Positions 1 to 37,650 of a stretch of DNA of 37,650 nt are shown here, piece after piece; the stretch's first letter is position 1, and every line of letters begins with the position of its first letter. The stretch is from NCBI GenBank assembly GCA_902565895.1, contig CACFGV010000019.1:1-37650 (forward strand). The letters run 5' to 3'. The translations under genes were made by a program, and so were the position numbers. The notes beneath the pieces are model-generated. The model was not told where the DNA came from and did no database searches. It saw nothing but the letters and a program-made list of their open reading frames with translations. Source of the DNA: K189A clade bacterium (GTDB lineage Bacteria; Pseudomonadota; Gammaproteobacteria; Pseudomonadales; Azotimanducaceae).

Positions 1-585
1 GAACATGAAATAGAGCGTATTGCCCGGGTCGGTTTTGAGTTGGCTGCTAAGCGAAACGGCAGGTTATGTTCGGTGGACAAAGCCAATGTGCTTGAGGTCT
101 CACAACTATGGCGCGAAAAGGTCAGCGCTTTGGCGCCAGAGTACCCGGGCGTGGAGTTGTCACATATGTACGTAGACAATGCTGCAATGCAGTTAGTGCG
201 CGCGCCCAAGCAGTTCGATGTCATGGTAACGGGCAATATGTTTGGCGACATCTTGTCGGATGTGGCCGCTATGCTTACCGGTAGTTTGGGCATGTTGCCG
301 TCGGCGTCTTTGGCATCGAGTGGCACAGGGTTGTACGAGCCGGTACATGGCACTGCACCAGATATTGCAGGCCAGGACCTGGCGAATCCGTTGGCCACTA
401 TTTTGTCGGTTGGCATGATGTTTCGATACAGTCTAGACCTGCCTGAAGCGGCTGACCGCATTGATACTGCCGTGGCCGAGGTGCTGGAACAGGGTTATAG
501 AACCGCGGACATCGTAAGCGACGGCTTGAACCAGGTCGGCTGTCAGGCCATGGGTGAGTTAGTGCTGGCGCAACTCGCAAAATAA
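1..585 (+). CDS. leuB: 3-isopropylmalate dehydrogenase, C-terminal part (5' end outside window)
   Basis: The reading frame is open from base 1, so the gene is cut by the window edge and about 194 C-terminal residues are present (the full protein is usually about 360). LeuB oxidatively decarboxylates 3-isopropylmalate in leucine synthesis, using NAD and Mg or Mn. Visible family features are SVDKANVL with the catalytic Lys, [10 protein letters not shown] with the catalytic Asp, the metal-binding DILSD, and the NAD-site segment HGTAPDIAG. asd starts 19 bases downstream on the same strand, as in Pseudomonas. The isocitrate and tartrate dehydrogenase relatives are less likely given the neighbours and the [15 protein letters not shown] segment. 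Confidence 0.96.
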
Positions 586-604
586 AAGAGGTAGAAGTAC
601 AAAC

Positions 605-1642
605 ATGAGCTCAAGTTCTGGCTATAACGTTGCCATAGTGGGCGCAACAGGCGCGGTGGGTGAGGTGCTGTTAGAGATCTTGCAAGAGCGCAAATTTCCT
701 GTGGCGCAGCTGTATTTGTTGGCGTCTGAGCGATCCGCAGGCAAACGCCTACAGTTTCACGGTAAGTCTGTGCAAGTGCAGCGCCTAGATGAGTTCGATT
801 TTTCTCAAGCGCAGATTGGCCTGTTCTCTGCCGGTGGTGATTTGTCGGCACAATATGCTCCCAAAGCTGCCCAGGCAGGCTGTGTGGTAATCGACAACAC
901 CTCGTATTTTCGCTACGACGATGACATCCCTCTGGTGGTACCAGAAGTGAACCCCCAATGTGTGGCGGAATATAAGTCCCGTAACATTATCGCGAATCCA
1001 AATTGTTCGACCATACAAATGCTTGTTGCGCTAAAGCCTGTTCACGATGCGGTGGGGATTAAGCGCATAAACGTAGCTACTTATCAGGCGGTATCCGGTG
1101 CGGGTGCGAGTGGTATCAATGAGTTGGCGGGGCAAACCGCTAATTTGTTGAATGCAAAACCCATTGAACCATCAACCATGCCGGTTCAAATCGCATTTAA
1201 TGCAATCCCGCAAATTGATCAGTTTCAAGACAATGGCTACACCAAAGAAGAAATGAAAATGGTGTGGGAAACCCAGAAGATCTTGGGCGACGACAGCATT
1301 CAGGTGAATCCTACCTGTGTGCGCATTCCTGTTTTTTATGGCCACTCAGAAGCGGTGCACATTGAAACAGCAGAGCCTATTGAGGCTGCCGAGGTGGAGC
1401 GTTTGCTTGGGAAGGCTCCAGGCGTCAAAGTCTTTAAGGGTCAGAAATACCCGACGGCTGTGACCGATTCAGCAGGCACTGATCCAGTCTTTGTCGGGCG
1501 TATCCGCAAGGACATCTCCCACCAAAATGGGATCAACATGTGGGTGGTGTCAGACAATGTGCGCAAGGGTGCAGCACTCAACAGTATTCAGATTGCAGAA
1601 GTATTAGTGGCAGAACACTTGCTCGACAAACAGGCGGGTTAA
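605..1642 (+). CDS. asd: Aspartate-semialdehyde dehydrogenase
   Basis: This enzyme reduces aspartyl phosphate to aspartate semialdehyde with NADPH, in the pathway to lysine, diaminopimelate, threonine and methionine. The 345-residue length is normal for the family. The N-terminal nucleotide-binding motif GATGAVGE lies at residues 13-20. The active-site Cys is C134 in NPNCSTIQM, followed by the conserved segment QAVSGAGASG. The substrate-binding region around GHSEAVHIE is present. The ATG is preceded by AAAAGAGG about 12 bases upstream. Its stop codon directly abuts the fimV start. Confidence 0.96.
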   Translation: MSSSSGYNVAIVGATGAVGEVLLEILQERKFPVAQLYLLASERSAGKRLQFHGKSVQVQRLDEFDFSQAQIGLFSAGGDLSAQYAPKAAQAGCVVIDNTSYFRYDDDIPLVVPEVNPQCVAEYKSRNIIANPNCSTIQMLVALKPVHDAVGIKRINVATYQAVSGAGASGINELAGQTANLLNAKPIEPSTMPVQIAFNAIPQIDQFQDNGYTKEEMKMVWETQKILGDDSIQVNPTCVRIPVFYGHSEAVHIETAEPIEAAEVERLLGKAPGVKVFKGQKYPTAVTDSAGTDPVFVGRIRKDISHQNGINMWVVSDNVRKGAALNSIQIAEVLVAEHLLDKQAG

Positions 1643-3196
1643 ATGAAATTACTCGGGCAGATCGTCAGCGTTGGTTTTGCGCTGTGGCTGGCACAGGCTT
1701 CGGCAGTCGAGCTGTCGATTCCCCAGGTGGTGTCATTTCAAGGCCAAGATTTAAACGCCTTTGTTGATCTGCAAGGCTCTGATTCAGAGCTGCAAGTACA
1801 GCCAGGCAGCGCGTCAGACTACGCGCAGTTGCAAGTGCCGCGCTATTCGGTTGTAGAGCAACTGCAACTGGCTATAGTAGATGCCCCCCTGGGTGGGCAA
1901 CGTCTAAGCGTGCGGAGCACTCGTCCTATCGTCGAGCCTAACATTCAACTTGTGGTGCGGATCATTGACGGTGTCGAGCAACATGCGCGCTCGCTATCCA
2001 TCGTCATTCCCGCACCACTTAGCGCCTCCGTTGCTGCAACGCTGCAAACGAGCGAAAACCGCCGCACTAAGCTTACTCGTCCTAAGGACACGCTATGGAG
2101 CGTTGCGACCGATACCCGCGATAGTGGCGAAGTGACGGTGCAGCAACAGATGCTCGCCATTGTCCGCCTCAATCCTGATGCTTTTATTGCTGAGAACGTA
2201 AATGGCTTAAAGAGCGGTTACTTGTTGCAGTTGCCGGAGTTGTTTGAGGCCAGTTTGCTCACTGCCAGTGCAGCGCTGCGAGAGGTAAAACGACAATACA
2301 AAACCTGGGTTGAAGAAGGGTACGGCCAAGCCGCGCCTCAACCAACACCGAGTAATGGTGGACGCCTACGTATCGTTGCCACGCAACCCGACCGAGAAGG
2401 TGGCCGAGACCGCGTCGAGCAGAGCAGCCAAATGCCACCCGCAGCTCCTCCGCAAAGCGTTGTTAGTAATACGACGGACATAGAACAAGCTGGGGCAACA
2501 GAGCCAGCGGCGCTAGAAATATTCGCTTCGTCTGGTGAGACCTCTGGCGCAGATTCGGCGCCAGCCGAAGTAGCATCAGTAGGGTCATTGGCTGATGAAT
2601 CGCGGTTTCAGTCACCTGAGCCGCAATCTGCAACGCCGGTACCTAGCCCGACCGCAAAGGCCTACACGCCACCAGGGCAATCCTTTGATCCCCAATCGGT
2701 GACTGCTCTTGGTGCCGGAGCCGAAGATCAACCTTTCTATCCAGGGCCCGTGGGCATCATCGCAACCCTCGCCCTAACGCTTCTCGTGTTGCTGATGGTC
2801 TGGCGGCGCAGACGCAATACCGAAGCCAAGGTAGCTGGTACAGCAAGCCAAACCGAGGCCGGCTCAGACTTTATGGAGCCCACGGTTGCGCGTTTTGATA
2901 AAGAAGTAAGTCCCGGAGCGGATGGCGTGGCTGAGGCCGTGCAAGCACCTGACGATGACCAGAACGGTCAGCCTAATGCGCCGTTGTTGGTGTCAACCAG
3001 TGGTTTGCCGTCTATGTCTGCTGGCACCGACGAAGATGACATTATCGAAACTCGCATTAAGTTGGCGGTAGCGTTCATCGAAGTAGGGGATGACGAGGGC
3101 GCTCGTGAGCTGCTGCAAGAAGTATTAGAGGAAGGCGACGAAGAACAGCAAACCTCCGCGCGATTGCTGTTGGAAGAGCTCGACAATCCAGAGTAA
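1643..3196 (+). CDS. fimV: FimV/HubP-family polar landmark protein (short form)
   Basis: This is a FimV-like inner-membrane protein, a family that organises the cell pole, type IV pili and peptidoglycan-linked functions. A signal peptide covers about residues 1-22. A periplasmic LysM-like region follows (KDTLWSVA ... LKSGYLLQLPELF, about 150-200). A long Pro/Ser/Ala-rich linker leads to one membrane segment near residues 370-388 (GIIATLALTLLVLLMVW), then an acidic cytoplasmic tail. The tail ends in the FimV C-terminal helical motif (IKLAVAFIEVGDDEGARELL). At 517 residues it is much shorter than Pseudomonas FimV, mainly through a shorter cytoplasmic region. Its place between asd and truA is the classic fimV position. 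The ATG begins on the base after the asd stop, so translation is probably coupled. Confidence 0.88.
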   Translation: MKLLGQIVSVGFALWLAQASAVELSIPQVVSFQGQDLNAFVDLQGSDSELQVQPGSASDYAQLQVPRYSVVEQLQLAIVDAPLGGQRLSVRSTRPIVEPNIQLVVRIIDGVEQHARSLSIVIPAPLSASVAATLQTSENRRTKLTRPKDTLWSVATDTRDSGEVTVQQQMLAIVRLNPDAFIAENVNGLKSGYLLQLPELFEASLLTASAALREVKRQYKTWVEEGYGQAAPQPTPSNGGRLRIVATQPDREGGRDRVEQSSQMPPAAPPQSVVSNTTDIEQAGATEPAALEIFASSGETSGADSAPAEVASVGSLADESRFQSPEPQSATPVPSPTAKAYTPPGQSFDPQSVTALGAGAEDQPFYPGPVGIIATLALTLLVLLMVWRRRRNTEAKVAGTASQTEAGSDFMEPTVARFDKEVSPGADGVAEAVQAPDDDQNGQPNAPLLVSTSGLPSMSAGTDEDDIIETRIKLAVAFIEVGDDEGARELLQEVLEEGDEEQQTSARLLLEELDNPE

Positions 3197-3222
3197 TCGA
3201 GAAGTCCGGGCGCTGAACGATC

Positions 3223-4014
3223 ATGAGCCAGCAATACAACTACGCGCTAGCTGTTCAATATGCCGGGGGCGAGTTCAGCGGTTGGCAGCGTCAACCACAT
3301 GCAGATACTGTTCAGGGCGCGATGGAAACGGCTATATCGAGTTTGGCAAACGAACCTATGACGCTCAGTGTCGCGGGGCGCACTGATGCTGGAGTGCACG
3401 CAACCGGCCAGATCGCGGGTTTCACCAGCAGCTTAGGGCCAGATCAGCGAAACTGGCAACGAGGCCTCAACGCGCTTACGTCGAAGTCGATTTATGTTGA
3501 TTGGGTAAGAGTAATGCCCATGGAATTTCACCCCCGTTACAGCGCAGCAGCGCGGCGTTACACTTATGTGTTTTTTGATCAGCAGCGGTCTGATCCGTTC
3601 ATTGATGGATTAGCTTGGTGCTGCGACCCTTTGGATGCTGATCGCATGCACCGCCAGGCGCAGGTTCTAGTGGGTGAACATGATTTTTCCAGTTTTCGGG
3701 GTGCGGGCTGTCAGTCTGTATCCGCTATGCGCCGTGTGGATCAGATATGGGTGCGCAGACTTGGCGCGTTTGTGGTCATGGAAATTGAGGCCAATGCCTT
3801 TCTGCTACACATGGTGCGTAACATTGCCTCTGGCCTCCGTCAGGTCGGCCATGGCGAGCAAGACAGTTACCTTGGCAACGTATTGGCCGCACAGAACCGG
3901 AATGCCCTGGGCCCTACAGCACCGCCTCAAGGTCTGTATTTGAGCTGTGTTCGCTACCCAGATTTTGAGCTACCGGCGGCACCTGTAACCCCTTCCATAC
4001 TACGGTCGCTATAG
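3223..4014 (+). CDS. truA: tRNA pseudouridine(38-40) synthase
   Basis: TruA converts uridines 38, 39 and 40 of the tRNA anticodon arm to pseudouridine. The 263-residue length fits the family. The catalytic Asp is D55 in AGRTDAGVHA. Other conserved blocks are the N-terminal YAGGEFSGWQRQP, the RRYTYVFFD block, DFSSFRGAGC and the C-terminal FLLHMVRNIASGL. It lies 26 bases after fimV. A 132-base gap follows before trpF, the longest in this cluster, and I found no clear promoter or attenuator in it. Confidence 0.95.
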   Translation: MSQQYNYALAVQYAGGEFSGWQRQPHADTVQGAMETAISSLANEPMTLSVAGRTDAGVHATGQIAGFTSSLGPDQRNWQRGLNALTSKSIYVDWVRVMPMEFHPRYSAAARRYTYVFFDQQRSDPFIDGLAWCCDPLDADRMHRQAQVLVGEHDFSSFRGAGCQSVSAMRRVDQIWVRRLGAFVVMEIEANAFLLHMVRNIASGLRQVGHGEQDSYLGNVLAAQNRNALGPTAPPQGLYLSCVRYPDFELPAAPVTPSILRSL

Positions 4015-4146
4015 TGGGTAAAAACACCTTGTCCAATCTATGGGTAACGCCGCAAAGGTCGCAGTGCGCGGCGATCGCAACACTGTGCTTTCGTTGCCGT
4101 GCCTCTGAGACTAGACTGTGCCGCTTAGCCGCGATGAGGCAATGAC

Positions 4147-4797
4147 GTGGGATTGTCAAATCCGCCCTGGTGCAAGATTTGTGGCCTGACTCGGATTCAG
4201 GACGCTACCCAAACAGTGGGTTGTGGGGCCAATGCGATTGGTTTGAATTTTTATCCTCACAGCCCCCGCTATATCGACGTTCAAACAGCCCAACAACTGA
4301 GTGCGGAGTCGATTAAAGTCGACGCGGATTGCCAAAAGGTCGGATTGTTTGTGAACCCAACGGCGTCAGAAGTCAATGACGTGATAGCGCAGGTGACGTT
4401 GGACATGTTGCAATTCAGTGGCGAGGAAAGCGCTGAATTTTGTCGTAGTTTTGGCATGCCTTATCTCAAGGCCGTTAAGATGCAGCAGGGTACCCAACTA
4501 GAGACCTACGAGGTTGAATACCCAGACGCCTGGGCGCTGCTATTGGATACTCATGATCCGAACCAAGCGGGGGGCACGGGGCAGGTTTTTGATTGGGGGC
4601 TATGGCCGAAACGTAGTGCCAAGCGGTTGATTTTGGCAGGTGGCTTAAGTCCAGAAAACGTCGCGTCAGCCGTGCAACAATTGGCGCCGTTTGGTGTCGA
4701 TGTCAGCAGTGGCGTCGAAGGCGACGACAAAGGTATTAAAGACAGCGGGCGTGTGCGCCGCTTTATACAGGAAGCAAAAAATGGCGGAAGCAACTGA
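4147..4797 (+). CDS. trpF: Phosphoribosylanthranilate isomerase
   Basis: TrpF performs the Amadori rearrangement of phosphoribosylanthranilate to CdRP in tryptophan synthesis. The protein is a 216-residue TIM barrel. The catalytic Cys is in KICGLT near the N-terminus, and the other key Asp is in [10 protein letters not shown] near the C-terminus. GTGQVFDW and [11 protein letters not shown] are also family blocks. I chose the GTG start because an in-frame stop lies four codons upstream and a GAGG ribosome site is seven bases before it. It overlaps the trpB start by 17 bases, so the two are probably translated together. Confidence 0.94.
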
Positions 4798-6001
4798 CGG
4801 CAGCAACTATGCCCAACCCACTGATGACGGTCACTTTGGCGATTACGGCGGTCGCTTTGTTGCCGAGACGCTGACTCATGCGTTGGACGACTTGGCGCGT
4901 TTGTATAACGAGGTCAAAGACGATCCCGACTTCAAGCGCGAGTTACATACGGACTTAGCACACTTCGTTGGTCGACCCACACCACTGTACCTTGCTGAAC
5001 GTCTTACCGAGACACTAGGCGGTGCTGCGGTCTACTTAAAACGAGAGGATCTGAACCATACAGGCGCGCACAAAGTGTGTAACACCATAGGCCAAGCCTT
5101 GCTGGCCAAGCGCATGGGCAAGCCGCGAGTGATCGCGGAAACTGGCGCTGGTCAACATGGCGTTGCAACCGCCACCGTTGCGGCGCGGCTGGGGTTGCAG
5201 TGCGATGTTTATATGGGTGCGGAAGATGTGCAGCGGCAAAGCCTTAATGTGTATCGTATGAAGCTGATGGGGGCTAACGTCATTCCAGTGACGTCTGGGT
5301 CAAAAACACTCAAAGATGCCATGAATGAGGCCATGCGCGACTGGGTAACGAACGTAGATGACACCCACTATATTATCGGCACCGTTGCCGGTCCCCATCC
5401 CTATCCTATGATTGTTCGAGACTTCGCGGCCACCATCGGGCAAGAAGCGCGGGCCCAGATGTTAGAGCAAGTAGGGTGCTTGCCAGACGTAGTGGTGGCG
5501 TGTGTTGGCGGCGGCTCTAATGCCATGGGTATTTTTTATCCATTTATAGACGACGTAGACGTTGCGTTGGTCGGAGTCGAGGCGGGTGGCCACGGCATTG
5601 CTAGCGGCGCCCACGCAGCGCCCTTGAACGATGGCAAAGTTGGCGTCCTACATGGCAATCGCTCCTATCTTATGTCTGATGCGGATGGGCAGATCAAAGA
5701 GACGCACTCTATATCCGCTGGGCTCGATTACCCCGGTGTAGGGCCAGAACATTCCCATCTTAAAGACATAGGACGGGCCACTTATGCCAGTGCGACTGAC
5801 GACGAAGCCATGGCAGCGTTTAGGCTCTTGAACAGCCGCGAAGGCATATTACCTGCGTTGGAAACCAGTCATGCATTGGCATGGGTCAGCGCCAATGCGC
5901 CGTTAATGAGTAAAGACCAGTCGATATTAGTTAACCTGAGTGGTCGAGGGGATAAAGATATTCTTACAGTGGCGGGTATCGATGGAATCAGCCTTACATG
6001 A
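4781..6001 (+). CDS. trpB: Tryptophan synthase beta chain
   Basis: This PLP enzyme condenses indole with serine to make tryptophan, in an alpha2-beta2 complex with TrpA. The frame is open further upstream, but the ATG at 4781 gives the usual 406-residue length, has AGGAAG just before it, and starts close to the conserved [14 protein letters not shown] block. The PLP-binding Lys is K98 in [20 protein letters not shown] carries the catalytic Glu, and [10 protein letters not shown] is the phosphate-binding loop. It overlaps trpF at its start and shares an ATGA overlap with trpA, which favours coupled, stoichiometric synthesis. Confidence 0.96.
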
Positions 6002-6813
6002 ACCCGACCCATACGCGAATAAGTAGGCGTTTGCATACCTGTCGTGAGTCGAACCGCACAGCCCTCTTGAGCTTTGTCACGGCAGCGGATCCTGGACCAG
6101 AGTACACCGTACCAGCGCTGCATGGGTTGGTTGCCGGTGGTGTGGACATTTTAGAATTGGGAATACCGTTTTCTGATCCGGAAGCCGAAGGACCTGCCAT
6201 CCAGGCGGCAAATGAGCGCGCTCTAGCCCAAGGCATAACGCTCGCTCAAGTGTTAGAAATGGTTGCAGAGTTTCGCTACAAAGATGCGGATACGCCGGTT
6301 GTGCTGATGGGCTATTTGAACTCCGTGTTGGCGATGGAAAATTTTGCCGAGCGTGCTGCCGAGGCGGGCGTTGATGGTCTGATCATGGTCAATTTGCCGC
6401 CAGAAGAGGGCGACAGATTGCAGCAGCAGTTGGCAGCGCACCATATCGACCTGATCTATTTGCTTGCGCCTACAACGACCGACGAACGGGCACAACAGAT
6501 TGCCGCTAAGGCCAGCGGTTTCATTTACTACGTCTCACTTAAAGGCATCACTGGCGCCAGCCATTTGCAAACCGACGAGGTGGCAGCGCGACTCCAGCAG
6601 TTACGCGGCTATACCCCACTGCCGTTTTGTGTCGGTTTCGGTATCAAAGATGCAACTACGGCAAAAGCGCTGGCGCCTCATGCGGATGGTGTTGTGGTCG
6701 GCAGTGCCTTAGTGAATAGCATGGCCGCTGGTGGCGACGTTGCTGCAGTGGTAGAGCGGCTCCAGCAACAAGCTGCTGATATCCGCAAGGGTATTGACGC
6801 GGCAGATCAGTAG
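5998..6813 (+). CDS. trpA: Tryptophan synthase alpha chain
   Basis: TrpA cleaves indole-3-glycerol phosphate to indole and glyceraldehyde 3-phosphate, and indole is channelled to TrpB. The 271-residue length is normal. The catalytic Glu (E49 in E. coli) is E53 in [11 protein letters not shown]. The residue matching the second catalytic acid, Asp60 in E. coli, is Glu here (E64, in [11 protein letters not shown]). The SLKGITGA loop and the [13 protein letters not shown] phosphate site are present. The start overlaps the trpB stop as ATGA. folC follows 17 bases after the stop, with no accD between them. Confidence 0.95.
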
Positions 6814-6830
6814 CTGCCGGAGCCGCGGTA

Positions 6831-8075
6831 ATGGACTTAGATGCCTGGCTTGAGTACATCGCTCAGCAGCATCAACAAACCATTGACATGGGTTTGAGTC
6901 GCACCGAGCAAATGGTGCAGAGGCTTGGCCTCACTCAGCCTGCTCCAAAAGTCATTACGGTAGCCGGTACCAATGGTAAGGGCTCTACAGTCATTGGCAT
7001 TGAGTCGTTGTTGCTCGGCGCAGGGCTCCGTGTGGCTAGCACCTTATCTCCTCATATCCAGCGCTTTAATGAGCGCTTGCGCGTTGATGGCGTTGAACTC
7101 GAAGACGACGTCATATGTGCCGCGTTCGCAGAATTAGAAGCGGCCCGATGCATCGAACCTGTTTTGCCGCTGACCTATTTTGAATTCTCCGCCTTAGCCG
7201 CTTTGTGGAGTGCGAAAACACACAAGGTGGACGTTGCGATTCTGGAAATCGGTTTAGGTGGACGGTTGGACGCTTTTAACGTGATCGACGCCGATGTTGC
7301 AGTGATTACCAGCATCGGTTTGGATCACCAAAGTTTCCTTGGCAACACGCGCGAGGCCATTGGCACAGAGAAAGCTGGTATTTTACGCCCGGGCCAGCAG
7401 GTCGTTTTGGGTGAGGATATGCCTAGCACGGTCATTCAGCGCTGTGACGACTTGCAGCTGAAGCCCAAACGCGCGGGCGTAGACTTCAAGGTTGCAATAG
7501 ATCATGGGCAAAATACTTGGAGCCTTCAGTGGGATGGGGATGAAGTGGATCAGTTACCCATTGGCCATTTGGCACCCAATAATATCGCTTTGGCCTACCA
7601 GGCGGCGATGCATCTTGTGCCTATAACCGCTAGCAATCTTGCGCGCACAGCAGAACATGGCTTCATCGCCGGGCGCCTGCAACAGGTGTCCCTGCAAGGA
7701 CGGTTATGTGTGCATGATGTCGGGCATAATCCCGCTGGGGCTGCTTTTTTGACTAAACAATTGTTGCAGCGCAACCTTCGCCCAAAGTGGGTGTTGTGTG
7801 CGATGTTGGCTGATAAGAATCACCTTGGTGTGTATCGCGAGTTGAGCAGCGTTTTTGATAGTTCTTGGATCTTAGTGGACAGTCAAGGCGATCGAGGCTT
7901 TAGTGCGGCGCAACTGGGTATGGCTATGGGTATTGACTGTGAGCAGGCGCCAGATATGGCCACTGCCCTTGATCAGGCTATGATGGCGAGCGATGTCGGT
8001 GATGTTATTCTGGTCTTCGGCTCTTTCAATGCGATCGAACAAAGCCCATGGCTCGAATTGAATCATGACCAATGA
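6831..8075 (+). CDS. folC: Bifunctional dihydrofolate/folylpolyglutamate synthase
   Basis: FolC adds glutamate to dihydropteroate and to reduced folates in an ATP-dependent Mur-ligase-type reaction. The protein has 414 residues. The ATP-binding loop GTNGKGS is at about residues 46-52, followed by SPHIQRFNERLRVDG. EIGLGGRLDAFN and ITSIGLDH are also typical, as is the C-terminal HDVGHNPAGA block. GGAG lies about eight bases before the ATG. The last 11 bases overlap the start of the SPOR gene, as expected in the folC-dedD-cvpA-purF arrangement. Confidence 0.95.
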   Translation: MDLDAWLEYIAQQHQQTIDMGLSRTEQMVQRLGLTQPAPKVITVAGTNGKGSTVIGIESLLLGAGLRVASTLSPHIQRFNERLRVDGVELEDDVICAAFAELEAARCIEPVLPLTYFEFSALAALWSAKTHKVDVAILEIGLGGRLDAFNVIDADVAVITSIGLDHQSFLGNTREAIGTEKAGILRPGQQVVLGEDMPSTVIQRCDDLQLKPKRAGVDFKVAIDHGQNTWSLQWDGDEVDQLPIGHLAPNNIALAYQAAMHLVPITASNLARTAEHGFIAGRLQQVSLQGRLCVHDVGHNPAGAAFLTKQLLQRNLRPKWVLCAMLADKNHLGVYRELSSVFDSSWILVDSQGDRGFSAAQLGMAMGIDCEQAPDMATALDQAMMASDVGDVILVFGSFNAIEQSPWLELNHDQ

Positions 8076-8670
8076 ACGTTTCAGGCTGCGGTTCACCACC
8101 GCTCTGGTGGTGTTCTCTCTGCTGCTGATCACTGTGCCAACGCTATTCGACGGCCCATCAGTTGACTACCAAACATTCGCCATCAACGGCAGCGCGCCAC
8201 TGCGCGAGGAGCGGGTGCAAAAACTGCGGCAACAGTTGTCAGCCCCATTGCAAAAAACGCCTGCTGTACCGAGCTATGAAGAGGTCGCCCCGGCGAGCGA
8301 TGTGATTGATCGAGTGCGTCGGCTTAACGCGGAAGTCGACGAGGATGGATTCAATACTGAGAACGGTACTCGGTTTGGAGAACCGGTGTTGCGGCCTGTG
8401 CGCAAAAGCAGCAGGGTGCTTGCCGTCCTCGTAAATGAGTTGAGGGATTCCAAAGCTGCTTTAACGTTACGTGATCAACTGCGTAACGACGGCTACGAGG
8501 CTTTCACCAGTGTCGCCAAACGCAAAGTTGGTGGCGAAAATAGTGTAGAAAATCTGGTTCATCGAGTCGCGATCGGTCCATTGCTGAGTCATACTGAGGC
8601 TCGAGAGATGCGCGACGTATTGAGTGTTGCCATGAACCTTGAGCCCCGTGTAGTAGAGATGAGTCAGTAG
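8065..8670 (+). CDS. DedD-like SPOR-domain cell-division protein
   Basis: This is a 201-residue single-pass inner-membrane protein. It has a short cytoplasmic N-terminus, a membrane helix at about residues 10-27 (TTALVVFSLLLITVPTLF), and a periplasmic linker. The C-terminal SPOR domain spans about 112-198 (LAVLVNELRDSKAALTLRDQ ... VHRVAIGPLLSHTEA). SPOR domains bind denuded septal peptidoglycan, and DedD supports constriction in E. coli. Position supports the call, since folC, a SPOR gene, cvpA and purF are neighbours across many Gammaproteobacteria. Sequence similarity among DedD proteins is weak, so family membership rests mainly on architecture and context. Confidence 0.85.
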   Translation: MTNERFRLRFTTALVVFSLLLITVPTLFDGPSVDYQTFAINGSAPLREERVQKLRQQLSAPLQKTPAVPSYEEVAPASDVIDRVRRLNAEVDEDGFNTENGTRFGEPVLRPVRKSSRVLAVLVNELRDSKAALTLRDQLRNDGYEAFTSVAKRKVGGENSVENLVHRVAIGPLLSHTEAREMRDVLSVAMNLEPRVVEMSQ

Positions 8671-8674
8671 TGCT

Positions 8675-9235
8675 ATGCCAATGTTCGACGTAATTATAGT
8701 TGGCCTTATCATTATTTCAGCCGTGATCGGTCTGACGCGTGGCTTTGTCAAAGAAGCGACGTCGTTGGGAGCTTGGATAGGTGCAGTCGCGGCTGCCATG
8801 TTTTTTGGGCCAGTGTTGGCGTCAACTTTTCCCGACGAATGGGCAGACAGTCCGCTAGGTTTGAACGCAGCGTATGGGATCATGTTCACCATCGCTGTCA
8901 TCGTTGGCCTGAACCTGCAGTTGTTCCTAACGAGAGCGGTATCGTCCTCGGGACTTACAGGGACCGACCGCTTTCTTGGCATCATTTTTGGTGGATTTCG
9001 TGGGGTGGTTGTTGTGACTGTGTTGTTGATGGGTATTCAAACCTTTGCCAGTGGGGCGTACTGGTGGGAAGCCTCAGAACTCAAAGACACCTACCTCGAT
9101 TTTGAAGACGAGGTATGGGGAGGCCTTGATTACGCAAATGAGGTGATGAGCGACTTACGTCAGCAAGGGGAGGACGCTGAAGCGCCTGATCTTCCCGATG
9201 ATGTCGAGCTGGATTTTGAAGACTATGAGTATTGA
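8675..9235 (+). CDS. cvpA: CvpA-family membrane protein (colicin V production protein)
   Basis: This is a 186-residue protein with about four hydrophobic helices, near residues 5-22, 31-50, 66-86 and 103-122, and a strongly acidic C-terminal tail. The N-terminal IIVGLIIISAVIGLTRGFVK and the segment TDRFLGIIFGGFRGVVVV are typical of CvpA. The biochemical role is not settled; the family has been linked to envelope stability and colicin V export. It begins four bases after the SPOR gene and precedes purF by 34 bases, the conserved arrangement. A second in-frame ATG two codons in could be the true start. Confidence 0.92.
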   Translation: MPMFDVIIVGLIIISAVIGLTRGFVKEATSLGAWIGAVAAAMFFGPVLASTFPDEWADSPLGLNAAYGIMFTIAVIVGLNLQLFLTRAVSSSGLTGTDRFLGIIFGGFRGVVVVTVLLMGIQTFASGAYWWEASELKDTYLDFEDEVWGGLDYANEVMSDLRQQGEDAEAPDLPDDVELDFEDYEY

Positions 9236-9269
9236 GCAACGCCTCGTCGCTGGCGGGACAGCATAGATT

Positions 9270-10838
9270 ATGTGCGGAATCGTTGGCCTGGTGGCTCATG
9301 AAGAAGTTAAGCAGGATCTCTACGACGCGCTGACAGCGTTACAACATCGCGGTCAAGACGCTGCCGGTATAGTGACCAGTGACGGCCATCGATGTTTTTT
9401 GCGCAAGCACAACGGTTTGGTGAGCGACGTATTTCGTGAAGAACACATGGCGCGCCTCCAGGGCAACGTAGGACTTGGGCACTGTCGTTACCCCACCGCT
9501 GGATCAGCCAGCTCCGCAGAAGCGCAACCCCTATATGTCAACTCACCCTACGGCATAGCACTGGCTCATAACGGTAACCTGACCAATACCGATGAGTTGA
9601 AAAAAGACCTGTTTAGGGAAAATCTTCGGCACCTGAATACCAACAGCGATTCCGAAGTTTTACTTAACGTGTTGGCTAATGAACTCAGCACTATGCATGC
9701 GCTCAATCCTTCTCCCTCTGAGCTATTCAAAGCCGTCAGTGCTGTACATGAGCGCTGTCGCGGAGCTTATGCTGTGGTCGCCATGGTTATTGGCTCGGGC
9801 ATTTTAGGTTTCCGTGATCCTTACGGTATTAGACCTCTGATGTATGGCTCTCGGGAGTCAGCTTTGGGCACCGAGTACATGATCGCCTCAGAGTCGGTGG
9901 CGTTAGATATCTTGGGTTTTAATCGAATTGCTGATGTCGCCCCTGGCGAAGCCATTTTCATCAGCAACGATGGGCAAATACACAAGCACAAATGCGCGGC
10001 TAATACGCGCTTGGTGCCGTGTATTTTTGAGCATGTATATTTCGCCCGGCCAGATTCCATAATCGATGACATCTCTGTTTACAAAAGCCGTTTGCGCATG
10101 GGCGAACATCTAGCCCATCGTGTACTGGCACAATACAGTCAACATGATCACGACATTGATGTGGTCATACCGATTCCTGACACCGGGCGCACGGCGGCGC
10201 TGCCGTTGGCCCATGAGCTGGGGACCAAATACCGCGAGGGCTTTGTAAAAAATCGCTACATTGGTCGCACGTTCATCATGCCGGGGCAGAAACAACGACA
10301 GAAATCTGTACGGCATAAACTCAATGCCATAGACCTGGAATTTAAAGGCAAAAATGTGCTGTTAGTCGACGATTCCATTGTGCGCGGCACAACGATTCAG
10401 CAAATTATTCAAATGGCTCGGGAGGCCGGAGCGAGAAAAGTATATATGGCATCGGCTGCACCGGCGCTGCGCTACCAAAACGTTTACGGCATCGACATGC
10501 CTGCCCGTGAAGAGTTTGTTGCTCACGAACGCAGCGATGAACAGGTAGCACAATATATCGGTGCAGATTGGTTGTTGTATCAGAGTATTGAGGACTTGAA
10601 AGCCAGTACACACGAGGGCAATCCCCATGTACATGACTTTGAATGTTCAGCCTTTGACGGCAAATACGTCACAGGCGACATTGATGAAGCCTATCTAGCT
10701 AAGGTGTCAGCGACCCGGAATGACCATTCGAAGCTGCAACGCGAACTAGATTTGCCGATAAACCGGCCTATCCAGTCGGTCGATCAGAACGCCCGGGTCT
10801 CGGCAGATGATGCCTTAGACTTGCACAGTCACGGATAA
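9270..10838 (+). CDS. purF: Amidophosphoribosyltransferase
   Basis: PurF makes phosphoribosylamine from PRPP and glutamine, the first committed step of purine synthesis. The N-terminal Ntn-hydrolase domain begins [10 protein letters not shown], with catalytic Cys2 exposed after Met removal. Other glutaminase blocks are [21 protein letters not shown] and LAHNGNLTN. The C-terminal phosphoribosyltransferase domain carries the PRPP loop [13 protein letters not shown] at about residues 363-375. At 522 residues it is slightly longer than the typical 505. No PurR-type operator was recognised upstream. Confidence 0.96.
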
Positions 10839-10863
10839 CACAAGAGGACACAGGTAATCGCGA

Positions 10864-11319
10864 ATGGCGACTCGACGACCCACTCCCTGCGTAGGTATTT
10901 GTTCCACCACCTATGGCGACCTGGTGTGCCGAGGGTGCAAACGGTACGCCCACGAAATAGTTCAGTGGAATGGCTACGACGAAGCGCAACAACAATTGGT
11001 ATGGCAGCGCCTTAAGTCGATGCGAGACGAAGTGCTAGGTCAAGTTGTCGAATGCGTAGATCAACAGCGCTTTCAGAACTATTGCGAGCACGCTGAGCTA
11101 ACAGCATCGCAATTCAACGACTTACTCTACAGTGCGGTAGTGCACTTGGTGCAGAACAGCCGATCATTGGCAGTTGCAGGACTGGAGTTCAGCGAGGCTT
11201 GGAGGCCTAGCCAACAAACAACAGAAACAGATTCGCTCGCGGCGCTGCAAACGTTAGATGCAGAAAGTTTTGTGCGTGCGCAAGCTCACTATGAGCGTAA
11301 CTTTAAAGTCACAGTTTAA
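10864..11319 (+). CDS. DUF1289-family cysteine-rich protein with long C-terminal extension
   Basis: The first 40 residues match the DUF1289 pattern, with four closely spaced Cys in PCVGICSTTYGDLVCRGCKR and a downstream conserved Trp (EIVQWNGY). This looks like a small metal- or Fe-S-binding module of unknown function. DUF1289 proteins are often only 60-80 residues. Here about 100 residues of mostly helical sequence follow, which I do not recognise as a domain. It follows purF by 25 bases and overlaps miaE by one base, so it may be co-transcribed with both. The link to tRNA modification is inference from position only. Confidence 0.8.
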   Translation: MATRRPTPCVGICSTTYGDLVCRGCKRYAHEIVQWNGYDEAQQQLVWQRLKSMRDEVLGQVVECVDQQRFQNYCEHAELTASQFNDLLYSAVVHLVQNSRSLAVAGLEFSEAWRPSQQTTETDSLAALQTLDAESFVRAQAHYERNFKVTV

Positions 11320-11939
11320 TGACCTCCGTGATAGATCTCGTTTTGGAATTCCTGCACGTGCCGACGCCGCGAGCTTGGCAGTGCGCCGCTGTAGCACATC
11401 TACCTGAGCTGCTGGTCGACCACGCGAATTGTGAGAAAAAGGCGGCCAGCAATGCGATCGCTTTGACCTATCGTTACGTAGAGCATCCGCACTTGCTGCA
11501 AAAAATGTCGCGTCTGGCGCGAGAAGAACTACGCCATTTTGAACAGGTGGTGGATCTGATGACCCAGCTGGATATTGACTATGTTCAACTAAGCCCGGGG
11601 CGTTACGCGGCGCGCTTGCACCAGCTAATTAGCAAGCATGAGCCCCAGCGACTGGTCGATTCACTGATCTGCGGTGCCGTGGTGGAGGCGCGTTCTTGTG
11701 AGCGATTTGCGACGTTAATACCCGTGTTACCAGAGCATATTGCCCAGTTGTACCAAAATCTTCTTAAGTCCGAAGCACGGCATTTTAAGGACTATTTACA
11801 GCTGGCCCAAGGCTTTGCCGAGGCCAGCTCTATAGACATAAATGTGCCAGATCGAATCGAGGCGTTTTTACAGACAGACGCCCAACTGGTTACATCTGGC
11901 GATGCTGAGTTTAGGTTCCATAGCGGCGTGCCAGGCTAA
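11319..11939 (+). CDS. miaE: tRNA-(ms2io6A)-hydroxylase
   Basis: MiaE is a non-haem di-iron enzyme that hydroxylates the isopentenyl side chain of ms2i6A37 in tRNAs reading UNN codons. The ferritin-like fold is indicated by a first metal motif (E39 in HANCEKKA, then EELRHF at about 69-74) and a second set (VVEARSCERF near 122-131, SEARHF near 157-162). The 206-residue length matches Pseudomonas-type MiaE. The start overlaps the previous gene by one base. The 3' end overlaps the convergent lpxH by 29 bases. Confidence 0.92.
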   Translation: MTSVIDLVLEFLHVPTPRAWQCAAVAHLPELLVDHANCEKKAASNAIALTYRYVEHPHLLQKMSRLAREELRHFEQVVDLMTQLDIDYVQLSPGRYAARLHQLISKHEPQRLVDSLICGAVVEARSCERFATLIPVLPEHIAQLYQNLLKSEARHFKDYLQLAQGFAEASSIDINVPDRIEAFLQTDAQLVTSGDAEFRFHSGVPG

Positions 11940-12630
11940 AACACTCGAGGCTAAACCGCTGATCTTGTTGACGGCATAACCAACCGCAGCGCTCCCAAGC
12001 CCCCAGCACAACGCGACGCTGTTGCCGGTCAGTGAGGCTGAATTCCGGGCGATGGGTGTGGCCGTGGATCAAAACCTTGACCTCGTGTTTATCAATCAGC
12101 TGTGCGATAGCTTGGGGGTTCGCATCCATAATGGATTCTGCTTTGTTGGCGTTCTCTTGCATGCTGCGTTTACGCAGGTCGTTGCCAAAGGCTCGCCGCT
12201 CAGTCAGCGGCCGGGCTAAGAATTCTGATTGCCACGCGCTGCTGCGCAATTGCAGACGCAACTTTTGATACGCCGTGTCGTCTACACACAGTTCGTCACC
12301 ATGACATAACAGCAAACCAGGTTCTGGTTGGTGAATCTCCGGCAACAGCCTTACACCGGTGTGTCGGGCGAATTGCTCGCCAAACAAGAAGTCGCGGTTG
12401 CCGTGCATAAGAAAGACAGCACACTGGCTATTGGCACGTTTTATGGCATTCACCAATGCCGTAGCAAAGGGATCATCGTTGTCGTCACCGATCCACATTT
12501 CTACCAGATCACCGAGTATGTAGATTTCCTCAACACGGCTTGACTCCAAATCCAGGCATTCAGCAAAGCGCAGAAATTGCGGGCTGGTTGAGGAATCTAA
12601 ATGCAGGTCGGAAATGAACAAACGTTGCAT
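11911..12630 (-). CDS. lpxH: UDP-2,3-diacylglucosamine hydrolase
   Basis: LpxH removes UMP from UDP-2,3-diacylglucosamine to make lipid X, a step of lipid A synthesis at the inner membrane. The calcineurin-like phosphoesterase motifs appear in order: SDLHLD at about residues 7-12, GDLVEMWIGDD, HGNRDF, then CHGDE and the C-terminal HGHTHRP. The open frame extends upstream, but the ATG at 12630 gives 239 residues and begins MQRLFISDLHL, as in known LpxH. The gene lies 14 bases downstream of folD and probably shares its transcript. Its presence confirms a lipid A-making Gram-negative host. Confidence 0.95.
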   Translation of the reverse strand: MQRLFISDLHLDSSTSPQFLRFAECLDLESSRVEEIYILGDLVEMWIGDDNDDPFATALVNAIKRANSQCAVFLMHGNRDFLFGEQFARHTGVRLLPEIHQPEPGLLLCHGDELCVDDTAYQKLRLQLRSSAWQSEFLARPLTERRAFGNDLRKRSMQENANKAESIMDANPQAIAQLIDKHEVKVLIHGHTHRPEFSLTDRQQRRVVLGAWERCGWLCRQQDQRFSLECFSLARRYGT

Positions 12631-12644
12631 CAGATCGCTCGTTC

Positions 12645-13517
12645 TTAGGCCTTGGGCCAGTCGATGCCAAGTTTCAGCGCCGCGGCTTGCATGGTGTTTT
12701 GCAGTAAGGCCACGCGCGTCATCGGGCCGACGCCGCCAGGCACAGGGGTGATCCAACCAGCGATTTCTTGCACCGCATCGAATTGAACATCGCCATACAG
12801 CTTGTTGTTGTCGCCGCGGGTAATGCCGATATCAATAACGGTAGCGCCGGGTTTGACCCATTCAGCAGGAACCAGTCCAGGTTTACCTACCGCACTGATC
12901 AGTAGATCGGCTTGGCGCGCTCGGGCTCCTGTGTCCTTGGTAAATTTATGCGCTGTGGTCACTGTGCTACCAGCTAGCAACAGTTCCAGCCCCATGGGGC
13001 GACCCACATGATTCGAAGCACCAATGATGACTGCGTCAGTGTTTTTGAAGTCTGTGCCAATATGTTCAAGCAACTGCATAACACCTTTGGGTGTACAACT
13101 GCGTAGAGTGGGACGTCGTAGTGTTAGACGGCCAATGTTGTAGGCATGAAAACCGTCGACGTCCTTGCTGGGCTTTATTCGGTCGATGATCCGGTCTTCG
13201 TCGATGTGATCCGGTAGCGGGGTCTGTACTAAGATGCCGTCGATCAGTGGGTCGGCATTAAGTTGGTCTATGTGACTTTCGAGAGTCGATTGAGGCGTAT
13301 TTTGGGGTAAATGCAGCGCGGTGGAGTGTACGCCGACCTGTTCGCAGTCACGGCGCTTACCTTTAACGTAGACCTCCGAAGCCGGATCGTTACCCACTAG
13401 AATGACAGCCAGTCCGGGCTGGCGATGTCCAGCGCTGCGCCAGCCCTCAATAACTGTGGCCAGGTCAGCTCGGATCGATTTCGCTATGGCGTTGCCGTCT
13501 ATGAGCTGGGCGGTCAT
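12645..13517 (-). CDS. folD: Bifunctional methylenetetrahydrofolate dehydrogenase/methenyltetrahydrofolate cyclohydrolase
   Basis: FolD interconverts 5,10-methylene- and 10-formyl-tetrahydrofolate, using NADP. The catalytic Tyr and Lys are Y50 and K54 in the block [23 protein letters not shown] and the C-terminal [15 protein letters not shown] are signature segments, and the dinucleotide-binding region [14 protein letters not shown] is intact. A TTG four codons upstream is in frame, but the ATG at 13517 has GGGAG five bases before it and gives the usual 290 residues. In Pseudomonas, folD and lpxH are separated by ppiB, glnS and cysS; here they are adjacent. Confidence 0.96.
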
Positions 13518-13632
13518 TGGTGCTCCCAAAAGCGGCAGTTTACCGTTGACCCGGCCGAATCACTAATGAAACCGCCACCCGCATTAGCCATGTCCTCAAT
13601 AGCCTATCTGGGTAACAATCATCCCACGGCGT

Positions 13633-13668
13633 TTGACCGGACTGAGACTGCCCAGTATTATCCTGCTC
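13633..13668 (+). promoter_or_regulatory. Sigma-70 promoter of tRNA-Pro
   Basis: A -35 box TTGACC (13633-13638) and a -10 box TATTAT (13656-13661) are separated by exactly 17 bases. The following CCTGCTCCC is GC-rich, the discriminator type usually linked to stringent control of stable RNA genes. Transcription should begin near 13668, about 38 bases before the mature tRNA. Confidence 0.75.
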
Positions 13669-13705
13669 CCTCGCAACCGGTCGAGGTCTCGCTGGCGGCG
13701 ATTGT

Positions 13706-13782
13706 CGGGGTATAGCGCAGTCTGGTAGCGCGCCTGCTTTGGGAGCAGGATGTCGGGAGTTCAAATCTCTCTACCCCGACCA
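13706..13782 (+). tRNA. tRNA-Pro (anticodon TGG)
   Basis: The 77-base gene folds as a cloverleaf. The acceptor arm CGGGGTA pairs with TACCCCG. The D arm contains AGTCTGGTAGC. The anticodon stem CCTGC/GCAGG encloses the loop TTTGGGA with anticodon TGG. The T arm is GGGAG-TTCAAAT-CTCTC. The CCA end is encoded at 13780-13782. The first base is C, as is usual for bacterial tRNA-Pro. The convergent TonB-receptor gene stops just one base beyond the CCA. Confidence 0.97.
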
Positions 13783-13783
13783 T

Positions 13784-15748
13784 TTAGAATTGGATTCGCA
13801 CCCCTGCGTTCGCAATAAACCCCTCGAGTGGAGACCATGCGTCTACGGTCCAGGCGCCGGCAATACTTTTTGTCCTTCGTAGCAGTGGATCCGTACGGGT
13901 TTGCCTCACGTCTAATAGATTTTCTAGATTAAGAAATAAGCTCATGCGCCCAAGGTTTATTTCTCCCAACAATCCTACATGCAGGTATGGCTTGCTCTTA
14001 TCTCTGTAAGGGTTGTCAGACAACGACTGTTCGCCAGTGTAGTAAAGCTCAATGCCCACGCGGCCGCGCCCATGCTGCTCCCACATAGCGACTAAACCAG
14101 CGGATTGTTTTGGGGTGAGTGCGACTTGCTGTCGCGCTTTTGTTTCATCAAGTTGCTCCGTTGCGTCAAGCACGAGGTAACTGGCAGTGATTACAAAGGG
14201 TTCCTGCCGCCAGCGAAGTAACGCATCGATTCCGCGCGTCTTTGTCGTATTGTTAGCGTTAGCGAGCCGCACTTTTTCGTATGGTGTGGGTATCGCCGTA
14301 ATCGCATTGGCTACGTCAGACGCGAACAGGGTAATACCGGCTTCAAGGCTGCCCAGGGAATAACCAAGGTCAAGGGACGCCGTTTGCGCATGTTCAACCT
14401 TCAGATCCTCTAGAGGTGTAATCGCGAAAAGACCTGTGGCCTCGGTCTCTTCGATAAAGGGCGTTGGCGCATAGAAACCTCGACCCAAAGACCCGCGGAC
14501 GGTCCAGTTGCCAGGTCGATAAAGCACAGAGATTCGAGGGCTCAGCTGAGGGCCGTATTGACTATGGCTGTCCCAACGAGTGCTGGCCGCAATGGATACG
14601 TTATCCGATAGATCGTAATCTAACTGTCCAAAGAGGGCCGGTACGCTATAACGGTAATCAAAATCCGGGGGGGTGTCAGCTCGGTACTGATCTATCTGAA
14701 GAGCCGCGCCACCCACCCAAGTCGCGCGTGATGAGTTCCGTGCGACGGAGAGCTCCAGCAGCTGTGTTTCATGACGATCCACTTCAAGACGGTCACCAAA
14801 TCGGTGATCGTGATCTTGCCGCATTGCAGAGGCTCGCACCGAGGCTGTCGTGTGGTCGCTTAAGGGGTGGCTGAGCTTTACCCCAGCGTCTAGCCTTCGT
14901 GTTCTCTGATCTTGGGGATAGGGGTCGCCGCTAGGCACAGTTCCATTGGATAGGGTTCCCCCGCGTCGGTCTTCGGTCATCGCACCAAACGTAACAAACC
15001 CCCGTGTACCGCCATCGCCCTCGTAGAAGATGCGTGGTCGTACCGCTACGCGACTGTAGCTTGGCATGTCGATCCACCGGTCGCCGTCGAGGTCCTGGGC
15101 GGACTGGCGACTAACGTTGGCTAACAACGAGGCACGGATGGGCTCGCTCAAACCCGTTTCGCCGTATGCAGACAGATCCTGGCCATTGCGGGTGGTGGCA
15201 TTGAGAATGACTTCACCGCCGGGTTGCGAGCTCGGGTATTTCGATACCAGATTGATAACGCCGCCGAGAGCTTGCCCGCCGTAAAGAGATGACGCTGCTC
15301 CTTTAATGATCTCTATCTGTCCGAGATCGCTAGGGGGTACCTGCAACAGCCCTAGTGACGACGCTTGTCCGCCGTACAGGGGTAACCCGTCCGCCAGCAG
15401 TTGCGTATAGCGACCACGCATACCATGGATTCTCACGTTTGCGGAACCTAAGGCCGGCGAGGTGACTTGGACACGGAGACCGCCGGTGTCGTTGAGCATC
15501 ATAGAAATATTGCTCGGGCGCATAAGTAACTTTTCTTCGAGCTCGTGTCCGGACAAGACCTCAACTCTCAGTGCGACATCCTGTATGCGTCGGCCGGTTC
15601 GGGTGGCTTGCACCACGACTTCCTCAAAGTCCTCCGCGTGTGAGTCGTGCTCGTGTTCAACGTCCGTAATGGCGGTATTCGCATACAGCAATAGAACGGA
15701 ACAGACTAAAAAAGTACATCCCAGCTTCATTTGATAAACAGTGCTCAT
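13784..15748 (-). CDS. TonB-dependent outer-membrane receptor
   Basis: This 654-residue protein has a probable signal peptide (about residues 1-28), a short His/Asp-rich stretch (VEHEHDSHAED), and a plug domain (EEVVVQATRTGRRIQDV ... VRIHGMRGRYTQLLADGLPL ... IKGAASSLYGGQALGGVINL). A beta-barrel follows, ending in the outer-membrane terminal Phe (AGVRIQF). Such receptors import metal chelates, vitamin B12 or sugars, driven by TonB-ExbBD. The His-rich N-terminus recalls zinc-linked receptors such as ZnuD, but the substrate cannot be assigned. I chose the ATG at 15748; another at 15730 is equally possible and neither has a good ribosome site. No cobalamin riboswitch or Fur/Zur box was recognised upstream. 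Confidence 0.88.
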   Translation of the reverse strand: MSTVYQMKLGCTFLVCSVLLLYANTAITDVEHEHDSHAEDFEEVVVQATRTGRRIQDVALRVEVLSGHELEEKLLMRPSNISMMLNDTGGLRVQVTSPALGSANVRIHGMRGRYTQLLADGLPLYGGQASSLGLLQVPPSDLGQIEIIKGAASSLYGGQALGGVINLVSKYPSSQPGGEVILNATTRNGQDLSAYGETGLSEPIRASLLANVSRQSAQDLDGDRWIDMPSYSRVAVRPRIFYEGDGGTRGFVTFGAMTEDRRGGTLSNGTVPSGDPYPQDQRTRRLDAGVKLSHPLSDHTTASVRASAMRQDHDHRFGDRLEVDRHETQLLELSVARNSSRATWVGGAALQIDQYRADTPPDFDYRYSVPALFGQLDYDLSDNVSIAASTRWDSHSQYGPQLSPRISVLYRPGNWTVRGSLGRGFYAPTPFIEETEATGLFAITPLEDLKVEHAQTASLDLGYSLGSLEAGITLFASDVANAITAIPTPYEKVRLANANNTTKTRGIDALLRWRQEPFVITASYLVLDATEQLDETKARQQVALTPKQSAGLVAMWEQHGRGRVGIELYYTGEQSLSDNPYRDKSKPYLHVGLLGEINLGRMSLFLNLENLLDVRQTRTDPLLRRTKSIAGAWTVDAWSPLEGFIANAGVRIQF

Positions 15749-16303
15749 GCCTCGATTTGATTTCCAGAACCTACATAGTAGACAAGCATCTCGATTAATG
15801 AACAAATTTTGTGTGTTGGTAAGCCTTCCGTAGATACCAGGGTTATCCATTTAGTCGCCGTTGCCAGACATGAAGAATAGTCGTGTGCCGTCCGGTAGCC
15901 ATCGCACTTACTCGGCAAGTCTTGCCAAAAGCGGCGGAGTCTAGATCTCGCTACCCTGATCACAGTATTCCCTGACATTGGGCATCAAAAAAAGCTGAGG
16001 GTCCTTCGGAACGGTATGGCAAAACGGTGCGCACAGTTTGGACTGGTTGCGTTTTCGTATGATGTTCTCGTCTCGATCTATTTAGTCAGCGCAGACGGGT
16101 AACAATATTTGTTAGGCATGCCCCAGAGCCGTATTGCAGTGGCAAGGTTTCAGGTTTTCCCAGGGTATTCAGCGTGCACGACTATGCTCGATGTTACATC
16201 GGGAACGGATAACGCTGGTCCCACGATACTGCGCTGAACGAAGTCCAAGAGTAGGCGAACAGCTTGGTCTGCTAGACTTCCGCGGCCAAAAAGGAGATTT
16301 GCT
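15749..16303. other. 555-bp intergenic region
   Basis: This is the divergent gap between the TonB receptor and the crotonase gene. It contains the tRNA-Pro 3'-end-like relic at 15935-15962 and a small perfect inverted repeat, GGCAAG-T-CTTGCC, at 15914-15926. I found no convincing gene, terminator or strong promoter in the rest. Confidence 0.6.
15935..15962 (+). repeat. Degenerate copy of the tRNA-Pro 3' end (possible att relic)
   Basis: Aligned without gaps to the last 28 bases of tRNA-Pro (13755-13782), this segment matches at 21 positions, including CTACCC and the terminal GA-CA pattern. It has the same orientation as the tRNA, so the pair forms a direct repeat around the TonB-receptor gene. 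About 57 bases upstream, GTCCGGTAGC (15888-15897) also resembles the tRNA D arm GTCTGGTAGC, so the source may have been a longer tRNA copy. No integrase gene remains. Confidence 0.5.
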
Positions 16304-17179
16304 GTGGATTACAAAACGCTCAGTTACGCGGTGGAGGAAGGAATTCTTACGCTCACCTTAAACCTGCCCGAGAAATTAAATGCTTTCACGCTGGAAATGG
16401 CGCGAGAGTTGGTCGAGGCGTTCAACCAAGCCAGCGAGGATGACGAGGTCGGGGCGATTGTCGTGACCGGTGCCGGGCGAGCTTTCTGTGCCGGCATGGA
16501 CCTATCCATCGAAGGCAACGTCTTTGGTCTTGATGAGAGTCAGCGGCCAACGTTAGAGGACGTGGCTGAAAGAGGAGAGGAGGCCCACATCCTGCACGGT
16601 GTACGTGACGAGGGCGGTCTAGTAACGCTGGCAATTTACGACTGCAAAAAGCCTGTGATTGCTGCAATCAACGGCGCCGCAGTGGGTATTGGGGCCACTA
16701 TGACCTGTGCAATGGACATCCGACTCGTATCTACCAAAGCAAAGGTTGGTTTTGTCTTCAACAAAATCGGTATTACCCCGGAGGCATGTTCCAGCTGGTT
16801 CCTGCCAAGAGTGGTTGGCTTACCAACAGCCCTGGAATGGTGCTACACCGCTGAGATTTTGGAATCGGATACTCTTGTGCAAGCAGGCTTTGCGAAATCT
16901 GCTTACGAGCCGGATGAGCTTTTACCAGCCGCCTATGAGATCGCTAAGAAAATAGTGAAGCACAGTCCGGTAGCGATCGCGCTGACTCGGCAAATGATGT
17001 ACCGAAACTCAGCTCAAGATCACCCCCGCGACGCCCATAATGTTGATTCGCTATCGATATTTTATTCAAGTCTGGGCAGCGGCAAGGAGGGGGTGGCGTC
17101 CTTTTTAGAGAAGCGGGAAGCTGTTTTTAATGAATCAGCGCGAGAGATGCCGCCGTTTTATCCATGGTGGGAAAGTTAA
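16304..17179 (+). CDS. Enoyl-CoA hydratase/isomerase (crotonase) family protein
   Basis: This is a 291-residue crotonase-fold protein acting on acyl-CoA thioesters, probably in fatty-acid or related catabolism. The oxyanion-hole segments are visible as AGRAFCAGMDLS (about residues 58-69) and AINGAAVGIGATM (about 123-135). GITPEACSSWFLPRVVG carries a Glu at the usual catalytic place. The start is GTG, with AAAGGAG eight bases before it. The acyl-CoA substrate cannot be deduced, and no other beta-oxidation genes are adjacent. It appears to be transcribed alone. Confidence 0.88.
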   Translation: MDYKTLSYAVEEGILTLTLNLPEKLNAFTLEMARELVEAFNQASEDDEVGAIVVTGAGRAFCAGMDLSIEGNVFGLDESQRPTLEDVAERGEEAHILHGVRDEGGLVTLAIYDCKKPVIAAINGAAVGIGATMTCAMDIRLVSTKAKVGFVFNKIGITPEACSSWFLPRVVGLPTALEWCYTAEILESDTLVQAGFAKSAYEPDELLPAAYEIAKKIVKHSPVAIALTRQMMYRNSAQDHPRDAHNVDSLSIFYSSLGSGKEGVASFLEKREAVFNESAREMPPFYPWWES

Positions 17180-17546
17180 ACAGGGGCAGCGCCGCTGCTC
17201 CTGGGCCGCTCGCTTTTTGTCTAGAATTGGACCCGTGCGCGTTACTAATAAGATGGGCACCAACTAGCTGTGCGCCGTTCAAGCACGCAAAGTTCGGCTT
17301 CTTCTCGCTACAAGGGTTCAGGTTAACTCGTATCGGAGTTGCCGCGATGCAGAGTGCTTGGGCATAAAGCTTTCCTGAGATGTCTAATCGGCTGCGCAAA
17401 ATTGACAATAAGCTCACAATTGTAGGCCTAATATCAAAGATATTCGTAGGGGTTCAGTTACCGAAACGCGTACTCATCCTGATACCGAGCTTTTCGTCTT
17501 TTCGGTGGTCAACTGTTTCAACCCTTGCAATCGAAACAGGTGCACG
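17180..17546. other. 367-bp intergenic region
   Basis: Beyond the possible terminator at its start, I see no gene here. TTGACA at 17402 and TAATAT at 17429 are separated by 21 bases, too far apart for a standard promoter. The promoter for the peptidase set probably lies somewhere in this region. Confidence 0.5.
17181..17218 (+). terminator. Possible rho-independent terminator after the crotonase gene
   Basis: CAGGGGCAG (17181-17189) pairs with CTGCTCCTG (17195-17203), giving nine pairs with one G-U and a five-base loop. A run of five T lies at 17214-17218. The T run is about ten bases after the stem, so the arrangement is not ideal. Confidence 0.4.
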
Positions 17547-19526
17547 ATGTTATTTTTGCGCAGTAAGTTACAGCGACGGAAAGTCGCTTTAGCCTCAGTC
17601 TTTTGCATGGCAGTCATGCACCCCAACCTCTTGATCGCCGAGAGCGATTGGCCATATCCAGAGGATATCCCCACGCCACAGAAGGTCGACGTGGGTCTTG
17701 CCGGTGAGAAACCCCAGGACATCAATCGCTATTTATTGGCTCAAGGAGCGAGGTCGGTCAGCCTATCGCCTGACGGTGAAACCCTGGCCTTTATCTGGTC
17801 AATTACAGGCGAGCCGCAGCTTTGGCGAATGCCCAGTAGTGGCGGTGCTCCCCAACAACTTACCTTTGGTGGCGGCATTACTTTTTATGCGTTTTTGCCA
17901 AACGGCAGCGAATTCTTAATCGGACGTGATGTAGAGGGTAACGAGCGCGAGGGATTTTCCATCCTGTCGCTAGATGGCTCATCAGAGCGAGAACTGCTGC
18001 CAGCGTCTGACGCGTTTCGCAGATTGGGAGATTTTTCGGCCGATGGCGAAAAAGCAATTTACGCCTCAACAGAGCGCAACGGTCGTGACTTTGATCTTTA
18101 TGTTGTTGAAGTGTCGAGTGGTGAGACGCGCTTAGTTTATGAAAGTAAGTTCGGTTTTTTTCCAGAAGCTTGGCAGCCTAACGGTGATCTTGTCATCGTT
18201 TCCGAAACCCGAGGCGAAGACGCCAACGATGTATACCTACTAAACGCTAAAACAGGCGACATGACGCCTTTGATGCAACCAAAGGTAGCTGCAAATTTCT
18301 CTGACTTTCAGTGGCGGCCCGACGGTTCTGGTTTTTACTTGGCAACAAACTTAGATCGAGAATTCAATGCGGTGGCCTTTTACGATTTGGTAAGCGGCCA
18401 GCTAATGACACTGTTTGCAACTGATGCCGATGCGGACAACGTTCAGCTTGCTGGCGACGGTGATCGCCTTTTGTGGACAACCAACCAAGAAGGATACTCA
18501 AAGCTGCAGGGCATTGATTTAACCACCCAACAACCCATCGCTTTTCCTGAGTTACCCGCCGGAGTGTACGCCGTTGACGTCAGCGCAACTGGCGAGACTG
18601 CGTCGGTAAATCTTAATGGGCCGGGTACACCGGGGGATGTTTATGTCTGGTCGATTGAGTCCCCCAAGCAGGTTGAGCGAGTGTTTACGGCCTCGCTTGG
18701 TGGTCTTGATCCAGCAACTTTCGTCACGCCAAAATCTTTGAATTATCCAGCCCAAGATGGGGTGCAACTGCAAGGCCTGTTGTATCTGCCTGATGCGGAG
18801 GCTTTTCCTGGCAAACGTCCGACCGTCGTTCAGGTTCACGGCGGTCCGACCGCCCAGAGTCGGCCTGGATTTCGGCCGGTAGAACAGTATTTGGTGAATC
18901 GGGGCATTGCCGTGTTTGCCGTTAATGTGCGCGGATCCACCGGTTTTGGCAAAACTTATGCGCGGCTCGATAATCAGGAGTTGCGGCTGAACTCAGTGAG
19001 CGATCTGGTCGATACCGCGGCTTTCCTGGGCAAGCACGTGAGGTTGGACGGCGATCGCCTTGCAGTGATGGGCGGGTCCTACGGTGGGTACATGGTGAAT
19101 GATGTGCTAGGTCGTTATCCAGGCGTTTTTCAAGCCGGAGTATCTGTGGTTGGTGTATCGGACTGGGTGCGGGCTTTAGAGGAGGCCTCGCCGGGGCTAA
19201 AGGCTTCTGATCGGATTGAGTATGGCGACATAACAGACCCCAAGTGGCAGGCATTCTATGCGGTTAATTCGCCGATCAACAATGCAGACAAGATCAATGT
19301 GCCGATGTTGGTCTCTCATGGAGCGAACGATCCCCGAGACCCAGTAACCGAATCCGATCGCATTGTCAGCGCAGTACGCAAAGCCGGTCACCCAGTAACT
19401 TACCTTCGATTTTCGGACGAAGGCCACTCGATTCGAAAGCTAGAAAATCGAGTCGTTTTCTACCGAGCAGTTGCGGATTTCTTAGAGACTAATTTGGCTC
19501 AAAGCCTTCTAAGCGACACCCAGTGA
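17547..19526 (+). CDS. S9-family prolyl-oligopeptidase-like serine peptidase, exported
   Basis: This 659-residue protein has a likely signal peptide (about residues 1-33, ending near LLIAES). An N-terminal beta-propeller with TolB/WD40-like repeats follows (VSLSPDGETLAFIW, FSADGEKAIYAS, WRPDGSGFYLA). The C-terminal alpha/beta hydrolase domain has nucleophile Ser in GGSYGGYM (about 511), Asp in HGANDPRDP (about 595) and His in EGHSI (about 627). S9 enzymes cut short peptides. I preferred the ATG at 17547 over the one at 17505 because it gives a normal signal peptide and has ACAGG six bases upstream. Two other peptide-bond hydrolases follow on the same strand. Confidence 0.9.
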   Translation: MLFLRSKLQRRKVALASVFCMAVMHPNLLIAESDWPYPEDIPTPQKVDVGLAGEKPQDINRYLLAQGARSVSLSPDGETLAFIWSITGEPQLWRMPSSGGAPQQLTFGGGITFYAFLPNGSEFLIGRDVEGNEREGFSILSLDGSSERELLPASDAFRRLGDFSADGEKAIYASTERNGRDFDLYVVEVSSGETRLVYESKFGFFPEAWQPNGDLVIVSETRGEDANDVYLLNAKTGDMTPLMQPKVAANFSDFQWRPDGSGFYLATNLDREFNAVAFYDLVSGQLMTLFATDADADNVQLAGDGDRLLWTTNQEGYSKLQGIDLTTQQPIAFPELPAGVYAVDVSATGETASVNLNGPGTPGDVYVWSIESPKQVERVFTASLGGLDPATFVTPKSLNYPAQDGVQLQGLLYLPDAEAFPGKRPTVVQVHGGPTAQSRPGFRPVEQYLVNRGIAVFAVNVRGSTGFGKTYARLDNQELRLNSVSDLVDTAAFLGKHVRLDGDRLAVMGGSYGGYMVNDVLGRYPGVFQAGVSVVGVSDWVRALEEASPGLKASDRIEYGDITDPKWQAFYAVNSPINNADKINVPMLVSHGANDPRDPVTESDRIVSAVRKAGHPVTYLRFSDEGHSIRKLENRVVFYRAVADFLETNLAQSLLSDTQ

Positions 19527-19569
19527 AACGGCGAGCGATTCCTAAAACGAAGCATCTCTATTTTCAGGA

Positions 19570-20994
19570 TTGATTATAAACGGCATTGTTTTTTATAGAT
19601 TCTTGATGGTCAGCTGCCTGACCTTGGTGGCCTCGATGGCCGCGGCTGCGGTCGAGGATCCCAATAATGCGTTCATTGAAATATACGGCTCCAAAGAAAC
19701 TGCCGCCTTAGATATAGCCATTAAAGACAACATCGATATCGCCGGCACAGTGACCTCGGCGGGTTCGTTGGCATTAGCAAAGAACGTTGCCTTGGAAGAC
19801 GCGTTCCTGGTTAAAAAACTGCGTGCAGCGGGCTTCAATATTTTTGGTAAGACAAATCTTTCAGAATGGGCGAACTTTCGTTCCACGAAATCTGTCAGCG
19901 GATGGTCTAGCTACGGCGGTCAAACAAGCCACGTACTTGGGGATAATCTTAATCCCTGCGGGTCTAGTTCGGGCTCTGCTGTCGCCGTTGCCGCAGGCCT
20001 TGTAGAGGTCGCAATCGGCACCGAGACAAACGGTTCTATCAGTTGCCCAGCCTCGGTAAACGGCGTCGTTGGCATGAAACCTACGGTTGGTCTTATCAGT
20101 CGCAGCGGCGTCATTCCTATCGCTGCCTCGCAAGACACTGCGGGTGCCTTAGGTTCGAGTGTAGAAATTGTAGCGCGCGCGCTAGCGGCCATGGCGGGGC
20201 CCGACGCCCAAGATCCGGCTACCCAGGCAATTCCAGCTGATTTTGACTACGACCTTGTAGCGGCGACGAGTAACCGTTCGTTGCGTGGCAAAAAATTTGG
20301 TCTGTTGTCGTCTGGCAGCGACAATGCTGCGGCGAATACGCTTCTGCAGTACCTGACAACTATTGTGGGGACGCTTGGGGGCGAAGTGGTGCTCTTTGAG
20401 GATACGCGGAAGTACCCAAGCCAGCAGAGCTACTTAATTCTGTTGTACGAGTTTAAGCGCGGGCTTGAAGCTTATTTGGCATCGGCCAGTGAGCCGAAGA
20501 AAACATTGCAGTCGCTGATCGATTTCAATAGCCAAAACAAGGCAACGGTAATGCCTTACTTTGGGCAGGAAATATTTCAGCATGCATTAGTCGTGCAGGA
20601 TGAACACAAGGCCTATGCCAACGCCAGACGCATCATCGCCGAGGTGCGCGATCAAACCATTGGACTACTCGACGCAAATGATCTTGACGGCTTTATTGGG
20701 CTTACTCGAGGGCCCGCTTGGTTGACAGAATATAGTGGTGGTGATGACGTGGGGATGAAGAACGTCCCGCGTTTTGGTAACGGCCACTTCGCTGCGATCG
20801 CTGGCCTTCCGCACATTACGCTTCCAGGGTTCGCTATTGATGGGTTGCCGGTAGGGATTTCTTTGATCGGGCGGCCTTGGAGCGATAAAGCATTGCTCAG
20901 TCACGCAGCGGCAGTGGAGGCGTTGATTGAGGCCGATGTATCAAGCGTCAGTGCAACGGATGCTGAGACGGCGACTGTTCTGAGCGTTCGCTGA
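19570..20994 (+). CDS. Amidase-signature family hydrolase, probably exported
   Basis: This is an amidase with the Ser-cisSer-Lys triad. The Lys is in IAIKDNIDIAGT. The Gly/Ser-rich signature is PCGSSSGSAVAVAAGLVEVA, followed by GTETNGSISCPASVNGVVGMKPT. A hydrophobic N-terminus suggests a signal peptide. The start is uncertain: TTG at 19570 is the longest, while ATG at 19606 leaves a shorter signal (MVSCLTLVASMAAAAVE); neither has a good ribosome site. At up to 474 residues, it has little of the N-terminal helical region common in amidases. It lies 43 bases after the S9 peptidase. A role in hydrolysing peptide or amino-acid amides is inferred from context. Confidence 0.88.
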   Translation: MIINGIVFYRFLMVSCLTLVASMAAAAVEDPNNAFIEIYGSKETAALDIAIKDNIDIAGTVTSAGSLALAKNVALEDAFLVKKLRAAGFNIFGKTNLSEWANFRSTKSVSGWSSYGGQTSHVLGDNLNPCGSSSGSAVAVAAGLVEVAIGTETNGSISCPASVNGVVGMKPTVGLISRSGVIPIAASQDTAGALGSSVEIVARALAAMAGPDAQDPATQAIPADFDYDLVAATSNRSLRGKKFGLLSSGSDNAAANTLLQYLTTIVGTLGGEVVLFEDTRKYPSQQSYLILLYEFKRGLEAYLASASEPKKTLQSLIDFNSQNKATVMPYFGQEIFQHALVVQDEHKAYANARRIIAEVRDQTIGLLDANDLDGFIGLTRGPAWLTEYSGGDDVGMKNVPRFGNGHFAAIAGLPHITLPGFAIDGLPVGISLIGRPWSDKALLSHAAAVEALIEADVSSVSATDAETATVLSVR

Positions 20995-21100
20995 CGGTTT
21001 GCGACGAGGTTTTAAGTGTTGTCATGCCGCTTGAGCGGGGCCTCACAAAGAAATGACGATAACGTTTGCTGAGAAAATTTTGATTAGGGAGCAGCAGTTC

Positions 21101-23866
21101 ATGAACGCTGAAACAAGTGTAGGAAGAAACAATAAACTTATGCTGTGGCTGTTTCGGGCATGGTTATGCTTAGCACCGTTGCTCATTTATAGTCCAAATT
21201 TGTTGGCTAAAGATTCGGCAACCATATTCGGACTTTACGCTTACAACGACGCGGTTCCCACAGCGGAGCAGGTCCTTGGCCATTCGTTGGGCACTGATAT
21301 TAATTGGACAGCCGATGCCAGGAGATACTTCGAGGCGCTGCAAGACTTCGCGCCGCAAAATGTGCGCATCTTTGACTACGGCAGCAGTTGGGAGGGTAGA
21401 ACGCTGTTTTACGTTGTGCTCTCAAATGAGAAAAATATCGCCAGGCTTGCTGACATAAAAAACAACATGCAGCAACTTGCAGACCCACGGCAGCTATCCG
21501 AGTCACAAGCACAGGAACTAATCGAGAGTACGCCAGCGGTCACTTGGCTCTCTTATAGCGTTCACGGTAATGAAATTTCCTCCACCGAGGCGGCTATGGC
21601 GACCGCCTACCACCTACTAGCCAGCACTGATGACCCAGTGGCTAAGGCGGCCATGGAGGAGACGGTTACTGTTCTGGTGCCGGTACAAAATCCTGATGGA
21701 CGGGATCGTTTTGTCCATCATTTCGAAATGGCAAGAGGCCCTGTAGCGGACGCGAACATGGACAGCGCAGAGCACAACGAACCATGGCCTCGGGGCAGAA
21801 CGAATCACTACTTGTTCGATTTGAATAGAGATTGGTTTGCGCAAACCCAACCAGAGATACGCGCCCATGCCAAGGCATTTCTTGAATGGATGCCGGTAGC
21901 CTTTGTGGACGCTCATGAAATGGGCTCTGATTCAACTTATTTCTTTGCGCCTGAAGCGGAGCCTTACAATCCATTTATCACCGCTGAACAACGCGCTTCT
22001 TTGATCATGTTTGGGAAGACCAACGCCAAACGGTTCGATCATTTTGGAATCGACTACTTTACCCGTGAAGTGTTCGATGCGTTCTACCCCGGTTATGGGG
22101 CCAGTTGGCCGATTTATCATGGCGCAATTGCTATGACCTACGAACAAGCGTCGGCTCGCGGGTTGATTGCGACGCGTTATGACGGTTCGCAATTTAGCTA
22201 TGCCGAAACAGTCAGAAATCACTTTGTTGCTTCGTTGGCGACGATCGAAACCGTAGCGAGTAATCGACAAAAGTTACTGCAACAGTTCTACGAGTATCGG
22301 CGTTCTGCGATAGAGATTGGGTCAAAGGGCAAGACCAAGTCTTATATTTTTGCCAATGAGCCGGGTTCGGACGCCGGGTTTATCATGGCGCGCAGCTTGT
22401 CCCAGCAGGGAATAGAAGTCAGACAATCTCTAGAAGATTTTCGGGTATGTGGCCAAAGCTTTGATGCTGGGAGTTATTTCCTAAATCTGGACCAACCAGC
22501 AAGTCGTTTGATTCAAACGTTGCTGGAAGAGCAAGTCGATCTTCCCGCGGATTTTCTCCGCCAAGAAGCTGAACGATCGGAAAAAAGACAGGCGAGCCAG
22601 ATTTACGACGTTACCGCGTGGTCGTTGCCTTTGATGTACGGCGTAAAGACCAATAACTGTGCGCGCCTGGTAACTGCAAAGAGCGAGGCGATCACCGATA
22701 CTTCGACCTGGCAAACCACCACGCCCTTGGACCAAGCTCAGTTAGCGTACCTTGTGCCTTGGGGTTCGCACGCTTCGGGCTTATTCCTTACAAAAGCGTT
22801 ACGCGCAGGTGTTCACATCAAGAGTTCGAACTTGGCCTTCACGCACCAGCAGCGTCGGTATGGACGTGGCACGTTGATCATTAATGTGCATAACAACGAT
22901 GCTGGGATCCATGATGTAGTGCAACGGCTTGCTACTGAAACCGGCGCTGAGGTCGTCAGTGTTGACGACAGTTGGGTATCTGACGGACCTAATTTCGGTA
23001 GTGGTGATGTCATGGTCATACAAGCACCCAAGGTAGCGCTGCTGTGGGACGAACCAACGAACGCATACAGCGCTGGCAGCACGAGGTACTTGTTGGAACA
23101 AGTCTTCGAATACCCCGTAACTGCTGTGCGAACTCAATCGTTAGGGCGTATTGACCTAGCGCAGTTTGACGTGCTGCTGATGCCTGACGGTCGACACAGC
23201 CGCTACTTGTCTGCGTTGGGCAAAAACTTTCGCGAGGCGCTTGGTCGCTGGGTGAGGAACGGTGGTGTTCTAATCTCGTTGGATGATGCGACGTCTTTTC
23301 TTGCGCACCCGGATGTCGACCTTTTATCCATTCGGCGCGAGCGCTTGGCTAAAGGTTTACGAACACAAAAAGCTTCTGAAGTTGCAGATAAAAATACGGT
23401 CAACTCCGCCGCCGATAAAACAGACTCGCTCTTTGTTTCTGGGACGGTGCTTGATGCAGAGACATTTAAGGCGCGCACCGCGGCTCAGACGCCCAACCCT
23501 AAAGTCGTTTCGGGTGCCATTGCGCGAGCAGTGGTTGAATCTGATCACTGGTTATCCGTTGGTTTAAAACAGGAATTGCATCCACTCGTTACCGGTTCAG
23601 CAATCTATACCCCTCTGCGCGAGGATCAGGGTGCGAATGTGGTGCGTTTTGCGGCTGCTGATAAGCTATTGGCGAGTGGCTTTATGTGGGACTGGAACCA
23701 GCAACAGCTTGCGTTTAAACCGTATGTCGTTGCTCAGCCGAAGGGCTCGGGCATGGTCATTGGCTTTACTCAAGATCCAAATTTTCGCGCCCAACAGCAT
23801 GCTCTCAATCTGTTGTTTATGAATGCAATTTTTCGCGGCTTCAGCTGGGCCCAAGCAGGTGGCTAG
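21101..23866 (+). CDS. M14-family zinc carboxypeptidase-like protein, exported
   Basis: This 921-residue protein begins with a signal anchor or peptide (LWLFRAWLCLAPLLIYSPNLLA). The M14 catalytic domain follows, with zinc ligands in HGNEISSTEA (H155, E158) and a third His in FVDAHEMGSD. NPDGRDRF and LFDLNRDWF are typical M14 segments, and the Glu in AMTYEQASARG is the likely catalytic base. The C-terminal half includes a class-I glutamine-amidotransferase-like segment (DVLLMPDGRHSRY ... WVRNGGVLISLDD), an arrangement seen in other large bacterial M14 proteins. The ATG at 21101 is preferred to 21053 because GGGAG lies nine bases before it. It may cleave peptides made by the two enzymes upstream. 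Confidence 0.9.
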   Translation: MNAETSVGRNNKLMLWLFRAWLCLAPLLIYSPNLLAKDSATIFGLYAYNDAVPTAEQVLGHSLGTDINWTADARRYFEALQDFAPQNVRIFDYGSSWEGRTLFYVVLSNEKNIARLADIKNNMQQLADPRQLSESQAQELIESTPAVTWLSYSVHGNEISSTEAAMATAYHLLASTDDPVAKAAMEETVTVLVPVQNPDGRDRFVHHFEMARGPVADANMDSAEHNEPWPRGRTNHYLFDLNRDWFAQTQPEIRAHAKAFLEWMPVAFVDAHEMGSDSTYFFAPEAEPYNPFITAEQRASLIMFGKTNAKRFDHFGIDYFTREVFDAFYPGYGASWPIYHGAIAMTYEQASARGLIATRYDGSQFSYAETVRNHFVASLATIETVASNRQKLLQQFYEYRRSAIEIGSKGKTKSYIFANEPGSDAGFIMARSLSQQGIEVRQSLEDFRVCGQSFDAGSYFLNLDQPASRLIQTLLEEQVDLPADFLRQEAERSEKRQASQIYDVTAWSLPLMYGVKTNNCARLVTAKSEAITDTSTWQTTTPLDQAQLAYLVPWGSHASGLFLTKALRAGVHIKSSNLAFTHQQRRYGRGTLIINVHNNDAGIHDVVQRLATETGAEVVSVDDSWVSDGPNFGSGDVMVIQAPKVALLWDEPTNAYSAGSTRYLLEQVFEYPVTAVRTQSLGRIDLAQFDVLLMPDGRHSRYLSALGKNFREALGRWVRNGGVLISLDDATSFLAHPDVDLLSIRRERLAKGLRTQKASEVADKNTVNSAADKTDSLFVSGTVLDAETFKARTAAQTPNPKVVSGAIARAVVESDHWLSVGLKQELHPLVTGSAIYTPLREDQGANVVRFAAADKLLASGFMWDWNQQQLAFKPYVVAQPKGSGMVIGFTQDPNFRAQQHALNLLFMNAIFRGFSWAQAGG

Positions 23867-24286
23867 CCCCTCGCACCGCCCTTAACCGCGCTGCGCGGAC
23901 ATTGTGACAAATCAGCATCTCCAGCGGCGAGCAGCTAACGGTGGGTTGTTAGGCAAGGTGATGCAGCACAAGAGGCGTCTACCGGTCGTCCTGCCCGCTG
24001 TGGGTTGTAGTGAGTGCCTACGCCAAACTGACTAATCGATATAAAAAATTAGTAATAAAGTATTGATATTTATTAAAAAAATATTGGTTGCGTATCAGTG
24101 GAAAGCATTCAGGTCTGTTTACTTAGGCGACTTTAGCATTTCGTTTAGAGCATGTGCCTAACGTCTTGCCAGATCGAAGGGATGCAATCCCACTCAACCA
24201 TTTCCTTTGCTATATTGCGGAATACGTGTGGTTCACCTGTATGTGTTCGCCAACGCGAAGATGGTAACCGGTTTAGGGGGTAAACA
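23867..24286. other. 420-bp intergenic region with AT-rich stretch
   Basis: No gene was found here. A GC hairpin (CCGCG-CTG-CGCGG, about 23886-23898) has no T run after it. A sharply AT-rich stretch at about 24035-24085 contains ATATAAAAAATTAG and TTTATTAAAAAAATATT, unlike the surrounding GC-balanced DNA. It could be an upstream activating or regulator-binding region for the following ppdK. TATATT near 24211 is a possible -10 without a convincing -35. Confidence 0.5.
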
Positions 24287-27007
24287 ATGTCAAAGGCGGC
24301 AACCAAGGCCAAAACACAATTCGTTTACGCCTTTGGCGTTCACACCGACGGCGAGGCTTCCATGCGCGAAAAACTGGGTGGCAAGGGCGCAAACTTGGCA
24401 GAGATGGCGCTTATTGGCCTACCCGTGCCGCCGGGGTTCACGCTCTCGACAGATGTTTGCACCGCCTTCTATGCCCACAAAGAAAAGTATCCTGTAGGGC
24501 TTGAGGCTGAGGTGGGTAAAGCCGTTGCTGATGTCGAGAGGCAGCAGGGTAAACGCTTTGGTGATCCTGCGAACCCTTTGTTGTTTTCGGTACGTTCGGG
24601 AGCACGGGAATCTATGCCGGGCATGATGGATACGATTCTCAACCTCGGTTTGAATGACGCAACTGTCGTTGGGTTGGCTGAACGCGCCCAGGATGAGCGT
24701 TTTGCTTGGGATTGTTATCGCCGCTTCATCCAAATGTATGCTGAGGTCGTGATGGGGGTGCATTCGCGTAGTGAAGCGGAGCCGCCGCCTTTTCAGCAGC
24801 AGTTGGCACGTCTTAAACACGAGTTGGCTGTCACGGAAGACCAAGATCTCAGTGCCGCCGATTTGCGCGAGTTGGTGAAGCGCTACAAACGCCTGATCAA
24901 GCAACGCTGTAAAGCAGCTTTTCCGCAGGATGTCTACGAGCAACTATGGGGCGCGATCGGTGCCGTCTTCAAATCATGGAAAAACGAACGGGCAATACTC
25001 TATCGCCAGCGTTACGGCATTCCAGTCGAATGGGGTACTGCGGTTAATGTTCAAGCCATGGTATTTGGTAACCTCGGAGAGACCTCCGGCACCGGGGTTG
25101 CTTTTACCCGCGACCCAGCCACCGGCGAGAAGGTCTTCTACGGTGAGTATCTGCTGAACGCTCAGGGCGAGGATGTAGTAGCCGGGATTCGCACGCCGAA
25201 AGAAATCACGCTGCTCGCTCAGGACATGCCTGAGGTTTTCGCCGAGTTAGAGAAAGTTCGGGGGCGTCTAGAGCGCCACTTTAGGGATATGCAGGACTTT
25301 GAGTTTACGATCGAGGATGGGCGCCTTTTCATGCTCCAAACTCGCAACGGTAAGCGCACCGGGCTGGCTGCTGTGCGTATTGCCGTTGAGATGAATCGAG
25401 AGCGTCTTATGACCCGAAAAACAGCGCTCCTAAAAATTCCCGCAGAGAGCATCGATTCCCTGCTGGTACCTGTCTTCGATGCCAAAGCACGGCGCGAAGC
25501 GTCGCGTATTGGCCATGGTTTACCTGCCGGTCCTGGGGCCGCATCAGGGCAGATCGTGTTTTCTGCTTCGGAGGCTGAGCGCAAAGCACGGCTCGGTAAC
25601 AAGGTCATTCTGGTGCGCGAAGAAACCTCTCCGGATGATCTGCGCGGCATGCTGCTGGCCCAGGGCATTTTGACAGCTCGGGGAGGGGTATCCTCGCACG
25701 CGGCTTTGGTTGCTCGTCAGCTTGGCAAAGTGTGCGTGTGTGGTGCCAGTGGATTGCTGATCAATTATTCGGCTCGAACCCTCACGGCCGGTGGGGTGAC
25801 CCTTAAAGAGGGTCAATATCTGTCTATTGATGGCAGCAATGGACATATTTATGCGGGCATGATCGAGACCACCGATTCCGAGGTGAAGCGAGTGCTGCAG
25901 GGTCAGATGGCTGCGAAAAGCAGCGCCACTTTCGAACTTTTTGAAACGGTCATGGGTTGGGCGGATAAGGCACGGCGGATGAAAATTCGCACGAACGCTG
26001 ATACGCCTGCCATGGCCAAGGCGGCAATCGCTTTTGGCGCCGAAGGCATAGGCCTATGCCGCACCGAGCATATGTTCTTTGAAGGCACCCGGATCGACTA
26101 TATGCGTCAAATGATTCTGGCGGCTGATGTGCAGCAGCGCGGGCGGGCATTGAAAAAGCTGTTGCCGTTTCAAAGAAAGGACTTTCAAGGACTGTTTCGC
26201 GCAATGAATGGGCGTCCGGTCACGATTCGCTTGTTAGATCCGCCGCTGCATGAGTTCTTACCCCACGACGAAGCCCACCGCGCGGAGCTTGCGCGTACGT
26301 TAAATGTTTCCACGGAATACATAATCGAACGCATGAAGGCGCTGTATGAAGAAAACCCGATGCTTGGGTGTCGCGGTTGCCGGTTGGGGATTCTGCATCC
26401 AGAAATAACCGAAATGCAGGTTCGAGCGATTTTTGAGGCTGCTGTTTCGTTACAAAAGGCCAAGCGTCCAGTGGTGGTGCGGCCGGAAATAATGGTCCCC
26501 TTGGTTGGTTTTGATGCTGAGCTGAAGGACCAAGTGGCGATTGTGCGAAAAGTTGCCGAGGAAGTGGTAGGTCGCTCCGGGGTGAAGATCTCCTATAAGG
26601 TCGGCACCATGATCGAAGTGCCCAGGGCAGCCATTACGGCTGACGAGATCGCGCAAACGGCGGAGTTTTTCAGCTTTGGAACCAATGACCTCACCCAAAC
26701 CACTTTGGGTCTCTCTCGAGACGACATGGGCTCTTTTTTTGATGTCTACCGGGAGAAAGAAATTTATGGCCACAATCCCTTTGCCAGCATTGATCAGGCG
26801 GGGGTAGGGCGTTTGATGCAGACAGCGATTCGCCGTGGACGTGAAACCCGCGCGGCTTTGAAGCTGGGTATTTGTGGTGAGCACGCTGGTGATGCCGCCT
26901 CGATAGCATTTTGTGAAGAACTGGGCCTAGACTATGTAAGCTGCTCGCCACCGCGTGTACCTGTCGCCCGACTAGCGGCCGCGCAAGCCGCGCTTTTGCA
27001 AAAGTAG
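24287..27007 (+). CDS. ppdK: Pyruvate, phosphate dikinase
   Basis: PPDK interconverts pyruvate, ATP and phosphate with PEP, AMP and PPi. The 906-residue protein has the expected order. The ATP-binding domain begins with [10 protein letters not shown] and includes [20 protein letters not shown]. The swivelling phosphohistidine domain carries H471 in [16 protein letters not shown]. The C-terminal TIM barrel has [20 protein letters not shown] and GICGEHAGD. The residue two before His is Ser, where well-studied PPDKs have Thr. GGGGG precedes the ATG. It stands alone with a long upstream gap; no PPDK regulatory protein gene is adjacent. Confidence 0.95.
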
Positions 27008-27106
27008 GGCCCTTATCGGTTTACCTGTCCAAGACGCATTGACCCAAGCTCCTGCAAAAATAGTGCCTTTATCGGTTCACCCGTCCAAGACCCATTGACC
27101 CAAGTT
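26998..27106 (+). repeat. Imperfect tandem duplication across the ppdK stop codon (two copies, 56-bp period)
   Basis: Copy 1 (26998-27050) starts in the last codons of ppdK and includes its TAG. Copy 2 is at 27054-27106. Aligned without gaps, 46 of 53 bases match, including the blocks TTATCGGTT, GTCCAAGAC and CATTGACCCAAG. Copy 2 also keeps a TAG at the matching place. Confidence 0.9.
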
Positions 27107-27169
27107 AGATGAGCCTCAGCTTTTGCACGAATTTAGTGGAATTGATCGACTTGGTCGCTTAGTGTTCTT

Positions 27170-27183
27170 GGTATCCAGATACC
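27170..27183 (+). promoter_or_regulatory. Inverted repeat upstream of the Anbu gene
   Basis: GGTATC-CA-GATACC is a perfect six-base inverted repeat ending 16 bases before the Anbu ATG, where a ribosome-binding site would be expected but is not seen. It could be a repressor site or an mRNA hairpin. It is short enough to occur by chance. Confidence 0.3.
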
Positions 27184-27199
27184 TGATTTTGTCGCCTCT

Positions 27200-27949
27200 A
27201 TGACCTATTGCTTAGCGATTGCCTTGGACGAGGGCTTGGTTTTTTGTTCCGATTCGAGAACCAATGCGGGCGCGGATAGAGTCAGTTCATACAGTAAAAT
27301 GCATCGTTTCGCGTTTCCGGGTGAGCGGTCTTTAGTGCTACTCAGTGCAGGTAATCTTGCAACCAGCCAAGCGGTCGTGGCGCAAATTCACCGTGACTTG
27401 GAGGCTGGAGAGTCTGCCCCCATTCATCGTGCAGAATACGTGTCTGACGTTGCGGATTACATTGGTGACTTAATCGCCAAGGAAAGTGCTAAGTATTCCG
27501 CTGCTGGGGGGCCGGGTGCAGAGTTAGACGCCAGTGCCACCTTTATTCTCGGGGGACAAATAGCCGGTCAGCAGCCCGAGCTATATATGGTTTATCCAGA
27601 GGGCAACCACATCACACCCTCACAGGCGCATCCTTTTTTGCAGATTGGTGAGACAAAATACGGCAAACCTATTCTTGACCGCATCATTCGTGCAGACACG
27701 CCGATACAGACGGCCTTAAGGTGTGCGATTGTGTCGCTGGACAGCACAATGCGATCCAACGTGACGGTGGGACCGCCTATTGAGGTGCTGTTTTATCAAA
27801 AGGATTCGTTGCAGCCGTATGAGTGGTATGCCGAGTTGGACGAATCACACCCCTACCTGGCTGAACTTCGGCAGAGTTGGGATGACAATGTTAAGAGTGC
27901 GGTGGAGCAACTGCCGACTCTAGATTTTGCGTTTTTACAGCGTCGGTAA
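27200..27949 (+). CDS. Anbu-type proteasome-like Ntn peptidase
   Basis: This 249-residue protein is an ancestral-beta-subunit (Anbu) or bacterial proteasome-related Ntn hydrolase. After Met removal, the catalytic Thr1 of TYCLAIAL is exposed. The residues matching proteasomal Asp17 and Lys33 are present as D17 in FCSDSRTNAG and K32 in SSYSKMHRF. Further family blocks are LLSAGNLATSQAV and ASATFILGGQI. Known Anbu proteins assemble into rings or open helical rings, but in vitro activity has been hard to show. There is no clear ribosome-binding site. The 3' end overlaps the convergent metallopeptidase gene by 59 bases. The facing ATP-grasp and alpha-E genes are the usual Anbu companions. Confidence 0.92.
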   Translation: MTYCLAIALDEGLVFCSDSRTNAGADRVSSYSKMHRFAFPGERSLVLLSAGNLATSQAVVAQIHRDLEAGESAPIHRAEYVSDVADYIGDLIAKESAKYSAAGGPGAELDASATFILGGQIAGQQPELYMVYPEGNHITPSQAHPFLQIGETKYGKPILDRIIRADTPIQTALRCAIVSLDSTMRSNVTVGPPIEVLFYQKDSLQPYEWYAELDESHPYLAELRQSWDDNVKSAVEQLPTLDFAFLQRR

Positions 27950-28937
27950 CAGCGTTCGCAAATTGCAGTTTTTCGGCGACCTTTTCATTGATGACGAAAG
28001 GATAGGCGTCATTCAAACCCATGCTTCTATTCAGCTCGTTGAAGCCAACGCTGAGATCACGCCAACTTTGTATTCGCTCATCGAAGGTCTGATCCCTCAG
28101 CGGCGTTGGGATCAGTTTGAAACTAGCCGCGGTTTCAAGAGTGTCGTGAAGGTGCAAATAGTGTCCCCAGGTTTCTGCCCAATCTTCTAAGGGGTGAGAG
28201 CTTGCGTAGGGTGTAATATAGTCTCGATCCCAGTCTGGTGTGGCGCCATTGGCATAAAACCGTTGTAAGGCTTGGTTGTAATCCTCGCTGCTGTCACCAA
28301 AAAGTGCAGCGAAGCTTTGTTGCAGGCAGTGATCTTCGGTGAACAAGCTGTATACGTAGTGGCCGCTCTCGTGCCGCAGATGGCCTAATACTGTTCGATA
28401 AACCTCATTTGCCGCCTGCTGTTCAACAAACCGCAGGGCCGGATCTGCCTCAAGTACATTGAGAGTGATGATGCCGTCCAAAAACCCAGTAGTAATGAAG
28501 GACGCCTCGGCTTCTGGGTTGCTGCGTTGATCCTCTAAGAAGTCAAAGAGCAAGCCTTTGCCCGGCAGCTGCCAGCCACTGGTGATCGGTATGCCGAGCC
28601 GCAGCAAGCCGTAAAGCAGGCGCTTTTTTCCGGCTTCAATAACCTCCCAACGCTTAATATTTTCCGTGCGGCTTAGGTTTGGGATTGTGCGGTTGTATTG
28701 ACATCCAGAACATAATCCGTCCGATGCATCTTTATGCGCCAGCCAATTACACACCCCGAAATCGATACCGTTTTGACACAAGGTCTTATCAGCGTCTGGC
28801 TCTGTCAGCGCTGCTTGTTGCGGCAGCACTTCAAAGCTCATGGTACTAGGGTTGAAAGCCAATGCGCGTTTACAGAACTGGCAGATACGGCTTTCGAAGA
28901 AAACCTCTGCACCGCAGGGACAGTTGAAACGTATCAT
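27891..28937 (-). CDS. Zinc-ribbon putative metallopeptidase (COG4307/Peptidase_Mx type)
   Basis: This 348-residue protein has N-terminal zinc-ribbon cysteines (C6, C8, C19, C22), a second Cys set (C54, C63, C76, C79), and a downstream metallopeptidase-like domain. The motif HLRHESGHYVY at about 187-197 is a classic HExxH zinc site (H189, E190, H193). HPLEDWAETWGHYLHLH about 60 residues later provides conserved Glu and His as candidate third ligands. The family is predicted to be a peptidase, but I know of no defined substrate. Its ATG overlaps the alpha-E stop by four bases, so it is the last gene of the ATP-grasp/alpha-E operon. It runs head-on into the Anbu gene. Confidence 0.85.
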   Translation of the reverse strand: MIRFNCPCGAEVFFESRICQFCKRALAFNPSTMSFEVLPQQAALTEPDADKTLCQNGIDFGVCNWLAHKDASDGLCSGCQYNRTIPNLSRTENIKRWEVIEAGKKRLLYGLLRLGIPITSGWQLPGKGLLFDFLEDQRSNPEAEASFITTGFLDGIITLNVLEADPALRFVEQQAANEVYRTVLGHLRHESGHYVYSLFTEDHCLQQSFAALFGDSSEDYNQALQRFYANGATPDWDRDYITPYASSHPLEDWAETWGHYLHLHDTLETAASFKLIPTPLRDQTFDERIQSWRDLSVGFNELNRSMGLNDAYPFVINEKVAEKLQFANAVTDAVKTQNLESAVAPPHS

Positions 28938-29866
28938 TCGCTGTGTTGAATGAACCAGCGTGCTGTGATTTCAGCGTTTAGTTGAATCAGGGCGATTTGC
29001 ATGCTGTCGATAAACTTGTGCAACTTGGCGCGATCGTTGTCGGAATTTCGGTAGCGCTGTAGGCGCCTGCGAACCTTATCTGCGTGAGCCAATGGATCAT
29101 TGTGTTTCGGTAAAAGTTTAAGTTCTCGACGCAGCATGTCGATACAGAAAAATAGTGATCTTGGGAAAGTGGGCGCCTTGAAAACAAAGTCGATCATAGG
29201 ATTTTGCTCAATGATGGGTCCTATGGCTTTTCGGTACGCGCTGCGACCAGAGAGCGCCTCGAGTAACGCACCCCACAGAATGGGCTCAATGCCAGAGAAA
29301 GCGCCTTCGCGATCCAGAATGTCTCCTGCGCCTACATCGATAATTCGAGCAGTCATATCCGCTCGCTCAACCATGCGGCCCAAGGTCATAAAGCGGTAGG
29401 CATGGTCTCTTGGTGCGGTGGTTTGCAACAGCCCGGTCAGCGCTTGGCATTGATGAATAATGCTGTCCAAAAACAGCGATCGGCTACCTCTAGACGTTGC
29501 TGTACTGGCCCGCTCGTTAGCAAACAGCTGCAGTTCGTTGACTTGCTCCCATGCTTCTTCTGGTAAGGCGTCTCGCGTAATTCGCAGGTTGTCACGTGCG
29601 CAGTTGATTGCAAATCGAATGCTGCTGGTTGCGCTGTCTCCGGTCACCAGGAACTTGTGAACGTTCATCTCGCTGGGTTGCTGATACCTTTCCTCAAAGG
29701 CGTCTCTGGCGTCGAGAATGTCGATAAGAATAATCCACGGGGGCTCAGAACCCTTTGGGATGTCCATGATTAAGTGGTTATAGCTGCGAACCAGCCTGGC
29801 GGTGTTCTCTGCGCGCTCCAGGTAGCGAGCGAGCCAATAGAGGTTTTCTGCGACGCGAGACAGCAT
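28934..29866 (-). CDS. Alpha-E domain protein (DUF403)
   Basis: This is a 310-residue, all-helical protein of the alpha-E family, beginning MLSRVAENLYWLARYLERAE, the family's typical N-terminus. PRDHAYRFMTLGRMVERADM and the Arg-rich RAENTARLVR are also characteristic. The family is nearly always next to a circularly permuted ATP-grasp protein and is thought to act with it in forming or processing peptide bonds; no activity has been fixed. I chose the ATG at 29866 because it matches the family start and lies one base after the ATP-grasp stop. The frame extends 15 codons upstream. It overlaps the metallopeptidase start by four bases. Confidence 0.92.
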   Translation of the reverse strand: MLSRVAENLYWLARYLERAENTARLVRSYNHLIMDIPKGSEPPWIILIDILDARDAFEERYQQPSEMNVHKFLVTGDSATSSIRFAINCARDNLRITRDALPEEAWEQVNELQLFANERASTATSRGSRSLFLDSIIHQCQALTGLLQTTAPRDHAYRFMTLGRMVERADMTARIIDVGAGDILDREGAFSGIEPILWGALLEALSGRSAYRKAIGPIIEQNPMIDFVFKAPTFPRSLFFCIDMLRRELKLLPKHNDPLAHADKVRRRLQRYRNSDNDRAKLHKFIDSMQIALIQLNAEITARWFIQHSE

Positions 29867-29867
29867 A

Positions 29868-31358
29868 TTAGTGCTCGGTCTCCACCACCCATGTGTCTTT
29901 ACTGCCGCCACCTTGTGACGAATTTACCACCAGCGAGCCTTCTCGCAGAGCCACCCGCGTCAGGCCGCCCTGACTCACCCAGACGTCCTTGCCTTGAAGA
30001 ATGAACGGTCGCAAATCCAAGTGCCTCGGACTCAGCCCAGCGGGCGTCAGGGTCGGTGCAGTAGAGAGGGAGAGAGTAGGCTGTGCAACGTAGTTGTCGG
30101 GGTTCGCTTCAACGAGTGCTGCGACTCTCTTAGCTTCTGCTTTGCTGCTTTGGGGACCAACAAATACGCCATAGCCGCCGGATTCATTCACCGGTTTTAC
30201 GACAAGCTGCGCAATGTTTTGCAATACGTATTCTCGTTCCTTGGCGTTTCTACATAAGTACGTGGGTACGTTTTGCACCAGGGCGTTGCGACCCAAGTAA
30301 TAGCGAATCATATCCGGTACGTAGGCATAAATTGCTTTGTCGTCTGCGACACCCGCGCCGGGTGCATTGGCTATGGCCACCGTGCCAGCGCGCCAAGCGC
30401 GCATCAGCCCCGGTGTACCCAGCATGGAGTCCTCGCGAAAGCATTCAGGATCTAGAAATTCCTCATTGACTCTTCGGTAGATGACATCAACCTGAACGTC
30501 GCCGTCAATGGTGTGCATATAAACCTTGTTGTCGTCCCGCACCTGCAAGTCTCGGCCCTCAACCAGTTCCACACCCATGCCTTGGGCGAGGTAAGCGTGT
30601 TCAAAATAAGCCGAATTGAAAATCCCGGGGGTCAGTACCACGATTGTCGGACGCGAACGATCTGTTGGCGCGACTGAGCAGAGGGTTTTGTAGAGTTGCG
30701 ACGGATAGTCGTCCACCGGCAGGATGCTGTGATTTTCGAATAGCTCTGGGAGCACACGCTTCGTCAATTCTCTATTTTCGATCATGTAAGAGACACCGGA
30801 CGGAACCCGCAGATTGTCCTCAAGAACACGAAACTCACCGTGTTCGTCACGCACTAGATCTGTGCCACAAATATGCGCCCAAGCATCATGTTTGGGCGTC
30901 ATACCTAGGCACTCTTTACGATAGTTCGGCGACTGCAAAACCAATTCTGCTGGCACTACACCATCTTTGAGGATTCTTTGCTCATTGTAGACGTCATGGA
31001 TAAAGCAGTTCAGTGCCTGGGTTCGTTGGGCCAGGCCTCGGCTTATTCTGTGCCAGTCTCGGGCCGGTATGATTCTGGGTACGATGTCGAAGGGCCATGC
31101 CCGATCAATGTTGGTTCCATCCGAGTAGACCGTAAAGCTGATGCCCATCTCTTTGATGGCCAGTTCAGCAGCATTGCGGTAGAGAGCCAAGGATTCCGGC
31201 GCCTGTTTTTGCAGCCACTTGAGCAACCCCGCAGCACCTCTGCGAGCACGCTGTTTTCCGGTAATCAACTCATCGAAATGAGCGTTTGGCGTGTAGATTT
31301 CCAGGATAGACCTTCCATGTTGGTTAAACACCAAGCTAGTGCTGAGACCACTGTTCAA
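29868..31358 (-). CDS. Circularly permuted ATP-grasp protein (DUF404/DUF407 type)
   Basis: This 496-residue protein belongs to the circularly permuted ATP-grasp family, predicted to ligate carboxyl and amino groups with ATP. Conserved blocks are FDIVPRIIPARDWHRISRGLAQ (about residues 90-111), GTDLVRDEHGEFRVLEDNLR, VPSGVSYMIENR, the ATP/metal-binding region VDVIYRRVNEEFLDP, VKPVNESGGYGV and the C-terminal DLRPFILQGKDVWV. Alpha-E and a zinc metallopeptidase follow in a tight operon, with Anbu beyond. The start is uncertain: the longest frame uses TTG at 31358, with further in-frame TTG and GTG codons just downstream, and none has a good ribosome site. An 80-base gap separates it from the ceramidase-like gene. 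Confidence 0.92.
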   Translation of the reverse strand: MNSGLSTSLVFNQHGRSILEIYTPNAHFDELITGKQRARRGAAGLLKWLQKQAPESLALYRNAAELAIKEMGISFTVYSDGTNIDRAWPFDIVPRIIPARDWHRISRGLAQRTQALNCFIHDVYNEQRILKDGVVPAELVLQSPNYRKECLGMTPKHDAWAHICGTDLVRDEHGEFRVLEDNLRVPSGVSYMIENRELTKRVLPELFENHSILPVDDYPSQLYKTLCSVAPTDRSRPTIVVLTPGIFNSAYFEHAYLAQGMGVELVEGRDLQVRDDNKVYMHTIDGDVQVDVIYRRVNEEFLDPECFREDSMLGTPGLMRAWRAGTVAIANAPGAGVADDKAIYAYVPDMIRYYLGRNALVQNVPTYLCRNAKEREYVLQNIAQLVVKPVNESGGYGVFVGPQSSKAEAKRVAALVEANPDNYVAQPTLSLSTAPTLTPAGLSPRHLDLRPFILQGKDVWVSQGGLTRVALREGSLVVNSSQGGGSKDTWVVETEH

Positions 31359-31438
31359 TTGGTTTGCAGTAAGTGTGCCATGTCCGCTGTGTTAGGTCAT
31401 CGATCGCCGTGGCGCCAGCTAGGGGTGCCCGGCTTCGC

Positions 31439-32947
31439 TTATGGATCGCCTTTTATGATGTCGGTCACGGCGCGATGGATCGCGGGTGCCGTGTCTGGTC
31501 CTAGCGACACGATTTCGCCGTAGGTTTCTTCTTCCTCCCCGTAAATCCACGGGGCTTCGTCGTCCCATTCGCTTTTGGGAATAATGTAGCCAATCGCATC
31601 GTTAGCGAGGTTGACCATCAAGTTAACGTCGCCAGGCAGCTGGCTGCGCAAGTGGGGAATTTCTTGCGGCGCAAGCAGGTAGTCTGCACCCTTTGGGTTT
31701 TCGATGCCGCCAACGGCAATTTCCGGGTACAACTCCCCAGGAATACCAGTAATCGTCGCATTGCCGAGTTGTATGAACGCAATCTCACTGCGGTAGCGCA
31801 CAAAAGGTGGGGTCAGATGCAGTGTAGGGTCGCTGTCCACTAGGCCCGTGAGGGTGCCCAGTGCGAGCATGAAGTTGGTGATGCCCAACTCGACCTCGCG
31901 AGCCCGAATAGTTAGCAGGGTATTGTCGCTATCGGTAAATTCGCCGTGCTGGGCCGCCTCAATAACGCTATTGGCTAAGCTGTAGCCGAAGGTACGGGCT
32001 TTGTCATGACCTGCCTTGGTGATGTTTTTTCGTAAAAAAGTATCGTAAATCTCATCGCTGGGGCCAGAGGTCATAAGGCCGCCGATGTTGCCGGTGAGCC
32101 ACAAAGTGGTCCCACCCAGCCCTGGCTTTAGTAACTCGCCATCATAGTAAATGCCATCACTCACGCCTTGGCGTAAATAGCCCGCAATGTCCGCAGTCAG
32201 CCACAGGTTTCTATCCCAGGCGAGCTCCACATGGATGCCGAAATTAACCAGGGTACCGATTACCGAACCGTCGGCGCGTTGAAACATCAGGGCGCGAATG
32301 TCCTCATCAATCACCATCGGCTTACGTTTGTCGACGATGGGCGTGAGTGGGTCAGTGGGTATTCGCGCAATAGACATATTCGCTGGCTCAAGGTTAGCAA
32401 TGGCTTTTTCAACAGCGCTAAGAATGTTGCGTTTAAGGGACTCCATGTACTGTGGATCGACGCCGCTGGTGAACAGGCCTGGCCCCCATAAACCTTGGGT
32501 GTCTGGACCCTCATGATTGTGGGTCGCGTGCACCATTAGGTAGTCAATTTGCCACGCCTCTGGCAAGGATTCGCGCACGTCGAGAACAAATTTGCGCATC
32601 AACCCAATGGTGTCTACAGCGACAATACCGATGCGTCGGTCGCCGTCCTCAATCACCACAACAACGGCCATCAAGTCATCCTTCACGCCTTGGGCCGGAC
32701 GTTGTTTCTGGAAACCGGCGATCCAAACAGGATCAAACTGACCGTTGTCATTGCCATCAACCCACTCATCTATATCTGGATCAAATTGAGCATCATCATT
32801 CACATCGATCCACTGATCATACACGTTGGGTGTTATTGGAACCTGTGCAAATCCCACGCGCAAACTACTGGCCACTGCAGATAGGGCAAGAGTGCTCAGG
32901 CAAGTGAGGAGTAAAAGGCGCTGGACCACGGGCCGCACAATCGACAT
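31439..32947 (-). CDS. Neutral/alkaline ceramidase-like exported hydrolase
   Basis: This 502-residue protein has a signal peptide (about residues 1-27), then RVGFAQVPITP. The zinc-site segment resembles that of neutral ceramidases (HATHNHEGPDTQGLWG). A second His is in FGIHVEL, Glu in GIPGELYPE and Tyr in GYIIPKSEW, matching the ligand order of the Pseudomonas enzyme. It lacks the full length of true ceramidases (about 650 or more), so an N-acyl amide or related substrate is possible. Two EF-hand-like loops (DVNDDAQFD at 48-56, DGNDNGQFD at 64-72), 16 residues apart, suggest calcium binding. I chose the ATG at 32947 because AAGGAG lies five bases before it. Confidence 0.82.
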   Translation of the reverse strand: MSIVRPVVQRLLLLTCLSTLALSAVASSLRVGFAQVPITPNVYDQWIDVNDDAQFDPDIDEWVDGNDNGQFDPVWIAGFQKQRPAQGVKDDLMAVVVVIEDGDRRIGIVAVDTIGLMRKFVLDVRESLPEAWQIDYLMVHATHNHEGPDTQGLWGPGLFTSGVDPQYMESLKRNILSAVEKAIANLEPANMSIARIPTDPLTPIVDKRKPMVIDEDIRALMFQRADGSVIGTLVNFGIHVELAWDRNLWLTADIAGYLRQGVSDGIYYDGELLKPGLGGTTLWLTGNIGGLMTSGPSDEIYDTFLRKNITKAGHDKARTFGYSLANSVIEAAQHGEFTDSDNTLLTIRAREVELGITNFMLALGTLTGLVDSDPTLHLTPPFVRYRSEIAFIQLGNATITGIPGELYPEIAVGGIENPKGADYLLAPQEIPHLRSQLPGDVNLMVNLANDAIGYIIPKSEWDDEAPWIYGEEEETYGEIVSLGPDTAPAIHRAVTDIIKGDP

Positions 32948-32981
32948 AGACACTCCTTGGTTCGATCCCCTGTGAAGATGT

Positions 32982-32998
32982 CTGAATATATCATTCAG
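32982..32998 (-). promoter_or_regulatory. Operator-like palindrome upstream of the ceramidase-like gene
   Basis: Read on the minus strand, CTGAATGATATATTCAG is a 17-base palindrome (CTGAAT-GATAT-ATTCAG) about 35 bases before the start codon. Its centre contains TATATT, which could serve as a -10. The form resembles operators of TetR-family regulators, but no regulator gene is adjacent. Confidence 0.35.
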
Positions 32999-33057
32999 TC
33001 AGTTTCAGGAAAGCGCGTCTCGGCGGCTTTGAGTTTTCTCTCTTAACGGTCTTGGGA

Positions 33058-33876
33058 CTATTGGCGATAAGATCTTTCGGTTTTGTCGGGCTGCCCTGCC
33101 CTGAGTAGGTGAGCATCAATACGATGGAGTATTGCAAATTCTTCACCAGCAACGCGCTGTAGCAATTGACCGTGGGCGTTGTCGAACGCGGCAACTTCAT
33201 CATCGCTTAAAGATGCGCCAATACCTCTAGACGCCCTAATTCGGCCACGCCAGTCTGCTCGGCTAAAAGTGATGTTTTCGTCGTAGTAGAAGTAGCCGCA
33301 GTAATGCAGTGCAGCCTCTAGTCCCGGGTAGTGTGGTGCGGTCTCACCGGCATAGCCGTGAGCGCTCCATGCTGGGTTATATTGACGAATCGACGCCTCT
33401 GTAGCTTTAGCGATGGCATCAAGGCGGGGCAACCAGGAAAAGTGCGAAATGACCAGTACGCCATCTGGTTTTAGCCATTTCGCAATCAATGGAGTGATCG
33501 TTGTAATGTCAAAATAGAGGAAACACTGGTTCGCCGTAATGACATCAAAGTGTTGAGCTGGGAATTCACATTGCTCTGCCGCTTGCACGGTAAAGTCGAT
33601 GTCTAAGTTTTGCTTATCGGCCAAGGTTTTGGCCATGCCTATTTGATCCGCAGCAATGTCACAAGCACTGACCTCGCATCCTTGCACAGCGAATTGTCGT
33701 GCCAACACGCCGGTGCCCGTGCCTAAATCCAGCACCCGTTGATTTGGCGATCCGATACCAAGGGCGCGCAACCGACTGTAGTAACTTTGCGGCGGACCTG
33801 ACCTATGCCGTGCGTAGTCTGCAGAGGTTTTTCCCCAATCAATAGGTCGCTGGTCGTCCGAATTAATGCCGTACAT
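33058..33876 (-). CDS. Class I SAM-dependent methyltransferase
   Basis: This 272-residue protein has a Rossmann methyltransferase domain. Motif I is RVLDLGTGTGVLARQF (about residues 47-62), an acidic residue follows in VSACDIAADQI, and later motifs are FDVITANQCFLYFD and LKPDGVLVISHF. The N-terminus (DWGKTSADYARHRSGPP) and C-terminal region resemble small-molecule methyltransferases of the UbiE/type-11 group. The substrate is unknown. It lies 110 bases upstream of the ceramidase-like gene on the same strand and is divergent from the M20 gene. A weak AGG precedes the ATG. Confidence 0.85.
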   Translation of the reverse strand: MYGINSDDQRPIDWGKTSADYARHRSGPPQSYYSRLRALGIGSPNQRVLDLGTGTGVLARQFAVQGCEVSACDIAADQIGMAKTLADKQNLDIDFTVQAAEQCEFPAQHFDVITANQCFLYFDITTITPLIAKWLKPDGVLVISHFSWLPRLDAIAKATEASIRQYNPAWSAHGYAGETAPHYPGLEAALHYCGYFYYDENITFSRADWRGRIRASRGIGASLSDDEVAAFDNAHGQLLQRVAGEEFAILHRIDAHLLRAGQPDKTERSYRQ

Positions 33877-34063
33877 ACTTGAAGCCTAAGCTGACTTTTA
33901 TCCAGATGATAACAACCGTTCGTATCAGCGGTATATCAAGGGATGGCGTATATAGATGGGTTTCTAGACTGCTGGGCTGGCAAGTTTAGGGCGCGATTTT
34001 ATACGTCGATCTAGTCTTTGGTTGGTTTTAAACTAGGCCACTGGGGTTGGTAAGGAGTGATCT

Positions 34064-35221
34064 ATGTTGGTGGCAGAAATCGAGGCGATGCAGGAAGAGC
34101 TGACGGCTTGGCGCCGTGATATCCACGCCCATCCGGAACTGGGTTTTGAGGAAAATCGTACCGCAGACTTTGTCGCGCAGAAGCTTGAAGAATTTGGTAT
34201 TCAGGTTCATCGAGGGGTGGGTAAGACTGGCGTAGTAGGGGTGTTGCGGCAGGGCAATGAAACCCGTTCTATCGGCTTACGCGCCGATATGGATGCTCTG
34301 CCGATTCATGAGCAGAACAACTTTGCACACTGCTCAACCCACAAGGGCACCATGCATGCCTGTGGTCATGATGGACATACCGTTATGTTGTTGGCGGCAG
34401 CAAAATATTTGGCTCAGACCAAGGCTTTTTTAGGTCAAGTGAATTTTATCTTCCAGCCTGCTGAAGAGGGCCTGGGCGGTGCGTTAGCGATGATCGAAGA
34501 TGGTTTGTTTGAGCGTTTCCCCTGTGATCGCATCTACGCTATGCATAACGGACCTGGTTTGCCTGTCGGTAAATTTGCCGCCGTGCCCGGTGTGCGTACC
34601 GCTGCGGGTGCTTTCTTTGATGTCACTATTCAGGGGAAGGGGGGTCATGGAGCCTATCCGCATCTCGCTGTAGATCCGATACCCATCACGGCTGAGTTGA
34701 TTGGCTCGCTGCAAACAATTGTTTCTAGAATGATTTCGCCGAACGACAGCGCGGTATTCTCGATTACTAAAGTACACTCGGGCGACGCCTATAATGTGAT
34801 ACCCGATTCGGCCTGCCTCTCCGGCACGGTGCGCACATTTTCTATGGAACTTATGGACAAGATTGAAGAGCGGGTGGTGGTTTTAGCTAAGAGTGTAGCA
34901 GAGGCCTACGGAGCCAGCGCCGAAGTGTCATTTCGGGTGTTATTTCACCCGGTGATGAACGAAGCCGGAGCGACGGCTTTCGCAGGAGATGTTTGCAGCG
35001 CGTTGGTGGGCGACGGCAATGTGGTTCGCAAAGGCGCACCAGGAACAGGGTCAGAAGATTTCTCTTTCATGACCGAGAAAGTGCCAGGGTGTTACGTCAT
35101 CATTGGAAACGGCGAGTCCAGCAGTTCGTTACATAATCCGAATTATGATTTCAATGACGATGCCTTGGTTTACGGTGGCAGTTTTTTCGCTCGGGTAGTG
35201 GAACAGGAACTGCCGAATTAG
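34064..35221 (+). CDS. M20-family amidohydrolase (M20D)
   Basis: This 385-residue metal-dependent amidohydrolase belongs to the hippurate hydrolase/IAA-amino acid hydrolase group, which cleaves N-acyl amino acids. Metal-site segments are MHACGHDGHT (Cys and His ligands), FQPAEEGLGGA (catalytic Glu), and a His in HNGPGLP. The dimerisation domain includes GKGGHGAYPH. The C-terminal SLHNPNYDFND carries the last His. There is no signal peptide, so it is probably cytoplasmic. TAAGGAG lies seven bases before the ATG. It may process N-acyl amino acids released by the exported hydrolases nearby, but this is inference. Confidence 0.92.
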   Translation: MLVAEIEAMQEELTAWRRDIHAHPELGFEENRTADFVAQKLEEFGIQVHRGVGKTGVVGVLRQGNETRSIGLRADMDALPIHEQNNFAHCSTHKGTMHACGHDGHTVMLLAAAKYLAQTKAFLGQVNFIFQPAEEGLGGALAMIEDGLFERFPCDRIYAMHNGPGLPVGKFAAVPGVRTAAGAFFDVTIQGKGGHGAYPHLAVDPIPITAELIGSLQTIVSRMISPNDSAVFSITKVHSGDAYNVIPDSACLSGTVRTFSMELMDKIEERVVVLAKSVAEAYGASAEVSFRVLFHPVMNEAGATAFAGDVCSALVGDGNVVRKGAPGTGSEDFSFMTEKVPGCYVIIGNGESSSSLHNPNYDFNDDALVYGGSFFARVVEQELPN

Positions 35222-35301
35222 TTGTCCATTTAGCGCGACATCGCCCACCCATGAACACAGCTTTAGGTTAACATTTGCACCCACGCGTCTAGCGCGGCCT
35301 T

Positions 35302-35378
35302 GCGCCCATAGCACAACTGGATAGTGCAACAGCCTTCTAAGCTGTAGGTTCCAGGTTCGAGTCCTGGTGGGCGCGCCA
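35302..35378 (+). tRNA. tRNA-Arg (anticodon TCT)
   Basis: The 77-base gene folds as a cloverleaf. The acceptor arm GCGCCCA pairs with TGGGCGC, and the discriminator base is G. The anticodon stem ACAGC/GCTGT encloses CTTCTAA with anticodon TCT. The T arm is CCAGG-TTCGAGT-CCTGG. The CCA end is encoded at 35376-35378. No clear promoter or terminator was identified around it. Confidence 0.96.
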
Positions 35379-35525
35379 TTCTCTTATCAAAAAAATCAAG
35401 CTGATCAAGGTTTGCAGAGCAAATCTCAGTTGAAAGCAGCGCAATATGGTGTCACCTTTACGTTGACAAACCGAACGCGATCCTAGTTGCGTCGTTAATC
35501 TCAACTGAGTGAGTGAGTGAATGCC

Positions 35526-35993
35526 ATGCCAAAGCTGACTGTGAATAATAAAAGTTATTTGGTAAACGCTGAACCGGATACCCCTCTGCTATGGGTGCTT
35601 CGTGAAGAGCTTGGGTTAACTGGAACGAAATTCGGCTGTGGCGGCGGCCACTGCGGTGCGTGCACAGTGCACGTAAACGGTGAAGCGGTGCGGAGTTGTC
35701 AACTGCGTATTGATGACGTCTACGGCACCTTCGTTACGACCATCGAAGGCCTCAGTTCTGGCAACAACCATCCCGTACAAAAAGCCTGGATCGATAATCA
35801 GGTACCCCAGTGCGGCTACTGCCACTCGGGTCAGATAATGCAGGCGGTGTCGTTTTTACGTAACAATCCGTCGCCCTCGGATGAAGAGATTCAGGGTGCA
35901 ATGCGCGGAAATCTCTGTCGGTGCATGACCTACAAACGCATCAACACGGCGATTAGAGCGGTCGTAGACAGCGACGAAATAACAGAAGTTTGA
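35526..35993 (+). CDS. [2Fe-2S] small subunit of a molybdenum hydroxylase (IorA type)
   Basis: This 155-residue protein has the two iron-sulfur domains of xanthine-oxidase-family small subunits. The plant-ferredoxin-like cluster site is FGCGGGHCGACTVHV plus the Cys in VRSC. The second, helical cluster site is PQCGYCHSGQIM plus GNLCRC. Two-subunit enzymes of the isoquinoline 1-oxidoreductase type pair this with a Tat-exported molybdopterin subunit, which follows 15 bases downstream. Electrons pass from molybdenum through these clusters to an outside acceptor, often a cytochrome. A GTG at 35517 is also in frame; I favour the ATG because MPKLTVNN matches family N-termini. GAGT repeats precede it. 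Confidence 0.9.
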   Translation: MPKLTVNNKSYLVNAEPDTPLLWVLREELGLTGTKFGCGGGHCGACTVHVNGEAVRSCQLRIDDVYGTFVTTIEGLSSGNNHPVQKAWIDNQVPQCGYCHSGQIMQAVSFLRNNPSPSDEEIQGAMRGNLCRCMTYKRINTAIRAVVDSDEITEV

Positions 35994-36008
35994 TCGAGGG
36001 TTAAGGTA

Positions 36009-37650
36009 ATGACGGGTACTGATCTATCACGGCGAAAATTCTTAATATCCTCGGTTGCTGGGGCAGGTGGGTTGGTCATCGCGCAATCGACCCTTGCGGG
36101 GAGCGTTACTAACCTCCTAGATCCTGGCAGCCCGCTTATGCTGCCGGAGAACTTCGCACCAAGCGTTTGGTTCACTATGCAAAGCAGCGGTGAAACCACC
36201 GTCCATGTATTTCGGCAGGAACTCGGGCAACATGTGGGTACAGCATTCGCTCAAATGATTGCCGAAGAATTAGAGCTTGATTGGTCTAAGGTCAGTATTG
36301 ATTACCCTTCGGTGGACGCAGCAATCGTGGCGCAAACCGGGCTACAGATGACAGGCGGAAGTCAAAGCGTATTGGAGAGCTTTGAGCCGTTGTCGCGGGC
36401 TGCGGCGGTGGCGCGTCAATTTTTGATTGACTCGGGAGCAGATATACTCGGAAGCGAACCTGCGGACTGCTTCGCCGAGAACAGCTTCGTCATAGATCCT
36501 ATTTTTGACCAACGGATCAGCTATGGGCAAATCTTAGCCCAGACGGTTATTGATCATAAGATTCAGCCCGAAGAACTAGCCGAGGTAAAACTCAAGGCGC
36601 CGCAAGACTATAAGATTGTCGGCCAAGCAGTCCCTGCGCTGGATATTGAAGAAAAAGTAAACGGTAAGGCGCGCTACGGCATTGACGCCCGTGTACCTAA
36701 CATGGTGTTTGGTAAGGTGTCGCTAGCGCCAACGCGGCTTGGTTCCACAATTGAATACATTAACGATGCCTCAGCCAGAGAAGAAATCGATGGATACCTA
36801 CAGACGCTGTCGATCAACACGCTGGGGTTTCCCGGGTCTGGAGAGCGTAGAACCGACGTAGCGCTGGTGGTCGCGGAAAGTTATCCAGCCGCAATGCGGG
36901 CAGAAAAAACTATTTCTGTTAAATGGCGCGTACCAGATTCGCAATTAGTTAACTCAGAGGAACTACACAGTGGCGCGAAAGCATCAACGTCTTCTGACGA
37001 CTTTCATACCTTTGTCAAGGTTGGTAATGCAGATCAAGCGCTCAGCGCGAGTGACGAGGTAGTAACCGCAGAGTATCGCACAGAGATGATCGAGCATGCA
37101 GCGCTCGAACCTCGCAGCGCGTTAGTGCAGAAGGTTGATGGCACTTACCACATCTACTCGGGCTGTCATTCTGGTGCGGTGCTGATTCAGAGCATCGCTG
37201 CGGAGCTGGGCGTGCCGGTCGAGAATGTGGTGTATCACCCGCACCTTATCGGCGGTAGCTTTGGGGATAAAATATATACAGATCAAATTTTAGCGGCAGC
37301 AAAAGCGTGCAAGGAATTGGATCGTCCGGTGAAAGTGATGCTGACACGAGAGGATCAATTCAACTTGGGCCACCCCAAAACAATATCGTATCAAGCCCTT
37401 AGCGCAGGGATCAGCAACAACGACGCATTGTCCTATCCCAAGCGAATCTTGGGTATGAAACACGATTTGGTCGCGGGCCCAAGCTTTGAACGAGTCATGC
37501 CTGGTATGGTCTACGATAACGCTGATGCCCAACAAGGGGCTATGACAGAGGTGGTTGGCGGCGTGGGTGTCGTTTCTGGTTCTGATCACTGGTACGACGT
37601 AGAAACCCTCGACGTGAAATATTTCCCCTACTATCGAATGAATGAACTCG
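36009..37650 (+). CDS. Molybdopterin-binding large subunit of a molybdenum hydroxylase (IorB type), 3' end outside window
   Basis: The frame opens at ATG 36009 and stays open to the last base, giving 547 residues of a protein usually about 700-750 long. A twin-arginine signal is clear (SRRKFLISS, then a hydrophobic stretch with GLVIAQSTLA). VWFTMQSSGETTVHVFRQEL and the later GQAVPALDIEEKVNGKARYGID match the molybdopterin-domain layout of IorB proteins. EHAALEPRSALV and GGSFGDK are cofactor-contacting motifs. The product probably acts in the periplasm with the [2Fe-2S] subunit. It may oxidise aldehydes or N-heterocycles; the substrate cannot be told from sequence. Confidence 0.9.
   Translation, partial: MTGTDLSRRKFLISSVAGAGGLVIAQSTLAGSVTNLLDPGSPLMLPENFAPSVWFTMQSSGETTVHVFRQELGQHVGTAFAQMIAEELELDWSKVSIDYPSVDAAIVAQTGLQMTGGSQSVLESFEPLSRAAAVARQFLIDSGADILGSEPADCFAENSFVIDPIFDQRISYGQILAQTVIDHKIQPEELAEVKLKAPQDYKIVGQAVPALDIEEKVNGKARYGIDARVPNMVFGKVSLAPTRLGSTIEYINDASAREEIDGYLQTLSINTLGFPGSGERRTDVALVVAESYPAAMRAEKTISVKWRVPDSQLVNSEELHSGAKASTSSDDFHTFVKVGNADQALSASDEVVTAEYRTEMIEHAALEPRSALVQKVDGTYHIYSGCHSGAVLIQSIAAELGVPVENVVYHPHLIGGSFGDKIYTDQILAAAKACKELDRPVKVMLTREDQFNLGHPKTISYQALSAGISNNDALSYPKRILGMKHDLVAGPSFERVMPGMVYDNADAQQGAMTEVVGGVGVVSGSDHWYDVETLDVKYFPYYRMNEL

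Follow-up and report, generated by a model that had tools for sequence, protein, structure and literature searches.

A variant Anbu/ATP-grasp/alpha-E locus in which a zinc peptidase gene adjoins Anbu

Anbu is a proteasome-like Ntn hydrolase whose structures have been solved and for which we know of no substrate. The transglutaminase-like protein (TG) of Anbu operons has a papain-type fold. Pup-proteasome tagging, which combines ATP-driven amide ligation with a threonine hydrolase of the proteasome family, is linked with nitrogen starvation. In the classical Anbu operon, as found in Yersinia bercovieri, the genes encode an ATP-grasp protein, an alpha-E protein, TG and Anbu (PMC6376114). The excerpts of the work on this operon record that its ATP-grasp releases phosphate from ATP, that a stable complex of the operon proteins was not detected, and that the Anbus of Yersinia, Hyphomicrobium and Pseudomonas cleaved none of the peptides tested (Piasecka et al., PMC6376114).

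Clusters of another kind, for example in Hyphomicrobium, Caballeronia and Paraburkholderia, carry a fused ATP-grasp/alpha-E gene together with TG-DUF2126 and TG genes, the large TG protein containing a DUF2126 amidoligase (as in locus L057). Like the locus described here, these clusters have ATP-grasp, alpha-E and an adjoining Peptidase_Mx (Mx). Unlike it, they have both of the former in one protein and no Anbu within 6 kb of Mx. LF-, PPEP- and MtfA-type zincins likewise rank among the closest known systems.

The locus investigated here is a variant of the known Anbu/ATP-grasp/alpha-E module and lies in a window of 37,650 nucleotides, the whole stretch of DNA that was analysed. Three genes on the minus strand (31358-27891) are in the order ATP-grasp, alpha-E, Mx. 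The circularly permuted ATP-grasp gene occupies 29868..31358, with TTG 31358 as its listed start, and its TAA is separated by 1 base from the alpha-E ATG at 29866, a junction of +1. The alpha-E gene (28934..29866, 310 aa) ends in a TGA that shares four bases with the ATG of Mx (27891..28937, 348 aa), a junction of -4. Anbu (27200..27949, plus strand, 249 aa) converges on this operon. The initial annotation had described this layout and both junctions, and the coordinates agree; we add that the 3' ends of Anbu and Mx share 59 bp (27891..27949). By Pfam profiles, an AAA+ unfoldase is encoded by 0/4 genes of the locus. The locus resembles Pup-proteasome tagging in its predicted logic of ATP-driven ligation plus threonine hydrolase and in its probable link with nitrogen starvation, and differs in having no AAA+ ATPase and in its ligase family.

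The gene identities originally assigned are borne out by the Pfam matches and the HESGH motif. ATP-grasp matches PF14403 (E 2.6e-165) and has a solved relative, 3n6x (E 1.2e-161). The alpha-E protein matches PF04168 (E 1.4e-77), and its single-chain AlphaFold2 model has a mean pLDDT of 92.4. Mx combines PF10005 zinc ribbons (E 2.4e-18) and a PF15887 zincin domain (E 4.7e-84); it contains two cysteine quartets (C6, C8, C19, C22 and C54, C63, C76, C79) and was modelled as a single chain with a mean pLDDT of 86.9 and a pTM of 0.88. Its zinc-binding and catalytic motif, HESGH, is encoded at 28359..28373 on the minus strand (residues 189-193); HExxH is kept in 135/135 aligned Mx rows, and Glu190 is a catalytic residue that could be inactivated to trap substrate. 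Anbu matches PF00227 (E 6.9e-05) and the solved Anbu chains 5loy (the best, E 4.3e-69), 5nyw (5.1e-62) and 5lox (8.5e-61). The translation begins Met-Thr, and Thr1, Asp17 and Lys32 are intact in it, as first described from the same letters. The S1 pocket of Anbu-1 consists of T20, F30, T48, L52 and S55, according to the excerpts of PMC5666114; here it is T20, Y30, S48, L52 and S55, which is the Anbu-1 type with two conservative changes and not the basic pocket of Anbu-2.

With the classical operon, the locus has in common an Anbu with Thr1/Asp17/Lys32 and a circularly permuted ATP-grasp and alpha-E adjoining it; a sigma54-like site precedes ATP-grasp in part of the loci of both kinds. Three differences stand out. 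Mx is present here instead of TG, and neither the Pfam matches nor the gene map of the locus contain a TG-like gene. Anbu is convergent with a 59-bp overlap, whereas in the classical operon it is co-directional and last. Finally, the Mx-linked Anbus belong to a separate group: in a quick tree 48/48 fall together, apart from the Anbus of the classical ATP-grasp/alpha-E/TG/Anbu order (SH-aLRT 100), and nearly all have Ser31 for Arg/Lys31 and Glu194 for Asp194.

Could Anbu beside the Mx operon be an inherited neighbourhood without functional meaning? The arrangement is infrequent, with Mx adjoining Anbu in 4/145 Anbu genomes among 398 evenly drawn Pseudomonadota genomes, and in genome G321 an Anbu (L102) nested in the Mx-linked group is distant from that genome's Mx-ATP-grasp-alpha-E set. 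However, Anbu is tail to tail with Mx in 12/12 other genomes of the same genus that have Mx, across 43-88% protein identity, and beyond the genus the pair survives down to 38% Mx identity. All 50 retrieved loci holding both genes are convergent (50/50), 40 of them with an overlap of 4-86 bp, and two gene orders occur, ATP-grasp>alpha-E>Mx><Anbu and Mx><Anbu ATP-grasp>alpha-E. The set is also present in Parahaliea mediterranea DSM 21924, Gilvimarinus sp. 2_MG-2023 and Pseudidiomarina halophila BH195. Chance adjacency, which the initial annotation had named as grounds for abandoning its proposal, is not borne out by this survey, and we consider a meaningless neighbourhood very improbable. Since dozens more bacteria have this same layout, it is a real variant of the known system.

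It had also been proposed that Mx takes the position of TG. With neighbours defined as genes within 6 kb, 105 Anbu loci, some cut by contig ends, include 48 with Mx, 37 with TG and 0 with both. Full-length TG is present in 3/48 genomes with Mx-linked Anbu, several of them incomplete, and so was not found in 45, as against 52/57 other Anbu genomes. In the phylum sample, 135 of the 145 Anbu genomes have a TG match. A TG gene elsewhere in the genome, which would have told against the proposal, was not found as PF08379 in this genome, whose assembly is 68.8% complete, nor in the 12 further Mx genomes of the genus; a full-length one occurs in a minority, 3/34, of database genomes with the Mx-Anbu pair. 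Since Mx adjoins Anbu and TG is nearly absent from the Mx-linked genomes, Mx occupies the place that TG has elsewhere. On the Anbu tree, this contrast amounts to only 4 independent contrasts (p 0.125).

Strict replacement, by contrast, has evidence against it. Among the best 80 loci, 16 without Anbu hold Mx and TG together (12 fused-type, 3 free-type, 1 with TG alone), and therefore the two are not simple alternatives; Mx is a wider companion of such ATP-grasp/alpha-E systems, not just a TG substitute. In the evenly drawn sample, moreover, 30/46 Mx loci have no partner within 6 kb. An alternative is that Mx is a general accessory of these systems with a job and chemistry of its own, TG having simply been lost here and the replacement being apparent. 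In its favour, besides the Anbu-free loci that hold both genes, Mx and TG co-occur in 65/72 Mx genomes of the phylum sample. At two Anbu loci (L112, L124), moreover, alpha-E is a neighbour while TG and Mx are both missing from the surrounding 6 kb, and their genomes (G338, G087) yielded neither gene. Set against the 0/105 Anbu loci with both genes and the scarcity of full-length TG in Mx-linked genomes, the accessory role strikes us as rather unlikely.

The reading that we tentatively favour, as a plausible one, is an Anbu/ATP-grasp/alpha-E variant that sigma54 probably switches on when nitrogen is limiting, and in which Mx takes over TG's role of cutting bonds. Among the observations in its favour, alpha-E is present in 70/72 Mx genomes. 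ATP-grasp and alpha-E would form an amide bond at the cost of ATP, so that a peptide is made or is added to proteins. Mx, as a zincin with two zinc ribbons, may trim or remove that peptide or cut the marked substrate, and Anbu, from its own promoter, would use Thr1 to hydrolyse what results. Should TG and Mx be truly interchangeable, the shared step would be hydrolysis and not cross-linking. A natural variant with a metalloprotease in place of TG narrows the possible job of the variable gene. A broader version, which we regard as somewhat doubtful, holds that a second, separate lineage of Anbu is partnered by a zinc peptidase instead of TG, unrelated proteins being swapped into one hydrolytic slot of a nitrogen-stress ligase/protease cycle without an unfoldase, in which the peptide would be made or attached, cut off and destroyed.

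The nitrogen connection comes from a sigma54-type (-24/-12) promoter-like site, TGGCACACTTACTGCA (GG-N10-GC), at 31365..31380 on the minus strand. It is the only strict match in the window, where 0.21 are expected and 18/100 shuffles contain at least 1, and scores 17.2 of at most 19.4 bits on a scoring matrix. Sites of at least 15 bits precede 16/92 ATP-grasp genes versus 2/1236 first-gene controls, not counting the window's own. By the gene maps, 10 of these 16 lie in classical TG loci and 3 in Mx-Anbu loci; 2 more belong to Anbu-free Mx loci and 1 to a locus with Mx and TG. Only 4/46 ATP-grasp genes of Mx-Anbu loci have a 15-bit site, and 0/51 of their Anbu genes reach 12 bits; a search of this incomplete assembly did not recover rpoN. 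In Burkholderia, according to the excerpts of PMC5491218, a cluster holding DUF404/407, DUF403 and TG-like genes depends on sigma54 and NtrC. The site, present ahead of this operon and of a minority among both the Mx-type and the classical ones, points to nitrogen limitation and suggests a growth condition in which to study the module.

These sites would also suit protein turnover during nitrogen starvation, with Mx and Anbu as plain proteases freeing amino acids and ATP-grasp/alpha-E making a small activator or cofactor, and no tag. Anbu is upregulated in Pseudomonas putida under nitrogen limitation (cited in the excerpts of PMC5666114 and PMC6376114), and in the excerpted text Fuchs et al. 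(PMC5666114) prefer degradation to peptide synthesis. However, the locus has no unfoldase gene among its four, the Anbus assayed by Piasecka et al. (excerpts of PMC6376114) lacked detected peptidase activity, and alpha-E is present in 142/145 Anbu genomes, so the ligase pair goes beyond an optional extra. We think simple turnover quite unlikely.

The sigma54-like site at 31380-31365, together with later starts in some homologues, suggests that the true ATP-grasp start is probably near 31334/31331, instead of TTG 31358.

The Anbu gene (27200–27949, plus strand; Pfam PF00227) meets the zinc protease gene Peptidase_Mx (Mx; 27891–28937, minus strand; PF10005 and PF15887) tail to tail, with a 59-bp overlap between their 3' coding ends. 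The minus strand continues upstream of Mx with the alpha-E gene (PF04168), which has its ATG at 29866 and whose end shares four bases with the start of Mx, and, one base further, the gene for a circularly permuted ATP-grasp protein (PF14403; 29868 to about 31334 or 31358). Thr1, Asp17, and Lys32 of Anbu and the HESGH motif of Mx are intact in the sequence. Coordinates, Pfam matches, and residues thus bear out the four-gene layout, junctions, and Anbu catalytic residues described in the initial annotation. At 26992–27103, two neighbouring 56-nt direct repeat copies, 86% alike, overlap the last part of PPDK and the intergenic stretch preceding Anbu. Immediately upstream of the operon is a 504-aa protein (31439–32953) with a weak neutral-ceramidase-like PF04734 match, below cut-off.

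Mx is present in 14 of 58 related genomes, 13 of which, the window's own included, carry the same genus label. The fourteenth, from another family (G055), has a solitary Mx, and a classical ATP-grasp/alpha-E/transglutaminase-like (TG)/Anbu operon elsewhere. Adjacency by chance, the case that would have counted against the initial annotation, is not what was found: the tail-to-tail order is kept in 12/12 other same-genus neighbourhoods, and Mx and Anbu are convergent in all 50 fetched loci holding both genes (48 after two repeated contigs were dropped). Their ends overlap by 4–86 bp in 40 of the 50, lie within 83 bp in nine, and are 1970 bp apart in one. Alpha-E and then ATP-grasp are upstream of Mx in 11 of the 12 same-genus neighbourhoods; in L004 and L012 ATP-grasp is truncated by a contig end, and in L002 Mx is the first gene on the contig. 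In one same-genus relative an in-frame stop splits ATP-grasp (L003:3207–4658), and at another locus two tandem ATP-grasp/alpha-E pairs flank a single Mx-Anbu pair (L034:1–6674).

Does Mx replace TG? The neighbourhood survey proposed in the initial annotation, run on 105 Anbu loci with a 6-kb radius, found Mx at 48, TG (PF08379) at 37, alpha-E only at 3, none at 17, and Mx and TG together at 0/105. Full-length TG is encoded in the genomes of 3/48 Mx-linked Anbu cases (L017, L020, L055) versus 52/57 of the others, counts that favour TG absence because several genomes are incomplete. Scored as absent were the genomes of L041, despite a partial PF08379 match above cut-off (28.8 bits), and of L022, L032, L042, and L061, with weaker partial matches, as well as genome G240. 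Within the window's Anbu group only, TG occurs in 3/48 Mx-linked versus 11/15 other cases (Fisher p = 6e-07). On the Anbu tree there are only four independent contrasts, on average 3.7 in the opposite direction and none in the same (p = 0.125). As a pattern, replacement of TG by Mx has good support; as repeated evolution, its support is weak. Anbu-free loci that place Mx and TG side by side count against strict replacement. The claim that Mx takes the TG position stands for Anbu loci but not as a general exclusion, and a TG elsewhere in the genome, which would have spoken against it, occurs in three of 48 cases and was not found at full length in 45.

Some loci have other arrangements. Anbu is convergent with ATP-grasp/alpha-E, with no TG or Mx within 6 kb, in L112 and L124; their kin G447 and G149 (L118, L125) have Anbu and no TG, Mx, or alpha-E match. 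Same-genus genomes without an Mx match hold a fused ATP-grasp/alpha-E protein adjoining TG (L097, L099) in addition to partnerless free ATP-grasp/alpha-E pairs (L095, L096, L098).

In a quick maximum-likelihood Anbu tree (no bootstrap), one group of 63 sequences (SH-aLRT 100) takes in all 48 Mx-linked Anbus, along with nine TG-linked sequences of other layouts, two alpha-E-linked, and four solitary; it contains no co-directional ATP-grasp/alpha-E/TG/Anbu locus. The five solved Anbu sequences all score higher against the two sequences tested from outside this group (L119, L139) than against the window Anbu, such as 5lox (327 bits with L119 versus 209) and 5nyw (448 with L139 versus 213). Residue 31, beside Lys32, is Ser in 45/48 Mx-linked sequences versus Arg or Lys in 39/41 sequences outside the group, and residue 194 is Glu in 46/48 versus Asp in 41/41; L147 was left out of these 41. 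This solitary, Anbu-2-like protein (I20, A30, R52, R55) has a very long branch, and its pseudomonadotal genome also has a lone Mx (L184). Judged by its S1 pocket residues, the window Anbu is an Anbu-1 and not the basic Anbu-2, as these are set out in the portions of PMC5666114 consulted. In the Mx tree, Anbu-linked Mx form two main lineages plus single sequences, and one of the two contains most loci with the order Mx><Anbu ATP-grasp>alpha-E, where > gives gene direction and >< convergence.

How common is the pairing? Scanning genomes of bacteria and archaea gave at least 566 Mx relatives. Among the best 80 of these, the partners within 6 kb were Anbu with free ATP-grasp/alpha-E (33), Anbu alone (1), ATP-grasp/alpha-E without Anbu (9), fused ATP-grasp/alpha-E with TG (12), free ATP-grasp/alpha-E with TG (3), TG alone (1), or none (21); 33 of the 80 meet a contig end inside that 6-kb radius, and the Anbu share is biased upward because these are the closest relatives of the window Mx. 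In an evenly drawn sample of 398 Pseudomonadota genomes, Anbu was detected in 145, Mx in 72, TG in 208 (207 above cut-off), and alpha-E in 212. TG accompanies Anbu in 135/145 genomes and Mx in 65/72, counts that take in a weak TG match in G240 (E 4.6e-05), and alpha-E accompanies Mx in 70/72. By the listed coordinates Mx adjoins Anbu in 4/145 Anbu genomes (G000, G157, G240, G342), always tail to tail. At 46 sampled Mx loci (one or two per genus, 6-kb radius), 30 were partnerless, nine had the fused set with TG, four the Anbu set, and three others. Mx therefore accompanies ATP-grasp/alpha-E systems broadly at the genome level, mostly without being their neighbour, and the Mx-Anbu form accounts for a minority of arrangements. 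Two Mx genes (L201, G254:C151) are broken by frame or stop codon; both genomes retain TG.

The association of Anbu with ATP-grasp, alpha-E, and TG has been described, in the parts of PMC6376114 and PMC5666114 consulted. The Mx-Anbu arrangement is a variant of that set, and no earlier naming of it was found in the literature searched, partly as excerpts and with a key 2009 survey outside its scope.

A sigma54 -24/-12-like site, TGGCACACTTACTGCA (31380–31365, minus strand), fits the GG-N10-GC form; no other strict match occurs in the window, where 0.21 are expected and 18/100 shuffles also have one. With a matrix built from the consensus and a threshold of 15 bits, sites lie upstream of 16/92 ATP-grasp genes, the window left out, versus 2/1236 first-gene controls (p = 1e-17), the 92 being not all independent because the loci are related. 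For Mx-Anbu loci alone, window included, the count is 4/46, and no site of at least 12 bits precedes their Anbu genes (0/51). RpoN was detected in nine of ten genomes tested; the tenth, in which it was not found, is the window's own incomplete assembly. These sites agree with what the excerpts consulted report: in Burkholderia cenocepacia a DUF404/407-DUF403-TG cluster is under the control of sigma54-NtrC (PMC5491218), Pseudomonas putida induces Anbu when nitrogen is limiting (work cited by both PMC5666114 and PMC6376114), and a sigma54 regulon survey lists COG3484 (PMC12316311).
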